In this document: positions 1-64,000 of the stretch, piece after piece
Position numbering within the stretch: the stretch's first letter is position 1
Layout of the letters: each line of letters opens with the position of its first letter
Origin: Salipiger bermudensis
GTDB taxonomy: Bacteria; Pseudomonadota; Alphaproteobacteria; Rhodobacterales; Rhodobacteraceae
Assembly: GCF_020171625.1 (NCBI RefSeq)
Contig: NZ_JAIUZY010000004.1
Span: 1 to 64,000 of the forward strand
DNA: 64,000 nt
Reading direction: 5' to 3'
Notes under the pieces: generated by a model
Database searches by the model: none
What the model was told of the DNA's origin: nothing
The model's input: the letters and a program-made list of their open reading frames with translations, nothing else
Made by a program: the position numbers and the translations under genes

Positions 1-52
1 GGGTGGGCGGGCGGGAGCGCCGCCACCGGGGCGGCCCGACGCCGGCACCGGC

Positions 53-1657
53 TCACATCCGGAACACGCCAAAGCGGGTCTCCTCGATCGGCGCGTTGAG
101 GCTGGCCGAGAGCGACAGCGCCAGCACCTCGCGCGACTTGCGCGGATCGACGATCCCGTCATCCCAGAGCCGGGCCGAGGCGTAGAGCGGATGCGACTGG
201 CGCTCGAACATCTCGATGGTCGGGCGCTTGAACGCCGCTTCGTCCTCGGCGGACCAGTCGCCGCCGCTGCGCTCGATGGCGTCGCGCTTGACCGTGGCCA
301 GCACGCCCGCGGCCTGCTCGCCGCCCATCACCGAGATCCGGCTGTTGGGCCAGCTCCACAGGAAGCGCGGCTGATAGGCCCGCCCCGCCATGCCGTAGTT
401 TCCCGCCCCGAAGGAGCCGCCCACCAGCATGGTGATCTTCGGCACGCTGGTCGTCGCCACCGCGGTCACCATCTTGGCGCCGTGCCGCGCGATGCCCTCG
501 TTCTCGTATTTCCGCCCCACCATGAAGCCGGTGATGTTCTGCAGGAAGACCAGCGGGATGCGGCGCTGCGAGCAGAGCTCGACGAAATGCGCGCCCTTCT
601 GCGCCGCCTCCGAGAACAGAACGCCGTTGTTGGCGATGATCCCCACCGGCCAGCCGTCCACATGGGCAAAGCCCGTCACCAGTGTCTCGCCGTAGCGCGG
701 CTTGAACTCGTCGAAGCGCGAGCCGTCCACCAGCCGCGCGATGACCTCGCGGATGTCATAGGGGGTACGCAGATCGCCCGGGACCACCCCGAGGATCTCT
801 TCGGGATCGTAGGCCGGCGCCTCCGGCGTCTCTCGCAGCACCTCCGCGCCGGCGCTGCCGCCCAGCGACCCCACCGCCCGGCGCGCCAGCGCCAGCGCGT
901 GGGCGTCGTCCTCGGCGAGGTAATCGGCCACGCCCGAAAGCCGCGTGTGCACGTCACCGCCGCCGAGATCCTCGGCGCTCACCACCTCGCCCGTCGCCGC
1001 CTTCACCAGCGGCGGCCCGGCAAGGAAGATCGTGCCCTGCTCCTTCACGATGATGGTCACGTCCGACATCGCCGGCACGTAGGCGCCCCCCGCGGTGCAC
1101 GAGCCCATCACCACGGCGATCTGCGGAATGTTCTTCGCGCTCATCCGCGCCTGGTTGTAGAAGATCCGGCCGAAATGGTCGCGGTCCGGGAAGACCTCGT
1201 CCTGGTTCGGCAGGTTGGCGCCGCCGCTGTCCACGAGGTAGACGCAGGGCAGCCGGTTCTCCTCGGCGATCTCCTGTGCGCGCAGGTGCTTCTTGACGCT
1301 CATCGGGTAGTAGGTGCCGCCCTTCACCGTCGCGTCGTTGCACACCACCATGACCTCGCGGCCCTTCACCCGCCCGATGCCGGCGATCACCCCGGCCGCC
1401 GGCGCCGCGCCGTCATACATGTCGTGCGCCGCCGTCGCCCCGATCTCGAGGAAAGGCGAGCCCGGATCAAGCAGGTTGGATACCCGCTCCCGCGGCAGCA
1501 TCTTGCCGCGCGAGAGGTGCCGCTCGCGCGCCCGCTCCCCGCCGCCGGCCGCTGCCAGCTCCGCCGCCGCGCGCACCGTCTCGAGCGCCTCGAGATGGGC
1601 GGCCCGGTTGGCGGTGAAACCCTCCGACGAGGGGATTGCCGTTGACGCCAGTTTCAT
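53..1657 (-). CDS. mccB: Methylcrotonyl-CoA carboxylase, carboxyltransferase (beta) subunit
   Basis: This 534-residue protein is the carboxyltransferase subunit of 3-methylcrotonyl-CoA carboxylase, a biotin-dependent step of leucine breakdown in the cytoplasm. The length matches the family (about 535). Crotonase-fold signatures are visible: a conserved N-terminal [16 protein letters not shown] region, a [15 protein letters not shown] acyl-CoA site, and a C-terminal [16 protein letters not shown] plus [13 protein letters not shown] stretch. I start it at the ATG that overlaps the stop of the upstream ligase by 4 nt (ATGA), so the two are translationally coupled; a longer in-frame reading upstream is the ligase gene's shadow. 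The alpha (biotin carboxylase) subunit is expected beyond the left edge. Function is known family knowledge and confidence is high; propionyl-CoA carboxylase is less likely given the leucine-pathway neighbours. Confidence 0.93.
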
Positions 1658-3258
1658 GAAACCTCCCCGGCCGCTTCGGCCTCGCTTTCGGCGGCCGCGC
1701 GGGCCTTGAGTTGCTTGCGGATCACCTTGCCCGTCACCGTCATCGGCAGCGCATCTAGGAACCCGATTTCCCTTGGATAGGAATAGCTTGCGAGCCTGTC
1801 CTTGACCCATGCCTGAAGCTCTTCGGCGCTCGGATCGTGGCCCGGCTTGCGCACGACATACGCCTTGACCAGCTCGGTGCGCAGGGCGCAGGGCTTGCCC
1901 ACCACCCCGACCGTCGCGACGCCGGGATGAGTCAGCAGGCAATCCTCGATCTCCGCCGGGCCGATGCGGTAGCCGGCCGAGGTGATGACATCGTCCTCGC
2001 GCCCGACAAAGCGCAGATAGCCGTCCTCCCAGACGCCCCGGTCCCCCGTCACCAACCAGTCGCCGCGAAACTTTTTCGCGGTTTCCTCGGGCGCGTTCCA
2101 GTAGCCCAGCATCATCGAGCCCGCGCCCCGCGCGATGGCCACGTCGCCCTCGCCCGTCACCTCGTTGCCGTCCTCGTCGACGATGCCGATGCGGAACCCC
2201 GGCACCGGCTTGCCGATGCAGCCGGGGCGCGCCGGGAACAGCGCCGCGCAGGAACTGGCGACCATGTTGCACTCGGTCTGGCCGTAGAACTCGTTGATCT
2301 CGCGACCGAAGGCCTCGCGCCCCCAGGCCAGCATCTCGGCGCCGAGCGGCTCTCCGCCGCTGGCCACCGAGCGCAGACCGGTGATCCGGGCCCCCGCGGC
2401 CTTCAGCATCCTCAGCGCGGTCGGTGGAAAGAACACGTTGCGCACGGCGCCCTCGCGGCAGATGCGCAGGCACGCGTCGACGTCGAAGCGCGCCATCCGC
2501 GCCGCGACCACCGGCACCCCGAGATAGAGCCCCGGCATCAGCACGTCGAACAGCCCGCCGATCCAGGCCCAGTCCGCCGGGGTCCAGAGCACATCACCCT
2601 CCTGCCCCAGCAGATCGTGGCTCATTTCGACGCCCGGCATGTGACCGGCCAGCACGCCGTGTCCGTGGAGTGCGCCCTTGGGCCGCCCCGTGGTGCCGGA
2701 TGTATAGATCAGCACCGCCGGATCGCGCGGCCCGGTGGCCTCGGCAGGCCGGGCAACCGGCTCGGGCAGCGCCTCCTCGGTGAGCACAGCCACGTCGAAG
2801 GCGCGGAGCATGGCCGCCCCTTCGTCATCGCTCACCACCGCCCGCGCGCCGCTGTCCGCGAGGCGCGAGGCCAGCGCATCGTGCCGGAAGAGCTTGAACA
2901 GCGGCACCGAGATCGCCCCCATCCGCCAGACCGCCACATGCGCCGCCGCGCAGAGCGGCCCCTGCGAGAGCAGCACCCCGACCCGGTCGCCGCGCGCAAT
3001 GCCCTGCGCCCTCAGCCAGGCTTCGACCTGCTGCGACAGGCGCTGCAGCGCCGCGTAGCTGACGGACACAGGCGTTTCGCCGCGCAGATCGACGATCGCA
3101 GTCCGCGCGGGAAAGGCCGCCGCCCAGCTGTCGCAGACCTCGGTGGCAAGGTTGACCTGCGCCTCTGCGGGCCAGCGAAACGCGGCCCTCAGGCCGTCAT
3201 ATCCGACCCCGCGCGCGAGCACTGCGCGCGCCAGTATGTCCCGCGTGGCCCCCGTCAT
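1654..3258 (-). CDS. AMP-dependent acyl-CoA ligase of the leucine catabolism cluster
   Basis: A 534-residue ANL-superfamily enzyme expected to activate a carboxylic acid with ATP and CoA. Visible motifs in order: the P-loop-like [11 protein letters not shown], the adenine-binding YGQTECN, the TGDRG aspartate motif, the hinge [16 protein letters not shown], and the C-terminal catalytic lysine in TVTGKVIRK. It ends inside the start codon of mccB (ATGA overlap), so it belongs to the same transcript. The start is set at the MTGATRD methionine; an ATG 13 codons upstream has weaker support. Similar ligases sit in leu/liu clusters of related bacteria, but the substrate cannot be read from the sequence: acetoacetate, a medium-chain acid or a branched acid are all possible. 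Confidence 0.85.
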
Positions 3259-3344
3259 GACGGCGCTCCGAGTTGCGGGGAAACGTACATTCCACAATCA
3301 GGATATGACCCTTTTGCAACAGCCGCGTGGTGCCCCCTATCCAC

Positions 3345-3358
3345 TTGATGCAGATCAA
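3345..3358. promoter_or_regulatory. FNR/FnrL-type binding site upstream of ompW
   Basis: TTGATgcagATCAA is an exact match to the FNR consensus TTGAT-N4-ATCAA. It lies 46 nt before the chosen OmpW start and 86 nt from the divergent ligase start. FNR control of ompW is established in other proteobacteria, so oxygen-responsive expression of the porin is the natural reading. Whether it also affects the divergent ligase gene is unknown. Confidence 0.8.
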
Positions 3359-3404
3359 CCTTTTCCGACCCCGACTCGGTGCAAGACGACGGGGAAACGA
3401 ACCA

Positions 3405-4022
3405 ATGGGCACTGATATGAAAAAGACGCTCCTCCTCACCGCCGCCATGCTTGCGATGACCTCCACCGCGGCGCTTGCGCAATCCAAGGGCGACATGACG
3501 CTCGGCTTCGGCCTCGCATGGGTCAACCCCGCCGACGACAACGGCAGCCTGCTCGACGGCGCGCTCGACACCGAAGTTCTGGGCGACACCCAGCTGTCGC
3601 TGACCTTCGAATACTTCATCATGGACAACCTCGGCATCGAGGTTCTGGCCGCCACGCCCTTCACCCAGAAGGTCGAGGTGAACGGAGAGCAGGCCGTCGA
3701 CGTCAAGCACCTGCCGCCCACCGTGTCGATGAACTACCACTTCCAGACCGGAACCGGCTTCACCCCCTTCGTCGGCCTCGGTGTGAACTACACCACCGTT
3801 CTGTCGCTCGATGACCAGCAGATCTCCGGCCTCGATGTCGAGGACAGCTGGGGCTGGGCCGGCCATATCGGCTTCGACTACGCCCTGACCGAGACCAGCG
3901 CGATCCGTCTCGACGCGCGCTACATCGACATCGATCTCGATGTCGATCTGGACGGCACCGACATCGGCACCGTCGAGGTCGACCCGTGGGTCATCGGCGC
4001 GAGCTACATCGTGCGCTTCTGA
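3405..4022 (+). CDS. ompW: OmpW-family outer membrane beta-barrel protein
   Basis: A 205-residue precursor with a signal peptide (MKK, then a hydrophobic stretch, cleavage near ALAQS) followed by an eight-stranded barrel. Typical OmpW features are the early LGFGLAWVNPADDNG segment, the THFTPFVG-like GFTPFVGLGVNYT segment, the WGWAGHIGFDYALT turn, and a terminal aromatic (VRF) for outer-membrane insertion by the BAM complex. OmpW proteins pass small hydrophobic compounds. The start at 3405 (MGTDMKK) has a GGGGAA motif at good spacing; 3417 (MKKTLL) is an alternative and gives the same mature protein. The gene sits in the opposite orientation within a leucine-catabolism cluster and has a perfect FNR-type box upstream and a strong terminator downstream. 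Confidence 0.88.
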   Translation: MGTDMKKTLLLTAAMLAMTSTAALAQSKGDMTLGFGLAWVNPADDNGSLLDGALDTEVLGDTQLSLTFEYFIMDNLGIEVLAATPFTQKVEVNGEQAVDVKHLPPTVSMNYHFQTGTGFTPFVGLGVNYTTVLSLDDQQISGLDVEDSWGWAGHIGFDYALTETSAIRLDARYIDIDLDVDLDGTDIGTVEVDPWVIGASYIVRF

Positions 4023-4048
4023 GCGCACCATCCTTTTCGACCGACTTC

Positions 4049-4075
4049 GGAGCCCCCATGCGGGGCTCCTTTTTT
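4049..4075 (+). terminator. Rho-independent terminator after ompW
   Basis: Stem GGAGCCCC / GGGGCTCC with a 5-nt loop (CATGC) and a following run of six T. It lies 27 nt after the ompW stop. The convergent ivd gene ends at 4092, so on the other strand the hairpin may also help end the ivd transcript. Confidence 0.9.
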
Positions 4076-4091
4076 GTGCGCGGACCATGGC

Positions 4092-5255
4092 TCAGCCCAT
4101 CGCCGCCATGAGTTCGCGTCCAACCAGCATCCGGCGGATCTCGGATGTGCCGGCGCCGATCTCCATCAGCTTGGCGTCGCGGAACAGTCGCGCCACCGGT
4201 GCGTCGGACAGGAAGCCCGCGCCGCCCATCGCCTGCACCGCCTGATGTGCCTGAACCATCGCCTGCTCGGAGGCATACAGGCAGCAGGCCGCCGCGTCCT
4301 GCCGGGTCACGTCGCCCCGGTCACAGGCCTTGGCGACTTCGTAAACATAGGCCCGGGCCGAGTTCATCGCCGTATACATGTCGGCGATCTTGCCCTGCAT
4401 GAGCTGAAAGCTTCCGATCGGCTGGCCGAACTGCTTGCGCTCGGCCATGTAAGGCATGATCTCGTCGAGACAGGCCGCCATGATCCCGGTGCCGATGCCC
4501 GCGAGCACCACGCGCTCGTAATCGAGCCCCGACATCAGCACCCGCACGCCCTTGCCCTCCTCGCCGAGAACGTTGTCGAACGGCACCTCGACATCGTCGA
4601 AGATCAGCTCGGCGGTGTTCGAGCCGCGCATCCCGAGCTTGTCGAAATGCGGGCTGGTGGAAAAGCCGGTCATGCTCTTCTCGATCAGGAAGGCGGTGAT
4701 GCCCTTCGAACCCGCGTCGGGGTCGGTCTTGGCATAGACCACCAGCGTGTCGGCATCGGGGCCGTTGGTGATCCAGTACTTGTTGCCGTTCAGCACGAAG
4801 CGGTCGTTCTTCTTTTCTGCGCGCAGCTTCATGCTGACCACGTCCGAGCCCGCCCCGGCCTCCGACATCGCCAGTGCGCCGACGTGCTCCCCCGAGACCA
4901 GCCCGGGCAGGTATTTCGCTTTTTGCTCCTCCGAGCCGTTCAGCTTGATCTGGTTGACGCAGAGATTGGAATGGGCGCCGTAGGACAGCGACACCGAGGC
5001 CGAGGCGCGGGCGATCTCCTCGACCGCAATGACGTGGGCGAGATAGCCCATGCCGGCGCCGCCGAACTCTTCCGGCACGGTGATTCCGAGCAGGCCCAGC
5101 TCGCCCATCTCGGCCCACAGCTCGTTGGGAAAGGCGTTCGAGGCATCGACCTCGGCTGCCATCGGCTTCACCCGATCCTGGGCCCAGCGATGCACCATCT
5201 CGCGCAGCGCATTCACATCCTCGCCCAGATCAAAGCTCATGACCGCGTTGAACAT
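4092..5255 (-). CDS. ivd: Isovaleryl-CoA dehydrogenase
   Basis: A 387-residue acyl-CoA dehydrogenase that oxidises isovaleryl-CoA to 3-methylcrotonyl-CoA, passing electrons to ETF. The FAD/substrate segment [14 protein letters not shown] and the C-terminal [19 protein letters not shown] are typical. In the [10 protein letters not shown] helix the glutamate is at the place where isovaleryl-CoA dehydrogenase carries its catalytic base, unlike most short-chain acyl-CoA dehydrogenases, which supports this assignment; the following [20 protein letters not shown] also fits. The start is set at 5255 by a strong GGAGGAGGG ribosome-binding site; the longer reading would remove it. Product feeds the ligase/mccB unit downstream, although ompW lies between in the opposite direction. 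Confidence 0.93.
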
Positions 5256-5278
5256 TCCAGCCCTCCTCCCGGCGGTTA

Positions 5279-5294
5279 TTGAACGCTTGTTCAA
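5279..5294. promoter_or_regulatory. Palindromic operator candidate upstream of ivd
   Basis: TTGAACgcttGTTCAA is a perfect inverted repeat (6-4-6) 23 nt upstream of the ivd start. Its form resembles operators of TetR-type regulators of fatty-acid and branched-chain acid degradation. The cognate regulator is not in the window; this is inference from symmetry and position. Confidence 0.6.
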
Positions 5295-5412
5295 ATCTAT
5301 GCCCGCCTGCCCGCAGCCGTCAAGCCCCGTCCTTGTCGCGCCGACGCGACGACACGGAACGCGCCCGGCCCGGCCCGCGTTGGGGCGGTGAACAAAGACT
5401 TAGGAGGGCATC

Positions 5413-5883
5413 ATGTCCAAGGATCTCAAAGCCGAATTCTGGAGCCAACTGAAAGACGTGCGGGCCGGCCTGCTGGCCGCCGACGGCGAGCGCCCGGTGC
5501 CGATGTCGCCGCAGGGCGACCCCGAGGAGAAGGCGATCTGGTTCATCACCGCCAAGGGCAGCGCCGCCGACCGTGCCGCCAAGAGCGGCGGCGAGGCGTC
5601 GTTCCACGTCGCCGATTCGAAGGCGCATCTTTATGCCAACGTGTTCGGCAAGCTGGCCGTGGTGAATGACAGCGACAAGCTCGACGAGCTGTGGAACGCC
5701 TTCGCCGCCGCCTGGTTCGAGGATGGCCGCGACGACGAGGCCGTACAGCTGGTGAAGTTCACCCCGCACGAGGCCGAGGTCTGGGCCGGTGATGGTGGCG
5801 CGAGCTTCCTCTACGAGATTGCCAAGGCCAACATCACCGGTGACAAACCGGATGCCGGCGACCATGGTTGCGTGGTCTTTTGA
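5413..5883 (+). CDS. Pyridoxamine 5'-phosphate oxidase-like flavin-binding protein
   Basis: A 156-residue cytoplasmic protein of the general-stress, PNPOx-like split-barrel family. The pattern EEKAIWFITAKGSAADR, followed by SFHVADSKAHLYANVFGKLAVV and LWNAFAAAWFEDGRDD, matches these small FMN/F420-type proteins, which lack a proven reaction in most species. The ATG has an excellent AGGAGG 7 nt upstream. The creA gene follows on the same strand after 20 nt, so they may be co-transcribed. True PNP oxidase (PdxH) is unlikely because the protein is too short and lacks its C-terminal domain. Exact role unknown. Confidence 0.75.
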   Translation: MSKDLKAEFWSQLKDVRAGLLAADGERPVPMSPQGDPEEKAIWFITAKGSAADRAAKSGGEASFHVADSKAHLYANVFGKLAVVNDSDKLDELWNAFAAAWFEDGRDDEAVQLVKFTPHEAEVWAGDGGASFLYEIAKANITGDKPDAGDHGCVVF

Positions 5884-5903
5884 TCGCGCACCGGAATAAG
5901 CCA

Positions 5904-6362
5904 ATGACATCGCTCCGCCTCGCCGCCCTGCTCTGCCTTTCCCCCTTGATGGCCCAGGCCGAACAGGTTGGCGAGGTCGGGGTCGACTGGACCGGCAATG
6001 ACGTCCTGATCGAGGCGGTCGCGGACCCCAAGGTCGAGGGTGTGACCTGCCACGTCGCCTACTTCGACCGGGGTCTGTTCGACCGTCTGTCCAAAGGGAA
6101 CTGGTTCGAGGACCCCTCGAACGCCTCGATCTCATGCCGGCAGACCGGACCGATCACCGTGGGTGACATCGACCGTGATGAGGATGGCGAGGACGTGTTC
6201 AGCGCGTCGCGTTCGATCATCTTCAAGAGCCTCCGGGTGAAGCGGATCTTCGACGAGGACAACCAGACGCTGATTTACCTCGTCCATGCCAACGAGCTTG
6301 TGGACGGATCGGCCAAGCTCGCGATCTCGACCGTGCCGCTTTACGGCTCGGGCAGCGACTGA
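5904..6362 (+). CDS. creA: CreA family periplasmic protein
   Basis: A 152-residue exported protein with an N-terminal signal peptide (MTSLRLAALLCLSPLMAQAE). The mature part carries the CreA signature: EAVADPKVEGVTCHVAY, DRGLFDRLSKGNWFEDPSNASISC and an RKVIFKSLRVKRIFDE-like segment. Two cysteines may form a disulfide in the periplasm. The family is widespread in proteobacteria and its function is not known, despite the name inherited from the E. coli cre locus, whose regulators are not present here. I start it at the MTSLRL methionine because this places the signal peptide at the end; the upstream reading overlaps the previous gene. Confidence 0.85.
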   Translation: MTSLRLAALLCLSPLMAQAEQVGEVGVDWTGNDVLIEAVADPKVEGVTCHVAYFDRGLFDRLSKGNWFEDPSNASISCRQTGPITVGDIDRDEDGEDVFSASRSIIFKSLRVKRIFDEDNQTLIYLVHANELVDGSAKLAISTVPLYGSGSD

Positions 6363-6366
6363 GGGG

Positions 6367-6445
6367 CGCTGCCCCCTGTCGCACCGTAGGTGCGCTTTTT
6401 TAGGGGAGGACGCTGTCCCCTGTCGCACCGTGGGTGCGCTTCTAT
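6367..6445. repeat. Two tandem copies of a 35-nt hairpin unit, 44-nt period
   Basis: A unit beginning CGCTGcCCCCTGTCGCACCG occurs at 6367-6401 and again at 6411-6445 with only a few changes. Each carries the small hairpin GCACC-GTa/g-GGTGC followed by T-rich sequence. It directly follows creA and reads like a duplicated terminator. Confidence 0.75.
6380..6401 (+). terminator. Terminator after creA
   Basis: CGCACC-GTA-GGTGCG hairpin followed by CTTTTTT, 17 nt after the creA stop. The second tandem copy downstream has a degraded T-tract. Confidence 0.8.
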
Positions 6446-6455
6446 TTGGAAGAAG

Positions 6456-6575
6456 AGAGGGGGCTCTGCCCCCTCTTGGCCTTCGGCCAATTCACCCCCG
6501 AGGTATTTGAAAACCAACGAAGCCAGGAGCGCTGCGCCCCTGGCTTCTCTTCGTCAAAAATACTCCCGCCGGAGG
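6456..6575. repeat. Intergenic palindromic element, copy 1
   Basis: A cluster of hairpins between convergent genes: AGAGGGGGC-TCT-GCCCCCTCT (6456-6476), TTGGCC-TTC-GGCCAA, and a longer imperfect inverted repeat whose centre is GAAGCCAGG (6519-6527) / CCTGGCTTC (6539-6547). The ends carry GAGGTATTTG and AAATACTCCCGCCGGAGGC. Related strings recur near 16210-16340 and 33176-33262. It separates creA from the FAD monooxygenase and may act as a two-way terminator. Confidence 0.65.
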
Positions 6576-6622
6576 CAGGCCGGCCATTGCGACCGGGCGC
6601 CGCGCCTGAGGTGAGCGAGAGG

Positions 6623-7801
6623 TCAGCCGTCCCGCGCGGTCACGTCGTACCCGTAGATCCAGTCGAACTGCTGCATCAGGCGCTCCGGCGCAAGGCGACC
6701 GGCAAGCCCGAGGCCGAAATGCGCAACGCCGCGGATCAGGGGATTGCGCAGGTGATACTTCCACGCATTGCCATTGGCGGCGGCGACAATGCGTTCGCAG
6801 CGCGGGCGCCGGCGCTCCTGATACGAGGCGAGCGCCGCGCCCATCTCCGGTTCGTTGTCGAGCGCTGCCGCGAGGCTCCATGCGTCCTCAAGCGCCATGT
6901 TCGCCCCCTGCGCCATGAACGGCAAGGTCGGATGCACCGCGTCACCGAGCAGCGCCAGCCCTTCGTCATACCAGTGGCAGGCCACCGGGTGGCGGAACAG
7001 GCCCCAGAGCCCGACCCGGTCGACCGCGTTCAGCATTACCGGAACATCTCCGCCGAAGCCCGCGAAAGCGGCGCGCAGGTTGGCGGGGGCATCTTCGTGC
7101 GACCAGCCCTCCTCGGCCCAGCTGTCGCGCTCCTGTGCGGCCACGATATTGACGCTCAGACCGTCGCGCAGCGGGTAGCTCACCAGGTGCCGGCCCGGCC
7201 CCATATGCACCTGCGCCTCGGGCGGGTGGCCGGTCAGGTTCGGGATCACCGCGCGCCACGCCACCTGACGGGTGAAGGTGGGGGACGCAGTGCCATTCAA
7301 AGCGCCGCGGATCACCGAGTGCAGCCCATCGGCGCCGATGACGAGATCGGCGCAAACCCTGTCGCCATTGGCCAGCGACAGCTCCGGTCGCGGCCCCGGC
7401 CTGACACTGGTGACCTTCTGCAACAGCCGGATGGTCACGCCGGCCTCGCGCGCCGCGTCGGCGAGAAGCTCGATCAGATCGGCGCGATGGACGAAGTAGT
7501 AGCCCTGCGCGGGCGGCAGTCGGTCGAGATCGAGCCGCGTCACCTCGGCGCCGTCGCGGTAGTCGCGCAGCCGCACCGCCCGACCGCGGCAGGAGCGCGC
7601 GCGCAGCGCTTCCCCCAGGCCCAGCGCCTCGATCACCCGCAGGCCGTTCGGGCTCACTTGGATGCCGGCGCCAACCTCGGTGATGGCACCGGCCTGTTCC
7701 AGCACCCGCACCTCGGCGCCGCGCTGGCGCAGCGCGAGGGCCGCTGCCAGCCCGCCGATGCCGCCGCCCGCGACGATGATCTCAAGGCCCTTCAGCCCCA
7801 T
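6623..7801 (-). CDS. FAD-dependent monooxygenase, salicylate/3-hydroxybenzoate hydroxylase type
   Basis: A 392-residue class A flavoprotein hydroxylase. The N-terminal Rossmann motif VAGGGIGGLAAALALRQRG binds FAD, the middle motif IGADGLHSVIRG contacts FAD and NAD(P)H, and the third motif LLGDAVHPTLPFMAQGANMALEDAW binds the ribityl chain. This arrangement is shared by salicylate hydroxylases, 3-hydroxybenzoate 6-hydroxylases and related aromatic monooxygenases, so the substrate is probably an aromatic acid, but no ring-cleavage genes are nearby to fix it. The start has an AAGGAGA motif. It follows dksA on the same strand after 130 nt and could be read through from it. Confidence 0.8.
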   Translation of the reverse strand: MGLKGLEIIVAGGGIGGLAAALALRQRGAEVRVLEQAGAITEVGAGIQVSPNGLRVIEALGLGEALRARSCRGRAVRLRDYRDGAEVTRLDLDRLPPAQGYYFVHRADLIELLADAAREAGVTIRLLQKVTSVRPGPRPELSLANGDRVCADLVIGADGLHSVIRGALNGTASPTFTRQVAWRAVIPNLTGHPPEAQVHMGPGRHLVSYPLRDGLSVNIVAAQERDSWAEEGWSHEDAPANLRAAFAGFGGDVPVMLNAVDRVGLWGLFRHPVACHWYDEGLALLGDAVHPTLPFMAQGANMALEDAWSLAAALDNEPEMGAALASYQERRRPRCERIVAAANGNAWKYHLRNPLIRGVAHFGLGLAGRLAPERLMQQFDWIYGYDVTARDG

Positions 7802-7931
7802 GCCGTCTCTCCTTCAGCGCCGCCGGCCCTCTGCAGGCCGGGGCGAAGACGCAAAACGCCGAGGCGTGGCCCCGGCGCTCTGCGTATCGTGTCCTTCGCC
7901 GGGCCGGCCCGAAATTGGCCGCCCGCCGGGG

Positions 7932-8354
7932 TCAGTCGTCGCGATGCACTTTCTCGCGGCGCTCGTGACGCTCCTGGGCCTCTAGGCTCATGGTCGCGAT
8001 CGGGCGGGCGTCGAGGCGTTTGAGCGAGATCGGCTCGCCGGTGACCTCGCAATAGCCGTATTCCCCCTCGTCGATGCGGCGCAGGGCCGAGTCGATCTTG
8101 GACACCAGCTTGCGCTGGCGGTCCCGCGTGCGCAGTTCGAGCGCACGGTCGGTTTCTTCGCTGGCGCGGTCGGTGACGTCGGGGATGTTGCGGGTGGCTT
8201 CCTGCAGGGCCTCGATGGTGTCGCGGCTTTCGGCAAGAATGTCGTTCTTCCAGGCAATCAACTTGCGGCGGAAATATTCGAGCTGACGGTCGTTCATGAA
8301 CGGCTCGTCCTCGGCGGGACGATAGTCGTCCGGTAGAAAGGTTTCGGGCTTCAT
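7932..8354 (-). CDS. dksA: RNA polymerase-binding transcription factor DksA, zinc-finger-poor type
   Basis: A 140-residue DksA, which binds the RNA polymerase secondary channel and works with ppGpp. The coiled-coil tip motif is present as NIPDVTDRASEE, keeping both functional aspartates (DxxDxA). The C-terminal globular domain has YGYCEVTGEPISLKRLDARP followed by MSLEAQERHE: only one of the four zinc cysteines remains (C, T, S, A at the four positions). Related non-canonical DksA proteins in Rhodobacter are known to function. The start at 8354 has an AGGGAG motif and removes a long spurious N-terminal extension. Stringent-response regulator; high confidence. Confidence 0.93.
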   Translation of the reverse strand: MKPETFLPDDYRPAEDEPFMNDRQLEYFRRKLIAWKNDILAESRDTIEALQEATRNIPDVTDRASEETDRALELRTRDRQRKLVSKIDSALRRIDEGEYGYCEVTGEPISLKRLDARPIATMSLEAQERHERREKVHRDD

Positions 8355-8801
8355 TTCTGCTCCCTCTGAAAAGCCGATCCACCGTTTCGGTTGACCCTGA
8401 ACAGCGCCGGCACCCCTTGCGAGGCTGGAAGTATCCCAAGGCCGGCAGGTTGTCACTACACAATCACACGGCGCGGGGTTGAATCGCGCCATTCGCACAC
8501 CAAGTGATCGCCGCCCCTCATCGGGCGGTTTGACAATGCCGCGGCAACCCGGAGATTGTCCTGTTTTTGCTCGAAAAACCGACATCCGCGAGGCATGTTT
8601 GCGGGCGTGCTCCCCGCGACGCGCGCAGCACCTTGTCCATCCGGCCCGACGATCGGTGCGGCCAGAGCAGCGCCGCGGCGAGCGCGTCAGGCCAGCGCCC
8701 GCGCAAGCAGTGGGTGCATCGGCAGCGAGCCCCCTGCTGCACGCTTGCATGGCTGCAGTCCGGTCTTTATCCCCTATCGGGAAACCACTCCGGAGACCAC
8801 G
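8355..8801. other. 447-nt intergenic region between dksA and the MoxR gene
   Basis: Holds the divergent promoters of dksA and the MoxR-type ATPase. The only structure I can point to is the hairpin CCGCCC-CTCATC-GGGCGG at 8511-8528, followed by TTTGAC. No convincing coding frame; the several readings across it are shadows. Confidence 0.5.
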
Positions 8802-9644
8802 ATGCGCTTTGACGGCACCGACGATTACGTCTCGACCGACGATCTGACCATGGCGGTGAACGCCGCGATCACGCTGGAGCGGCCGCTTCTGGTCAAGGGC
8901 GAACCCGGCACCGGCAAGACCGAGCTGGCGCGGCAGGTGGCGCGGTCGCTGGGGCTGCCGATGATCGAGTGGAACGTCAAATCGACCACCAAGGCGCAGC
9001 AGGGGCTTTACGAGTACGACGCGGTCAGCCGGCTGCGGGACAGCCAGCTCGGCGACGAAAAGGTCAATGACGTCGCCAACTACATCCGCAAGGGCAAGCT
9101 CTGGCAGGCCTTCGAGGCCGAGGGGAAGCTGGTGCTGCTGATCGACGAGGTCGACAAGGCGGATATCGAATTCCCCAACGATCTGCTGCAGGAACTCGAC
9201 AAGATGGAGTTCCATGTCTACGAAACCGGCGAGACCGTGAAGGCCCGCCAGCGGCCCATCGTGATCATCACCTCGAACAACGAGAAAGAGCTGCCCGACG
9301 CCTTCTTGCGGCGCTGCTTCTTCCACTACATCAAGTTCCCCGACCAGGACACGCTGCGCAAGATCGTCGAGGTCCACCACCCCGACATCAAGCCCACCCT
9401 TCTCACCTCGGCCCTGACCCAGTTCTACGAACTGCGCGAGCAGCCGGGTCTGAAGAAGAAACCCTCGACCTCGGAGGTGCTCGACTGGCTGAAGCTGCTG
9501 CTGGCCGAGGATCTTGACGCCGAGGATCTCAAGCGCGACGGCGCCAGTGCCCTGCCGAAGCTGCACGGCGCGCTTCTGAAGAACGAGCAGGACGTGCATC
9601 TCTTCGAGCGGCTGGCCTTCATGGCGCGCCGGCAGGGTCGCTGA
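8802..9644 (+). CDS. MoxR-family AAA+ ATPase
   Basis: A 280-residue AAA+ ATPase of the MoxR class, chaperone-like proteins that help assemble or activate protein complexes, usually with a von Willebrand factor A partner. Walker A is GEPGTGKT (near residue 38), Walker B is LLIDEVDKAD, and sensor 1 is IITSNNEKELPDAFLRRC. The start at 8802 (MRFDGTDD) has a GGAGA motif; the reading extending 82 codons upstream is not supported. The expected VWA/CoxE-like partner is not adjacent: the next gene lies on the other strand only 6 nt beyond the stop. Substrate complex unknown. Confidence 0.85.
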   Translation: MRFDGTDDYVSTDDLTMAVNAAITLERPLLVKGEPGTGKTELARQVARSLGLPMIEWNVKSTTKAQQGLYEYDAVSRLRDSQLGDEKVNDVANYIRKGKLWQAFEAEGKLVLLIDEVDKADIEFPNDLLQELDKMEFHVYETGETVKARQRPIVIITSNNEKELPDAFLRRCFFHYIKFPDQDTLRKIVEVHHPDIKPTLLTSALTQFYELREQPGLKKKPSTSEVLDWLKLLLAEDLDAEDLKRDGASALPKLHGALLKNEQDVHLFERLAFMARRQGR

Positions 9645-9650
9645 GGCGGC

Positions 9651-10259
9651 TTAGGCGGTGATCATGTCGCGCAGCGCGTGGCGCTGGCGGCGGCCGTGGA
9701 TCTGCCGGGTGAGCACGTCCTCGGAGCGGAAGCACATTTCCCCGTCGTCGCCGCTTTCGATCTCGTAGCGCTTGTAGCCGCCCGACATCTGGTGCGCCTG
9801 CTGGGCGGCAACCATCACCGTAAGCGTCACGGCGCGGCACTCCTTGAGCGACAGCTCCTCTCCGGTGCGGTGCGCGGCGCGCTTCACGATGCGGCCAAGC
9901 GAGCCGATATCGAGCACCTCGCCCCCGCCCAACGGCCCCTGGTTGGTCTTCTCGCGGAAATCACCGCCCAGAGGGTCGTCGTCCTCGATCCGGTCGGTGA
10001 CCAGCGCCGAGCGTGTCTCCTCGCCGAAGTCGAGGTCGATCTTGACCGCCAGCACATAGGCGGTGTCCGAGCCCATGTTGGTCACCAGACAGCGCGCGTC
10101 ACCGTTCCGTTCCCCGGCCATGCCGATATGGATCACGGTGCGGTTCGAGCGGCGGAAGCTGACGAAGAACAGTTGCAGGTAGGCGATCCAGACCGCCAGC
10201 ATCGCCGCGTTCAGGATGGCGCTGAGCCCGCCCGAGTTTTGTGTGATCCAGTCCCACAT
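9651..10259 (-). CDS. Hypothetical single-pass membrane protein
   Basis: A 202-residue protein I do not recognise. It has one N-terminal membrane segment (about residues 12-32, LSAILNAAMLAVWIAYLQLFF) preceded by MWDWITQNSG, then a soluble domain of roughly 165 residues containing RTVIHIGMAGERNGDARCLVTNMG, suggestive of a beta-sandwich. The ribosome-binding site GGAGGT just upstream of 10259 decides the start over a longer reading. It is convergent with the MoxR gene. Conserved-looking composition and codon use support a real gene; function unknown. Confidence 0.75.
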   Translation of the reverse strand: MWDWITQNSGGLSAILNAAMLAVWIAYLQLFFVSFRRSNRTVIHIGMAGERNGDARCLVTNMGSDTAYVLAVKIDLDFGEETRSALVTDRIEDDDPLGGDFREKTNQGPLGGGEVLDIGSLGRIVKRAAHRTGEELSLKECRAVTLTVMVAAQQAHQMSGGYKRYEIESGDDGEMCFRSEDVLTRQIHGRRQRHALRDMITA

Positions 10260-10419
10260 AAGGGCACCTCCATCTGCTATACCATCGATGCAGCGCCCAA
10301 CGTGCCCCCAGCGCCCGCGTTCCTGACAGGTAACAAATGTTAACACGCAACGGCGATTTCGGCCAAAGGCGGGCGCGGTCGCCTCGACCGCCCGCCTCCC
10401 GCGCGATGGCGGACAGGTC

Positions 10420-10878
10420 TCAGTCGAGATCGCGGCGCATGGTCGCCATGCCGTTCTTCTCGCTCAGAACCTCGTAGCCCGCGGCCTCGTAGATGCGCAT
10501 GGCGGGGACGTTGTCGGTCTCGCATTTCAGCGTGATGGTGAGCGCGCCCAGATCACGCGCCGCCTGCTCGATCCAGCTGGCCAGCAGGTGGCCGGTGCCG
10601 CCGCGCATCTCTTCGGCGACGAAGACATAGGTCAGGTGGCGCACCTCGGGGCCGATGCCCACGCGAAGGGCGAAAAAGCCCACTTCGGTGCCATCGGCAT
10701 CGACGAGGTAGAAATCCTCGTCGTGCATCTCGCCCAGCCATTTCTCCTGCCATTCGACCGGGTCGAAGGGCTGCTTGGCATTGGGGTTCACCAGCGTCAT
10801 CGCGTCGGGATCGGCGAGCAGCCGGGCCAGCGGGGCGAGGTCGTTCTCGACATTGCGTCGGATCGTCAGGTCGGTCAT
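10420..10878 (-). CDS. GNAT family N-acetyltransferase
   Basis: A 152-residue acetyltransferase of the GNAT fold, moving an acetyl group from acetyl-CoA to an amine. The core strand-turn is VRHLTYVFVAEEMRGGTGHLLASWIEQAA, where RGGTG is the pyrophosphate-binding loop, and the C-terminal TDNVPAMRIYEAAGYEVLS is the typical acetyl-CoA/substrate motif. It stands alone: the gap to the neighbours is 160 nt or more on both sides. Substrate cannot be inferred. The start at 10878 (MTDLTIRR) has an AGAGGA motif. Confidence 0.82.
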   Translation of the reverse strand: MTDLTIRRNVENDLAPLARLLADPDAMTLVNPNAKQPFDPVEWQEKWLGEMHDEDFYLVDADGTEVGFFALRVGIGPEVRHLTYVFVAEEMRGGTGHLLASWIEQAARDLGALTITLKCETDNVPAMRIYEAAGYEVLSEKNGMATMRRDLD

Positions 10879-11205
10879 CGGAGTCCTCTCGGGCGGTCTC
10901 TCGGTCATGACCCGCGGTGACAACATACCCGCTGGGGGCGTTTCAACCCCGTCGCCCCCGGTTTTTCGCCTGCGACCTGCCCTTACTGCCGCTCAAGGGC
11001 TGGTCCGACGGGTCCGATGGTCGATTTCGGGCATGCCGAGCATTAGCCCCTGCGCTGAGCGATTGCGCGGGGTCAGGTGCTTTCCGCGCGGCGGCGGCCT
11101 GCCTGCGAGAGATAAGGTCCGGCGCCGTCGCGTCTGGCATCAACGCCGCCCCGGTGCGGTCGCGGCGCGCGAGGATCTGGCGCGCCAGACCTGCCGCCCC
11201 CCGCG
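10879..11205. other. 327-nt intergenic region
   Basis: Lies between the GNAT gene and the end of the ABC ATPase gene, both on the minus strand. A GGGGGCG / CGCCCCC pair around 10933-10956 followed by GGTTTTT on the plus strand could form a hairpin. No credible gene seen. Confidence 0.4.
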
Positions 11206-12285
11206 TCAGCCCTTCACCGGGAAGACGAAGCAGCGGTTGCGCCGCACGGTGAGCCACATCGGCGTGCCGGGCTTCGGAATGAACACGTTGGGCACCGTGA
11301 CTTTCAGCACCTCGTCGTTGAAATCCATGCGGAACTCGACAAGGCTCTCCGACCCCATGAAGCGGGCCCGCTCGACCACGCCGCGCGCCGGCGTACCGGC
11401 AAGCTCGGTCGGATTCGGGCCGCGGCCATTGCGGTCGAAGTCGATGCTGACATGCTGGGGCCGGAACACGATATCGACCTGCCCGCCATCGGGCACACCG
11501 GGCGCGAGGAACGCGCCGAACGGCGTCTGCGTGAGCGCCCCACGGACCTCGCCGCGCAGCACGTTGATATCGCTGAAGAACGCCACCGCGGCCTTGTCGG
11601 CGGGGTTGTTGTAGATGTTGTAGGGTGCGCCGCGCTGCACGATGCGCCCGTCGCGCATCAGGGCGATCTCGTCGGCCATGCGCATCGCCTCTTCCGGCTC
11701 GTGCGTGACCAGCAGGACTGAGGCGCCCTCTTCCTTCAGCAGCGCCAACGTCTCGTCGCGAATGCCGTCGCGCAGGCGGTTGTCGAGCCCCGAGAACGGC
11801 TCGTCCATCAGCATGATCTTGGGCCGCGGCGCCAGTGCGCGGGCCAGCGCCACGCGCTGCTGCTCGCCGCCGGAAAGCTGGTGCGGAAACTCGTCGATAT
11901 AGTGCGACAGCCCCACCCGCTCGAGCAGTTCCCCGGCGCGGCGGCGCTTCTCGGCCTTGCTGCCCTTCAGCCCGAAGGCCACGTTGTCGCCCACCGCGAG
12001 ATGCGGGAACAGCGCGAAGTCCTGAAACATCAGCCCGATCTGGCGCCGCTCCGGCGGAATGCGGAAGACGGTGTCGCAGATCAGAGTGCCGTCGACATGG
12101 ATCTCGCCTTCGTCCTGCATGTCGACGCCCGCGATCATCCGCAGCGTCGTCGACTTGCCGCAGCCCGACGGCCCCAGCAGGCAGGTGACATGACCGGGCT
12201 GGATTGTCAGGGACACGTCGTCCACGACCCGGCGCCCCTCGAAGCGACGCACGAGATTTCGGATTTCCAGCCGGGGTGTCTGCAC
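11206..12285 (-). CDS. ABC transporter ATPase, iron(III)/FbpC type
   Basis: A 359-residue nucleotide-binding subunit. Walker A is GPSGCGKST (near residue 40), the Q-loop is MFQDFALFPHL, the signature is LSGGEQQRVALARAL, Walker B is IMLMDEPFSGLD and the switch histidine is in LLVTHEP. The C-terminal TOBE-like part (VDIVFRPQHVSIDF onward) is typical of ferric iron, spermidine/putrescine and related importers; the FbpC group is the closest in character. No periplasmic binding protein or permease is next to it, so it is an orphan subunit serving a transporter encoded elsewhere, or a leftover. The substrate is therefore inference. Confidence 0.85.
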   Translation of the reverse strand: MQTPRLEIRNLVRRFEGRRVVDDVSLTIQPGHVTCLLGPSGCGKSTTLRMIAGVDMQDEGEIHVDGTLICDTVFRIPPERRQIGLMFQDFALFPHLAVGDNVAFGLKGSKAEKRRRAGELLERVGLSHYIDEFPHQLSGGEQQRVALARALAPRPKIMLMDEPFSGLDNRLRDGIRDETLALLKEEGASVLLVTHEPEEAMRMADEIALMRDGRIVQRGAPYNIYNNPADKAAVAFFSDINVLRGEVRGALTQTPFGAFLAPGVPDGGQVDIVFRPQHVSIDFDRNGRGPNPTELAGTPARGVVERARFMGSESLVEFRMDFNDEVLKVTVPNVFIPKPGTPMWLTVRRNRCFVFPVKG

Positions 12286-12376
12286 GTGCCTGCCTTCCGT
12301 CTTTTCCGAGCAAAGATATCGGAATTTCGGGAGCGATTACCAGCGCCATCGGGTCGCGGCAAGCGCAGGGACGATG

Positions 12377-12934
12377 TCAGCCGGCCTCGGCCGCCTTTTC
12401 CATCGCCTTGGCAAGGCGCGGCAGCCGCGCTTTCTTGAGCAGGGACCGCATCGTCCAGTCCTCACCCGAAAGCCGGCGCGCCTCGGAGAGCACGCTGTCG
12501 CAGGCCTCACGCACCAGCCCCGGCTGCGCCTCGAAAAGGCCGCGCAGGAAGCCATCGGCATCAACGCGAGACACGCCCTCCTCGGCCAGCACGCCGCGCG
12601 GAAAATCCTTGGCGTTCTCGGTCACGATGACATCGGCGCTGCCCGCCACGGCGGCGGCGAGCACGTGGATGTCGTTGTCATCGGGCAGCCACAGCCGCTG
12701 CTCGAGCGACGGCTTCCAGCGCACTTCGGCCTTCGGCCAGGCAGCCCGCACCTGCGCGATCTCGCCGCGCGCCTGCACCTCGCCCATCGGGCCGAGCTTG
12801 CGCGAGGCCAGGGCCCATTCCTCGAGGATGCGCGCCGACCAGAGCGGCTCGAACACGCCCTGCGCGGCGACGCCCAGAAGCACCTCGCGCATCACCGTGG
12901 GGTAGATCACGCAGGTGTCGAGCAGCACTTTCAC
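12377..12934 (-). CDS. PIN-domain protein (putative ribonuclease)
   Basis: A 185-residue PIN-domain protein starting with GTG (reading MKVLLDTCVIYP). The first acidic residue is in LLDTC, further acidic positions are in WLPDDNDIHVLAAA and VTENAKDFP, the usual Mg-binding cluster of VapC-like RNases. The GTG start overlaps the rlmI stop by 4 nt (GTGA), so it is translationally coupled to the methyltransferase. There is no antitoxin-sized gene beside it, so a toxin-antitoxin role is doubtful; a chromosomal RNA-processing role linked to rlmI is possible. Function inferred from fold only. Confidence 0.78.
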   Translation of the reverse strand: MKVLLDTCVIYPTVMREVLLGVAAQGVFEPLWSARILEEWALASRKLGPMGEVQARGEIAQVRAAWPKAEVRWKPSLEQRLWLPDDNDIHVLAAAVAGSADVIVTENAKDFPRGVLAEEGVSRVDADGFLRGLFEAQPGLVREACDSVLSEARRLSGEDWTMRSLLKKARLPRLAKAMEKAAEAG

Positions 12935-14127
12935 AGGCGGAAGACCAGCGCCTTGAGATAGCCGCTCTCGGCCAGTTGCGGCATCAGGGGGTGGTCCGGC
13001 CCGGCAAAGCCGGTGTGGATCAGCTGCGCGCGCCGCCCGGCCCGGCCGATGCCGCGCAGGCAGGCGCCGGTGAAGCTCGACAGGTCCGCCGCGTGCGAGC
13101 AGGAGCACAGCACGAGATAGCCGCCCTCCTCGACCAGCGGCGCCGAGAACCGCGCAACCTTCTCGTAGGCGCGCAGGCCCGCCTCGAGCGCCGGCTTGGC
13201 GGGCGCAAAGGCGGGCGGATCGCAGATCACGAGGCCGAAGCGTTCGCCCTCCTCGCCAAGCGCGGTGAGGGTGCTGAAGGCATCGCCCTGACGGGTGGCA
13301 AAGCGCTCGGCGGCGCCCATGCGGCGCGCGCCCTCCTCGGCCAGCGCCAGCGCCGGCGCCGAGCCGTCGACCGACAGCGCCTCGCTCGCGCCGCCTGCAA
13401 GTGCCGCCAGCGCGAAGCCGCCCACGTGGCTGAAGATGTCGAGCACGCGCTGCCCCTGCGCCAGCCGCGCCGCGAAGGCATGGTTGGGACGCTGGTCGTA
13501 GAACAGGCCGGTCTTCTGCCCACCGGTGAGGTCGGCCATGTAGGTGGCGCCGTTCATCTCGACCGGCAGCGGCGCCTCGGGAGCGGCGCCCAGCAGCACC
13601 GCGTCGGCATCGTCGAGCCCCTCGAGCTGGCGCCCGCGCGAGCCGGCGTTCTTGAGGATGTTGACCACCCCGGTGACCTCGGCCAGCGCCTCGGTCAGCT
13701 CGGGCAGCAGCGCCTCGGCCCAGGCGGCGTTGGGCTGCACCACGCAGGTGTCGCCGAAGCGGTCGATGATGACGCCGGGCAGACCGTCGGCCTCGGCATG
13801 GACCAGCCGGTAGAACGGCGTGGAGAACAGCCGCTCGCGCAGCTCGAGCGCGCGGGTCAGCTTTGCCATCAGCCAGTCGCGCCCGATTTCGACATCGGTG
13901 TCGCGCTCGAGCATCCGCCCGGCGATCTTGGAGGCGGGCGTGACGCCCACCAGCCCCACCGGCTTGCGCTCGCCATCCTCGAGCACCGCGATGGTGCCGG
14001 GCGCGAGCCCCTTGGTGCGCCGGTCGAGCACCAGCTCGTTGGCATAGATCCACGGAAAGCCCCGGCGGATGGCTCGGGCATTGGCTTTGGGCGTCAGGCG
14101 GACGACTGGAAGGGTATCAGAGCTCAT
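12931..14127 (-). CDS. rlmI: Class I rRNA large subunit methyltransferase RlmI-like
   Basis: A 398-residue SAM-dependent methyltransferase that in E. coli makes m5C at 23S rRNA position 1962. The N-terminal PUA-like part (residues 1-80, GFPWIYANELV) binds RNA; the catalytic domain has motif I LDIFSHVGGFALAAL, the acidic loop LSVDGSAPALALAEE, motif IV ICDPPAFAPAK and motif VI CSCSHAAD with the candidate catalytic cysteine. The start at 14127 (MSSDTLPVV) avoids a basic, low-quality N-terminal extension. The PIN gene is coupled to its end. High confidence for family, good for target. Confidence 0.88.
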   Translation of the reverse strand: MSSDTLPVVRLTPKANARAIRRGFPWIYANELVLDRRTKGLAPGTIAVLEDGERKPVGLVGVTPASKIAGRMLERDTDVEIGRDWLMAKLTRALELRERLFSTPFYRLVHAEADGLPGVIIDRFGDTCVVQPNAAWAEALLPELTEALAEVTGVVNILKNAGSRGRQLEGLDDADAVLLGAAPEAPLPVEMNGATYMADLTGGQKTGLFYDQRPNHAFAARLAQGQRVLDIFSHVGGFALAALAGGASEALSVDGSAPALALAEEGARRMGAAERFATRQGDAFSTLTALGEEGERFGLVICDPPAFAPAKPALEAGLRAYEKVARFSAPLVEEGGYLVLCSCSHAADLSSFTGACLRGIGRAGRRAQLIHTGFAGPDHPLMPQLAESGYLKALVFRL

Positions 14128-14274
14128 GCCGCCCCTATAGCGCGCGTGACCCGGCAAGGGGAAGCGGGGAAATCGAGGCCGCCCCGCGCATCGCTGCGCA
14201 ACCGCGCGGCACCTCCGGACGTTTTGCCAACGCGCCTGCCCCGACTGCCGCGCCACCGTTCGAGCACGCTTTAC

Positions 14275-14294
14275 TGATAGCGCTAACCGGGTTA
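14275..14294. promoter_or_regulatory. Overlapping palindromes upstream of edd (LacI-type operator candidate)
   Basis: TGATAGCGCTAACC at 14275-14288 contains the perfect 8-mer palindrome TAGCGCTA, the core typical of LacI-family sugar regulators. It overlaps TAACC-G-GGTTA at 14284-14294, a second perfect palindrome. The pair lies 62 nt before the edd start and 148 nt from the divergent rlmI start. No LacI-type gene is in the window. Confidence 0.6.
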
Positions 14295-14356
14295 CATGCT
14301 GGGCGCAGCGATGTCTCGCCATCCGGGCGGGACGGCCAGTCAAAGGGAGAGCTTTC

Positions 14357-16162
14357 ATGCCGCTCGACGCCACGATCGCGAAGGTTACCGAGGCCATCGA
14401 GGCCCGGTCCGAGACCCGCCGCGCCACCTATCTCGACCGGATGCGCCGCGCCGCCGACGAAGGCCCGCGCCGTGCGCATCTGACCTGCGGCAACCAGGCC
14501 CATGCCTATGCCGCCATGGGGCAGGATCAGGGCGCGCTGGCCGAAGGCCGCGCCCCCAATATCGGCATCGTGACCTCCTACAACGACATGCTCTCGGCGC
14601 ATCAGCCCTTCGAGCGCTTCCCCCAGATCATCCGCGACGCGGCCCGCGCCGGCGGCGGCACCGCGCAAGTGGCGGGTGGCGTGCCGGCAATGTGCGACGG
14701 GGTCACGCAGGGCCAGGTCGGCATGGAGCTATCGCTGTTCTCGCGCGACGTGATCGCGCTGGCGACCGGCGTCTCGCTGTCGCACAACACCTACGACGCG
14801 GCGCTTTACCTCGGCGTCTGCGACAAGATCGTACCGGGGCTGGTGATCGGCGCCGCCACCTTCGGCTACATCCCCGGCATCTTCCTGCCCGCCGGCCCGA
14901 TGACATCGGGCCTGCCGAACGACGAGAAATCCCGCGTGCGCCAGCAATACGCCACCGGCGAGGTCGGCCGCGACGCGCTGATGAAGGCCGAGATGGCCTC
15001 CTATCACGGGCCGGGCACCTGCACCTTCTACGGCACCGCCAACTCGAACCAGATGCTGATGGAGTTCATGGGGCTGCACCTTCCGGGCGCCTCCTTCATC
15101 AACCCCAACACGCCGCTGCGCGACGCGCTGACCGTGGCCGGCGCCACCCGCGCGCTGGAGATCACCAAGCTCGGCAACGAGTACCGCCCGGTCTGCGACA
15201 TCCTCGACGCCAAGGCCTTCGTCAACGGCATCGTGGGCCTGATGGCCACCGGCGGCTCGACCAACCTCGTGCTGCACCTGCCGGCGATGGCGCGCGCGGC
15301 GGGGATCGAGCTCGAGCTCGAGGATTTCGAGGCGATCTCCTCGGTTACGCCGTTGATGGCGAAGGTCTATCCCAACGGGCTGGCCGACGTGAACCACTTC
15401 CACGCCGCCGGCGGTCTGCAATACCTGATCGGCGAGTTGCTCGATGCGGGGCTGCTGCACGAGGATGTCAGCACCGTCGCCGGCGACGGGCTGTCGCGCT
15501 ACACGCAGGAGCCCAAGCTCAAGGACGGCAGCGTGGTCTACGAGGATGCCCCCCGCGAGACCCAGAACGACAAGATCCTGCGCCCGGCCTCGAATGCGTT
15601 CCAGAAGACCGGCGGGCTCAAGCAGCTTGCCGGCAATCTCGGCCACGGCATGATGAAGACCTCTGCCGTCGACCCCTCGCGCCACGTGATCGAGGCCAAG
15701 GCCCGGATCTTCCACGATCAGGAGGCGGTGAAGACGGCGTTCAAGGCCGGAGAATTCACCGAGGACACCATCGTGGTGGTGCGCTTCCAGGGCCCCTCGG
15801 CCAACGGCATGCCCGAACTGCACGGGCTCACGCCGACGCTGGCGGTGCTGCAGGATCGCGGTCTGAAGGTGGCGCTGGTGACCGACGGCCGCATGTCCGG
15901 CGCGTCGGGCAAAGTGCCCTCCGCGATCCACATCTCGCCCGAGGCGGCCAAGGGCGGCCCGCTGGCCCGTCTGCGGGACGGCGACCTGGTGCGCGTCGAC
16001 GCGGTGGCGGGCGAGATCACCTGCCTGGCGGAGGATTTCGAGACCCGCGAGCCGGTGACGGCGGATCTCGAGGGCAACGGCCACGGCGTCGGGCGCGAGC
16101 TTTTCGAGGCCTTCCGCCAGAATGTCGGCCTCGCCTCGAACGGCGCCGCCGTGGTGGTCTGA
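14357..16162 (+). CDS. edd: 6-phosphogluconate dehydratase
   Basis: A 601-residue IlvD/Edd-family iron-sulfur dehydratase that turns 6-phosphogluconate into KDPG in the Entner-Doudoroff pathway. The length and motifs point to Edd rather than dihydroxy-acid dehydratase: N-terminal [20 protein letters not shown], the [14 protein letters not shown] cysteine motif, and [26 protein letters not shown], whose cysteine is a cluster ligand. The C-terminal [23 protein letters not shown] is shared by the family. A GGGAGAG site precedes the ATG. eda (KDPG aldolase) is not next to it, which is less common; terminator and TRAP genes follow. Upstream palindromes suggest sugar-responsive control. Confidence 0.94.
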
Positions 16163-16219
16163 GCCGGCCCTCCCTGCCCCGGAGGCACGCTCGGCCCCGC
16201 GGTCCGGCCTGCCTCCGGC

Positions 16220-16340
16220 GGGGATATTTGTGGCCAGAAGAAGACCTGCCGGCGCTTGATCGCGCCCGTGTTTCTTCTGGCCGAAAATATCCCGGGGGGG
16301 AGGCGCGGCACGCGACGGGGGGGCAGCGCCCCCCTGCCCG
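16220..16340. repeat. Intergenic palindromic element, copy 2
   Basis: A long inverted repeat with arms near 16221-16242 (GGGATATTTGTGGCCAGAAG) and 16271-16293 (TTCTTCTGGCCGAAAATATC), followed by GGGGGG and a GGGGGGCAGCGCCCCCC hairpin at 16319-16335. It shares the AAATAtCCC and GGGGGCAGCGCCCCC strings with the elements near 6456 and 33176. It lies between the convergent edd and TRAP genes. Confidence 0.7.
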
Positions 16341-16367
16341 CACAAGACACCTGTGATCCAAACGAGA

Positions 16368-16398
16368 AGAGCGGACCCGAGGGCCCGCTCTTTTTCTT
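16368..16398 (+). terminator. Terminator after edd
   Basis: Stem AGAGCGG (16368-16374) / CCGCTCT (16385-16391) with an inner CCC/GGG pair, followed by TTTTTCTTTC. It is well placed for edd read-through, and the mirror hairpin may help end the TRAP operon, whose last gene stops at 16417. Confidence 0.8.
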
Positions 16399-16416
16399 TC
16401 GCCGGAGGATCTTCCA

Positions 16417-18771
16417 TCAGTTCGGGATCAGGTCCGGAACGATCGTCACGATGCCCGGCAGGAACCACAGCAGCGCCAGACCCGCCACCTGGATGGCCAC
16501 GAAGGGCAGCACGCCGCGGTAGATATGGCCCGTGGTGACGCTCGCCGGGGCCACGCCGCGCAGATAGAACAGCGCGAAGCCGAAGGGCGGCGTGAGGAAC
16601 GAGGTCTGCAGGTTCACCGCGATCATGATGGTCACCCATTTGGGATCGAAGGAGCCGCCATAGATCACCGGGCCGACGATGGGCACCACGATGTAGATGA
16701 TCTCGAGGAAGTCCAGCACGAAGCCCAGGATGAACAGCACCAGCATCACCACGAGGAACACCTTGTGCTCGTTGTCGAAGCTCTGCAGGAACTGCTGGAT
16801 GTAGTGCTCGCCGCCGAAGGCGATCACCACGAGGTTCAGCAGCTGCGAGGCCACGAGGATGGTGAACACCATCGAGGTGACCTTCGCCGTCTCGCGCACC
16901 GCCGGTCCGAGCACGCCGGCCTTGAACAGCACCCAGCAGGCGAAGAACAGGCCGAACAGCGCGTAAAGATAGGCCGCCTGCGCCACGATGAAGGCGATCC
17001 AGCTTTCGGCGCTGACCTCCTCGGCATTGACCCGCAGGTCAAAGTTGCTGCCGACGAGGATCATGATGATCACCGCGAAGGTCGACCACAGGATGATCTT
17101 TGGCGAGCGGTCCTCCTCGCGCAGTTTGCGGTAGGCCGCGAGCATGATGGCACCGGCCGCCCCGAGCGCCGCCGCGGGCGTCGGGTTGGTGATGCCGCCG
17201 AGGATCGACCCCAGCACCGCCACGATCAGGACCAGCGGCGGGAAGACCACGCGGATCAGCTCGTTGTGCGACAGGCGCTGCGCCGCGTGCTTGCAGCCGT
17301 AAAGCGCCAGCAGCCACGGCACCGCCATCAGCAGAACCGTCACCCCCGAAGAGGTGGTGGGCCCGATGAACAGCGCATCGACCACCAGCCCCAGCGCCAG
17401 ACCGGCGGCGCCGATCTGAAGCGGCAGTGGCTCGGAGCTGGGCGACACCGCCCGGCCCCAGGCCAGCACGATGCCGAGCAACACCGTCAGGATCGCGATG
17501 CCGGTGCCGATGGGCGCGGCGCCCGCGATCTTGGCGGCGGTGGCGGCGACGCGCTCCTCGTCCGAGAGCCGGTGGCCGGTGTCGACACCGCCCGCGGCAT
17601 CGATCTCGGCCTGCTGGGCGACGGCGTCGTCCCAGGCGCTCTGACCGTGCAGCTCGATCATCGCCGCCTGGCACTGCTCGCCCACGTTGGTGCGCAGGCT
17701 GGCGGACTGGCCGGCCTCGGAGAAGCTCGAGATCACGGTCGACTGGCTGCCCACCACGTTGATCTGGCTGAAGCCGATGGTCGCCACGATGAGCAGCAGC
17801 GGCACGCCGAGATACCAGGTGAAGGCCTCGCCGCGGGTCACCGGCTCGCCCATGCTGCCCGAGCCACGCACCGGCGGTGCCTTGGACGGGTTCAGCATCG
17901 CGAAGCCGAAGGCGTAGAGCGCGTAGAGCACGGCCAGCAGGATGCCGGGCAGCAGCGCCGCCTGGAACAGCGTGCCCACCGAGACCACCGCCGGCTCGCC
18001 GAGATAGGTCAGCGCGTCGGTGCAGCCCATGGACTGCGCCCGGGCTTCCTGCGCGGTCGAGTAGAGATCGCCCGCCAGCGTGCCCAGAAGCACGATCACG
18101 ATGGAGGGCGGAATGATCTGCCCCAGCGTGCCGGAGGCGGCGATGACGCCGGTGGCCAGCTCGGGCGAGTAGTTGTTGCGCAGCATGGTTGGCAGGGCCA
18201 GCAGGCCCATGGTGACCACGGTGGCGCCGACGATGCCGGTGGAGGCGGCGAGGAAGGCGCCCACCACGACGATCGAGACCGCAAGACCGCCGGGCAGCGG
18301 GCCGAACACCCGCGCCATGGTCTTGAGCAGGTCGTCGGCGATCTTGGACCGCTCGAGCACGATGCCCATCATCACGAACATCAGCACCGCGAGCAGTGTC
18401 TCGATGCTGGCGCCCGCGATGACGCGTTCGTTCACGCGGTTGACGATGAACGACACGTTGCGGTCGAGCGCGACCTCCCAGCCCTGCGCAAAGACCGGCA
18501 TGTCATAGCGCGGCAGGTCCGGGTAGCGGAAGATCGAGATCGAGTCCTCGCGCACACCGGACGCGACCAGGCTGCGATAGGCCTCCGAGCCGCTGTCGAT
18601 CGCCTGGTGAATGAGCAGGCCGGCACTGTCGAGCGCGGCGATGATGAAGAACGAGATCACCCCGGCGCCGCCGATGGCAAAGGCCACCGGGAAGCCCGAG
18701 AGGATCGCGGAGAAGAGCGTGAGAAAGACGATGATCAGGCCGATCTCGACGCCATCGAGTCCGAATAGCAT
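16417..18771 (-). CDS. dctM: TRAP transporter large permease, extended DctM type
   Basis: A 784-residue integral membrane protein, the ion-coupled permease of a TRAP importer. Ordinary DctM proteins have about 430 residues; this one belongs to the long subgroup found with TakP/FcbT-type binding proteins. DctM signatures are VVGAFLAASTGIVGATVVTMGLLALP and the GTLGQIIPPSIVIVLLG loop in the first half, and DFLEIIYIVVPIVGPV plus LQTSFLTPPFGFALFYL in the second. Two hydrophilic stretches stand out, about residues 55-105 and 340-430. It starts 14 nt after the dctQ stop. With DctP and DctQ it forms a complete TRAP system for organic acids; substrate inferred, probably 2-oxoacids. Confidence 0.9.
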   Translation of the reverse strand: MLFGLDGVEIGLIIVFLTLFSAILSGFPVAFAIGGAGVISFFIIAALDSAGLLIHQAIDSGSEAYRSLVASGVREDSISIFRYPDLPRYDMPVFAQGWEVALDRNVSFIVNRVNERVIAGASIETLLAVLMFVMMGIVLERSKIADDLLKTMARVFGPLPGGLAVSIVVVGAFLAASTGIVGATVVTMGLLALPTMLRNNYSPELATGVIAASGTLGQIIPPSIVIVLLGTLAGDLYSTAQEARAQSMGCTDALTYLGEPAVVSVGTLFQAALLPGILLAVLYALYAFGFAMLNPSKAPPVRGSGSMGEPVTRGEAFTWYLGVPLLLIVATIGFSQINVVGSQSTVISSFSEAGQSASLRTNVGEQCQAAMIELHGQSAWDDAVAQQAEIDAAGGVDTGHRLSDEERVAATAAKIAGAAPIGTGIAILTVLLGIVLAWGRAVSPSSEPLPLQIGAAGLALGLVVDALFIGPTTSSGVTVLLMAVPWLLALYGCKHAAQRLSHNELIRVVFPPLVLIVAVLGSILGGITNPTPAAALGAAGAIMLAAYRKLREEDRSPKIILWSTFAVIIMILVGSNFDLRVNAEEVSAESWIAFIVAQAAYLYALFGLFFACWVLFKAGVLGPAVRETAKVTSMVFTILVASQLLNLVVIAFGGEHYIQQFLQSFDNEHKVFLVVMLVLFILGFVLDFLEIIYIVVPIVGPVIYGGSFDPKWVTIMIAVNLQTSFLTPPFGFALFYLRGVAPASVTTGHIYRGVLPFVAIQVAGLALLWFLPGIVTIVPDLIPN

Positions 18772-18785
18772 TTACTGTGTCCCTC

Positions 18786-19715
18786 TCAGAATTCGGCGTG
18801 GTCGTAGGCTTCTTCGCCTGGCTCGACCCAATCGTGATCGTGGTATTTTCCCTCGCTCTCCGGGCCTTCCTTCCACTCGAGGTAGGACCGCCAGAAGAAG
18901 GTCGCGGCCTGCAGGAAGATGAAGGCGCACATCGCGACGATGAGGATCTTGAAGAGGAAGTAGGCCGAGAAGCCGTTGGGGCTGAACGCGATGGTTTCGA
19001 CGTTCCAGCGCAGCGCGCGGGCCTTCATCACCAGACGTTCGAGGGTCTCGGAGGCCGAGGGGTTCGGCACGATCAGGTGGCGCCACAGGAAGAACCACGA
19101 GTAGAGCCACATCAGCGTCGCCATCGGCATCATGAAGAACAGGCTGCCGAACATGTCGATGATCTTCTTGGTGCGGTATTTCACCGGCGCGTAGATCAGG
19201 TCGACGCGCACGTGCCCGCCCTGGATGAAGGTGTAGGCCAGGCACAGCGTCACCACGATGGCGTTGTAGAGCTTGAGCTCTTCCGACCACCAGCTGACAT
19301 CGAAGGTCACCGGCAGGCCGAAGCCGAACGAGATGTCGGGCCGGGCGAAGATGCGCTGCACGAAGATGATCACCACCTGCTGCAGCACCATGATGAGGCC
19401 GGCCCACGCGGCGATGCGGCCCACGGTGTTGCCGAAGGCCTCGCAGCCGCGCACCAGCGCCCACATGAAGCCGTTGCGCCACATGCCGATGCCGGTGAGC
19501 ACCAGGAAGGTGGTGAAAACGATGAAGAAGAACTCGACCGATGCGCCGTAATACACGAACCGCATGATCGCTTCCTTGTCCGACCAGTCCAGCCAGCTCG
19601 ACGGATGCGTCAGTGCGTAGCCAAGATTGTAGAAGGACATGGCTATATTGCCGAAAAACCAGCCCAAGCCGCCCAGAATTGCACTGAACGCTCCGCCGGT
19701 GGCCGCCTCTTCCAT
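18786..19715 (-). CDS. dctQ: TRAP transporter small permease, extended DctQ type
   Basis: A 309-residue membrane protein, the small permease that partners DctM. It is nearly twice the usual DctQ length (about 160-200), as expected for the long TRAP subgroup. Several hydrophobic helices are evident: FVYYGASVEFFFIVFTTFLVL, IAAWAGLIMVLQQVVIIFV, IVVTLCLAYTFIQGG and KILIVAMCAFIFLQAATFF. The conserved HVRVDLIYAPVKYRTKKIIDM segment is the DctQ signature. It sits between dctP (142 nt upstream) and dctM (14 nt downstream) on one strand. The C-terminus is acidic and histidine-rich. Start MEEAATGG chosen; a longer reading upstream runs through the dctP gene in another frame. Confidence 0.87.
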   Translation of the reverse strand: MEEAATGGAFSAILGGLGWFFGNIAMSFYNLGYALTHPSSWLDWSDKEAIMRFVYYGASVEFFFIVFTTFLVLTGIGMWRNGFMWALVRGCEAFGNTVGRIAAWAGLIMVLQQVVIIFVQRIFARPDISFGFGLPVTFDVSWWSEELKLYNAIVVTLCLAYTFIQGGHVRVDLIYAPVKYRTKKIIDMFGSLFFMMPMATLMWLYSWFFLWRHLIVPNPSASETLERLVMKARALRWNVETIAFSPNGFSAYFLFKILIVAMCAFIFLQAATFFWRSYLEWKEGPESEGKYHDHDWVEPGEEAYDHAEF

Positions 19716-19800
19716 GACCTGTGCCCCTGTCTCTTGCGGTGTATTGCGTCCTGCCGGCCGCGCTCCGTCCCGGGGAGCGCCGCGGCGCAGGTGTCTTGTC

Positions 19801-19838
19801 GAAAAGCGATGACGCCCCCGCCCGAGGCGGGAGCGCCG
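19801..19838 (-). terminator. Partial terminator between dctP and dctQ
   Basis: On the minus strand a stem GGCGCTCCCGCC / GGCGGGGGCGTC-like pairing is followed by GCTTTTC. Such hairpins after the binding-protein gene reduce expression of the permease genes relative to DctP. Inference from position and symmetry. Confidence 0.55.
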
Positions 19839-19857
19839 ATCTTGCCTCAGCGGAGTC

Positions 19858-20943
19858 TCAGAGACCCATGACGCGGTTACGCTGGGCCGAGAACGCGCCT
19901 TCCGAGCGGCTGCCCCAATTGGCCGAGCTTTCCAGCGACGCCATGTAGCTGTCGTAGGCCTTCTTATAGAGTTCGTCGCCCATCGGCTCTTCCATGACTT
20001 CCTTGGCGGCGGCGCCGAAGGCATCCCAGACGCTGTCAGGGAATTCCATCAGGGTCACGCCACCGGACTGCAGGCGCTGAAGCGCGGCCGAGTTGTTGGC
20101 CATGAACAGCGACATGGTCCAGATGTTGGACGCGCGCGAGACCTGCTCGACGATGGTCTGCTGCGCCGGGGTCAGGCTCTCGTAGACCTCGAGGTTCATC
20201 GTCAGGTTAAGGTTCGGGCCCGGCTCGTGGAAGCCTGCGGTGTAGTAGATCTTGGTGATCTCCTGGAAGCCGGCCTTCTCGTCGGCCCACGGACCGATCC
20301 ACTCGGTGCCGTCGATCGCGCCCGAGGACAGCGCCTGGTACACTTCCGCGCCCGGCAGGTTCTGCACCGAGGCGCCGAGCTTGCCCAGCACCTGGCCACC
20401 CTGCCCCGGCATCCGGAACTTGAGGCCCTGGAAGTCTTCCGGCGAGTTGATCTCCTTGGCGAACCAGCCGCCCGACTGCGGGCCGGTGTTGCCGGCGGGG
20501 AACGCCTTGAGCCCGAAGATCGAGTACAGCTCGTCGCAGAGCTCGCGGCCGCCATCATGGTAGAACCAGTTGGCGTATTCCATGAAGTTCATGCCGAACG
20601 GCACCTGGCTGAACAGGCTCAGAGCCGGGTGCTGGCCAAGGAAGTAGTAGTCCACGCCGTGATACATGTCGGCCTGGCCGGCAGAAACCGCGTCGAACAC
20701 CTCGAAGGCGCCGACAAGCTCACCGGCGGCCTTCACATCGACGGTCAGGGCGCCATCGGTGGCGGCGGTGATCTGGTCGGCACAGTACTGTGCGCTGTCG
20801 TGAACGCCGGCGAGGCCACGGCCCCAGGTGGTCACGAGGGTCAGGGTCCGCTTGCCCTGCGCATAGGCCGGGGCGGCCAGCGAGGTCGCGGCAGCGGCAG
20901 CGCCGCCTGCAGTGGTGGCCCTCAGAAAGGAACGACGATCCAT
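19858..20943 (-). CDS. dctP: TRAP transporter substrate-binding protein, TakP-like
   Basis: A 361-residue periplasmic binding protein. It begins MDRRSFLRAT followed by an alanine-rich stretch ending near AYAQG: a twin-arginine-type signal, unusual enough to note but common in this subgroup. The mature protein resembles TakP/FcbT1-type binders of 2-oxo acids and aromatic acids: LTLVTTWGRGL, YHGVDYYFLGQHPALS, GNTGPQSGGWF, FRMPGQGGQV with the arginine that usually salt-bridges the substrate carboxylate, GTEWIGPW and GFHEPGPNL. The ribosome-binding site GGGAGGA precedes the start. It heads the operon with dctQ and dctM, and is divergent from a sensor kinase/regulator pair likely to control it. 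Confidence 0.88.
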   Translation of the reverse strand: MDRRSFLRATTAGGAAAAATSLAAPAYAQGKRTLTLVTTWGRGLAGVHDSAQYCADQITAATDGALTVDVKAAGELVGAFEVFDAVSAGQADMYHGVDYYFLGQHPALSLFSQVPFGMNFMEYANWFYHDGGRELCDELYSIFGLKAFPAGNTGPQSGGWFAKEINSPEDFQGLKFRMPGQGGQVLGKLGASVQNLPGAEVYQALSSGAIDGTEWIGPWADEKAGFQEITKIYYTAGFHEPGPNLNLTMNLEVYESLTPAQQTIVEQVSRASNIWTMSLFMANNSAALQRLQSGGVTLMEFPDSVWDAFGAAAKEVMEEPMGDELYKKAYDSYMASLESSANWGSRSEGAFSAQRNRVMGL

Positions 20944-21033
20944 GAATATCCTCCCATGGTATTTGTTGCGCGCGCCGCTCCTCCGACCCGCGCGGATCGT
21001 TAAGTCCGGCCACACTAGTTCGTGAAGTCCCCC

Positions 21034-21076
21034 GCGCAAATACCCATTGCTACGGATACCGGTAGCAATCTTGCGC
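21034..21076. promoter_or_regulatory. Nested palindrome between the TRAP operon and its two-component genes
   Basis: Perfect inner arms ATTGCTAC (21046-21053) and GTAGCAAT (21062-21069) flank an 8-nt spacer (GGATACCG). Outer arms GCGCAA (21034-21039) and TTGCGC (21071-21076) surround them, slightly off-centre. The site is 103 nt before the dctP start and 103 nt before the sensor kinase start, exactly between the divergent genes. It is a candidate operator for the adjacent NarL-type regulator. Confidence 0.72.
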
Positions 21077-21172
21077 CAAAGACCCGCAAACCGGGCATTT
21101 GATACCCGCGCCAGTGGGTCAGCCTTCGGTTTCGTGGTTTGATCGGACCCGAATCACCGTTTATCGAAAGCC

Positions 21173-22594
21173 ATGCCCGCGATTCCCGACCGCCTGCGCC
21201 CAAGCTACGGACAGATCCTGTTCCTGCTCGCCTCCGTGCCGCTGATCCTCGCTGCGGCGGCGATCGCGGCGGTGGTGGCGTGGCAGTCGCGCGCCGTGGC
21301 CGAGCGCGAGATCCGGGCGCTCGAGACCACCCTCATCGAGACCAAGAAGCAGGAGCTGCGCAACTACGTCACGCAGGCGCGCAACGGCTTCTATTTCATC
21401 TACGGCAACGCCGCCCCGGATGACGCGCAGGCCAAGACCCGCGTGGCGCAGATCCTCGCGGCGATGATCTATGGCGAGGACGGCTCGTTCTTCGTCTACG
21501 ATTACGACGGCACCAACCTCGTGTCGCCGCGCCGCACCTCGATGATCGGCAAGGACTGGTCTGGCCTCACCGACAGCGAGGGCACGCCGATCACCGACCG
21601 GCTGATCGAGATCGCGCGGGAGGGGTCGGGCTATCACACCTATCTCTGGCCCAAGCCCTCGACCGGCGAGGACGCGCGGATGATCACCTTCGTTCTGGGC
21701 TTTCAGGACTGGCAATGGGCCGTTGGCACCGGCGTCTGGATCGACGACATCGTCGAGGAGGTGGCGCTGGCGCGCGCCGGGGTCGAGGCGCGGGTCCGGC
21801 GGACCTTCCTTTATATCGGGGGCATCACGCTGATCGCCCTCCTCACCGTGTTCCTCTCGGGCCTGATGATGAACCTGCGCGAGCGGCGGCTGGCGGATGC
21901 CAAGCTGAAGGAACTGACCCAGCGCGTGTTCGACGCGCAGGAGGAAGAGCGCGGCCGGGTCGCGCGCGAGCTGCATGACGGCATCAGCCAGATCCTCGTG
22001 GGGGTGAAATACGCCCTCGACATCGCGCGGCGCCGGCTCGCCACCGGGGACGCCCGCGCCGAGCAGGCGCTGGAGCGCGGGCAGGAAAACCTCTCCGGCG
22101 CCATTCAGGAGGTGCGCCGGATCAGCCGCGACCTGAGGCCCGGAACCCTCGACGATCTCGGGCTCGGCCCGGCGCTGAAGACCCTGACCGAGGATTTCCA
22201 CACCCGCACCGGCATCGAGACGCGGTTCGAGACCGTGGTGTTCCGCAACCGCATCGATCAGGAGGGCCGCATCGCGCTCTACCGCATCGCGCAGGAGGCC
22301 CTGACCAATATCGAGCGCCATTCCGGCGCCAGCCAGGTCGAGATGGACCTGCGCGGCCATCGCCGCGGCGCCACGCTGCGGGTCTCGGACAACGGCTGCG
22401 GCATAGCCCCCGAGGAAAGCCACAGACGCGCGGGGATCGGGCTGCGCAACATGCAGGAGCGGATGGATCAGCTCGGCGGCACCCTGCGCGTCTTGTCCTC
22501 GCGCTCGGGCACGGTTATCGAAGCCCAGATCCCCCTGTCCCACCTGCTGCCCCCCGAAGACGGGGCGGCCAACCCGCCGAGGGCACGCGCATGA
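21173..22594 (+). CDS. Sensor histidine kinase with Cache domain, NarX/HisKA_3 type
   Basis: A 473-residue membrane kinase. Membrane helix 1 is at about residues 15-38 and helix 2 at 211-233; between them lies a periplasmic sCache-type sensor domain (EDGSFFVYDYDGTNLVSPRR, GFQDWQWAVGTGVW), the kind that binds small organic acids. The cytoplasmic part has a HisKA_3 box, ARELHDGISQ, with phospho-acceptor H268, and an ATPase domain with AQEALTNIERHS, DNGCGI and GIGLRNMQERM. The downstream regulator overlaps its end (ATGA), so the two are co-translated. Divergence from the TRAP operon implies that it senses the transported acid, in the manner of MctSR or DctSR pairs. Confidence 0.88.
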   Translation: MPAIPDRLRPSYGQILFLLASVPLILAAAAIAAVVAWQSRAVAEREIRALETTLIETKKQELRNYVTQARNGFYFIYGNAAPDDAQAKTRVAQILAAMIYGEDGSFFVYDYDGTNLVSPRRTSMIGKDWSGLTDSEGTPITDRLIEIAREGSGYHTYLWPKPSTGEDARMITFVLGFQDWQWAVGTGVWIDDIVEEVALARAGVEARVRRTFLYIGGITLIALLTVFLSGLMMNLRERRLADAKLKELTQRVFDAQEEERGRVARELHDGISQILVGVKYALDIARRRLATGDARAEQALERGQENLSGAIQEVRRISRDLRPGTLDDLGLGPALKTLTEDFHTRTGIETRFETVVFRNRIDQEGRIALYRIAQEALTNIERHSGASQVEMDLRGHRRGATLRVSDNGCGIAPEESHRRAGIGLRNMQERMDQLGGTLRVLSSRSGTVIEAQIPLSHLLPPEDGAANPPRARA

Positions 22595-23235
22595 CCCGTC
22601 CCACCCGAGTTGTCATCGTCGACGATCACCCGCTCGTGGCCGAAGGCATCGAGGCCATCCTCGAAAGCTATGACGACATCGAAGTCGCGGCCACGCTGTC
22701 GGGCGGACAGGAAGTGATCGACCGGCTCGAGGCGCTGGCGCCGGACGTGATCCTGATGGACCTCAACATGCCGGGGCTGAACGGGCTGTCGGCGACCGAG
22801 ATGATCCTCGAGCAACGGCCCGAGACCCGTATCCTCGTGCTGTCGATGCACGACACGCCGGAATACATCTCGAACGCGCTCGGCCACGGGGCGATGGGCT
22901 ACGTGCTCAAGGACGTGCCCACCGACGAGATCAAGCGCGCCATCGACGCGGTGATGTCCGGCGAGCGCTATCTCTGCACCGGTGCCGAGGGCGCGCTGCG
23001 CCCGGTGATGTCGGGTGGGCGCGAACAGCTGACCAACCGCGAGCAGACGGTGCTGCTGCAGCTGGCGCAGGGCAGGTCGAACAAGGAAGTGGCACAGGTG
23101 CTGGATATCTCGGTGCGCACCGTCGAGACGCACCGCAAGAACATCAAGCGCAAGCTCGGGATCAGCTCAACCGCCGGCCTCACGCGTTACGCGCTCGAGC
23201 ACGGTATGCTGCAAGGCACCGGGGTGAATGTCTGA
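22591..23235 (+). CDS. NarL/LuxR-type response regulator
   Basis: A 214-residue regulator partnered with the kinase it overlaps. The receiver has the acidic pair VIVDDHPLV, phospho-acceptor D57 in DVILMDLNMPG, the threonine/serine VLSMHD, and the conserved lysine in YVLKDVP. The C-terminal LuxR-type helix-turn-helix is LTNREQTVLLQLAQGRSNKEVAQVL, followed by SVRTVETHRKNIKRKLGI. Phosphorylated dimers of this class bind inverted repeats, and one is present between this pair and the TRAP genes. Probable activator of the TRAP operon. Confidence 0.9.
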   Translation: MTRPTRVVIVDDHPLVAEGIEAILESYDDIEVAATLSGGQEVIDRLEALAPDVILMDLNMPGLNGLSATEMILEQRPETRILVLSMHDTPEYISNALGHGAMGYVLKDVPTDEIKRAIDAVMSGERYLCTGAEGALRPVMSGGREQLTNREQTVLLQLAQGRSNKEVAQVLDISVRTVETHRKNIKRKLGISSTAGLTRYALEHGMLQGTGVNV

Positions 23236-23283
23236 AAGACGTTGATCGGCCCCGACCGCTGCGGGCGCGGGCGCGATCCGGTG

Positions 23284-23499
23284 TCAGATGAGCGGGCCGA
23301 CCTGCGGGTGGGATGCGTCCGAGGTCGCAATGGCGGGGATCACCTGCGGCTGAACCTGCACGTCGCGCGCAATGTCGCCCTCGTCGACCTGCAGGCTGCC
23401 CATGAGGTGCACGACCGCGAGCAGCGCCATCAGGATGCCGGCCCGTACCATGGTGAAATCACGGCCCGATTTCAGGCGGTTGGCACAGTAGAACCCCAT
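23284..23499 (-). CDS. Small hypothetical protein with one membrane segment
   Basis: A 71-residue product of unknown function. A hydrophobic stretch at about residues 17-35 (MVRAGILMALLAVVHLMG) follows a short basic start (MGFYCANRLKSGRDF); the rest is polar. An AGGGAG site 5 nt upstream of the ATG supports translation. It is convergent with the response regulator gene and isolated from the ilv operon. No homology recognised; could be a small membrane protein. Confidence 0.6.
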   Translation of the reverse strand: MGFYCANRLKSGRDFTMVRAGILMALLAVVHLMGSLQVDEGDIARDVQVQPQVIPAIATSDASHPQVGPLI

Positions 23500-24089
23500 G
23501 TCACTCTCCCTTCGGTGTTATTGACCTGTTTTGTTCGTTGTGCCGGGAGAACGTGTTTCACGCAACTCACGAAGCCGCGCGGAGGCGTGACCGCGACGCC
23601 GCGTCGCGCGTGCGGCTCAGCCTTTGGTCGGCGCTGCGACGGATGGGCTCGAGCGGCAGGGAGCACTTACCTCGCCAAGGCGGTCAGGGTTCCAAGCACG
23701 GAGAGCCAGCGCTAGAGCCTGTGGACATTGACCACGAGCAAAGGACCGGAAAGCCCGGCTCTGGCGTCATCAGGTCACCGCCCCGAGGGCAGTTCCTGCG
23801 CCCCCCTTCCCGCCGCCCTGCCCTGCGCGGGTCCGACGCCGCGCGCCGATCAGGCCGAACCATGCCGGATACACTGCTCAACCGAGGTCCGCGCCCCCCA
23901 AAAAGGGTTAACGATGCTGTCCCATTTCGCGAAACGGCAGTTTTCTTTACCGAAATGTCCCAAAAGCCGATCCAAAAGCAACTTATGGAAAAACAAACTC
24001 ACCCGCTCACGTGTTTTTGCCGGTTTGCGAGGTTGACGCCCCTGTCCCATCCTCCTAAGGTCCGGCGGCGCAATGAAGGAGTCCACACC
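23500..24089. other. 590-nt leader and promoter region before the ilv operon
   Basis: The first 400 nt are GC-rich without a credible gene. From about 23900 the sequence becomes notably AT-richer (for example AAAAAGGGTTAACGATG and AGTTTTCTTTACCGAAATG), as expected for the ilv promoter. Ends at the leader peptide start. Confidence 0.5.
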
Positions 24090-24137
24090 GTGGATCGTCT
24101 AGTAGTAATCATTGGAAAATGGCGCATGGGCCGGTAA
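24090..24137 (+). CDS. ilv operon leader peptide
   Basis: A 15-codon frame starting with GTG and reading MDRLVVIIGKWRMGR. AAGGAG lies 8 nt upstream, an ideal ribosome-binding site. It contains Leu-Val-Val-Ile-Ile in a row, encoded by CTA GTA GTA ATC ATT; CTA and GTA are rare in a GC-rich genome, which raises sensitivity to shortage of the matching tRNAs. It is followed at once by mutually exclusive hairpins and a terminator before ilvB. This is a classical attenuation leader for the branched-chain amino acids. A shorter out-of-frame ATG at 24073 has no control codons. Confidence 0.88.
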   Translation: MDRLVVIIGKWRMGR

Positions 24138-24190
24138 CTCGGAACCATATTGGTCCCCCATGCGCCCCCGAAATCCTCGGGGGCTTTTTT
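24121..24190 (+). promoter_or_regulatory. Transcription attenuator of the ilv operon (antiterminator plus terminator)
   Basis: Antiterminator arms GGCGCATGGG (24121-24130) and CCCATGCGCC (24157-24166) pair perfectly over 10 bp. The terminator is GCCCCCGA (24164-24171) / TCGGGGGC (24177-24184) followed by six T (24185-24190). The two share bases 24164-24166, so they exclude each other at their ends. The antiterminator's left arm lies inside the leader codons: a ribosome stalled on L-V-V-I-I leaves it free, one that reaches the stop covers it. Rho-independent terminator included here. Confidence 0.85.
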
Positions 24191-24231
24191 GTGCGCAAGA
24201 CAATGAATGACGTCGTAAACGGAGACACGCG

Positions 24232-25986
24232 ATGACACGTCAGATGACCGGAGCGAAAATGGTGGTTCAGGCCCTCAAGGATCAGGGTGTGGACACGGTA
24301 TTCGGCTATCCCGGCGGCGCCGTTCTACCGATTTATGACGAGATCTTTCAGCAGAACGACATCCAGCACATCCTCGTCCGTCACGAACAGGCCGCGGTGC
24401 ACGCTGCCGAAGGCTATGCCCGCTCGACCGGCAAGGTCGGTGTTGCGCTCGTCACCTCGGGCCCCGGTGCGACCAACGCGGTCACCGGCCTCACCGATGC
24501 GCTGATGGACTCGATCCCGATCGTCGTGCTTTCGGGCCAGGTGCCCACCTTCATGATCGGCTCGGACGCCTTTCAGGAGGCCGACACCGTCGGCATCACC
24601 CGACCCTGCACCAAGCACAACTGGCTGGTGAAGGACACCGCGGACCTGTCCTCGGTGCTCCATCAGGCATTCCACGTCTCGGCCTCGGGCCGCCCCGGCC
24701 CGGTGCTGGTCGACATCCCCAAGGACGTGCAGTTCGCCAGCAGCAGCTATACGCCCAAGCCCAAGGCGCCGGTCGGCCACTACCAGCCGCAGGTCAAGGG
24801 CGACATGGAGACCATCACCGCGCTGGTCGAGGCGATCGAGACCGCCGAGCGCCCGGTGTTCTACACCGGCGGCGGCGTGATCAATTCCGGCCCGGCGGCG
24901 AGCCAGCTCCTGCGCGAGCTGGTCGAGGCCACCGGCATTCCGATCACCTCGACCCTGATGGGCCTCGGGTCCTACCCCGCGTCCGGCAAGAACTGGCTCG
25001 GGATGCTGGGGATGCACGGTCTCTACGAGGCCAACCTCGCAATGCATGGCTGCGACCTGATGATCAACATCGGCGCCCGCTTCGACGACCGCATCACCGG
25101 CCGGCTCGACGCGTTCTCGCCGAAGTCGAAGAAGGCGCATATCGACATCGACCCGTCCTCGATCAACAAGGTCATCAAGACCGACCTGCCGATCGTCGGC
25201 GACGTGGGTCACGTGCTCGAGGACATGCTCAAGGTGTGGAAGGCGCGCGGTCGCAAGGTCAACCGCGAGGCGCTGGCCAAGTGGTGGCGCCAGATCGAGG
25301 AGTGGAAGCAGGTCAAGTGCCTGTCCTACAAGGGCTCCGAGACCACGATCAAACCGCAATACGCGCTCGAGCGGCTCGAGGCGCTGACCAAGGGGCGTGA
25401 TCGCTACATCACCACCGAGGTCGGGCAGCACCAGATGTGGGCGGCGCAGTATCTCGGCTTCGAGGATCCCAACCGCTGGATGACCTCCGGCGGCCTCGGC
25501 ACCATGGGCTACGGCTTCCCCGCTTCCGTCGGCGTGCAGGTCGCGCACCCGGAGGCGCTGGTGATCAACGTCGCGGGCGAGGCCTCGTGGCTGATGAACA
25601 TGCAGGAGATGGGCACCGCGGTGCAGTATCGCCTGCCGGTCAAGCAGTTCATCCTCAACAACGAGCGGCTGGGAATGGTGCGCCAGTGGCAGCAGCTGCT
25701 GCATGGCGAGCGCTATTCCTCGAGCTGGTCCGAGGCGCTGCCCGATTTCGTCAAGCTCGCCGAGGCGTTCGGCGCCAAGGGCATCATCTGCAAGGATCCC
25801 GCCGATCTCGACGACGCGATCATGGAGATGCTGAACCACGACGGCCCGGTGATCTTCGACTGCCTCGTCGAGAAGCACGAGAACTGCTTCCCGATGATCC
25901 CGTCGGGTGAGCCGCACAACAAGATGCTGCTCGGCGATGCTCAGGCCACCAACGCCATCGCCGGCAAGGGCGCCGTGCTGGTCTGA
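24232..25986 (+). CDS. ilvB: Acetolactate synthase large subunit
   Basis: A 584-residue TPP enzyme that makes acetolactate or acetohydroxybutyrate, the first common step of valine, leucine and isoleucine synthesis. Catalytic glutamate E52 is in VRHEQAAVHAAEGYA, and the TPP-site motif is AGEASWLMNMQEM...LNNERLGMVRQW. Here the usual GDG of the TPP motif reads GEA (E450), a conservative change that replaces the metal-binding aspartate with glutamate, while NN (476-477) is kept. It is preceded by an attenuator with a leader peptide. The small regulatory subunit ilvH follows after an unrelated acyltransferase gene. Symbol could equally be ilvI. Confidence 0.93.
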   Translation: MTRQMTGAKMVVQALKDQGVDTVFGYPGGAVLPIYDEIFQQNDIQHILVRHEQAAVHAAEGYARSTGKVGVALVTSGPGATNAVTGLTDALMDSIPIVVLSGQVPTFMIGSDAFQEADTVGITRPCTKHNWLVKDTADLSSVLHQAFHVSASGRPGPVLVDIPKDVQFASSSYTPKPKAPVGHYQPQVKGDMETITALVEAIETAERPVFYTGGGVINSGPAASQLLRELVEATGIPITSTLMGLGSYPASGKNWLGMLGMHGLYEANLAMHGCDLMINIGARFDDRITGRLDAFSPKSKKAHIDIDPSSINKVIKTDLPIVGDVGHVLEDMLKVWKARGRKVNREALAKWWRQIEEWKQVKCLSYKGSETTIKPQYALERLEALTKGRDRYITTEVGQHQMWAAQYLGFEDPNRWMTSGGLGTMGYGFPASVGVQVAHPEALVINVAGEASWLMNMQEMGTAVQYRLPVKQFILNNERLGMVRQWQQLLHGERYSSSWSEALPDFVKLAEAFGAKGIICKDPADLDDAIMEMLNHDGPVIFDCLVEKHENCFPMIPSGEPHNKMLLGDAQATNAIAGKGAVLV

Positions 25987-26013
25987 GGACCGCACGGCCG
26001 GAGGGAGGCCAAG

Positions 26014-27042
26014 GTGAGCCCGGTCGCGACCGCCACGCGCGTTGATGCGCCCATCACCCCCGCCGCAGGGCGGGTGGCCTGGCTCGACCAGGCCAAGGGC
26101 GTGGGCATCGTGCTCGTGGTGGTTGGCCATTGCTGGCTGGGGCTGGCGGGATCGGGCATTCTGACCGATCCCGCCACCGTCGCGACCGTCGAGCAGCTGA
26201 TCTACAGCTTCCACATGCCGCTGTTCTTCCTGCTCTCGGGCTACACGTTCGAGGGCTGGGCGCGGCGGCGGAAGATCGGAGAGGCGCTCTGGAGCCGGGT
26301 GCTGCGACTGCTCTGGCCGCTGGTGCTGTGGACCTACGTGTTTGCCGCCTTCAAGATCGCGGCAGGCGCCGCCGCCAATTCGCCGGTCGGCCTCGACGCG
26401 CTGCTGGTGCTGCCGCTGCCACCGCAGAACCACCTGTGGTTCCTCTGGGCGCTGTTCCTCCTGCACGCGCTCGCGCTGCCGCTCTGCGCCCTGCCCCGGA
26501 GGCCGCTGCCCACCGTCGCGTGGGGCGGGCTGTTTCTCGCGGTGCTGGCGGTGGTGCTGTTCTCGGGCATCGATTTCGGCGTGCTGTTCAGCCCGGCCGC
26601 GATCCACGCCGCGGTCTTCGTCCTGGGCATCTGGCTGGCGCGCCTGTCGCTGCCGCGGTTCGGGTTTGCCGCAGGGTGTCTCGCGCTCGCGCTCTTTGCC
26701 GGGATCGACGCCGCGGGGCTGACGGTGCCGCACCTGCCCGACCGTCTCGGCCCCTATCTGCCGGTCTCCATCGCTCTGAGCCTGTGCCTGTGCGCGGCGC
26801 TGGCGGGGCTGGTGCCAGCCCGCAGCGCGCCGGGGCGCCTGCTCGCGTGGCTCGGCATCCTTTCGATGCCGATCTTCCTCGCGCACACGATCTTCTCTGC
26901 CGCCACGAGGGTGGCGCTGCAGCGCGTCAGCGATGACGCCACGCTGCACTTTGTCTCCGGCACCGCCATCGGCTTGGCGGGACCGATCCTATTGAACGCG
27001 CTGCTGCGCAAATTCGCCGACCCGCGCCTTGCCGGGTTCTGA
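26014..27042 (+). CDS. Acyltransferase 3 family membrane protein within the ilv operon
   Basis: A 342-residue protein with about ten hydrophobic helices starting with GTG; GAGGGAGG lies 6 nt upstream. The acyltransferase-3 signature is AWLDQAKGVGIVLVVVGHCW near the N-terminus (the histidine being the candidate catalytic residue) and IYSFHMPLFFLLSGYTF. The family O-acylates sugars, glycans and lipids, often on the cell surface, and helps modify LPS or antibiotics. It is inserted between ilvB (27 nt) and ilvH (16 nt), all on one strand, so it should be transcribed under the ilv attenuator. That neighbourhood is unusual and may be a lineage-specific insertion; its acceptor is unknown. Confidence 0.85.
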   Translation: MSPVATATRVDAPITPAAGRVAWLDQAKGVGIVLVVVGHCWLGLAGSGILTDPATVATVEQLIYSFHMPLFFLLSGYTFEGWARRRKIGEALWSRVLRLLWPLVLWTYVFAAFKIAAGAAANSPVGLDALLVLPLPPQNHLWFLWALFLLHALALPLCALPRRPLPTVAWGGLFLAVLAVVLFSGIDFGVLFSPAAIHAAVFVLGIWLARLSLPRFGFAAGCLALALFAGIDAAGLTVPHLPDRLGPYLPVSIALSLCLCAALAGLVPARSAPGRLLAWLGILSMPIFLAHTIFSAATRVALQRVSDDATLHFVSGTAIGLAGPILLNALLRKFADPRLAGF

Positions 27043-27058
27043 CCAGAAAGGAACGACC

Positions 27059-27622
27059 ATGTCCGCGCTACAGATCAAGAAGGGCTCGTCCAAGCATTCG
27101 GCCTACAACCTGCGCCCGACCTTCTCGGATGTGCAGGAGGCGCACACCATCACCGTGCTGGTCGAGAACGAGCCGGGCGTGCTGGCCCGCGTCATCGGCC
27201 TGTTCTCGGGCCGCGGCTACAACATCGACAGCCTGACCGTGGCCGAGGTCGACCACGAAGGCCACCTGTCGCGCATCACCATCGTCACCACCGGCACGCC
27301 GCAGGTGATCGAGCAGATCAAGGCGCAGCTCGGACGCATCGTCTCGGTGCGCGATGTGCACGACCTGACCGCCGAAGGCAGCTCGGTCGAGCGCGAGCTG
27401 GCGCTGATGAAGGTCTCCGGCAGTGGCGACAAGCGCGTCGAGGCGCTGCGGCTGGCCGATATCTTCCGCGCGCAGGTCGTCGACTCGACGCTGGAAAGCT
27501 TCATCTTCCAGCTCACCGGCGCCCCGGACAAGATCGACGCCTTCGCCGACCTGATGCGCCCTCTGGGCCTCGTGCAGGTCGCGCGCACCGGCGTCGCGGC
27601 CCTCTCGCGCGGCACCGCCTGA
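27059..27622 (+). CDS. ilvH: Acetolactate synthase small (regulatory) subunit
   Basis: A 187-residue ACT-domain protein that activates the large subunit and gives valine feedback inhibition. The N-terminal ACT domain reads HTITVLVENEPGVLARVIGLFSGRGYNIDSLTV, with the conserved NEPGVLARV effector loop; the C-terminal domain includes VVDSTLESFIFQLTGAPDKIDAF. An AAAGGAA site precedes the ATG at 27059. It ends the operon, followed 90 nt later by a strong terminator. Confident. Confidence 0.94.
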   Translation: MSALQIKKGSSKHSAYNLRPTFSDVQEAHTITVLVENEPGVLARVIGLFSGRGYNIDSLTVAEVDHEGHLSRITIVTTGTPQVIEQIKAQLGRIVSVRDVHDLTAEGSSVERELALMKVSGSGDKRVEALRLADIFRAQVVDSTLESFIFQLTGAPDKIDAFADLMRPLGLVQVARTGVAALSRGTA

Positions 27623-27712
27623 GCCCCTCGCCGCGCACGAATGACGGCCCGGACCGCTCAGAGAGCGCGCCCGGGCCGTATCTTCAGGGTCATGCCGAAG
27701 AGACAGACACAA

Positions 27713-27744
27713 AAACGCCCGGCCTTTTCGGAGGCCGGGCGTTT
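27713..27744 (+). terminator. Terminator after ilvH
   Basis: Long stem AAACGCCCGGCCT / AGGCCGGGCGTTT with a TTTCGG loop; the arms carry their own A and T tracts so it can work in both directions, serving also the convergent gene that ends at 27779. A second GC-rich hairpin lies at 27644-27678. Confidence 0.88.
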
Positions 27745-27778
27745 CTGCGTGAGTGGCGTGTGAGTGGTTGCCGCGAAA

Positions 27779-28150
27779 TCAGCTTACGTGAACCGCGCGG
27801 AGCGGTCCGGTCGTATAGGCGGGAATGCGACCCCGGAAAGGGATCACGTTCCCGGTCTCTTCTGGCACCGTCGGGCCGGTGTTTCGGGATGCATCAGCGT
27901 GTCGCAGCGCCTGAGCGAGACCGGGATAATGATTCTGCGCCAGCCGTCGGGGATTATGAGCGAGGCGCAGGTTCTCTTCCTGCTTGAGATCGAATTCGAT
28001 GAGATCGCCTTCGTCGAGCGAAACGCCGTCATGCACGTTCGACTCGGCGTCGTGATACAGCGCAAGGTCTCCGTGATCCTCGCACCAAATGACAGCTTTC
28101 TGATCTTTGCGGTCGGCCCAAAGCACGACCCCGTACATCGTCTGCGACAT
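27779..28150 (-). CDS. Conserved hypothetical protein, possible small beta-barrel
   Basis: A 123-residue soluble protein. The first 70 residues look like an OB or cold-shock-like barrel (MYGVVLWADRKDQKAVIWCED, then DGVSLDEGDLIEFDLKQEE), which would suit nucleic-acid binding, but this is my inference from the spacing of hydrophobic strands, not recognition of a family. The C-terminal third is polar, with a GNVIPFRGRIPAY tail. Start at MSQTMYG with GGGAACG upstream. Divergent from an XRE regulator across a 253-nt region holding a long palindrome. Confidence 0.6.
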   Translation of the reverse strand: MSQTMYGVVLWADRKDQKAVIWCEDHGDLALYHDAESNVHDGVSLDEGDLIEFDLKQEENLRLAHNPRRLAQNHYPGLAQALRHADASRNTGPTVPEETGNVIPFRGRIPAYTTGPLRAVHVS

Positions 28151-28260
28151 TTTCACGTTCCCAACAATTCGATGAGAACCAAGGTGGATCATTTTCGGGA
28201 CACATCACACTCCGCTAAACGTGTCTCTGGGTTGCAATTTGTGACAATTTCTATATTTCT

Positions 28261-28300
28261 TGATGCCAAGGCGCGTCAATTCTGACGCGACTTGGCGTCA
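28261..28300. promoter_or_regulatory. 18-bp inverted repeat upstream of the XRE regulator
   Basis: Arms TGATGCCAAGGCGCGTCA (28261-28278) and TGACGCGACTTGGCGTCA (28283-28300), separated by ATTC, match at 16 of 18 positions. It lies 103 nt before the XRE gene and 110 nt before the divergent small protein gene, in AT-richer sequence. No T-tract follows, so it looks like an operator rather than a terminator. Confidence 0.65.
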
Positions 28301-28403
28301 GACGGGAATTTTGTGTGTGTTTTCCCTGATTTGACGACAAGGTTTCGCCACAATTTTTCGGCCCTTGGCGGCTGTCCGGATACAAGTCGTGACAAACAGA
28401 CCC

Positions 28404-29201
28404 ATGAAACACCGGAGTCCGGCCGAATTGAGAGGCGTCTTTGGCGCGAATCTGCGTCAGCTCGGACAAAGTTCGGCATCTGTTTCGCAACTTTGCCGCG
28501 ACTTGGGTATCAACCGTACTCAATTTAACCGGTACCTTGCCGGAGAGAGCTTCCCGCGTCCAGACGTTCTTCACCGGATCTGCAATTTCTTCGGTGTTGA
28601 TGCGCGCATTCTGCTCGAACCGGTCGATGAGATCGGCGGAGACCCGAAAGGGCTGCTGCATCACCCCTATATCGCGGATTTCGTCGGCGGCGGTCTCGTC
28701 GTTCCAATCGCCGAGGACGAGTTTCCATCGGGCTTTTACCGGTTTTCCCGTGCCTCTTTCACCGATCCGGACAGCTTCATCGTCGGGCTGGTGCAAATTT
28801 CACGGCGCGACAATTTTGCCTTCCTGCGTGGCTTCGAGCCGAAAGCCGCGATGGAAATGCACGGCATGTCGACCGATGCGCCGACACGGGAGTTTCGCGG
28901 GTTGGTGATGCCGCAGGCGGAGGGGCTGGCAATTCTCGTGAGCCGGCGGGACTCGGTCACCAGTTCGTTCAACTACCTCGCGCGGATTCCGGCGCTCGCC
29001 AAGATCTACTGGGTCGGCTACACGCTGCGCACCATGCCCGAGAGCCCGACCACACGGCGTGCCGCGCGGCTGGTCTATGAGTATCTCGGCCACGACATGC
29101 ACCAGGTGCTCGCGACGGCCCGCAACGCGGGCTACGTCACCGAGGACAAGCTTCCAACGTTCCACCGCAAGCAGCTGCGGATCGGCGAGCCCTTCGTCTG
29201 A
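28404..29201 (+). CDS. XRE-family transcriptional regulator
   Basis: A 265-residue DNA-binding protein. The Cro/CI-type helix-turn-helix covers about residues 7-65 (FGANLRQLGQSSASVSQLCR, DLGINRTQFNRYLAGESFPR). The C-terminal 200 residues form a domain I do not recognise, with YIADFVGGGLVVPIAEDEFP and RFSRASFTDPDSFIVGLVQIS; it may bind a ligand. The start at 28404 (MKHRSPAEL) places the HTH near the N-terminus; the longer reading lacks support. The inverted repeat upstream suggests autoregulation and control of the divergent gene at 28150. Confidence 0.75.
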   Translation: MKHRSPAELRGVFGANLRQLGQSSASVSQLCRDLGINRTQFNRYLAGESFPRPDVLHRICNFFGVDARILLEPVDEIGGDPKGLLHHPYIADFVGGGLVVPIAEDEFPSGFYRFSRASFTDPDSFIVGLVQISRRDNFAFLRGFEPKAAMEMHGMSTDAPTREFRGLVMPQAEGLAILVSRRDSVTSSFNYLARIPALAKIYWVGYTLRTMPESPTTRRAARLVYEYLGHDMHQVLATARNAGYVTEDKLPTFHRKQLRIGEPFV

Positions 29202-29219
29202 GATCAGCGCCGCGTGGCG

Positions 29220-30050
29220 TCAGGCGGCGACAGGGTCGCCCGCCCCCTCGGGGGCCGCGCCAGACCTGATGAGGTCGTAGAGGTGCCATGTCGCATGACC
29301 GAGCAGCGGCAGCACGACAAAGAGACCCAGGAAGGCCGGCAGCATCGCCAGGAAGGTCGCCACGGCAATGAACGCGGCCCAGGCGAACATCACCACGGGG
29401 TGCGCCTGCACGTACTGGAACGAGGTGATCATCGCGGTGACGAAATCCACTTCACGATCGAGCAGCAAGGGCAGCGCCAGCACCGTGATCATGTAGAGCA
29501 GCGCTGCAAAGCCCGCCCCCACCACCGAGCCCACGCCCAGCATCGTCAGCCCCTCCGCGCTGAGATAGACATCGAAGCTCGTGGAGACGTTGGTCATCAC
29601 CGACAGCCCCAGGAACAGCGCAAAGATCATGTGCGCGAGGAAGAACCAGAACAGAAAGACGATCACGATCACCGCGCAGATCGAGGGCAGCTGACGCTTG
29701 GACTGGCGCAGCACGACCCCGAAGATCTGCGCCCAGTCCAAGGGCAGACCGTGCTCGAGCCTGCGGCTCACGTCGTAGAACCCGACCGCCGCGAACGGCC
29801 CCAGCAGCGGGAAGCCAATCGCCGCCAGCACCAGCCAGTAGCTTTGCCCTGTGGCCCAGGTGATCCAGCTCATGATCAGGCCGGCCAGCACGTAGAAGCC
29901 CGCGAAGACCAGCGCAAAGCCCGGTGCGCGCCGCATGTCGCGACCACCGCGGCGCAGCGCCTCCTTCAGCGTGGAAAAGCTGACCTCTCCGAGCGGCGGC
30001 ACGCCGTGCTGCGGCAGCTCTTGCATCGCGCCCCTCCCTGTCTCTGGCAT
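29220..30050 (-). CDS. DUF2189 family integral membrane protein
   Basis: A 276-residue inner-membrane protein with about six hydrophobic helices, beginning after a short N-terminal tail ([21 protein letters not shown], the DUF2189 lead-in). Conserved parts include [40 protein letters not shown] and [14 protein letters not shown]. The function of DUF2189 proteins is not known; they are often close to respiratory genes in related bacteria, which is not the case here. Two starts have good ribosome-binding sites: 30050 (chosen, GGGAGG) and 30026 (GGGAGGGG). It is convergent with the XRE regulator. Confidence 0.8.
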
Positions 30051-30189
30051 CCCGAACCTCCCTCTCGCACGTCCTCGCCTCCGGGTCAGAGTGTAACCCG
30101 GACCCCGTGGCCCCGCGCAAGATCTCCGCGCGCGGAAATGTTCCCAAGCGGCGCGAGGACAGGCCAGCGGTCTCGGCTGCCAGACGCGG

Positions 30190-31755
30190 TCAGAGCTGCC
30201 CGCCGATCGGCAAGAGCCCGTACAGCCGGCTGGTGAATGCCCGCCAGTGCGACATGATGGGCTCACCGCGGTGAAGCACCAGCGTCCGGGCATCGCGCCG
30301 TTCCTGCCAGAGCAGGTCGCCGTCGTCGTCCAGCGTGACCCGATAGGCGTTCTCGACGAGGGCCTTTCGGAACAGATCCGTCGCTTCGGTTGCCAAGGCG
30401 GGACTGTCGATCAGAATGCCCATCTCGGTGTTGATGCGGACCGAGCGCGGATCCCAGTTGAACGAGCCCACGAAAAGATGGCGCCGGTCGATGGCGAAGG
30501 CCTTGGTGTGTAGCGAGGACTGGGACGCGTCCAGTCCCAGCCGGACCCGGTCGGGCCGTGCGCTGTCGGCGCGCAGCTCCCAGAGCGCCACGTTCCGGCG
30601 GAGCAAAGCGCTGCGCCACAGCGCATAGTGTCCATAGACCGAGAGCACGTCGGTCGAGTCCATCGAGTTGGTCAGCACCGTCACCTCGACCCCGCGATCC
30701 GCAAGACCGCCAAGCAGGTCCACCCCCTTCCGCCGCGGCACGAAATAGGCCGAGGACACGAAGAGTTCCTCCTGCGCGCCGGTGATGTAAGGCAGGATCT
30801 GGCCGGTGACCGTTTCACTACTGCGCGCCCGTCGGCTCGACTTCTCCACCGGATCGGCAATCACCCGCGCCGGAACCCAGTTCAGCCGGGTCTTCGCCCC
30901 GGGGAGGAACGAGTCCCGCCCCGCCGCCAGCGCCTCACCGTAGGGCGTGCGCAGCGCTGCCTGCACGCGGCGCCCGAGCCGCTCGCGTGCCACGGCGAGC
31001 GACAGCCCGTCGCCCGCAACTGCCGCCACCGGCACGGCCTTCTCGCTATTCCAGTAGTCGTCGAAATGCCGGGAAACCTCGGCGGCCACCGGCCCTGCCG
31101 CCAGCAGGTCGAGATCGTTGTAGTTGCTCTCATCCTTGGCGGCGAAGTACTCGTCCCCGATATTGCGCCCGCCGACCAGCGTGACGACATTGTCGAAGGT
31201 CATCGACTTGTTGTGCATACGCCGGTTCACGCGCAGGAACTCGAGCGCGGCCACCACCGGCCGCGCGAGGCCGCGCGGGAACGGGTTGAACAGGCGGATC
31301 TGCACGTTGGGATGCCGGGCCAGCGCGGACAGGATGTCGTCATAGGCCGCCGCATCCATGTCATCGAGCAGCAACCGCACGCGCACGCCGCGATCCGCCG
31401 CGCGCATCAGCTGGCCGACGAAGAGATGACCGGAGGGATCGTCATGCAGAAGGTAATACTGCGCGTCGATGCTGCGCTCGGCGCGCTCTGTCAGTCCCAG
31501 CCGCAACGCCAGCGCGGTGGGACCGTCGCTCACCAGCGCCACGCCGGAGCGCCCATCGCCCGGATCGCCAAGCGCCCTCACCTGCCGCCCAAGCCGGGTG
31601 CCCTCGCTCTGTGTGAACGCGACGCTTTGCTGCCTGGGATAGTCCGCGCGCCATGCCGCGGCGCAGCCGGAAAGCAACGACAGGGCCAGAAGGCCTGCCA
31701 TCAGCCACAGGCCGCGGCGCCCTTTCCCGGCCGCTGTCATGATCGTGTCGCTCAT
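30190..31755 (-). CDS. Phospholipase D-family lipoprotein, cardiolipin synthase-like
   Basis: A 521-residue PLD-superfamily protein. The N-terminus is a lipoprotein signal ([10 protein letters not shown], lipid on C31), so it is anchored to a membrane facing the periplasm. Two HKD motifs are intact: HNKSMTFDN around H181 and HTKAFAIDR around H416, each with the following GG/GS-N segment ([21 protein letters not shown]). This is the plan of ClsC/YmdC-type cardiolipin synthases and related phosphatidyl transferases. No partner gene of the ymdB type is adjacent. A phosphodiesterase acting on another periplasmic substrate is the main alternative. Confidence 0.82.
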
Positions 31756-31837
31756 CGCCCTGCCCCGGCAATTATGCCAGCAAGACTAGCGGGCGCTCAA
31801 AGACCCGGCAAGCACCCCGTCGGGGCGCGGTCCGATC

Positions 31838-32959
31838 TCAGTCCGCCTGAGCGTCGGCGCGGCTCTTGCCGGCCGCCTTCTGCGCCAGCGTGGCCCCCAT
31901 GAACGGATCGAGATCGCCGTCCAGCACGCCTTGCGTGTCCGAGGTCTCGTGGCTGGTGCGCAGGTCCTTCACCATCTGGTAGGGCTGCAGCACGTAGGAG
32001 CGGATCTGGTTGCCCCAGCCGGCATCGCCCTTGGCTTCGTGCTGGGCGTTGATCTCGGCGTTCCGACGGTCGAGCTCCATCTGGTAGAGACGCGATTTCA
32101 GCGCTTTCATGGCGATGTCGCGGTTCTGGTGCTGCGATTTCTCGGAGCTGGTCACCACGATGCCGGTGGGGATGTGGGTGATCCGCACTGCCGAGTCGGT
32201 GGTGTTGACGTGCTGGCCGCCGGCGCCGGACGAACGGTAGGTGTCGACCCGGATATCCGACGGGTTCACGTCGATCTCGATGTTGTCGTCGACCACCGGG
32301 TAGACCCACACTGAGGCAAACGACGTTTCGCGCGTGCCCTTTCCGAAGGGCGAAATCCGCACCAGCCGGTGCACGCCGCTCTCGGATTTCAGCCAGCCAT
32401 AGGCGTTGGTGCCGGAGATCTTGTAGGCCACCGACTTGGTGCCCGCCTCGGCGCCCGCTTCCTCCGATTGCAGCTCGACCTCGTAGCCACGCTTCTCGGC
32501 CCAGCGGACATACATCCGCTGCAGCATCGCGGCCCAGTCGCAGGCCTCGGTGCCACCGGCGCCGGCGTTGATCTCGAGGAAGGTGTCGTTGCCGTCGGCC
32601 TCGCCGTCGAGCAGCGCCTCGAGCTCCTTCTGACCGGCCTTCTCGGCCAGCGCCCTGAGCGCGGTCTCGGCCTCGGAGACGACTTCGTCATCCTCTTCCA
32701 TCTCGCCCAGCTCGATCAGCTCGACATTGTCCGACAGCTCCTGCTTGATCGAGCTATAGGTCTCCATCGCATCGACGAGGAACTGGCGGTCGCGCATCAG
32801 CTTCTGGGCCGCCTGCGGATCGTCCCAGAGATTGGGATCCTCGACGCGGGCATTGAACTCCTCGAGCCGGTGCGGCGCGGTCTCCCAGTCGAGCCGCTGG
32901 CCAAGCAGGTCGAGCGATTTCTCGATCTTTTCGACATTCTTCTGGGTCTCGGCACGCAT
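31838..32959 (-). CDS. prfB: Peptide chain release factor 2
   Basis: A 373-residue RF2 that recognises UGA and UAA stop codons and triggers hydrolysis on the ribosome. The codon-recognition motif is SPF ([15 protein letters not shown]), distinguishing RF2 from RF1, and the catalytic motif is SGAGGQHVN. The frame is continuous from [12 protein letters not shown] see no internal UGA or CTTTGA-type slippery site near codon 26, so the programmed frameshift that regulates RF2 in many bacteria is absent. It follows mrcA and amiC on the same strand, an order common in alphaproteobacteria. Confidence 0.94.
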
Positions 32960-33302
32960 GGCGGTCTCTTTTCGGGAAAACTGTGGTCAGGGGGACATAA
33001 ACCAGCGCCGCCTCCCCTTCAAGCGCCCGCCGTCCGTTGTGTGCGGGCAAGGCCGGTCGCGGCCTCCCGCATGGCCCCGCCACGAGGCTCTGTCCCTCAT
33101 ATGCGACCCGCCCAGGAAGACCAACCGCCCCCGCGCAATGTCCCCCAACCTGCGCCAGCGCCCGCTCTTCTCTGGTTCAAAAATACCTCGGGGGGAACGC
33201 GCGCCCCGCGCGCGTGGGGGGCAGCGCCCCCCCAACCGGTCCGTTCGCGAAGGCGAACGGACATCCAGCCCCCCAACGCAGCGAAAACGGCGCGCTGGAA
33301 GC
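32960..33302. other. 343-nt intergenic region with palindromic element copy 3
   Basis: Between prfB and mrcA. At 33176-33262 it carries TTCAAAAATACCTCGGGGGG, then CGCGCG-CCC-CGCGCG-like and GGGGGGCAGCGCCCCCC hairpins and CCGTTCGC-GAAG-GCGAACGG (33241-33260), a perfect hairpin. Same family as the elements near 6456 and 16220. Probably terminates mrcA, with the prfB promoter in the remaining 200 nt. Confidence 0.65.
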
Positions 33303-35840
33303 TCAGTACAGGCCGCCCGAGGACAGCGTGCCGAAGCTCGCCTTCGGCCCGACGGTCGCCTTGCGCCCGGTCGAGGTGGTGACCTCGCGCGCCCGAGTGG
33401 TGCCGTCGGGCTGGATCAGGTCGAAATTGCCCGACATGGCCCAGCCACCGTCAAGCTGCACCCCGAAGAGCGGCTCCTGGCCCCGGCGGAAACATTCGGC
33501 CACCACGTTCGGGCCCGACGCGTTCGGCCCGAGACGGGCACCGGTGAACCGGTCGATATTGATGAACTCGCAGGCCTCGGGCACATCGAAGGCGCCGCCA
33601 CCGTATTTCTGCACCGCCTCGGTCATGAAGCGCTGGAACACCGGCCCGCACATCGAGGCCCCGTAGGCGCCGCGACCAAGCGGGCTCGGGTTGTCGTAGC
33701 CGATGTAGCAGCCGGCGACGATGTTCGAGGTGAAGCCGATGAACCACACGTCCTTGGCGTCGTTGGTGGTCCCGGTCTTGCCCGCGGTGGGCACGCCCAG
33801 ATCGACCACCCGCGCGGCAGTGCCGCGCTCGACCACGCCTTGCATCATCGAGGTCAGCTGGTAGGCGGTGACCGCGTCCATGACGCGCTCGCGGTTGTTG
33901 CGGATCGTCGGCCCGACACCCGGCGGCAGGCTGCCTTCGGCGCAATCGACGCAGACCCGTTCGTTGCCCTTGGCGCTTTCGTGGTTGTAGATCGTGCGGC
34001 CGTAGCGGTCCTGCACCCGGTCGACCAGCGTCGGCTCGACGCGTTCGCCGCCGTTGGCGAACATCGCGTAGGCCGAGATCATCTTGTAGAGCGTGGTCTC
34101 GTCCGCCCCCAGCGCGTTCGACAGGAAGCGGCCCATGTGGTCGTAGACGCCGAACTTCTCGGCGTAGCGGCCCACCGTGTCCATGCCGACCTCCTGCGCC
34201 AGACGGATGGTCATCAGGTTCCGCGACTGCTCGATCCCGGTGCGCAGCGGCGTCGGGCCGTAATAGGTGTTGGACGAGTTCTTCGGCCGCCACACGCCCT
34301 GCGGCGTGTCGATCTCGATCGGCGCGTCGATCACGATGGTCGAGGGCGCATACCCTGAGTCGAGCGCCGAGGCGTAGACGAAGGGCTTGAAGGACGAGCC
34401 CGGCTGGCGCTGCGCCTGGGTGGCCCGGTTGAACACCGAGGCCTGGTAGGAGAAGCCGCCCTGCATGGCGATCACGCGCCCGGTGTGCACGTCCATCGCC
34501 ATGAACGCGCCCTGCACCCGCGGCACCTGCCGCAGGCTCCAGCGGATGAAGCTGCCGTCGTGGTCAGCAGTCATCTCGCGCACATGCACCACGTCGCCGC
34601 GCTCGAAATTGTCGCGGAAGCTGCCGCGCAGCCACGAGATGTCGTCGCGCGGCACGGAATTGCCACGGGCGTCATCGGTGGGAACGCCCTCGATGCCGAG
34701 CTGCATGGCGCTGTCACCGACCTCAAGCACCACCGCAGGCAGCCACTCGTTCTCGAGCGTGATGTCGCGCGCCACCGACGTGTTGGCGAGCGCCTCGCGC
34801 CAGGCCTCTTCGGAGCCCAGCTGTTCTTCTGCGATGGTCTTGCCGGTGCCGCGCCAGCGGCCGAGGCTGCGGTCGTAGTTCTCGAGCGAGATGCGCAGCG
34901 ATTCCGCCGCCTTGGTCTGCATCTCGGGATCGAGCGTGGCCCGCACGCTGAAGCCGCCTGAAAAGAACTCGCCCTCGCCGAAATCGCGGGTCAGCTGGCG
35001 GCGGATCTCGTCGGTGAAATAGTCGCGCGGCGGCAGCGAGCGCTGGTAGGGCTCGAAATCGCCGTTCTGGACCGAGCGCAGCGGCTGGGCGCGCTCCTGC
35101 TCGTAGACCTCGTCCGAGAGATAGCCGTTGTCGTGCATCTCGCGGAGCACGTAGTCGCGGCGCTGCAGAAGACGCTCCTTGTTGCGCACCGGGTGATAGT
35201 CCGACGGCGCCTTCGGCATCGAGGCGAGAAACGCCGCTTCGTGCGGCGCAAGCTCCGACAGGGTCTTGTTGAAATAGGTCTGGGCGGCGGCGGTCACCCC
35301 GTAGGAGTTCTGACCGAGAAAGATCTCGTTGAGATAGAGCTCGAGGATCTTCTCCTTGCTCAGCGCCTGCTCGACGCGGGTGGCGAGGATGATCTCCTTG
35401 ATCTTGCGCTCGGCGCGACGGTCGCCATCGAGGAGGAAGTTCTTCATCACCTGCTGGGTGATCGTCGAGGCGCCGCGCACGTCGCGGCCGCGGGATTTGA
35501 CCGCGTCGATCACCGCCGCGGCGATGCCGCGCGGGTCATAGCCCTGGTGGGTGTAGAAGTTCTTGTCCTCGGCCGAGATGAACGCCTCTTTCACCAGGTC
35601 GGGGATCTGGTCCGCCGGGGTGAACAGGCGCCGCTCCTGCGCGAACTCGTCGATGATCCGACCTTCTTGGCTGTAGATCCGGCTGATCGTGGGCGGGGTG
35701 TATTGCGCCAGACTCTCGTGGCTGGGCAGGTCCTGGCCATAGATCCAGATCACCGCGCCCACGGTGAGCGCGAACATCATGATCCCCAGCGTGATGATGC
35801 TGAAGATTCCGCCGAAGAAGGAAAGAATGAACCGAGTCAC
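33303..35840 (-). CDS. mrcA: Penicillin-binding protein 1A (bifunctional)
   Basis: An 845-residue class A PBP that polymerises and cross-links peptidoglycan on the outer face of the inner membrane. One N-terminal membrane helix (about 10-34), then the GT51 glycosyltransferase with catalytic E91 in SAEDKNFYTHQGYD and STITQQVMKNFLL; an insert of roughly 120 residues with a small beta-rich domain (PBP-OB type); then the transpeptidase with SxxK at S482 (GSSFKPF), SRN, and KTG in AGKTGTTND. It lies 101 nt downstream of amiC and probably shares its transcript. Full-length and intact. Confidence 0.95.
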   Translation of the reverse strand: MTRFILSFFGGIFSIITLGIMMFALTVGAVIWIYGQDLPSHESLAQYTPPTISRIYSQEGRIIDEFAQERRLFTPADQIPDLVKEAFISAEDKNFYTHQGYDPRGIAAAVIDAVKSRGRDVRGASTITQQVMKNFLLDGDRRAERKIKEIILATRVEQALSKEKILELYLNEIFLGQNSYGVTAAAQTYFNKTLSELAPHEAAFLASMPKAPSDYHPVRNKERLLQRRDYVLREMHDNGYLSDEVYEQERAQPLRSVQNGDFEPYQRSLPPRDYFTDEIRRQLTRDFGEGEFFSGGFSVRATLDPEMQTKAAESLRISLENYDRSLGRWRGTGKTIAEEQLGSEEAWREALANTSVARDITLENEWLPAVVLEVGDSAMQLGIEGVPTDDARGNSVPRDDISWLRGSFRDNFERGDVVHVREMTADHDGSFIRWSLRQVPRVQGAFMAMDVHTGRVIAMQGGFSYQASVFNRATQAQRQPGSSFKPFVYASALDSGYAPSTIVIDAPIEIDTPQGVWRPKNSSNTYYGPTPLRTGIEQSRNLMTIRLAQEVGMDTVGRYAEKFGVYDHMGRFLSNALGADETTLYKMISAYAMFANGGERVEPTLVDRVQDRYGRTIYNHESAKGNERVCVDCAEGSLPPGVGPTIRNNRERVMDAVTAYQLTSMMQGVVERGTAARVVDLGVPTAGKTGTTNDAKDVWFIGFTSNIVAGCYIGYDNPSPLGRGAYGASMCGPVFQRFMTEAVQKYGGGAFDVPEACEFINIDRFTGARLGPNASGPNVVAECFRRGQEPLFGVQLDGGWAMSGNFDLIQPDGTTRAREVTTSTGRKATVGPKASFGTLSSGGLY

Positions 35841-35941
35841 TAAGGGCCGCCTCTGAAGATTGCCGTGTCCTTATACCCTGCACGGGCCGCGGTCAAAACA
35901 CACGCGGGTGTTCCGGCAGGGCCCTGCCGGGAGCGCCGGCG

Positions 35942-37144
35942 CTATTGCCGGCGCAGCCGGGCCAGCGCCGCGTCCTCGAGCGCCCAGGCCGCGATGCCGT
36001 CCCGGATCCCTGCCGCCATGCCGGCGCGCCAGAATTCGTCCTGCAGGTTGTCGAGATCGCGTGCGGTCGACAGGAATCCGACTTCGATCAGCACCGAGGG
36101 AATGTCGGCGGCCTTGAGCACCGAGAAGCCCGCACGGCGCAGCGGCCGCTTGTGTACCGTGCCCACCGCGTTGCGGATGCGATCGACGAGGTGCGTCGCC
36201 AGCGCCGTGCTGCGCGGGGCATTGTCGAGCCGGGCGAGATCGAGCAGCACGTCGGCGACGCGGTCATCGGCGCCAGAGAGGTCGAGCCCCGCGAGGATGT
36301 CGTCGCGGTCATGGCGCTCGGCCAGCGCCGCAGAGGCGGCGTCCGAGGCATCGTCCGACAGGGTGTAGACGGTGGCGCCATGGGCGATGCCCTCCTCGAT
36401 GGCGTCCGCGTGCAGAGATATGAATAGGTCGGCCCCCGCCTGATGCGCCAGCGCCACCCGCGCCTCGAGAGAGACGAAGACATCATCCTCGCGGGTCATC
36501 TCGACGGCATACCCGTCGCGCCGCAGCACATCACGCAATTCGCGCGCGAAGGTGAGCATCAGGTCGGCTTCGTTGTATCCGTCGCGCTGTGCGCCCGGAT
36601 CGATGCCGCCATGCCCGGGATCGAGCATGATGCGCAGCGGCGATGAAGGATCGCGCGGCGGCGCCGCGGTGGCGCGCGGCTCCGGCAGATCCCAGCGCCG
36701 ATCGCGCGGTTCGCCCGACGCGGATTCCATGGCCTCGGCGGTGGCCGGCTCGAGCCGCAGCGCCAGCCGGGCCTCCCCGGTGCTTTCGGTGACGTGCATC
36801 CCCGCCCGCTCGATCACCATCGGCTCGGACAGCTCGGCCACCAGACGCGACCAGCCCGAGCGGATGCGCCCGACGCGCAGCGTCGCGATGCTGTCGGACC
36901 GGCCGATGTCCTCGGGGTTCGCACCCTGCCAGTCAACCTCGCGGAAATCCACCACCAGCCGGGGCGGCTCGGTGAGTGTGAAGGCGCGCCAGGGCACGCC
37001 CTGGCTCAGGTCGAGCCTGAGCTCGGTGCCGCCACGTCGGTCCTCGAGCGTGCCACGCTCAAACAGCGCGCGCCCGCCAAGCTCCTGCGCGACTGCCGCG
37101 GAGCCCAGACAGAGCGCCGCCAGTAAAAGGAAGATCCTGCTCAT
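35942..37144 (-). CDS. amiC: N-acetylmuramoyl-L-alanine amidase, AmiC type
   Basis: A 400-residue periplasmic amidase that splits septal peptidoglycan. Signal peptide 1-19 (MSRIFLLLAALCLGSAAVAQ), an N-terminal AMIN domain that targets the septum (VVDFREVDW, SDSIATLRVGRIRSGWSRLVAELSE), and a C-terminal Amidase_3 zinc domain. Ligands are in IMLDPGHGGIDPGA, NEADLML, SLHADAIEEG, and catalytic glutamate in LIEVGFLS. A helix that in E. coli amidases blocks the site until EnvC/NlpD activation is likely near SDDASDAASAALAERH. Directly upstream of mrcA, giving a cell-wall unit. Confidence 0.92.
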   Translation of the reverse strand: MSRIFLLLAALCLGSAAVAQELGGRALFERGTLEDRRGGTELRLDLSQGVPWRAFTLTEPPRLVVDFREVDWQGANPEDIGRSDSIATLRVGRIRSGWSRLVAELSEPMVIERAGMHVTESTGEARLALRLEPATAEAMESASGEPRDRRWDLPEPRATAAPPRDPSSPLRIMLDPGHGGIDPGAQRDGYNEADLMLTFARELRDVLRRDGYAVEMTREDDVFVSLEARVALAHQAGADLFISLHADAIEEGIAHGATVYTLSDDASDAASAALAERHDRDDILAGLDLSGADDRVADVLLDLARLDNAPRSTALATHLVDRIRNAVGTVHKRPLRRAGFSVLKAADIPSVLIEVGFLSTARDLDNLQDEFWRAGMAAGIRDGIAAWALEDAALARLRRQ

Positions 37145-37214
37145 CCGCCATCGATCATGTTGTTTTGCGCCACGCTAACACGCCCGCGCCGGATTCGCAG
37201 CCCGCGCGAGAGCC

Positions 37215-37272
37215 AAGAATTTTCGTCCGAAAATTCTTACCGCCCAAGATTTCTAGGTCGAAAAATCTTGGG
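37215..37272. terminator. Two adjacent AT-rich hairpins between the amiC and aminotransferase genes
   Basis: AAGAATTTTC-GTCC-GAAAATTCTT at 37215-37238 and CCCAAGATTT / AAATCTTGGG at 37243-37272 are both perfect stems. They are unusually AT-rich for this genome and lie 2 nt after the aminotransferase stop on the minus strand, so the second stem comes first in that transcript. Probable double terminator, with no long T-tract. Confidence 0.6.
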
Positions 37273-37273
37273 C

Positions 37274-38419
37274 TTACCCACGGTTCTTCATAAACGCCTG
37301 AAGCCGCGACAGGCCCTCTTCGATATCCGCCGTGCTGCGCGCATAGGAAAACCGCAGCGTGGCGTGACCGCGCACGGGGTCGAAATCCAGCCCCGGCGTC
37401 ACCGCCACCCCCGCCGTCTCGAGGATCTCGGCCGCGAAGGCGCGGCTGTCCTCGGTCAGATGGCTGACATCGGCATAGACATAGAACGCCCCATCCGGCG
37501 GCGCGATGCGGTCGAAGCCCGCCTTGGGAAGGCCCTCGAGCATCAGGTCCCGGTTCCGGGCGTAGACCGCGAGGTTCTCCTGCAGCTCGTCGCCGCACTC
37601 CATCGCCGCCAGCGCCGCCACCTGCGCCGCGTGCGAGGGGCAGATGAACAGGTTCTGCGCCAGCCGCTCGACCTGCCGCACCATGCGCTCGGGCAGAACC
37701 AGCCAGCCGACACGCCAGCCGGTCATCGAGAAGTACTTCGAGAACGAGTTGATCACGCAGACATCGTCCGACAGCTCGAGCGCGGTGACCGCGCGCTTGT
37801 CGTACTCGATGCCGTGATAGATCTCGTCCGACAGAAACGCCGCGCCCTGAGCGTGGCAGGTCTCGATCATCGCGCCGAGTTCGGCGCGATCGAGCATCGT
37901 TCCGGTGGGGTTCGCAGGCGAGGCCATCATCAGGCCCTGATAGTCGACGCCCTTCAGATCCCCGGGCACGAGCTGGTAGCCGTTCGCAGGGCTGGCGGGC
38001 ACCTCCACCGGCACCAGGTCGAGCGCCTTGAGGATCTGCCGGTAGGACGGGTAGCCCGGCATCCCGAGCGCCACCCGGTCGCCGGCGTCGAACATCGCGG
38101 TGAAGGCAAGGATGAAGCCCCCCGACGAGCCGGGCGTGACGACCACGCGGGCCGGATCGAGATCGACGCCGTACCACTCGCCGTAGAGCCGCGCGATGCG
38201 CCGGCGCAGCGCCGGCAGACCGAGCGCCACGGTATAGCCCAGCGGATCGGAGGTCATGGTCTCGGCCAGCGTCGCGCGGGCCCGGGCGGGCGCCGGAGAC
38301 GAAGGCTGGCCCACCTCCATGTGAATGATGTGGCGCCCCGAATCCTCGGCGGCGCGCGCCGCTTCCATGACATCCATCACGATGAAGGGATCGACCGCGC
38401 CGCGGCTTGAGTTTCGCAT
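37274..38419 (-). CDS. Fold-type I PLP-dependent aminotransferase
   Basis: A 381-residue class I/II aminotransferase. The PLP lysine is in SFSKYFSMTGWRVGW, NPTG is present in ASPANPTGTMLD, the ring-stacking and phosphate contacts in SDEIYHGIEYD, and the C-terminal carboxylate arginine in TLRFSYARS. The family covers aspartate, alanine, aromatic amino acid and related aminotransferases; substrate cannot be fixed from the sequence. Start 38419 (MRNSSRGAVDPF) has GGGAGAG upstream and removes a low-quality extension. Divergent from the M48 protease gene, 56 nt away. Confidence 0.86.
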   Translation of the reverse strand: MRNSSRGAVDPFIVMDVMEAARAAEDSGRHIIHMEVGQPSSPAPARARATLAETMTSDPLGYTVALGLPALRRRIARLYGEWYGVDLDPARVVVTPGSSGGFILAFTAMFDAGDRVALGMPGYPSYRQILKALDLVPVEVPASPANGYQLVPGDLKGVDYQGLMMASPANPTGTMLDRAELGAMIETCHAQGAAFLSDEIYHGIEYDKRAVTALELSDDVCVINSFSKYFSMTGWRVGWLVLPERMVRQVERLAQNLFICPSHAAQVAALAAMECGDELQENLAVYARNRDLMLEGLPKAGFDRIAPPDGAFYVYADVSHLTEDSRAFAAEILETAGVAVTPGLDFDPVRGHATLRFSYARSTADIEEGLSRLQAFMKNRG

Positions 38420-38475
38420 CCTGCTCTCCCATGGTGGCTCGGGATCGGGAGTATTGAGGTTACCGGGGAGGGTCA

Positions 38476-39813
38476 ATGTCCGCCGCCGTTGCACGTCCGT
38501 TTGCCGCGCTGCTGCTGGTGGCCACCCTGCTCGTGGCCGCCCTGCCCGCGCGCGCCGTAACCCTGCTGCGCGACGCCGATATCGAGCACGCGCTGGCGAT
38601 GGTCGCAGCCCCGGTGCTGCGCGGCGCCGGGCTCAGCCCCTCTCAGGTCGAGGTGGTGCTGGTCAAGGATGACAGCCTCAACGCCTTCATCGTCGATCCC
38701 GGCACCATCTACATCCATTCCGGACTGGTTATGAAGCTCGAGACCTCCTCGCAGCTGCAGGCGGTGATCGCGCACGAGGCGGCGCATATCACCAACGGCC
38801 ACATCGTCCGCCGCCTTGGCAACATGCGCAACGCGCGTACCGCCACGGCGCTCGGCATGGCACTGGCGGCCGCCGCCGGGGCCAGCACCGGCAGCGGCGA
38901 TGCCGCCGCCGCGATCCTGCTGGGCTCGCAGGCCTCGGCGATGAACAATTTCATGTCCCACACCCGCGCCGAAGAAAGCGCCGCCGACATCAGCTCGATC
39001 CGCACCATGGTGAATGCCGGGCTCGACCCGCGCGGCGCCGTCGAGGTGCAGGAGCTGTTTCGCGGACAGGAGCTGCTCTCGGCCCCGCGACAGGATCCCT
39101 ATGTCCGCACCCACCCGCTGACCCGTGACAGGCTGCGGGCGCTGCAGGGGCTGGTCGCCGCCGCCGGCGCGCGCGCCGTGCCCGACCCCGAGACCGAGTA
39201 CTGGTTCGCCCGCGCCCGGGCCAAGCTCGCCGCCTTCCTGCGCGCACCGAACTGGACGCTGCGCCGGCTCGAGCGGATGCCGAGCAAGGACATCGCGCTG
39301 ATGGCCGAGGCGGTGGCCCAGCACCGGCAATCCGATCTGAAACGCGCGCTGCGCGCCATCGACGGCGCCATCGCGCTGCGCCCCAGCGATCCGTTCCTGC
39401 GCGATCTCAAGGGCCAGATCCTGCTCGAGAGCCGGCAGGCCGGACCGGCGGTGCAGGTCTATGCTCAGGCCCGCCAGCTCGCCCCGCGCAACGCCCAGAT
39501 CCTCGGCGGTCTCGGACGGGCACAGCTCGCCGCCGGGCAGTACGGCGCCGCGCTCGGCACGCTGGAAGAGGCCCGCGACCGCGACTGGCGCGATGGCCGG
39601 GTGCTGCGCGATCTCGCGGTGGCCTATGCCAAGACCGGCAACACCGGGATGGCCTCGGAGGTCACCGCGCAGCGCTACGCGCTTCAGGGCCGCCTGCACG
39701 ATGCCGGCATCCACGCCAACCGCGCGCTGGGGCTTCTGCCGCGCGGCTCCGCACCCTACCGCCGGGCGCAGGACATCGCCGACGCCGCCGCCCGGGCCGA
39801 AAAGAAACGCTGA
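38476..39813 (+). CDS. M48 family periplasmic metalloprotease with TPR repeats (BepA-like)
   Basis: A 445-residue exported protein with an N-terminal signal peptide ending near PARA. The zinc site is HEAAH (H100, E101, H104), with a third ligand in RAEESAADI; the C-terminal half is made of TPR-like helical repeats (SDLKRALRAIDGAIALRPSDP, LAPRNAQILGGLGRAQLAAG). This plan matches BepA, which degrades or matures outer-membrane assembly substrates such as LptD. It precedes a DsbA-like gene by 56 nt in the same direction, so the two may act together in envelope protein quality control. Confidence 0.88.
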   Translation: MSAAVARPFAALLLVATLLVAALPARAVTLLRDADIEHALAMVAAPVLRGAGLSPSQVEVVLVKDDSLNAFIVDPGTIYIHSGLVMKLETSSQLQAVIAHEAAHITNGHIVRRLGNMRNARTATALGMALAAAAGASTGSGDAAAAILLGSQASAMNNFMSHTRAEESAADISSIRTMVNAGLDPRGAVEVQELFRGQELLSAPRQDPYVRTHPLTRDRLRALQGLVAAAGARAVPDPETEYWFARARAKLAAFLRAPNWTLRRLERMPSKDIALMAEAVAQHRQSDLKRALRAIDGAIALRPSDPFLRDLKGQILLESRQAGPAVQVYAQARQLAPRNAQILGGLGRAQLAAGQYGAALGTLEEARDRDWRDGRVLRDLAVAYAKTGNTGMASEVTAQRYALQGRLHDAGIHANRALGLLPRGSAPYRRAQDIADAAARAEKKR

Positions 39814-39869
39814 CACCGGGCGAGGCGATCGATAGAGGTCCCTCGACGCACAAAAAGACAGGACTTGCC

Positions 39870-40643
39870 ATGCTGACCCGACTGACCCGCCCCGCCGCCG
39901 CGCTGACCCTCGCCGCCGGTCTCGCCGCCGCGCTGCCGGCGACGGCGCAGGATTTCGACATCTCCGACATGACCCCCGAGCAGCGCGAGGCCTTCGGCAC
40001 ACAGGTGCGCGACTACCTGCTCGAGAACCCGCAGGTGATCATGGAGGCGGTCAACGCGCTTGAGAACCGCCAGGCCGAGCAGCAGGCGGTGGCCGACCAG
40101 CAGATCGTGGCCGACAATGCCGACGCGCTGTTCCGCGACGGCTTTTCCTATGTCGGCGGCAATCCCGACGGTGACATCACCATCGTCGAGTTCTCGGACT
40201 ATCGCTGCGGCTATTGCCGCCGCGCCTTCCCCGAGGTCGAGGAGCTGATCGAAAGCGACGGCAACATCCGCTTCATCATGAAGGAGTTCCCGATCCTCGG
40301 CGAGGATTCCGTCACCTCCTCGCGCTTCGCCATCGCCACGCTGATGGAAGAGGGCGACGAGGCCTACAAGGCGGTGCATGACGCGCTGATCACCCTCGAG
40401 GGCGAGCCCTCCGAGCAGGTGCTGCGCCGCCTCGCCGACACGCTGGGCCTCGATGCCGAGGCGATCATCGCGCGGATGTCCGACGAGGAAGTGACCCGCC
40501 GCATCCAGGAGACCCGCGAGCTGGCGACCAGGCTGCAGATCAACGGCACGCCGAGCTTCGTCTTCGGCGACCAGATGCTGCGCGGCTACGTCCCGCTCGA
40601 CGGGATGCGTCAACTGGTCGAGCAGATCCGCTCCGAGGGCTAA
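39870..40643 (+). CDS. DsbA-family thiol oxidoreductase
   Basis: A 257-residue periplasmic thioredoxin-fold protein. Signal peptide to about residue 27 (cleavage after ATAQ), an N-terminal coiled-coil extension (about 35-85, EQREAFGTQVRDYLLENPQV) like that of ScsC and BdbD-type proteins that allows oligomerisation, then the active site CGYC (C113, C116) in FSDYRCGYCRRAFPE, and the cis-proline loop NGTPSF. It oxidises or isomerises disulfides; the extension suggests a trimeric isomerase, which is inference. Same strand as the M48 protease upstream. Confidence 0.87.
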   Translation: MLTRLTRPAAALTLAAGLAAALPATAQDFDISDMTPEQREAFGTQVRDYLLENPQVIMEAVNALENRQAEQQAVADQQIVADNADALFRDGFSYVGGNPDGDITIVEFSDYRCGYCRRAFPEVEELIESDGNIRFIMKEFPILGEDSVTSSRFAIATLMEEGDEAYKAVHDALITLEGEPSEQVLRRLADTLGLDAEAIIARMSDEEVTRRIQETRELATRLQINGTPSFVFGDQMLRGYVPLDGMRQLVEQIRSEG

Positions 40644-41453
40644 GCCCCACCGCGCCGCCCGCGCTTCCATGCCGGGCGGCGCCCCCACGGCCCGCGAGGC
40701 GCCTGCGCTCGCCGTTATGAGCGGAGGGATTGCCGTCTAACGTGATGAAGTTAAATGAATCTGATTTCGTTTCGCTCATGTAAATATGCAGTTCGCGTGC
40801 CTTGGCTCATCTGATTAGGTTCACTGAACCTCAAGCACCCCGTTCTGGCGCGGTGATTGCCCTCTCTGAGAGGACCGCGCCGCCCCCTCTCGAACCGCCC
40901 ATCCGTCAGCCCCCGGCGACTCGCCCGAGCCCCTCATCGGCGAGATCGCCGACGGTCTCTATGTGTGTTCGCGGAGGGCACTCGCCGGCGGGGCTGGTGC
41001 AGATCATCGAACGCACCCCGATGGCCCCGCGCGCTGAGACAGCGGCAGCGGCGACGCGCGAGACCACCGACGCGGTCAGCGCGGTGGCCAAACACTCTCT
41101 TGAGACCAACCGCCGTATCCCAGGCGCGCTTTCCCGTATCCTGAATCGTGGTGACCGCACCCAAAGGCTGTGCGGTGCGGGGGATTTGGGCTCGAAGCCA
41201 CCGCCCCTGCGCAGATCGATAGGCTGGAGGCGCTTGGCCTCACGCTCCACGATTCGGGCGGCGGGACTGGTTCTCGCTGGGGGAAAATCCCTTGCTTCGA
41301 GCCAACCGATGTGACGACACGCGCCTTTCAGAAAGGCCGCGATCCAGATGGCACGCCCATGCAAGGACCGCCGTTGCAGGCCTTGAGCAAAGGCACGTAT
41401 CGGTTGGACCTGGTGGGATCCGATCACCGATAAACGTCAATTTTCGAGAGACT
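40644..41453. other. 810-nt gene-poor region before tRNA-Gln, with hairpins
   Basis: The largest gap in the window. It starts with AT-rich sequence (about 40735-40800) and has the perfect palindrome AGGTTCA-C-TGAACCT (40817-40831) and a nested hairpin at 40847-40881 with outer arms GGCGCGGT / ACCGCGCC around CCTCTC-T-GAGAGG. Readings of up to 170 codons on both strands have shadow-like composition and no plausible starts. It could hold a small RNA or be a decayed gene; I cannot support either. Confidence 0.45.
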
Positions 41454-41528
41454 TGGCTGGGGTGGTAGGATTCGAACCTACGGTACACTGTACCAAAAAC
41501 AGCTGCCTTACCACTTGGCTACACCCCA
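41454..41528 (-). tRNA. tRNA-Gln (anticodon TTG)
   Basis: On the minus strand the 75-nt sequence folds as a cloverleaf: acceptor TGGGGTG / CACCCCA, D-arm GCC-AAGTGGTAA-GGC, anticodon stem GCTGT / ACAGT with loop TTTTGGT giving anticodon TTG (Gln, CAA codons), T-arm GTAGG-TTCGAAT-CCTAC, then a G discriminator and encoded CCA. No integrase or repeated tRNA end was seen beside it. Confidence 0.95.
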
Positions 41529-41636
41529 ACCGTGGCGGCGGTATTACTGTAGGTGTTCGGGGGACGCAAGACCTCCGAATGCAAAAAGTTCATCTCTTTT
41601 CGACTTACGTGAAGACAACCTTCCAGAGCTCGCGGT

Positions 41637-42599
41637 TCACGCAAACGCATGGCGGCTGCGGCCCTCGCGTTTGGCGGCGTAGAGCGCCGCGTCCGCCTGC
41701 GCCAGAAGCCCCGCGACACCGTCAGGCGATGGGCAGTCGGGATCGTGCAGGGAGATTCCGATGCTTGCCGAGACTTGGCAGGTGCCGCTCTCGATCGGAA
41801 CCGGCACCTCGATTCGTGCGATCAGCTGGCGCGCCAGATCCGACAACCGGTCGCGGTCGGTCAGACCCAGCGGCAGGATGACGAACTCGTCCCCGCCGAT
41901 CCGCGCCACGAGATCGTTCTTGCGCGTCAGGTCCAGCATCGTCCGCGCCACCACCTGCAGAACCCGGTCGCCGGCGGCATGGCCGCGGCTGTCGTTGACC
42001 TGCTTGAAATGATCGAGATCGAGATGCAGCACGGCGAACCGCTCGCCGCCGCGGATCAGCCGCTGCAGCAGGTGATCCAGAGCCCTGCGATTGCCCAGAC
42101 CGGTCAGGGGATCGGTGAAGGCGCGCTGCTCGGCGGCCTGCATCGCGCCCTGCAGGCGACGGTTGAGGGTGCGCGACGATTCCATCGCGGCGCTCTTGGC
42201 CTCGACCAGATAGAGCATGTCGATCGCAAGATCGGTGGCCGCGAAATCGCTGCTCGTGAGTGCATGGCGGCGCACCGCCTCGACCACGCCGATGCCGAAG
42301 GAGAGGTTGAGCACCGCCCCCCCGTGACCGTCGGGCATCGCCAGCCCCTTTAGGGCCAGCCCGGCACGACCGCGAAGGCGCAGCTGCAGCTTGCGCCCCG
42401 CGAGCGACAAAAGCTCCGGCACCGTGGAGACGGCGCGCGGGCGGTAGATCTCGACCAGCTGGGCAAAGGACGCGCCCTCCCCCTCTCCGGGGTCGAGAAC
42501 CTTGGCCAGCGTCGGACCAAGCGACACGACCTGCCCGTCCGGGCCGATTGCCATGTGCAGCGGCATCAGGGCCGCCATCGTCTCGGGCGGCAGGCTCAC
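41637..42599 (-). CDS. Diguanylate cyclase with HNOBA-type N-terminal domain
   Basis: A 320-residue protein that should make cyclic di-GMP. Residues 12-140 resemble the HNOB-associated domain (PLHMAIGPDGQVVSLGPTLA, IYRPRAVSTVPELLSLAGRK), then a short coiled coil and the GGDEF domain: GGDEF at 235-239 intact, metal-binding DLDHFKQVND, and the product-inhibition I-site RKND (RxxD, 226-229) five residues before it. GTG start overlaps the H-NOX-like gene stop (GTGA), so both are co-translated and probably interact. The cyclase looks catalytically competent, although its partner has lost the haem ligand. Confidence 0.87.
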   Translation of the reverse strand: MSLPPETMAALMPLHMAIGPDGQVVSLGPTLAKVLDPGEGEGASFAQLVEIYRPRAVSTVPELLSLAGRKLQLRLRGRAGLALKGLAMPDGHGGAVLNLSFGIGVVEAVRRHALTSSDFAATDLAIDMLYLVEAKSAAMESSRTLNRRLQGAMQAAEQRAFTDPLTGLGNRRALDHLLQRLIRGGERFAVLHLDLDHFKQVNDSRGHAAGDRVLQVVARTMLDLTRKNDLVARIGGDEFVILPLGLTDRDRLSDLARQLIARIEVPVPIESGTCQVSASIGISLHDPDCPSPDGVAGLLAQADAALYAAKREGRSRHAFA

Positions 42600-43210
42600 C
42601 CTCCTTTCACCTGGCGCGGCGGCGCGCCGCCCAGCTCGAAGCTGCGACCGGCCGCGAAATCCGTCTGCACCACGGTGATCTCGATCCGCTCGTGAGCCGC
42701 GCTTTCGCCGGCATGACCAAGCATGACCAGCGCGCCATAATCATCGGCCATCGCGCGCAGCACGCCGACCAGCACGTGCCCGAGGCCACGCGGATGGCTG
42801 CGGCGTGGCCTGCAGATCAGCTCGAACGCCCCGCCGTCCCGATCGCAGAGTTCAAGCTCGGGCAGATCGAGATCCGCCACCGCGAGCCGCGCCCTGCCCG
42901 GCAGATCCTCGAGCGAATGCAGGAAATCGATGAAGTCGATCCCGCCATAGCGCATCAGCCTGCGCAATCCCTCGTTGTTGGGATGGGTGATGAGGTAGGT
43001 GCCGATATCCTCGAGGATCGCATCGCCGGCTTTGTCAAGGCGCAGCACCGCAGCCTCCAGCACCCGCGCGACCGTTGCGGGCTCGTAATTGAGCATCGCC
43101 TCGAAGTCGGGGCTGTCGAGATCGGCGCGACGGGCAATCTCGGCCCAGGTGCCCGCCCCGTAGGTATCCTGCAGGAAACACTGAAGTGTCCGCGCCAGAA
43201 GCCCGTGCAT
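42596..43210 (-). CDS. H-NOX (haem-NO-binding) family protein lacking the haem ligand
   Basis: A 204-residue protein with the H-NOX fold pattern: MHGLLARTLQCFLQDTYGAGTW start, LEDIGTYLI helix, and the FIDFLHSLEDLP helix. In normal H-NOX the proximal histidine (near 102) sits where this protein has P104 (LEDLPGRARLAV), and the YxSxR propionate motif (near 131-135) is CxPxR (C133, P135, R137). Both key haem contacts are therefore changed, so haem and NO binding are doubtful; H98 is the only nearby alternative ligand. It is translationally coupled to the HNOBA-GGDEF gene, as active H-NOX/cyclase pairs are. Start at the MHGLLA methionine. Confidence 0.8.
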   Translation of the reverse strand: MHGLLARTLQCFLQDTYGAGTWAEIARRADLDSPDFEAMLNYEPATVARVLEAAVLRLDKAGDAILEDIGTYLITHPNNEGLRRLMRYGGIDFIDFLHSLEDLPGRARLAVADLDLPELELCDRDGGAFELICRPRRSHPRGLGHVLVGVLRAMADDYGALVMLGHAGESAAHERIEITVVQTDFAAGRSFELGGAPPRQVKGG

Positions 43211-43361
43211 CCGTTCTATCCGCTCGCTTCGCTTGGCTGTGGTTTCGCTTGGCCGTCGTTGCGGGCAGTGTCGGAGACGGAGGTTAACGCCGGCACAACA
43301 ATCACAATTTGCCCGAAATTTCCGGCAAAGCGCTGGCACGGGTCACGGGGGCCGGCGCGCC

Positions 43362-44060
43362 TTAGCCTGCCATCAACCAGCCCGGCAAATGGCCGACATC
43401 CGGCAACACGACATCGGCAAGCGGCGCAAGCTGCTCGGCGCCGATCGGACCGGTCAGCACCGCCACGGTCTGCATCCCCGCGGCCCGCCCGGCGTTCAGA
43501 TCGTGCGGGCTGTCGCCGACCATGACCACCCGGTCCGGCGCAAGCCCCAGCCGGTCCGAGAACGCCAGCAGCGGCGCGGGATCGGGCTTGGCCCCGAAGC
43601 CGCTGTCGAACCCGGCGATGAAGTCGAACACGCCGCGAATCCCGACATGGTCGAGATGCGCATATGCGACGCTCTCGGCGTCGTTGGTCATCACGCCGAG
43701 CGCCAGCCCGAGCGCTTCGAGCTGCGCCATCAGCGGCACCAGAGGCGCGGCCTCCACCAGCGGCGCCTGGGCTCCGCTGCGCTCGAGATAGGCCTCGACC
43801 TCGGCGACGCTGCGTTCGGGCAGCACCGAGGCGAGACAGGCTGCAGCCTCGCGGTTGGTGCCGGCCACCACCGGGCTGTCCGCCCGGAAAGCCTGGCGTT
43901 CCAGATCGAACCGCGCGGCCTCTGCAAGCGCGTGGAGTGTCGCCTCGCTGCCCCCGGAGAGGTGTTGCAGCGCGGCCCACCCCCAGGCGTTCCATGTGGC
44001 TCCGAACTCGAACAGCGTGCCGTCCTTGTCGAACAGCACGGCATCGGCGCGCAGCTTCAT
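43362..44060 (-). CDS. HAD-superfamily phosphatase, phosphoglycolate phosphatase-like
   Basis: A 232-residue HAD hydrolase. Motif I is FDKDGTLFEFG, motif II GVMTNDAES, motif III K in GFGAKPDPAP, motif IV MVGDSPHDLNAGRAAG, a complete catalytic set with a cap domain between motifs I and II. Phosphoglycolate phosphatases and similar small-molecule phosphatases share this plan; the substrate is not determined. It overlaps the DUF3572 gene by 4 nt (ATGA) and precedes the H-NOX-like gene by 151 nt, all on one strand. Confidence 0.85.
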   Translation of the reverse strand: MKLRADAVLFDKDGTLFEFGATWNAWGWAALQHLSGGSEATLHALAEAARFDLERQAFRADSPVVAGTNREAAACLASVLPERSVAEVEAYLERSGAQAPLVEAAPLVPLMAQLEALGLALGVMTNDAESVAYAHLDHVGIRGVFDFIAGFDSGFGAKPDPAPLLAFSDRLGLAPDRVVMVGDSPHDLNAGRAAGMQTVAVLTGPIGAEQLAPLADVVLPDVGHLPGWLMAG

Positions 44061-44341
44061 GTCCAGTTCACCTCGCCACCGCCCGGCAGCATGGCGCGCG
44101 CCATGCGCGGGGTCTCGTAGGACAACGACTGCGCGTCGCAGAAGCCGGAGATCCAGGCGTCGTCCATGAGGATGAAATCGAGCACCGCGCCCTGAAACAC
44201 CGGGTCCTCGAGCGCCGCGCGGAAATCCTCCTGCGAGGCGCCGGTGGCGCCAAGAAACACCGGCAGAAGCTCGTCATTGGTGGCCAGCCAGGCCACCGCC
44301 TGAAGTCCGATCAGTTCAGCGCTGTCGCGGGAAAGTGCCAT
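44057..44341 (-). CDS. DUF3572 family protein
   Basis: A 94-residue protein of the alphaproteobacterial DUF3572 family. Recognisable are LIGLQAVAWLATNDELLPVFLGATG and ALEDPVFQGAVLDFILMDDAWISGFC. Function unknown. It overlaps the HAD phosphatase by 4 nt and is divergent from the PleD-like gene, which starts 110 nt away. Confidence 0.85.
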   Translation of the reverse strand: MALSRDSAELIGLQAVAWLATNDELLPVFLGATGASQEDFRAALEDPVFQGAVLDFILMDDAWISGFCDAQSLSYETPRMARAMLPGGGEVNWT

Positions 44342-44450
44342 GGGACGCCTACAATCCGAAAGAGATTATTAACCATTCTGCGGGAAGACTTCCCACATCA
44401 GGACGCTGGCGCCCCGGTTGCTTGCGTAGCGCATGGTGGAAAAGGCTGCA

Positions 44451-45863
44451 ATGACGGCAAAGGTGCTTATCGCCGATGGTTTCGCGACCCACCGCATCTC
44501 GCTGGCAGCGATGCTGGACCGGGCGTTCTATGATGTCATCGTCACCGAAAACGGCGCCGATGCGTTGCGCAGGATACGCGCGGAGCAGCCAGACCTCGTC
44601 ATCGCGTCGACGGCCCTGCCCGACATCGATCCGGCGCGGTTCTGCGAAAAGGCCCGGGCGTTCAAGGCCAGCGCGGAGATGCCCGTCATCCTGCTCGGCG
44701 GCGCGCCCTCGAGCGCCGAGCGCCTTGCCCTGCTCGCGGCGGGCGCCGACGATGTGCTGCCCGCCCCGGTCGACCGGCGCCTGCTTCTGGCGGGTCTGCG
44801 CAACCGGCTGCGCGCGCGCGCGGCCGACGCCGACCTGTCGCTGCGCGACGACACCGGACTGACGCTCGGGCTGGCCGAGGCGGCCGGCGCCGCGATCCAG
44901 CCGCCGGCGCGCGTGGCGCTGATCGAGATGTCGGCGGAGGGCGATATCTCCGTGGCGCTCGACAAGCTTCAAGCTCTCGTTCCGGACCGGGTCGAGTTGT
45001 TGACCGCCTCCGAGGCGCTGCGCGCCAGCGCCACCCCGCCCGAGGCCTTCATCATCGTCGAGAGCGGCCCGCAGCCGCGCGGCGGGCTCACGCTGCTGAC
45101 GCAGCTGCGCGCCAGCCCGAGCGTGCACAAGGCCGCTCTGCTCTATGTCGGAAGCGCAGCGCGGCTGAAACAGGCGGCGGCGGCGCTCGATCTTGGCGCC
45201 GACGACGTGCTCGTGGGGGCGCTCGATCCCGAGGAGCTGGCTCTACGCCTGCCGCGTCAGATCACGCGCAAACGCAACCACGACCGGCAAAGGGCCGACC
45301 TGCGGAACGGGGCCAAAGCGGCCCTGATCGACCCGCTGACCGGGCTTCTCAACCGCCGCTACGCGCTGCCTCACGTCGCGCGCCTGCTCGAGCGAGCCAA
45401 GGACCGACACCGCGGCTTTGCCGTGCTGCTGGCCGATCTCGACCGTTTCAAGGAGGTGAACGACCGCTTCGGCCACGCGGCCGGCGACGTGGTCCTGCGC
45501 GATGTCGCACGCCGCATGGGCAGCGTGCTGCGGCCGGGTGACCTGCTCGCGCGGATCGGCGGGGAGGAGTTCCTCGTCACCCTGCCCGACACAAGCGCCG
45601 GCGCTGCTCACGCCATCGGGCAACGGCTGCGCGCCTCGGTGGCGTCAGGCGGAGTCTGCGTGCCCGGAACCCGTGAGCATCCGCAGGTCACGCTGAGCAT
45701 CGGGGTCGCGCTGTCGGGAATCGGCGCGGCGATGGGGGTCGACGCGCTGCTCGACCGGGCAGACCGGGCGCTCTATGCCGCCAAGGATGCGGGGCGCGAC
45801 AGGGTCATGGCGTGGCACGACCCGCAGGAGGCGCCATGCCGCGCCGTCGGGGCCGGAAGATGA
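44451..45863 (+). CDS. pleD: PleD-type diguanylate cyclase with degenerate receiver domains
   Basis: A 470-residue protein with two receiver-like domains (about 1-120 and 152-268) and a C-terminal GGDEF domain. The cyclase is intact: GGEEF at 370-374, I-site RPGD at 361-364, DLDRFKEVND. The first receiver has S53 where PleD has its phospho-acceptor aspartate (PDLVIAS), A105 in place of the conserved lysine (DDVLPAP), and only one acidic residue in the pocket, so it is unlikely to be phosphorylated. The start at 44451 is supported by a GGAAAAGG motif over the earlier ATG at 44433. The domain order suits PleD family; regulation must differ from it. Confidence 0.85.
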   Translation: MTAKVLIADGFATHRISLAAMLDRAFYDVIVTENGADALRRIRAEQPDLVIASTALPDIDPARFCEKARAFKASAEMPVILLGGAPSSAERLALLAAGADDVLPAPVDRRLLLAGLRNRLRARAADADLSLRDDTGLTLGLAEAAGAAIQPPARVALIEMSAEGDISVALDKLQALVPDRVELLTASEALRASATPPEAFIIVESGPQPRGGLTLLTQLRASPSVHKAALLYVGSAARLKQAAAALDLGADDVLVGALDPEELALRLPRQITRKRNHDRQRADLRNGAKAALIDPLTGLLNRRYALPHVARLLERAKDRHRGFAVLLADLDRFKEVNDRFGHAAGDVVLRDVARRMGSVLRPGDLLARIGGEEFLVTLPDTSAGAAHAIGQRLRASVASGGVCVPGTREHPQVTLSIGVALSGIGAAMGVDALLDRADRALYAAKDAGRDRVMAWHDPQEAPCRAVGAGR

Positions 45864-45876
45864 GGCCGGCCCGGCC

Positions 45877-46374
45877 CTAGCGCTTGTGCTTGCGGATCCA
45901 CGCGCCGATCTCGTCGATCTTGACTTCGAGCCGCCGGGCATAGGCCTCGCGCTCTTCGGGCGAAAGCCTCGCGACATACTCGACCAGCATCTCCTGCCCT
46001 TCTTTCTGCCGGCGCTCGGCACGGGCGCCCTGCCGGTTCAGCGTGGCGGCAAAGGCGTCCTGATCGAAGGGCTCGGTCCGCAAGGTCTCGATCGCGGATC
46101 GGTACCCGGCGAGGAAATCGCCCGGTGCGCCGCGCTGCCCCTCGATCCGGTGGCGCAGCGCGCGGCCGAGGTCGCGGCGCTGATCCTCGTCGAGGGCGTG
46201 GGTGTAGGGGAAGACGAAATCGCGCCCGCGCGGCGGCCCGCCCCGCTCCATGTCGGGTCGGTTGAGATACAGCCCCGCCACCACGCCTGCGACCGCCAGG
46301 TTGGTGGCCAGAGAAGCAAACAGCACGATGCGCATCCCGAGGGTCATTTTCGGCTTTTTGGCGTCTTCGGTCAT
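45877..46374 (-). CDS. Periplasmic heavy-metal sensor, Metal_resist/CnrX-like
   Basis: A 165-residue protein anchored by one N-terminal membrane helix (about 14-38, MRIVLFASLATNLAVAGVVAGLYL) with a helical periplasmic domain (HALDEDQRRDLGRALRHRIE, RRQKEGQEMLVEYVARLSPEEREAYARR). This is the plan of the Metal_resist family, which includes CnrX, the metal sensor of the CnrYXH sigma-factor system. Methionine/histidine residues of CnrX are not clearly conserved, so the ligand may differ. Last gene of a unit with a sigma factor and probable anti-sigma factor, 3 nt after the latter. Confidence 0.75.
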   Translation of the reverse strand: MTEDAKKPKMTLGMRIVLFASLATNLAVAGVVAGLYLNRPDMERGGPPRGRDFVFPYTHALDEDQRRDLGRALRHRIEGQRGAPGDFLAGYRSAIETLRTEPFDQDAFAATLNRQGARAERRQKEGQEMLVEYVARLSPEEREAYARRLEVKIDEIGAWIRKHKR

Positions 46375-46377
46375 GGC

Positions 46378-46773
46378 TCAGTATCCCAGCATCGCGACAT
46401 CGAACCCGCTGGCAGGCTCGAAGGTGGTGTAACTGTCAGAGGCCGTGAGGCTCGTGGTCCCGCTGGTCCAGCCGGACAGCCCCGCCGGCGTGACCGCTCC
46501 GAGCCAGACCCCTGCGGCGCAGGCCGCCGCGAGCCCGGCCACCGCGGGCCATCCGCCAAGCGCCGGGATCAGATCGTGCAGCCGCGGCCCGCGGCGCGGG
46601 CGCGCGGCGAGGTCCGCGACCTCGGGCATCGGCGCTGCCGGCTGTTCCTCCAGCGCCATCGCCTCCATGCGCGCCAGCCAGTCGCCCGAAGGCGCAGGCG
46701 CCTCGGCGCGGCCCGCCTCGAACCACGGGCCCAGCCCCGCCTCTTCTGCCCTGCGCTTCTCACTCATCGTCAT
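46378..46773 (-). CDS. Probable membrane-anchored anti-sigma factor
   Basis: A 131-residue protein that I assign by context. It has a cytoplasmic N-terminal part of about 70 residues rich in acidic and tryptophan positions (GPWFEAGRAEAPAPSGDWLARM), one membrane helix near 73-96 (GWPAVAGLAAACAAGVWLGAV), and a short periplasmic tail. It overlaps the sigma-factor gene by 14 nt from the chosen ATG (8 nt from the next), which is how anti-sigma factors usually sit. It has no ZAS zinc motif. In the CnrYXH arrangement it would be the CnrY counterpart. No family recognised. Confidence 0.65.
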   Translation of the reverse strand: MTMSEKRRAEEAGLGPWFEAGRAEAPAPSGDWLARMEAMALEEQPAAPMPEVADLAARPRRGPRLHDLIPALGGWPAVAGLAAACAAGVWLGAVTPAGLSGWTSGTTSLTASDSYTTFEPASGFDVAMLGY

Positions 46774-47329
46774 ATCCCAGCTCTGCGCGGCGGGCCCCGA
46801 GCAGGCCCTCCAGCGCCTTGCGGCCCCGCGCAGTCAGACTTTCGACCGCACGCACGCCTATGTCCATGATCTCGGCGATCTCGGGGTTCGCCAGCCCCTC
46901 GAGATGACGCAGGATCACCGCCTGTTTCTGTCGTTCGGGCAGCCTGTCGAGCGCCGCCTGCAAGGCCGCGCCGCGCGCCGTCTCCTGCAGTTCCTGCTCG
47001 ACCGACCTCGCCGGATCGGGCGGCTCTGCCACCGCATCGAGATCGACATGCCCGCCCCGCGCCTTGCGAATCCGGTCGATGCAGAGGTTCGACACCACCC
47101 GGTAGAGCCAGGTCGAGACCTTGGCCTCACCCGTGCGCCAGCCCGGTGCCGCGCGCCACAGCCGCAGCAGGGCCTCCTGCGCGACGTCTTCGGCCTCGGC
47201 GCGGTCCTTCAGCATCCGCATCGCCACGCCAAAGGCCTTGGGACCCAGACGCAGGGTGAGCGCCCGCGCCGCGGCGGGCTCTCCGGCCGCATAGGCCGCG
47301 AGCAGATCCTCGTCACTGCTGTCGCTCAT
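46760..47329 (-). CDS. ECF sigma factor (RpoE/SigJ-like)
   Basis: A 189-residue sigma-70-family ECF factor. Region 2 contains EDVAQEALLRLWRAAPGW and KVSTWLYRVVSNLCIDRIRKAR for -10 recognition; region 4 contains LPERQKQAVILRHLEGLANP and GVRAVESLTARGRKAL for -35 recognition. The gene lies between an EF-hand protein (97 nt upstream) and an overlapping probable anti-sigma factor. The start at 47329 (MSDSSDEDL) gives a normal N-terminus; ATGs at 47341 and 47353 are alternatives, and none has a strong ribosome-binding site. Sigma activity is likely released by the downstream membrane proteins. Confidence 0.9.
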   Translation of the reverse strand: MSDSSDEDLLAAYAAGEPAAARALTLRLGPKAFGVAMRMLKDRAEAEDVAQEALLRLWRAAPGWRTGEAKVSTWLYRVVSNLCIDRIRKARGGHVDLDAVAEPPDPARSVEQELQETARGAALQAALDRLPERQKQAVILRHLEGLANPEIAEIMDIGVRAVESLTARGRKALEGLLGARRAELGYDDE

Positions 47330-47426
47330 CGCGTCATATGGCATCCGGTCCATCCAACTGCGCTAGCCCGGGCCGGGCCGCAACGCAACGGCGCGTGGCG
47401 GCGGCACGGGGCCGCCGCCCGCAGCG

Positions 47427-48104
47427 TCAGTCCTGCGCCTCGGGCGCCGCTTCGGGCGACGGTGCGGGGTCTGCCGGGGCTTGTGCCCCCGGACCCGTGC
47501 GGTCCGCGCCGTGATGCATCTGGTGCCAGTGCTTGCCACCAGGGCCACCATGACCCCCGGCGCGCATCTGGTGGTGGCCGTCACGCCCACCGCGCTCGCG
47601 CATCTCGGCGCGGCCCGCGTGCATCTTCTGCAGCATCCTCTGCTGTGCCTCGGCCAGTTCTTCGAGACTCACCTCGCCATTGTCGTCCGTGTCGAGGCGG
47701 TCGAAGACCTGCTGCGGTCCGCGCCGGCTGCCCGCCTCGATTTCCTCGAGGCTCAGCTTCCCGTCGCCATCGGTGTCGAGCCGCGCGACCATGCGCTGCT
47801 GACGGCGCTCTTCGCGGGCGCGCTCCTGCGCCGCGCGGAAGGCGGTCAGCTCATCGCCCTCAAGCGCGCCGTCGCCATTGGCATCGGCCTCCGCGAAGGC
47901 GGCGGCCGGGCCGGCCGCGGACAGCTCCTCCGCGGTCACCACCCCGTCGCCATCGGCGTCCAGGCTGCGGAACATCTCGAGCATCATCGGCGCCCGTCCC
48001 TCGTGCCCCCGTCCCTCGTGCGACTGTCCCTGCGCCAGCGCAAGGCTTGCCGATCCCATCACGGCAAGGGCGGCCCCGGTCAGACATTTGCTCATGCGTG
48101 TCAT
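47427..48104 (-). CDS. Exported EF-hand calcium-binding protein with His-rich tail
   Basis: A 225-residue protein with a signal peptide (cleavage near LALAQ) and four EF-hand loops: DADGDGVVTAEE (49-60), DANGDGALEGDE (73-84), DTDGDGKLSLEE (110-121) and DTDDNGEVSLEE (138-149). All four keep the 1, 3, 5 and 12 ligands. The C-terminal 60 residues are rich in His, Met and Gly (HAGRAEMRERGG, GHHQMRAGGHGG, HWHQMHHG), a likely metal-binding segment, then a Pro/Ala tail. It heads the unit containing the ECF sigma factor and its partners. AGGAG lies 10 nt before the ATG. Probable periplasmic Ca2+ (or other metal) binder. Confidence 0.85.
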   Translation of the reverse strand: MTRMSKCLTGAALAVMGSASLALAQGQSHEGRGHEGRAPMMLEMFRSLDADGDGVVTAEELSAAGPAAAFAEADANGDGALEGDELTAFRAAQERAREERRQQRMVARLDTDGDGKLSLEEIEAGSRRGPQQVFDRLDTDDNGEVSLEELAEAQQRMLQKMHAGRAEMRERGGRDGHHQMRAGGHGGPGGKHWHQMHHGADRTGPGAQAPADPAPSPEAAPEAQD

Positions 48105-48366
48105 CTGCTGCGATCTCCTGTTTCTCGCGGGTCACCGGCGCGCCCTCGGCCGCCGATCTGTCCCTTTCACGCACGGGTGGAGACATCCCGTCGCAGATTT
48201 TTCGACCACCCCGTCCACACCCGGCAGCCCCGCCACGTCACGGCACGGGTTGCAGCCGAAAGATGCAGGCTCCACATTGCTTTGCGACATGGCGCCGCAA
48301 GGACAGCGTGCGTATTTCTGTTAGCGTATAGCTTTCGTCACGCTTCGAGGAGGAGCGAGGAAGATC

Positions 48367-48840
48367 ATGCACGACACCACCAAGACCCACGAGGACAGCG
48401 CAGAGGCGCCCTCGGAGATCGCGATCACCGACCCGGCCGCCGCGCCGCTGGACGCCGCTCCCGCAACCAGCACCGCGACCGGCGACGAAGAGCGCGAGAC
48501 CTGGCCCGCGATCCTGCGCGGCTTCCGCGGCCGCTGCCCGAATTGCGGCTCAGGCCCGATCCTGCGCAGCTATCTCAAGGTGCGCGATCATTGCCCCTCG
48601 TGCCGTCAGGAGCTGCACCACAACCGCGCCGACGATGGCCCGGCCTATCTCACGATCCTGATCGTCGGACACATCATGGCGCCGGCGCTGCACATCACCT
48701 TCGTGGCCTGGCGCCCCGATCCGCTGATCCTTGTGACCATATTCTCCATTGGCTGCATCGGCTTGTCCCTCTATCTTCTGCCGAGACTGAAAGGCGCGAT
48801 CGTGGGCTACCAATGGGCCCGCCGGATGTACGGGTTCTAG
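48367..48840 (+). CDS. DUF983 family membrane protein
   Basis: A 157-residue protein: a polar N-terminal tail of about 45 residues, then the DUF983 core with zinc-ribbon-like CPNCGSG and CPSCRQELHHNRADDGPAYLTI, and two membrane helices (LIVGHIMAPALHITFVAW and LVTIFSIGCIGLSLYLLPRL). Function unknown; the family is common in alphaproteobacteria. The Nudix gene follows after 37 nt on the same strand. GAGGAGCGAGGAAG precedes the ATG. Confidence 0.85.
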   Translation: MHDTTKTHEDSAEAPSEIAITDPAAAPLDAAPATSTATGDEERETWPAILRGFRGRCPNCGSGPILRSYLKVRDHCPSCRQELHHNRADDGPAYLTILIVGHIMAPALHITFVAWRPDPLILVTIFSIGCIGLSLYLLPRLKGAIVGYQWARRMYGF

Positions 48841-48877
48841 CGCCCGGACAAGCCCCGCCCCATCGGCAGGAGAGCAG

Positions 48878-49570
48878 ATGACCCAGGACAAGACAGCGAT
48901 CCGCGACGCGGCCACGGTGATCGTGATGCGCGACCGGGCCACCGCGCCGCGCATCCTCATGGGTCAGCGCGGCGCCAAGGCCGCCTTCATGCCGAACAAG
49001 TTCGTCTTCCCCGGCGGGGCCGTGGACCCCGAGGATGCGCAGGTGCCGCTAAGCCGCCCCCTGCCCGCACTCTGCGAGACCCGGCTTGGCGACGACAGCC
49101 CCGAGGGCCTCGCCCATCCGCTGGCCGTCGCGGCGATTCGCGAGCTCTGGGAAGAGACCGGGCTGATTCTCGGCACGCCCGGAGACTGGGCCGAGCCGCC
49201 CGCGGACTGGCGCGGCTTTGCCGCAACCGGCCACCTGCCCGACGCCTCGGGCCTGCAGTTCGTGTTCCGCGCCATCACGCCGCCGGGCCGCCCCCGACGC
49301 TTCGACGCGCGGTTCTTCCTCGTCGACGCCGAGGCGCTCGCCACCGATGCCGAAGATTTCTCCGCCGCCTCGGACGAGCTCAGCCACCTGCAATGGATCG
49401 CGCTCGACGCGCTGCGCGATTTCGACATGCCCTTCATCACCGAGGTGGTGCTGGCCGAGGTCGCCGCCCGCGCCCATGATGCCGCCCCGCCGGTCTCGGT
49501 GCCGTTCTTTCGCAACGATGACGAGGAAAGCCTGTTCCTGCGGCTCAACGGAACCGCGCTGCCCGACTGA
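48878..49570 (+). CDS. Nudix hydrolase
   Basis: A 230-residue Nudix protein. The Nudix box is split by an insert: GGAVDPEDAQ at about residue 47 and AAIRELWEETGLIL at about 88, together giving the G-x5-E-x7-REUxEExGU pattern with the catalytic REXXEE. The insert resembles NUDT7/NUDT19-type enzymes that act on CoA and its esters, but the substrate is inference. Directly after the DUF983 gene, so perhaps co-transcribed. The ORF is open to the stop at 49570 and clear of the next gene on the opposite strand. Confidence 0.82.
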   Translation: MTQDKTAIRDAATVIVMRDRATAPRILMGQRGAKAAFMPNKFVFPGGAVDPEDAQVPLSRPLPALCETRLGDDSPEGLAHPLAVAAIRELWEETGLILGTPGDWAEPPADWRGFAATGHLPDASGLQFVFRAITPPGRPRRFDARFFLVDAEALATDAEDFSAASDELSHLQWIALDALRDFDMPFITEVVLAEVAARAHDAAPPVSVPFFRNDDEESLFLRLNGTALPD

Positions 49571-49585
49571 CCGGCGCGCGCAGGC

Positions 49586-49966
49586 TCAGACGAAGCCGCG
49601 CCAGCGCAGCACGATCACCGTCAGCGCGACCACGACGATGATCCCGGCCATGATGCTGGCGAGGATGCCCAGAAGCCGCCCCTTGCGCTGATCGGCGAGG
49701 TCGACCGCCTTGAGGTGCCGCTCGAGCCGCCCCGCCGCGGCGCGGATCGTCGGCGCATCGATCGTCCGCGCGAGCTTGGGGTGGTCGGCAAAGCGACGCG
49801 CCTCGAGAATCCGCTTCAGATCCTTGCGCAGCTTGTGCGGCAGACGGCGCTGCGCCTTGGCGGCACGGGCGTCGAAATCGCCGCGCGTGAGCTTGAGACG
49901 GCTCTCGAAGAGCCGGTCGAGCCGCACGACCGCGGCCTTGGTTTCCTGTGCGCCATCCATCGACAT
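49586..49966 (-). CDS. Small basic protein with a C-terminal membrane helix
   Basis: A 126-residue product: a basic, helix-rich segment (RLDRLFESRLKLTRGDFDAR, RRLPHKLRKDLKRILEARRF) followed by one membrane helix near the end (LGILASIMAGIIVVVALTVIVL). The tail-anchored topology would place the basic domain in the cytoplasm. No family recognised. The start at 49966 (MSMDGAQE) has GGGAG upstream. It is convergent with the Nudix gene (15 nt) and divergent from the esterase. Confidence 0.65.
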   Translation of the reverse strand: MSMDGAQETKAAVVRLDRLFESRLKLTRGDFDARAAKAQRRLPHKLRKDLKRILEARRFADHPKLARTIDAPTIRAAAGRLERHLKAVDLADQRKGRLLGILASIMAGIIVVVALTVIVLRWRGFV

Positions 49967-50088
49967 GGACCACAGATCTCCCGATTTGGCCGGGCGGCGC
50001 AAGGGGGCGCGGCCACAGCGCCTGCCAAACCGCGCGGATCGGCAACAGGGGCATTCCCTTTGCCGCGCCCCTCTCCTAGAAACGGGCC

Positions 50089-50853
50089 ATGCTGAACACG
50101 ATCCTGCACGGCACCCAAGGTGCGACACCACCGCTTCTCATCGTTCACGGGCTCTACGGCTCGGGGCGCAACTGGGGCGTCATCGCCAAGCGGCTCTCTG
50201 ACGAGCGGCAGGTGATCGCGGTGGACCAGCGCAACCACGGCGACTCGCCCTGGACCGACAGCCACAGCTACGAGGACATGGCCGGCGATCTGGCCGAGGT
50301 GATCGAGGCGCATGGCGGCAAGGCCGACGTGCTTGGCCACTCGATGGGCGGCAAGGCGGCGATGGTGCTGGCGCTGACCCGGCCCGAGCGGGTCAACCGC
50401 CTGATCCTCTCCGATATCGCGCCGGTGGCCTACGACCACAGCCAGATCCAGTACATCGAGGCGATGCGCGCCGTCGATCTCGACGCGATCGAGAAGCGCT
50501 CGGACGCCAACGACCAGCTCGCCCGCCACGTGCCGGAACCGACGCTGCGCTCGTTCTTCACCCAGTCGCTCGACGTCAAGGAGAAGCGCTGGAAGCTGAA
50601 CCTCGACCGGCTGGCCGAGGAGATGCCGAAGATCATCGGCTTCCCCGAGATCGAGGGCCGCTTCGACGGCCCCACCCTGTTCCTCTCCGGCGGCGAGAGC
50701 GACTACGTGACCCGCGAACACCGCGACCGCATCAAGGCGCTGTTCCCCGAGGCGCGCTTTGCCAAGATCCCTGGCGCCGGCCATTGGCTGCACGCCGAGA
50801 AACCGCGCGAGTTCGAAGCAGCGGTGCGCGCCTATCTGGCCGCCACGGACTGA
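50089..50853 (+). CDS. Alpha/beta-hydrolase, YbfF-type esterase
   Basis: A 254-residue cytoplasmic hydrolase. HGLYGSGRNW supplies the oxyanion-hole turn, VDQRNHGDSPW is the family marker, the nucleophile serine is in LGHSMGGKAA, the acid in GGESDYV, and the histidine in PGAGHWLHAEKP. The pattern is that of YbfF-type acyl-CoA or palmitoyl esterases. No linked pathway. The ORF is intact; the start is supported by its position just after the divergent gene's promoter. Confidence 0.87.
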   Translation: MLNTILHGTQGATPPLLIVHGLYGSGRNWGVIAKRLSDERQVIAVDQRNHGDSPWTDSHSYEDMAGDLAEVIEAHGGKADVLGHSMGGKAAMVLALTRPERVNRLILSDIAPVAYDHSQIQYIEAMRAVDLDAIEKRSDANDQLARHVPEPTLRSFFTQSLDVKEKRWKLNLDRLAEEMPKIIGFPEIEGRFDGPTLFLSGGESDYVTREHRDRIKALFPEARFAKIPGAGHWLHAEKPREFEAAVRAYLAATD

Positions 50854-50971
50854 CGGATTCGAAAATACCGAATCTAATCGCCGCGCTTAGTGGAGGTGAA
50901 CGCGCCGGGAGTGAACCGCCGCGCCAAGGCGCCCCTTCCCGCGAGAGAAAGGCGCCGCGACGCCGCCCGCC

Positions 50972-51940
50972 CTACTCTCCGACCAGAACGCGCAGATCGC
51001 CCTCGAGCCACGGCAACTGGCGCAAGGCCGGCGCAATCACCAGCTCGGAAACCAGCTTGCGCATGGTGCGCGCCACGTCGCGCGGCACCCGGTCGCTCCA
51101 GTCGGCATCGGCAAACAGCGAGATGGTGCGCGCGAACGGGCTGAAGGGCAGCGGGTGCGCCTCCATCTGTTCGTGGAAGCGCCCGGCCCGCATGTAGCCC
51201 AGCGGCGTGGTGATGCCCCAGCCGACACCGCGCGCTACCAGCGTCATCAGCGACAGGTGCGCGCCGATCTCGAAGCGCTCGGGGAAATCGAGCTTCTGAC
51301 GCTTCAGATGCGCCTCGATCTGCCGCCCGATGAGTTGGTCGCGATCATAGCGCAGCATGGGCAGGCCGTTCATCAGGGCCTCTGCCCCGCCGGCCTCGGC
51401 CAGAGCGCCGCGCGCGCAGACCAGCATGAACGGATCGCGCACCAGCGGATACTCGACCACACCCTCCGTCACCGCACCGGCGCTGGCCGCGATGGCAATG
51501 TGCAGCTTGCGCGCGCCCATCGCCTCGGCGATCTCGTGGCTCGGGGCGGTGGTCAGCTTGAAACGGCAGCGCGTCATGCTTTCGGCAAGCAGGGTGACAA
51601 GCTTCGGCGTCAGGTCGTTGTCGAAATCGTCGATCACACCGAGGTTCAGCGTGCTGAGATGGGTCAGGTCCATCACCGTCAGCTCGTTCTGCGCCAGCCG
51701 CAACTGGCTCAGCACCGACTGGGTGCGCAGCAGGAACGAGCGCCCGGCCTGCGTCAGCCGCATCGGGCGGCGGCCGTGATCGACCAGATCGGCGCCGAGC
51801 GCGGTTTCGAGATTGCGCATCTGCTGGCTCACCGCGGGCTGGCTCAGCCCGGTCATCTCGGCCGCCTGCGCCACCGAGCCGGTGGCCGCCAGCGCCTCGA
51901 ACACCTCGAGGCCGCGCAGCGTGACGCCCTTCATGACCAT
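50972..51940 (-). CDS. LysR-family transcriptional regulator
   Basis: A 322-residue LTTR. The N-terminal winged HTH is RGLEVFEALAATGSVAQAAE, then MTGLSQPAVSQQMRNLE, followed by a linker helix (RLTQAGRSFLLRTQSVLSQLR) and a two-lobe effector domain (LNLGVIDDFDNDLTPKLV, VCARGALAEA). It is isolated: esterase gene convergent downstream, no divergent target gene within 500 nt. A T-N11-A palindrome 45 nt upstream of its start suggests self-regulation. Effector unknown. Confidence 0.88.
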   Translation of the reverse strand: MVMKGVTLRGLEVFEALAATGSVAQAAEMTGLSQPAVSQQMRNLETALGADLVDHGRRPMRLTQAGRSFLLRTQSVLSQLRLAQNELTVMDLTHLSTLNLGVIDDFDNDLTPKLVTLLAESMTRCRFKLTTAPSHEIAEAMGARKLHIAIAASAGAVTEGVVEYPLVRDPFMLVCARGALAEAGGAEALMNGLPMLRYDRDQLIGRQIEAHLKRQKLDFPERFEIGAHLSLMTLVARGVGWGITTPLGYMRAGRFHEQMEAHPLPFSPFARTISLFADADWSDRVPRDVARTMRKLVSELVIAPALRQLPWLEGDLRVLVGE

Positions 51941-52437
51941 CGGTTCTCTCCCGCTCGGGCGCGGACAGGCCGCACCCCCGAATATTCACCTTTTGTGAAA
52001 CTCCGCCCCTCAAAGGTCAACCGTCGCCGTCCTGCCCCGAGCCTGCTGGCTCCGACAACGGTCCCCGCGCCCGACCTCCTGCCTGAGTGCGTGGCCGACA
52101 TGTCCAGCGTCGCGATACTTGTGATGGCGGGGTTGCGAGGATGCCGGGCGAGACGAGGCCTTGTGGCGTAACCCGTGTTATGGATCGTCCGCGCTGCCGA
52201 CGCGCGGGCTAAGGCTCGCCCATGCGCCGGGCGCGCGGGCCGCAACGGCAGCGGAGGCGCGGCCCGTCCGGCGAGGAACAGGCAGCGACTGCCTCGGGCC
52301 CTGTTCTTCGGATACGCACGGCTCAGCCCAAGGCGCAATTGGAGGGCACGCAGCGTAAGAGCCGCGCGCCCATCGCACCCGGCTCGCAAAGACGCACCTA
52401 CATTCGACCTTCAGCCTCTGGCATTAAAGCCCGCGGC
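51941..52437. other. 497-nt intergenic region downstream of the lipoprotein gene
   Basis: Contains the promoter of the LysR regulator, including the palindrome at 51985-51999. The remainder (52000-52437) is GC-rich and featureless to my eye; the readings of 60-150 codons across it have no starts with ribosome-binding sites and no recognisable content. Confidence 0.45.
51985..51999. promoter_or_regulatory. LysR-box palindrome
   Basis: TTCAC-CTTTT-GTGAA, which includes the T-N11-A core expected of LysR-type sites. It lies 45 nt upstream of the LysR gene start and is probably an autoregulatory site. Confidence 0.6.
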
Positions 52438-52782
52438 TCAGAGCCCCGTACACATGCTTTCGGCGCGGTTCACGAAGGCGCTATAGCGCTTCCAGAACTC
52501 CTTGTCGCGGTTGCGGTCCGACTGGCGGACCTCCTGCGCCTCGTGCGGATCGTCATAGAAGCGCACCATCCGGCGCTGGTCGCCGCCGCTCAGCTCGACA
52601 TCCGCCGCCGCCTGAATGCAGCCGCAGAGCTGCGGGTTGCGGGCACTGCGCTGCGAGTTGTTGCACGCCTTGCTCACCGGCCCGCTGGCCATCCGCACCA
52701 CGCGATAATCGTCGGAGGAGCCTCCGCCGCCGCCGCACCCGGCCACAAGGACCAACGCCAATACGCAGGAAATCGCTCTCAT
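52438..52782 (-). CDS. Small lipoprotein with a conserved cysteine domain
   Basis: A 114-residue lipoprotein. Signal and lipobox LALVLVAGC place the lipid on C16, followed by glycine/serine linker. The rest has paired cysteines ([25 protein letters not shown]) and a conserved [20 protein letters not shown] stretch. I recognise similar Rhodobacteraceae proteins, sometimes named as an arginine transporter in databases, but nothing here supports transport. Function unknown. Start at 52782; the longer reading begins in the lepA leader. Confidence 0.78.
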
Positions 52783-53026
52783 TCGCCTGTCACCTTTTCC
52801 GCTCGGCGCTCCCATGGGCTTATCGCCCTGCTGTTTCGGGAGCTTTTGCGACAAGATGCATGAAACCGCGGGCGGTTTCAATTCACCAGCCCGTCAGAAA
52901 CGCCGCTGCGCCGAGGCGCGCGGGCCCGCCCCGCGCGCGGCTGCGGCGCGGCACTGCCAAAAGACCCGCCCGAGACCCACAACTCACCTTGACCGGCCAG
53001 CGAAACACCCGCATATCCAGCAAATC

Positions 53027-54829
<1,803 letters not shown>

Positions 54830-54855
54830 GGTCTTCGGGCCCGGTTGGATTTGCG

Positions 54856-54885
54856 AAAGGGCGCCCGGCGGGCGCCCTTTCCTTT
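54856..54885 (+). terminator. Terminator after lepA
   Basis: Strong stem AAAGGGCGCCC-GGC-GGGCGCCCTTT followed by CCTTTT, 26 nt after the lepA stop. Confidence 0.92.
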
Positions 54886-55124
54886 TGAGGGCCCGCAATC
54901 GGCCCTTATTGGGCTTCGCCTTGCGCGCCCGTCCGAGCAGTGTCGGCGTGGTCTCAAGGCCGGAGGCCGGCGCGCCGCCCGGACGGCTGGCGATCTGGTG
55001 AACGCATCGCTGTGCTACGAGATCTTTCGGGCGTGGCCACGTCAAAGCGAAAGGCTCGAAAGTGAGATCGCCACCCCGCAGGCCGGCAATGGCGCGGCTT
55101 CAAAATCCCAGAGCGTAGCGACAA
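54886..55124. other. Intergenic region between lepA and the DUF4168 gene
   Basis: About 240 nt bounded by two terminators facing each other. It contains a GGCCGGAGGCCGG hairpin near 54957-54971 but no gene that I can support. Confidence 0.4.
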
Positions 55125-55152
55125 AGAAAAAGCCGCCCGGAAGGGCGGCTTT
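55125..55152 (-). terminator. Terminator after the DUF4168 gene
   Basis: On the minus strand, stem AAAGCCGCCC / GGGCGGCTTT with a 4-nt loop and a following T-rich run (TTTTTCTTTG) 28 nt after the stop. Confidence 0.85.
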
Positions 55153-55179
55153 CCCGAAAATTCAGAGCTTACGCCCGCA

Positions 55180-55629
55180 TCATTCCGTCATGGTCTCGGC
55201 GCCGCCCTGCTGGCGGGTCTCAAGCATCGCGAGGATGCGCTCGTTGAGCTCGGGGTTGGTCTGGGCGGCCTGACCGATCTCGTTATAGGTCTGCACGTCC
55301 ATGCCGTCGGTCTCCTCAACCGCGGTGGCCATCTCTTCCTGGGCCTCCTGCACCAGCGCCTGACGCTCGGAATCTTCCGGCGCGGCCTCGATCTTGGCCA
55401 TGTAGTCTTCCTGCACCGCCTGCACTTCCATCGCGGCGTTGACGAAGGAGCTCAGCTCATCCTCGCTGAAGCCGGCGGACGGGGTCTCGGGCATGGTTTC
55501 CGGGGCCGCCTGCGCGGGCGCCTCGGTTGCGGCAGGTTCGTCCATGGTCTGGGCCATGACCGGTGCGACGGGCGCGGCCACGAGAGCTGCGATGACGGTG
55601 GACTTGAGAAGCATACCATTGAGTTTCAT
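55180..55629 (-). CDS. DUF4168 family exported protein
   Basis: A 149-residue periplasmic protein. Signal peptide with hydrophobic core STVIAALVAAPVAPVMA, cleaved near AQTMD, then a low-complexity Pro/Ala/Glu segment, and the DUF4168 helical domain (FSEDELSSFVNAAMEVQAVQED, ETDGMDVQTYNEIGQAAQTNPEL). Function unknown. GAAGGAGACGT precedes the ATG. The gene is monocistronic, with a terminator on its 3' side. Confidence 0.85.
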   Translation of the reverse strand: MKLNGMLLKSTVIAALVAAPVAPVMAQTMDEPAATEAPAQAAPETMPETPSAGFSEDELSSFVNAAMEVQAVQEDYMAKIEAAPEDSERQALVQEAQEEMATAVEETDGMDVQTYNEIGQAAQTNPELNERILAMLETRQQGGAETMTE

Positions 55630-56117
55630 GACGTCTCCTTCCGGGATCTCCGGTTGTCAGTATCGTCGGGCACAGGGGCATCCTGCGCCGTCCCGACAGA
55701 GTTAGGCAGTGTTTCCCGCCGGATCAAAGGGGCGACGCGCTCGCCCGACCCCGGACAGCGAGGACTTGCCAGAACGGCCCAAACGCGCTGGCGGCGCGCC
55801 GCGCACGCAACTTGACGTTTCACCATCCGCCCCCACGCGCGAACCCCGGCCAAAAACCTCGCCGCGGAAGCGCGCCTTAGAAAAGGTTCCAATGACGTGG
55901 CGTGAGCCGAGCCAAACCCTGCCGAAGGCCGATCACGCGCCGGCACATTCCTGCAAATGGGGCCGAAAACCCGCAAATTCGTCGCGGTTCCGCAACAGCA
56001 AGATCATGTGATCGGTCCGTGTGGAGCGGAACGGCGGGGTGGTGGTTATCTCCCCAGTCGCCGCACCGGACCTTCCCCCGGCTCGGCGCGAGACACAAAA
56101 GCAATGGAGCAGAAGAC
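55630..56117. other. 488-nt intergenic region
   Basis: Divergent promoters of the DUF4168 gene and the small beta-barrel gene. Neither inspection of frames nor of repeats shows a gene or strong palindrome. Composition is somewhat lower in GC between 55960 and 56040. Confidence 0.4.
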
Positions 56118-56717
56118 ATGACCTTCAAACCGCTCATCCTCGTCCCTTTCCTCGCCACCCCGGCCTTCGCGGGTTCTCTTGATCAGACCCCGATCGAGCC
56201 CGCACCGGTGGCGCCCGTCGCCCCCGTCGCATCGCCGGTGACCGGCGACTGGACCGGTCCCTCGGTCGGTGTGCAGCTGGGTTACGGCTATGCCGATCCC
56301 GACGGTCCGGAAGACGAGACCTCGGACGGCGGCGTCTACGGCCTGAACGCCTATTACGACCACGATTTCGGCAACTGGGTTGCCGGTGCCGGCGTGGAGT
56401 ATGAGGGCACCAACATCGACCTCGGCGAGGCCGGCGATCTCGAGAGCATGGCCCGCGTCGGCGGCCGTCTCGGCTACGACCTGGGCAAGACCATGGTCTA
56501 CGGCCAGGGTGGTTATGCCCGCGCCATGACCGACGGCGGCAGCCTCGATGCCGGCGATTCCAACGGCTACTACGTGGGCGTCGGCGCCGAGACCTACGTG
56601 GCCGACAACGTCACCCTCAGCGGCGACGTGAAGTACAACGAGTTCAGCGATTTCGACAACGACGATCTCGAAGTCGGCGCGACCACCGCGACCGTCGGCC
56701 TGAACTACCGTTTCTAA
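56118..56717 (+). CDS. Outer-membrane beta-barrel porin-like protein
   Basis: A 199-residue exported protein. Short signal (MTFKPLILVPFLATPAFA), a proline-rich linker (PIEPAPVAPVAPVASPV), then an eight-stranded barrel typical of OmpA-like or Opa-like transmembrane domains (VGVQLGYGYADPDGP, YYVGVGAETYVADNVTLSGD) with glycine/aromatic alternation and a terminal aromatic (NYRF) for BAM recognition. No peptidoglycan-binding domain. Role unknown; probably a structural outer-membrane protein. Confidence 0.85.
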   Translation: MTFKPLILVPFLATPAFAGSLDQTPIEPAPVAPVAPVASPVTGDWTGPSVGVQLGYGYADPDGPEDETSDGGVYGLNAYYDHDFGNWVAGAGVEYEGTNIDLGEAGDLESMARVGGRLGYDLGKTMVYGQGGYARAMTDGGSLDAGDSNGYYVGVGAETYVADNVTLSGDVKYNEFSDFDNDDLEVGATTATVGLNYRF

Positions 56718-56743
56718 GCGCACGCCACGTGCACAAAGAAAGG

Positions 56744-56770
56744 GCCGCGTCCGGGATACCCGGGCGCGGC
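56744..56770. terminator. Hairpin between convergent genes
   Basis: GCCGCG-T-CCGGG / CCCGG-G-CGCGGC stem between the barrel gene and the efflux operon. It has no T-tract on either strand, so it is a weak terminator candidate serving both. Confidence 0.5.
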
Positions 56771-56823
56771 TCATTCATGTTCGGCCTGCTTCGCCCGGCT
56801 TATGATGGGCGAAGCGATGCGGC

Positions 56824-58203
56824 TCAGCTGTCGCGGGCGACGGTCCGCGTGGCGGTGGGAAACGCCCAGCCCTTGCCCGCGGCGACCTGCAGCGATGCCC
56901 AGCTGGTGGCGAGATCGCGCACGCTCGAGGCCAGCGTCAGGCGCGCGCTCGAGAGCGAGCGCTGCACGGTCAGCAGGTCGAGCAGGGTCGTGGTGCCGCC
57001 GCGATAGGTCTCGCGCGACAGCTCGACCACGCGCTCGTTCGACACGACGCTGCGCTGGTAGGCCGCGACCGCGCGGCGGTTGCGCAGATAGCTCGACTGG
57101 GCGCTCTGCACCTCTTCGACGGCGTCAAGCACCGAGGAGCGCCATTGCAGCTCGGCCTGCTCGGCCTGTGCGATCTGCTGGTCCCGCGACGCCCGCAGCG
57201 CCGGCTGGTTCAGCACCGGCACAAGCACCGACGGGCCGTAGGTCCAGGAGTCGAAGCCTTCGGTGCGGGTGATCGTGCCGCCCAGCGTCAGCGAGGGGTA
57301 AAGCGCCGCCTCGGCGATGCCGATCTCGGCGGTGGCGGCTGCGAGTTTGCGCTCGGCGGCGCGCACGTCGGGGCGGTTGCGCACCAGATCCGCGGGCACG
57401 CCGACATCGGCGCCCGAGGCCGGGCGCGGCTGGGCCGCTCCACGCTCGAGACGGTCCTCGATGGTCTGAACCGGCTGTGCCAGAAGCGTCGCGATGGCGT
57501 AGGTCGCGGCATAGAAGCCGGCCTCCAGCGTCGGCAGTGCCGCGAGATCGGCGTCGAGGCTGGCCTGCGCCTGTGCCTCGTCAAGCGCGGTGGCGGCGCC
57601 GGCCTCGCGCTGGCTCTGCACCAGCGAAAGCGTGTCGCGCCGGGTCTCGATGGTCTGACGGTTGATCGCGAGCGCGTTCTGGAAGTAGCGCATGTCGATG
57701 TAGTTGGTCACCAGCGACGACAGGTAGGCCAGACGCGCCGAGCCCACGCTCAGCTCGGCCGATTGCAGCGAGGCAAGTGCTGCCTCGCGCGAGCGCCGCT
57801 CGCCGCCGAACAGGTCGAGCACGATCGCCGGATTGAAGGAGCCGGAGTTGGCCGCGCTGTTGTCGACCATGTCGCTGCCCGACACGGTGCGCTGCGCCGA
57901 GAGGTTGCCGCTCACAAGGCTGGGAAGGCCGGTGGTCCGGGCCACCGCCTGCGCCTCTGCCACCCGCGCGATCGCGGTCTGGATGTCGAGGTTCTGGTTC
58001 AGACCGGTCTGCACCAGATCGTTGAGCGTCGCGTCGTTGAAGGCGCGCCACCAGTACTGCTGGGTCGCCTGCCCGATCGGTTGGGCGTTGCCTTCGGCGA
58101 ACGACACGGCGAGCGTCTGTTTCGGAGCCTGATAGTCGGGCCCGACGGTGCAGGCCGCGAGTCCCAGTGCGAGGGAAAGTAGGGCTGTTTTTTTCGGGGT
58201 CAT
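56824..58203 (-). CDS. Outer-membrane factor lipoprotein of the RND pump (NodT/OprM type)
   Basis: A 459-residue TolC-family protein with a lipoprotein signal (LALGLAACTVGPDY, lipid on the cysteine), the mark of the NodT/OprM subgroup. Two repeated OEP domains form the helical tunnel (GLNQNLDIQTAIARVAEAQA, YLSSLVTNYIDMRYFQNALA, TATLLDLL-like TTTLLDLLTVQRSLSSAR). It overlaps the RND gene by 4 nt (ATGA), so it is the third gene of the unit and gives the pump its outer-membrane channel. Confidence 0.9.
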   Translation of the reverse strand: MTPKKTALLSLALGLAACTVGPDYQAPKQTLAVSFAEGNAQPIGQATQQYWWRAFNDATLNDLVQTGLNQNLDIQTAIARVAEAQAVARTTGLPSLVSGNLSAQRTVSGSDMVDNSAANSGSFNPAIVLDLFGGERRSREAALASLQSAELSVGSARLAYLSSLVTNYIDMRYFQNALAINRQTIETRRDTLSLVQSQREAGAATALDEAQAQASLDADLAALPTLEAGFYAATYAIATLLAQPVQTIEDRLERGAAQPRPASGADVGVPADLVRNRPDVRAAERKLAAATAEIGIAEAALYPSLTLGGTITRTEGFDSWTYGPSVLVPVLNQPALRASRDQQIAQAEQAELQWRSSVLDAVEEVQSAQSSYLRNRRAVAAYQRSVVSNERVVELSRETYRGGTTTLLDLLTVQRSLSSARLTLASSVRDLATSWASLQVAAGKGWAFPTATRTVARDS

Positions 58204-61200
58204 CTGCTCGATACTCTGGAAGGCTTTCCGGACAGTAATTGCATGATTAAAGCATAAAAGGCAGGGACCAAGAAAATCCCGACAAAAGTTGAGGCAATCA
58301 TGCCACCAATCACCCCGATGCCGATGGCATTCTGGGCCGCGGCCCCTGCCCCGCTGGCCGTGGCAAGCGGGACCACCCCGAGGATGAAGGTCAGCGCGGT
58401 CATCAGGATCGGCCTGAGCCGCAGGCGCGCCGCTTCAACCGCCGCCTCCACGATGGAGCGCCCGCCCCGGCGCAGTTCCTCGGCAAACTCGACGATTAGG
58501 ATGGCGTTTCGCGCCGCAAGCCCGATGGTCGTCAACATGCCCACCTTGAAGTAGACGTCGTTGGACTGGCCAAAGGCCCAGGCCGCCAGCAACGCCCCGA
58601 GAACCCCGACCGGCACCCCGAGCATGACCGAGAACGGGATCGACCAGCTCTCGTAAAGCGCTGCGAGGGCGAGGAAAATCACCAGCGCCGAGATTGCGTA
58701 GAGATACGGCGCCTGATCGCCGGACTGCCGCTCCTGGTAACTGATCCCGGTCCAGGCGCTGCCATAGCCGCCATCGAGGCTTGCCACCATCTCCTCCATC
58801 GCGTCCATCGCCGCGCCGGAGCTGACGCCGTTGGCCGCCGAGCCGGAAACCTCCAGCGCCGCGGTGCCTCCGTAGCGTTGCAGCGACGGCGCGACGGGCT
58901 CCCAGTCGGTGGTCATGAAGGCCGAGAACGGCACCATCTCGCCGCTGTCGTTGATCGCGTACCACTTCATGATGTCCTCGGGCTGCATCCGGTGCTCCGG
59001 CGCGGCCTGCACGATCACCGGGCGCAGCGAGGCGCCGAGCACGAAGTCGTTGACCTCGGAGCCGGCAAAGATCACCGACAGCATGCTGTTCACCGCCGAC
59101 AGCGAGACGCCGAAGCTCTCGGCCTTTTCCTGATCGATGTCGATGCGCAGGGCGCTGTCATCCTCGGTGCCTCGGGCATCGACATTGGTGACCCGCGCAT
59201 TCTCGGCGCCGAGCGCCACAAGCTGTTCGGCCGCCGCCTTGAGCGCCTCGGGGCCGTTGCCGGCCTGGTCGATGAGGTACATCGAGAAGCCGCCGGTGTT
59301 GCCGAGGCCGGGAATGGCGGGGGGCTGCATGATCATCACCCGTCCCGCCCGGTGCCCGGCAAAGCGCGCATTGGCGCGGGCCGAGACATTGGCCGCCGAG
59401 AGCGCGGGATCGTTCTGCCGCGCCTCGAAGTCGCGCAGCTTCACGAAGACCATCGCGCTGTTCTGCCCGCTGCCGCCGAAGCCGAAGCCGAGCGCCGCGA
59501 AGGTCGCCTCGACTGCGTCGCCCTCCTCCTCGAGCAGATAGGCCTCGACCTCCTTGACGGTCTCGAGCGTCTGCTGAGAGGTCGCGCCTTCCGACAACGA
59601 CACCATGGTGATCAGAACACCCTGATCCTCGGTGGGGATGAACGAGCTTTCGAGCCGGTCGTTGAGCCACCACGCCCCGCCCAGCACCAGCGCCAGAGCG
59701 CCCAGCATCAGAACCCGCGCGCGCAGGCTCTGCTTGACGCCCCGCCCATACACATCTGTGACCCGGTCGAGACTGCGGTTGAACCATCGCGCCGGTGCGA
59801 AGCGGATCATCTCGTCGCGCGGGCGCAGCAGCTTGGCCGACATCGGCGGCGACAGGATGATCGCCACCAGAAGCGACAGGGTCATCGCCGTGACCATGGT
59901 GATCGAGAACTGACGGTAGATGACGCCGGTGGAGCCGCCGAAGAAGGCCATCGGCAGGAACACCGCCGCCAGCACCACGTTGATGCCCAGCAGCGCCGAG
60001 GTGATCTGCCCCATGCTCTTCCTGGTGGCCTCGCGCGCCGGGAGCCCCTCTTCGTCCATGATGCGTTCGACGTTCTCGACCACGACGATGGCATCGTCGA
60101 CCAGCAGGCCGATGGCCAGCACCATGGCGAACATGGTCAGCGTGTTGATGGTGAACCCGGTCGCGTAAAGCACCGCGAAAGTGCCCGCGAGCACCACCGG
60201 CACCGCGATCAACGGGATCAGCGTGGCGCGCCAGCTTTGCAGGAAGACGATCAGCACGAGGAAGACCAGCACCACCGCCTCGATCAGCGTGTGATAGACC
60301 TGCTCGATCGACAGCTCAACGAAGGGCGAGGTGTCATAGGCGATGCGGAACGCGACGCCCTCGGGCAGCGTGTTCTCGAGCCGCGCCATCGTCGCCTTGA
60401 CCGCGCGTGCGGTGTCGACGGCATTAGCGCCGGTCTCGAGGTTCACCCCGAAGCCCGCGGCGTTGAGCCCGTTGAAGCGCGAGCCGCCGCCATAGCTCGC
60501 CTGACCGATCTCGACATCGGCCACGTCGGCCAGCCGCACGGCGCCGCCATCCTCCTCGGTCTTGAGCAGGATGCGCTCGAACTGCTCCACGCCGGTGAGC
60601 TGGCTCTGCGCGGTGACGGTGGCGGTGAACTGCTGTCCCCTTACCGTGGGCTGCTCTCCCAGCGAGCCCACAGACACGGTGGTGTTCTGGTTCTGCACCG
60701 CCGCGACCACGTCCGACGGCGTGAGCTGGTAGCGCGCCAGCGCCAGCGGCTTCAGCCAGATCCGCATGGCATAGCCCGAGCCGAAGATGCTGACACCGCC
60801 CACGCCGCTGGTGCGCTGGATCGGGCCTTCGACGGTCTCGGTCAGGATGTCGCCGAGCTCCAGCGTCGATTGCGCGCCATCGGTCGACACGAGCGCGCCC
60901 ACCAGCAGGATTGACGAGGTCGAGCGGCGGATGCTGACGCCCTGGCTCTGCACCGCCGAGGGCAGCTGGCGCTCGACCTGGCTGACCTTGGTCTGCACCT
61001 CGTTCTGCGCATCGATCGGATCGACGCTGTCATCGAAGGTCAGCGCCAGCGAGGCCGACCCCTGCGAGGATTGCGCGGTCATGTAGATCATGCCCTCGAG
61101 CCCGGTCATCGAGTCCTCGATCACCCGGGTGACCGAGTTCTCGACCGCCTCGGCGGTGGCGCCGGGATAGCTGGCCGAGATGCGCACCGTGGTCGGGGCG

Positions 61201-61313
61201 ATGTCGGGATATTGCGACACCGGCAGGGAGAGGAAGGACCACGCCCCGGCAAGCATGGTCATCAGTGCCAGCACCCAGGCAAAGACCGGACGGCGGATGA
61301 AGAAAAGTCCCAC
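58200..61313 (-). CDS. RND multidrug efflux transporter, AcrB/HAE1 type
   Basis: A 1037-residue inner-membrane pump with twelve helices and two large periplasmic loops. In helix 4 the proton-relay aspartates are intact (IGLLVDDAIVVVENVER). The N-terminal FIRRPVFAWVLALMTMLAG, the FGSGYAMRIWL and GQASYGGGSRF porter segments and the C-terminal TTIGLAARNAILIVEFAEE are standard for the hydrophobe/amphiphile efflux family. It begins with GTG 4 nt after the adaptor stop. With the adaptor upstream and channel downstream this is a complete tripartite pump expelling drugs, dyes or bile-type compounds. Substrates not predictable. Confidence 0.93.
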   Translation of the reverse strand: MGLFFIRRPVFAWVLALMTMLAGAWSFLSLPVSQYPDIAPTTVRISASYPGATAEAVENSVTRVIEDSMTGLEGMIYMTAQSSQGSASLALTFDDSVDPIDAQNEVQTKVSQVERQLPSAVQSQGVSIRRSTSSILLVGALVSTDGAQSTLELGDILTETVEGPIQRTSGVGGVSIFGSGYAMRIWLKPLALARYQLTPSDVVAAVQNQNTTVSVGSLGEQPTVRGQQFTATVTAQSQLTGVEQFERILLKTEEDGGAVRLADVADVEIGQASYGGGSRFNGLNAAGFGVNLETGANAVDTARAVKATMARLENTLPEGVAFRIAYDTSPFVELSIEQVYHTLIEAVVLVFLVLIVFLQSWRATLIPLIAVPVVLAGTFAVLYATGFTINTLTMFAMVLAIGLLVDDAIVVVENVERIMDEEGLPAREATRKSMGQITSALLGINVVLAAVFLPMAFFGGSTGVIYRQFSITMVTAMTLSLLVAIILSPPMSAKLLRPRDEMIRFAPARWFNRSLDRVTDVYGRGVKQSLRARVLMLGALALVLGGAWWLNDRLESSFIPTEDQGVLITMVSLSEGATSQQTLETVKEVEAYLLEEEGDAVEATFAALGFGFGGSGQNSAMVFVKLRDFEARQNDPALSAANVSARANARFAGHRAGRVMIMQPPAIPGLGNTGGFSMYLIDQAGNGPEALKAAAEQLVALGAENARVTNVDARGTEDDSALRIDIDQEKAESFGVSLSAVNSMLSVIFAGSEVNDFVLGASLRPVIVQAAPEHRMQPEDIMKWYAINDSGEMVPFSAFMTTDWEPVAPSLQRYGGTAALEVSGSAANGVSSGAAMDAMEEMVASLDGGYGSAWTGISYQERQSGDQAPYLYAISALVIFLALAALYESWSIPFSVMLGVPVGVLGALLAAWAFGQSNDVYFKVGMLTTIGLAARNAILIVEFAEELRRGGRSIVEAAVEAARLRLRPILMTALTFILGVVPLATASGAGAAAQNAIGIGVIGGMIASTFVGIFLVPAFYALIMQLLSGKPSRVSSR

Positions 61314-61317
61314 TGTG

Positions 61318-62511
61318 TCAGTCCCCGTCCGTGCTGCCCTGAATCTCGGTGACGACCCCATCCTCCGAGATCGTGACTGGGACCGTGCGCACCGCCGCGC
61401 CGTCCTGCAGACTGCTGAGGCCGTCGACGATCAGGCTCTCGCCCGTCTCGACCCCGTCGGTCACCACCCAGGCATTGCGGTGGCTGCCCTGCTCCTCGAG
61501 CACGCGCCTCTGGGCGATGCCATCCACCGCGACGAAGGCGGTCAGTTCGCCGTTCGACGCGCGCGAGGTGGCGCCCTGCGGCACCAGAATCGCCTGCATC
61601 GTGCCAAGCGTGATGTCGACCCGCAGATATTGGCCCGGCAGGATGCGGCGCTCGGGATTGTCGAAGCGCAGCCGCATCGCGGTGGTGCCGGTGGTGGTCG
61701 AGACGGTGGTGCCGGGCGAGACGAGCTCGCCCTCGCTGGCATAGGTGTCGCCGGTCTCGAGCTGAAGATTGATCTCCAACCGGTCGCCGCGCTGCAACGA
61801 GCCGCTGTCGAAGCGGTTGCGGATCTCGCCGACGCGGCGGCTCGATTCGGCCACGTCGATATAGATCGGATCGAGCCGGGTGACGGTCGTGAGCGCATCG
61901 GTCTGGTTCTCGGTCACCAGCGATCCGACCGACACGGTGGGCACCTTGGGAAATCCCGAGATCGGCGAGGTGATCTCGGTGCGCTCGAGATCGAGACGCG
62001 CCACTTCCAATGCCGCTTCCGCCGAGCTGCGGTCGGCCTCGGCCTGCTTCAGGGAGACGCGCGCGGTGGCCATGTTCTCGGCGGTGATGCCTGTGCCGAG
62101 CAGGTTCTCGTAGCGGGTGACCGTTTCCTGTGCCGCATCGACCGAGGCCTGCGCCAGATCGACCGCGGCCTGCGCGGAGGCGACATCGGCGCGGTAGGTG
62201 TCGTCCTCGATGCGGAAGAGCACATCGCCAGCCGCGACCGGGCGGCCCGCTTCATAGATGATCTCCGATATCATCCCGCCCACGCGCGGGCGGATGTCCA
62301 CCTCCTGATAGGCGGTGGCCCGGCCCGGCACCGTGGTGGTGAAGGGCACCGCCTCGCGCTCCAGCGTGATGACCCCGACCTCGGTTTCGCGCCCACCCGG
62401 GGCGCCTCCGGCCTGTTGTGCGCTGCTGTCTCCTCCCCAGGACGACAGGATGACGGTCGCCATGGCAAACCCTGCAAGCCATGACGGGCGATAGGCGCAA
62501 CCTCGGTGCAT
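61318..62511 (-). CDS. Membrane-fusion protein (periplasmic adaptor) of the RND pump
   Basis: A 397-residue adaptor of the AcrA/MexA type, first gene of the pump operon. After an N-terminal hydrophobic signal (LAGFAMATVILSSWGG) come the beta-barrel, lipoyl (PRVGGMISEIIYEAGRPVAAG) and alpha-hairpin segments (QAAVDLAQASVDAAQETVTRYENLLGTG broken here at 20 residues in the actual chain by a turn), then ERTEITSPISGF and the membrane-proximal domain. Starts at 62511 with AGAGGT upstream. It lacks the lipobox of AcrA. No TetR or other local repressor is adjacent. Confidence 0.87.
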   Translation of the reverse strand: MHRGCAYRPSWLAGFAMATVILSSWGGDSSAQQAGGAPGGRETEVGVITLEREAVPFTTTVPGRATAYQEVDIRPRVGGMISEIIYEAGRPVAAGDVLFRIEDDTYRADVASAQAAVDLAQASVDAAQETVTRYENLLGTGITAENMATARVSLKQAEADRSSAEAALEVARLDLERTEITSPISGFPKVPTVSVGSLVTENQTDALTTVTRLDPIYIDVAESSRRVGEIRNRFDSGSLQRGDRLEINLQLETGDTYASEGELVSPGTTVSTTTGTTAMRLRFDNPERRILPGQYLRVDITLGTMQAILVPQGATSRASNGELTAFVAVDGIAQRRVLEEQGSHRNAWVVTDGVETGESLIVDGLSSLQDGAAVRTVPVTISEDGVVTEIQGSTDGD

Positions 62512-62755
62512 GAAACCTCTCGTTCGATTGTCTCGAATTCTGCTCAACTGGTCTAACACGATGCAAAGGCCAGTTCCCGTCGGATGTTTCGACGAAAATC
62601 GTGCCCCGACGCACGCGGCCCACCTGCGACAGCGCGCCGCTTGCAAATCTGACGCGCGCGTCCCAACTTCCTTATGTCACGGTTTCGAGAGCCGCTTTGC
62701 GCTTGCCATCGGTCTTATGTGCGATACCTTGCATTGAGAGGAAGGAGACTTCGAA

Positions 62756-63085
62756 ATGCCCCGATTGATCCGTCTGTACATCCAGCAGGTCCTTGCCGGC
62801 TTCGGCCTGGCAACCGTGTTCGTCGGCATCCTGCTCTGGCAGAACGTCGCAAATCTCTACCATCTCGTCACCCATACCGAGGCCGGCCTGCTGGCGGTAT
62901 TCCTGCTGTGGCTGTTCAACGGTCTGGTCTTCGCCAGCGTGCAGTTCGCCATCTCGGTGATGCGGATGCAGGACAACGGCACGCCCCCCTCGGGCGGGAA
63001 GCGCGACATGGTGCTCGACTATCAGCCGGTGCGCGTGCCGGTGGATCAGGCGCCCCGCAGCCGGTTGTCGCCCCGCCGGCCCTGA
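62756..63085 (+). CDS. Small hypothetical protein with two membrane helices
   Basis: A 109-residue protein of unknown function: a short basic start (MPRLIRLYIQQV), helix 1 (LAGFGLATVFVGILLWQNV), helix 2 (AGLLAVFLLWLFNGLVFASVQF) and a polar proline/arginine-rich tail. AAGGAG is 8 nt before the ATG, an ideal site. It diverges from the RND operon by 244 nt and has its own terminator 37 nt downstream. Confidence 0.75.
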   Translation: MPRLIRLYIQQVLAGFGLATVFVGILLWQNVANLYHLVTHTEAGLLAVFLLWLFNGLVFASVQFAISVMRMQDNGTPPSGGKRDMVLDYQPVRVPVDQAPRSRLSPRRP

Positions 63086-63120
63086 GCCTGCGCCGACAGC
63101 CTTCCCGGATCGCAAGACGG

Positions 63121-63146
63121 AAAAAGCGCCCCAAGGGGCGCTTTTG
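63121..63146 (+). terminator. Terminator after the small membrane protein gene
   Basis: Perfect stem AAAAGCGCCCC-AA-GGGGCGCTTTT; the arm ends supply the T-tract, and it works in both directions. Confidence 0.88.
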
Positions 63147-63323
63147 TCTGTTCTGGCCCTGCGTTATTGGCCTTACACAGGAACCATGACAGTTTGGTAA
63201 CGTTGTTTTGTCCTACGGTGCCGGTGCGCGCGTCTTATGATCCCGCCGGCCGCGGCGCGCAGTGCGCGACATCCGCAGCCGTCCATCGCCAATCGTTCGA
63301 TCACAACGAAGAGGACTTCCTTC

Positions 63324-63578
63324 TTGCAAGCTCAGACGATCGCCTTCCTGATCATCGTGCCATTCGCACTGGCCTTTCTCTACGCCTGCATCCACGAATA
63401 CCTCCGATACCGCACCGAAGGTCGCGCCAGCTACGGGCTGGTCTACAACGAAGAAACCGGGACGACGCATGTCACCGGGATCCCCGAGCACGAAGAAGCC
63501 TACGATCCCGTGGATTACGATCCCAACGACTACAACGACCCCGAGATCAACCGCTCGTCGGACGACGAAAAAAGCTGA
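63324..63578 (+). CDS. Small hypothetical membrane protein, TTG start
   Basis: An 84-residue product: one N-terminal helix (IAFLIIVPFALAFLYACIHEY) followed by a polar, tyrosine- and aspartate-rich tail (EEAYDPVDYDPNDYNDPE). I propose TTG at 63324 as start because AAGAGGA lies 8 nt upstream and this puts the membrane helix at the N-terminus; the ATG at 63237 would add 29 residues of low-quality sequence. No family recognised. Confidence 0.6.
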   Translation: MQAQTIAFLIIVPFALAFLYACIHEYLRYRTEGRASYGLVYNEETGTTHVTGIPEHEEAYDPVDYDPNDYNDPEINRSSDDEKS

Positions 63579-64000
63579 TTGCCCGGCTTGTCCCCCGTGC
63601 GCCGTTCGCGCCGCACTGCCCTGGGGGGCCAGAGGCGTGCCGCAAGGCCAAGGCCACCGTTTCATCGCTGCACACGGCCCCCTCATGGCGCAACGCGACA
63701 GCGGCGTCGGAGACCATCGCGTCAGACGCGCGAACCGAATGTGGGGGAAAGCGGCGGGAACCACGCCAACCGTGGGGTTATCTCATTCCCGAGGACCTGT
63801 ATATACAGGTGGGCGTCAGGTAACCGGACCAGGGCCCGGACAGAGCCAACTCCCTCGGAATTGCTTAAGGCCACCGGAATGCAACCATGCACGAGAAGGG
63901 CAGAACCCGCCTGACCGCGAGATAGTCGCGCCCGGCCCGTTCGGCAAGGGCCAGCCACAAAATCATGCGTCGGCGTTTGTCACGAAATTGTAACGTTCCA
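63579..64000. other. Right-end gene-poor region
   Basis: 422 nt to the window edge without a gene that I can support. It contains the 16-bp palindrome at 63795 and then GC-rich sequence; the last 40 nt (CGTTTGTCACGAAATTGTAACG) are AT-richer and could be a promoter for a gene beyond the edge. Confidence 0.4.
63795..63810. promoter_or_regulatory. Perfect 16-bp palindrome with lux-box-like half-sites
   Basis: ACCTGTATATACAGGT is a perfect palindrome. Its half-site ACCTGTA equals the half-site of the Vibrio fischeri lux box, though the natural box is 20 bp and this spacing is 4 bp shorter. Gene context is missing at the window edge, so its role is open. Confidence 0.55.

What the first reader, a model, noticed from the sequence alone, without database searches (positions are those of the whole stretch)
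42596..43210. H-NOX-like protein that has lost its haem ligand, coupled to an intact diguanylate cyclase
Seen: the protein has the H-NOX length and fold pattern, but the position of the proximal histidine is P104 and the YxSxR propionate motif is CxPxR (C133, P135, R137). It overlaps by GTGA the HNOBA-GGDEF gene, whose GGDEF and I-site are intact. Known: normal H-NOX/cyclase pairs link NO sensing to cyclic di-GMP. Inference: here the sensor has been turned to another signal, for example thiol redox state through C133 or a protein partner, or works without haem. A conserved ligandless H-NOX/cyclase pair would be a distinct signalling module.
Basis: partly seen in the sequence, partly recalled or inferred. 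Interest (0 to 1): 0.8.

Follow-up and report, generated by a model that had tools for sequence, protein, structure and literature searches.

The report
Haem-ligand-less H-NOX paired with cyclase
This is a bacterial gas-sensor-type protein that has lost the residue that holds its haem, sitting next to an enzyme that makes the signal molecule c-di-GMP; such pairs have already been described in this group of bacteria, but what they sense is still unknown.

Summary
The 204-aa protein at 42596-43210 (-) is an H-NOX (Pfam HNOB 65 bits; model TM 0.84 to Nostoc H-NOX). P104 sits in the proximal-histidine column and the YxSxR motif is gone. It overlaps by GTGA a cyclase gene with intact GGDEF and I-site.

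It is not a freak, and not new. Of 151 distinct sequences of this type in my (not random) sample, 132 have Pro, 11 His and 8 another residue in that column; none has the motif tyrosine. All 161 loci examined carry the cyclase next door. Lee-Lopez & Yukl (2022) described this cluster as H-NOX 'group 5'; Kumar & Spiro (2017) noted the missing histidine in Paracoccus denitrificans.

The C133 redox idea is not supported (Cys in 93 of 151). Most likely, by inference, it is a pseudo-H-NOX that works without His-ligated haem as the regulatory partner, probably a brake, of its cyclase. By-product: Dinoroseobacter shibae H-NOX, for which NO sensing is reported, is one of the His-retaining minority, so that result should not be carried over to Pro members. 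A group-wide His2 (145 of 151) is a loose end.

The parts
42596..43210 (-). H-NOX (HNOB) protein of the ligand-less 'group 5' type, 204 aa; P104 in the proximal-His column, C133/P135 in the Y/S columns of YxSxR
42596..42599 (-). GTGA overlap: stop of the H-NOX gene and start of the cyclase gene
41637..42599 (-). Diguanylate cyclase, 320 aa: HNOBA (PAS-like) N-terminal part, long helix 121-160, GGDEF domain with GGDEF motif and RxxD I-site
42899..42901 (-). Codon of P104 (ligand column)
   Evidence: position computed from the 43210 start and read; residue

Best explanation
The pair is a Rhodobacterales 'group 5' pseudo-H-NOX and its diguanylate cyclase. The H-NOX keeps the full fold, two glycines that I take for the hinges, and a set of group-specific conserved residues, but has lost the histidine that ligates haem and the motif that holds the haem propionates. 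It most likely acts without His-ligated haem as a dedicated protein partner that docks on the N-terminal/coiled-coil part of the cyclase and sets, probably lowers, c-di-GMP synthesis. Its trigger is not NO bound to a His-ligated haem; it may be constitutive, or respond to an unidentified ligand in the vacated pocket. Shown here by sequence or model: ligand loss, fold, gene pairing, purifying selection, intact cyclase motifs. Inferred: physical binding, absence of haem, direction of control (from P. denitrificans mutants in print).
For: Ligand column P in 132 of 151 distinct group sequences, motif Tyr in 0 of 151, against His in 34 of 34 canonical ones. A cyclase lies downstream on the same strand in 161 of 161 loci, with GGDEF 161/161 and RxxD 161/161. 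Columns of Nostoc G71 and G147 are Gly in 151 of 151 (that these are the hinges is recalled, conservation of the hinges in group 5 is stated in PMC8738867). Residues near-invariant in the group but rare in canonical H-NOX (E37, R83, R84, R106, R152, D157, L161, F191, L193) point to a conserved surface or core other than the ligand site. Model matches Nostoc H-NOX at TM 0.84 by target length, 0.76 by query. A P. denitrificans copy has Pro; in that species the hnoX mutant makes less biofilm and lacks BapA while dgcAB mutants overproduce, and NO still acts in hnoX and dgc mutants (PMC5588039). Precedent: sGC alpha H-NOX binds no haem and is called a pseudo-H-NOX (PMC8196705, passages).
Against: I found no haem-binding test of a Pro member in the papers searched, so absence of haem is not shown. 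The genome has a copper nitrite reductase, so NO may be made in the cell. A His-retaining member (D. shibae) is reported to act with NO (PMC8846402 and PMC7232146, passages), and 11 of 151 keep His, so haem binding need not be extinct in the group. Kumar & Spiro themselves proposed that NO works through H-NOX. In sGC the lack of His and motif was not the structural reason for missing haem; a plugged pocket was. Docking was not modelled.
Confidence: 0.6

Rival explanations
1. It still binds haem, through another ligand, and still senses NO. The best candidate ligand is His2 at the N-terminus.
For: His2 is in 145 of 151 group sequences and 0 of 34 canonical ones; Nostoc has Tyr2 there, which I recall lies near the haem. 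The 11 His members lack the motif Tyr too, yet one of them, D. shibae H-NOX, is reported to work with NO (PMC8846402, passages).
Against: His2 is equally common in the His-ligand members (10 of 11, against 127 of 132 Pro members), so it did not arise to replace the ligand. The motif Tyr is gone in all 151. No coordinates were available to inspect the pocket.
Confidence: 0.18
2. The vacated pocket binds a different small molecule (for example a lipid, another tetrapyrrole or a quinone) and reports it to the cyclase.
For: The fold, the two glycines (151 of 151) and Pro117 (150 of 151) are kept while the haem ligand is lost, as expected if a hinge-type sensor were retuned.
Against: No ligand evidence of any kind; the pocket could simply be filled, as in sGC alpha (PMC8196705, passages).
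Confidence: 0.15
3. Thiol redox sensor through C133.
For: C133 in 20 of 20 genus members; redox activation of haem-free H-NOX is known for Vibrio cholerae, at a zinc site with Cys ligands (PMC8738867; PMC12329717, passages).
Against: Cys in only 93 of 151; the next commonest Cys, C11, in 66 of 151; PMC8738867 says that group 5 lacks any conserved Cys.
Confidence: 0.04
4. A decaying relic of an NO sensor with no function.
For: Loss of cofactor residues.
Against: dN/dS 0.19-0.41; pairing with the cyclase in 161 of 161 loci; hnoX phenotype in P. denitrificans.
Confidence: 0.03

Closest known systems
H-NOX 'group 5' of Lee-Lopez & Yukl 2022 (PMC8738867), prototype Paracoccus denitrificans Pden_3719/Pden_3720
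   Same: Pro in the ligand column, Gly kept, GGDEF gene overlapping next door. HAD and heavy-metal-resistance neighbours here are also in the figure's abbreviation list, which covers all five groups
   Different: Nothing of kind; 39.6% identity to the copy in P. denitrificans HAMBI_2443, which I take for the Pden_3719 ortholog
Dinoroseobacter shibae H-NOX/Dgc1 (Dshi_2815), reported to act with NO
   Same: Falls in the same group in my tree; cyclase gene next door according to print
   Different: Keeps His in the ligand column, as 11 of 151 do.
Canonical NO-sensing H-NOX with cyclase or kinase (Shewanella woodyi, Legionella, Nostoc Alr2278)
   Same: Fold; gene pairing with c-di-GMP enzymes in some (PMC8846402, passages)
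   Different: Nostoc and the 34 canonical sequences collected have the His; the window protein does not
Soluble guanylate cyclase alpha-subunit pseudo-H-NOX
   Same: H-NOX fold without haem, with PAS, coiled-coil and cyclase domains (PMC8196705, passages)
   Different: One chain there, separate gene here; cGMP versus c-di-GMP; its N-terminal pocket plug has no counterpart here if translation starts at 43210

Membership tests
HNOB / H-NOX domain family (Pfam PF07700) | Profile score over the curated cut-off and H-NOX fold | tested here: met
   65.3 vs 25.5 bits; TM 0.84 by target to 2o09
Haem-binding, NO-sensing H-NOX | Proximal histidine | tested here: not met
   P104 opposite Nostoc H105
Haem-binding, NO-sensing H-NOX | YxSxR propionate motif | tested here: not met
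   C133-x-P135-x-R137; Tyr in 0 of 151 of the group
Haem-binding, NO-sensing H-NOX | Haem content and ferrous-NO complex | not testable with these tools
   needs purified protein
H-NOX group 5 (Lee-Lopez & Yukl) | Ligand His mostly replaced by Pro, no conserved Cys, Gly hinges conserved, GGDEF neighbour | tested here: met
   132 P, 11 H of 151; commonest Cys column 93 of 151; Gly 151/151; cyclase 161/161. Their sequence network was not rerun
Active diguanylate cyclase | GGDEF motif and RxxD I-site | tested here: met
   activity itself not testable
HNOBA domain (Pfam PF07701) | Profile score over the curated cut-off | tested here: met
   only just: 23.7 vs 23.4 bits, over residues 2-63; 31 of 37 family cyclases match at E 0.01. 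No sGC chain is among the 50 fold matches shown

The most novel reading that the evidence does not exclude
Group-5 H-NOX proteins hold haem or a metal in a rearranged pocket through the group-specific His2, so that much of a bacterial order would sense NO or redox with a ligand set not known for H-NOX.
Probability: 0.1. Interest if true: 0.75.

Novelty: new member of a known kind. Interest (0 to 1): 0.33.

Why it matters
HNOB genes occur in 296 of 394 sampled genomes of this family, and 140 of the 151 distinct group-5 sequences that I read lack the haem-ligating histidine. Two of the six plasmid-borne copies found carry the name 'heme NO-binding', so the annotation claims more than the sequence supports. 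How these proteins sense anything is an open question stated in print (PMC8738867). The survey makes it testable: the family holds natural His and Pro members side by side, and the one with NO biochemistry in print (D. shibae) is a His member.

Tried and rejected
H98 as the true ligand: rejected, it aligns with Nostoc E99, although His is there in 118 of 151.

Fusions of H-NOX and cyclase: long open frames listed (G346, G253, G272, G389) turned out to be upstream stretches of the stop-to-stop frame, with the cyclase in a separate frame.

Covariation of ligand His with Trp in the motif-Ser column: 6 of 11 His members against 2 of 132 Pro members. The tree-based pairs test found one independent pair on supported branches, so it is not established.

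Order of losses: the trees (95 rows; all 151 group rows) need at least 7 and 8 changes between His and not-His inside the group, and set the group apart from the canonical rows by 1 change. His members lie mainly on early branches in the drawn tree. Loss and regain cannot be told apart; both are one-base changes between the codons seen (CCN and CAY).

Distribution: in 385 genomes of the class, 9 matched: 4 group-5 (the window's own included), 1 canonical of the same family and 4 outside the family, all 4 with His and YxSxR. At most 8 candidates a genome were scored and the profile was built from group 5, so misses are possible.

Not possible: the pocket in the model (no coordinates given), docking of the two proteins, reading Iyer 2003 (not held); Bedrunka 2018 was seen only through citing papers. 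The R. capsulatus and R. sphaeroides proteins were not read.

Fold search of the cyclase gives diguanylate cyclases; it does not by itself confirm a PAS fold for the first domain. The last 17 residues of the H-NOX model (188-204) have pLDDT under 50.

Rows dropped: the structure alignment A1 holds P0001 and 49 of the 80 named loci. Of the 54 sequences first submitted I left out L134 (stop codon in the stated range) and, at the same time, L136, L143 and L151 as a precaution; the other named loci were left out from the start to thin near-duplicates. The cyclase alignment A2 holds P0002 and 36 of the 72 usable named loci. The first tree used every non-Pro row, every second Pro row and every fourth canonical row.

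Full report
What is there. On the minus strand the window holds two overlapping genes: a 204-aa H-NOX protein (42596-43210) and a 320-aa cyclase (41637-42599), sharing GTGA. The organism is a Salipiger species or close kin: 20 of 20 genomes of the genus, the window's own included, have the protein (59-100% identity), and the nearest named record is Salipiger bermudensis HTCC2601 at 87%. The window's genome has one HNOB gene.

Ligand column. P104 falls opposite the proximal histidine of Nostoc H-NOX without a gap. In an alignment of 171 loci, 30 of 30 high-scoring HNOB proteins of the same family have His; 20 of 20 from the genus have Pro; of 40 lower-scoring ones from the family 29 have Pro, 6 His and 5 another residue; of the 80 closest named ones 77 have Pro, 2 His and 1 Ala. 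After adding 20 more family loci, 9 class-search loci, three plasmid copies and D. shibae (204 rows) and removing identical sequences, 185 distinct rows remained: 34 canonical (His in all) and 151 of the other type (132 P, 11 H, 3 R, 2 A, 1 E, 1 S, 1 N). This is a chosen sample: 60 family loci that I picked from the printed matches, the genus, and the 80 closest named loci; it is not a census. The motif tyrosine is absent in all 151, His members included.

Fold. AlphaFold with 50 sequences gives mean pLDDT 85.8 and matches Nostoc H-NOX at TM 0.84 by target, 0.76 by query, rmsd 2.6. The columns of Nostoc G71 and G147 are Gly in 151 of 151. The group has its own near-invariant residues that canonical proteins mostly lack, among them His2 (145 of 151 against 0 of 34), Glu37, Arg83, Arg84, Arg106, Arg152, Asp157, Leu161, Phe191 and Leu193. 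I did not search the literature for His2. Selection keeps the gene: dN/dS 0.19-0.41 against five relatives, and 0.08-0.40 for the cyclase.

The cyclase. GGDEF scores 137.8 bits and HNOBA just passes its cut-off (31 of 37 cyclases of the group match it). The model (pLDDT 89.5, pTM 0.62) shows a mixed first domain, a 40-residue helix and the GGDEF domain; the best solved matches are diguanylate cyclases. In 161 of 161 loci of the group (overlapping copies of some genomes included, the window itself counted twice) a cyclase of this kind lies downstream on the same strand, with GGDEF and RxxD in all; by extrapolated starts at least 105 of the 161 lie between 4 bases of overlap and 11 bases of gap (only the commonest spacings were printed). 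Of 30 canonical loci, 3 have such a cyclase next door and 27 show none within their shorter stretches of up to about 3.5 kb. The order PAS-like, coiled coil, cyclase resembles sGC with its H-NOX cut off as a separate gene; this comparison is mine.

What is known. PMC8738867 (section 10 read in full) describes 'group 5', a very large cluster built from the P. denitrificans protein: fewer than 10% have the proximal His, most have Pro, no Cys is conserved, and how they sense is an open question. PMC5588039 (passages, section 9 in full) says that the P. denitrificans and R. [quoted passage not shown] its authors nevertheless suggest that NO works through H-NOX as well. A P. denitrificans copy (strain HAMBI_2443) has Pro. 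So the finding is a further member of a published kind.

A point that may be of use. PMC7232146 and PMC8846402 (passages) cite D. shibae H-NOX as an NO sensor that inhibits Dgc1, and PMC7232146 names the R. capsulatus homologue beside it; PMC6473078 (passages) speaks of one H-NOX gene that inhibits dgc1. The D. shibae genome (identified by a 5609-bp, 100% plasmid match) has one HNOB match, and that protein has His in the ligand column. It is therefore one of the minority and cannot stand for the Pro members. I did not see this remark in the passages that I read (searches); Bedrunka 2018 itself was not read.

How it most likely works. A pseudo-H-NOX without His-ligated haem, kept for its shape and its contacts with the cyclase, tunes c-di-GMP synthesis, probably as a brake given the opposite phenotypes of the hnoX and dgcAB mutants in P. 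denitrificans. Docking, sign and trigger are inferred. The window's genome also has a NirK-type nitrite reductase (519 bits) and one FIST-domain protein (FIST is the domain of NosP according to PMC8846402), so NO could be sensed elsewhere. C133 redox sensing is unlikely. A haem or metal site using His2 is the boldest reading not excluded, at about 0.1.

Noticed in passing
window 43362-46374: Next to the pair lie a HAD hydrolase, DUF3572, a PleD-like REC-GGDEF cyclase (44433-45863, +) and a Metal_resist protein. In the 80 named loci (at most about 8.6 kb each) a HAD match is found in 58, DUF3572 in 42, a strong PleD match in 7, Metal_resist in 14. P. denitrificans too is said to have these two types of cyclase, dgcA and dgcB.
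   Followed up: partly
L205 (CP104104.1, Phaeobacter sp. G2, 120-kb plasmid): A block of a cyclase, DUF3572, HAD, trimethylamine methyltransferase, H-NOX and GGDEF cyclase lies on a plasmid.
   Followed up: no
L207, L052, L054, L063, L076, L152: Six of 11 members that keep the ligand His have Trp in the motif-Ser column, against 2 of 132 Pro members; not supported by the tree-based test.
   Followed up: partly
G000:C11:137567-138118 (L208): A FIST-domain protein (386-aa frame), a candidate NosP-type NO sensor in the same genome.
   Followed up: no
genomes, such as G230, G218 and G345: Some genomes have two or three HNOB genes. In 18 genomes the printed list shows one copy over 100 bits and another under 100 bits, suggesting that a canonical and a group-5 type coexist there.
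   Followed up: no
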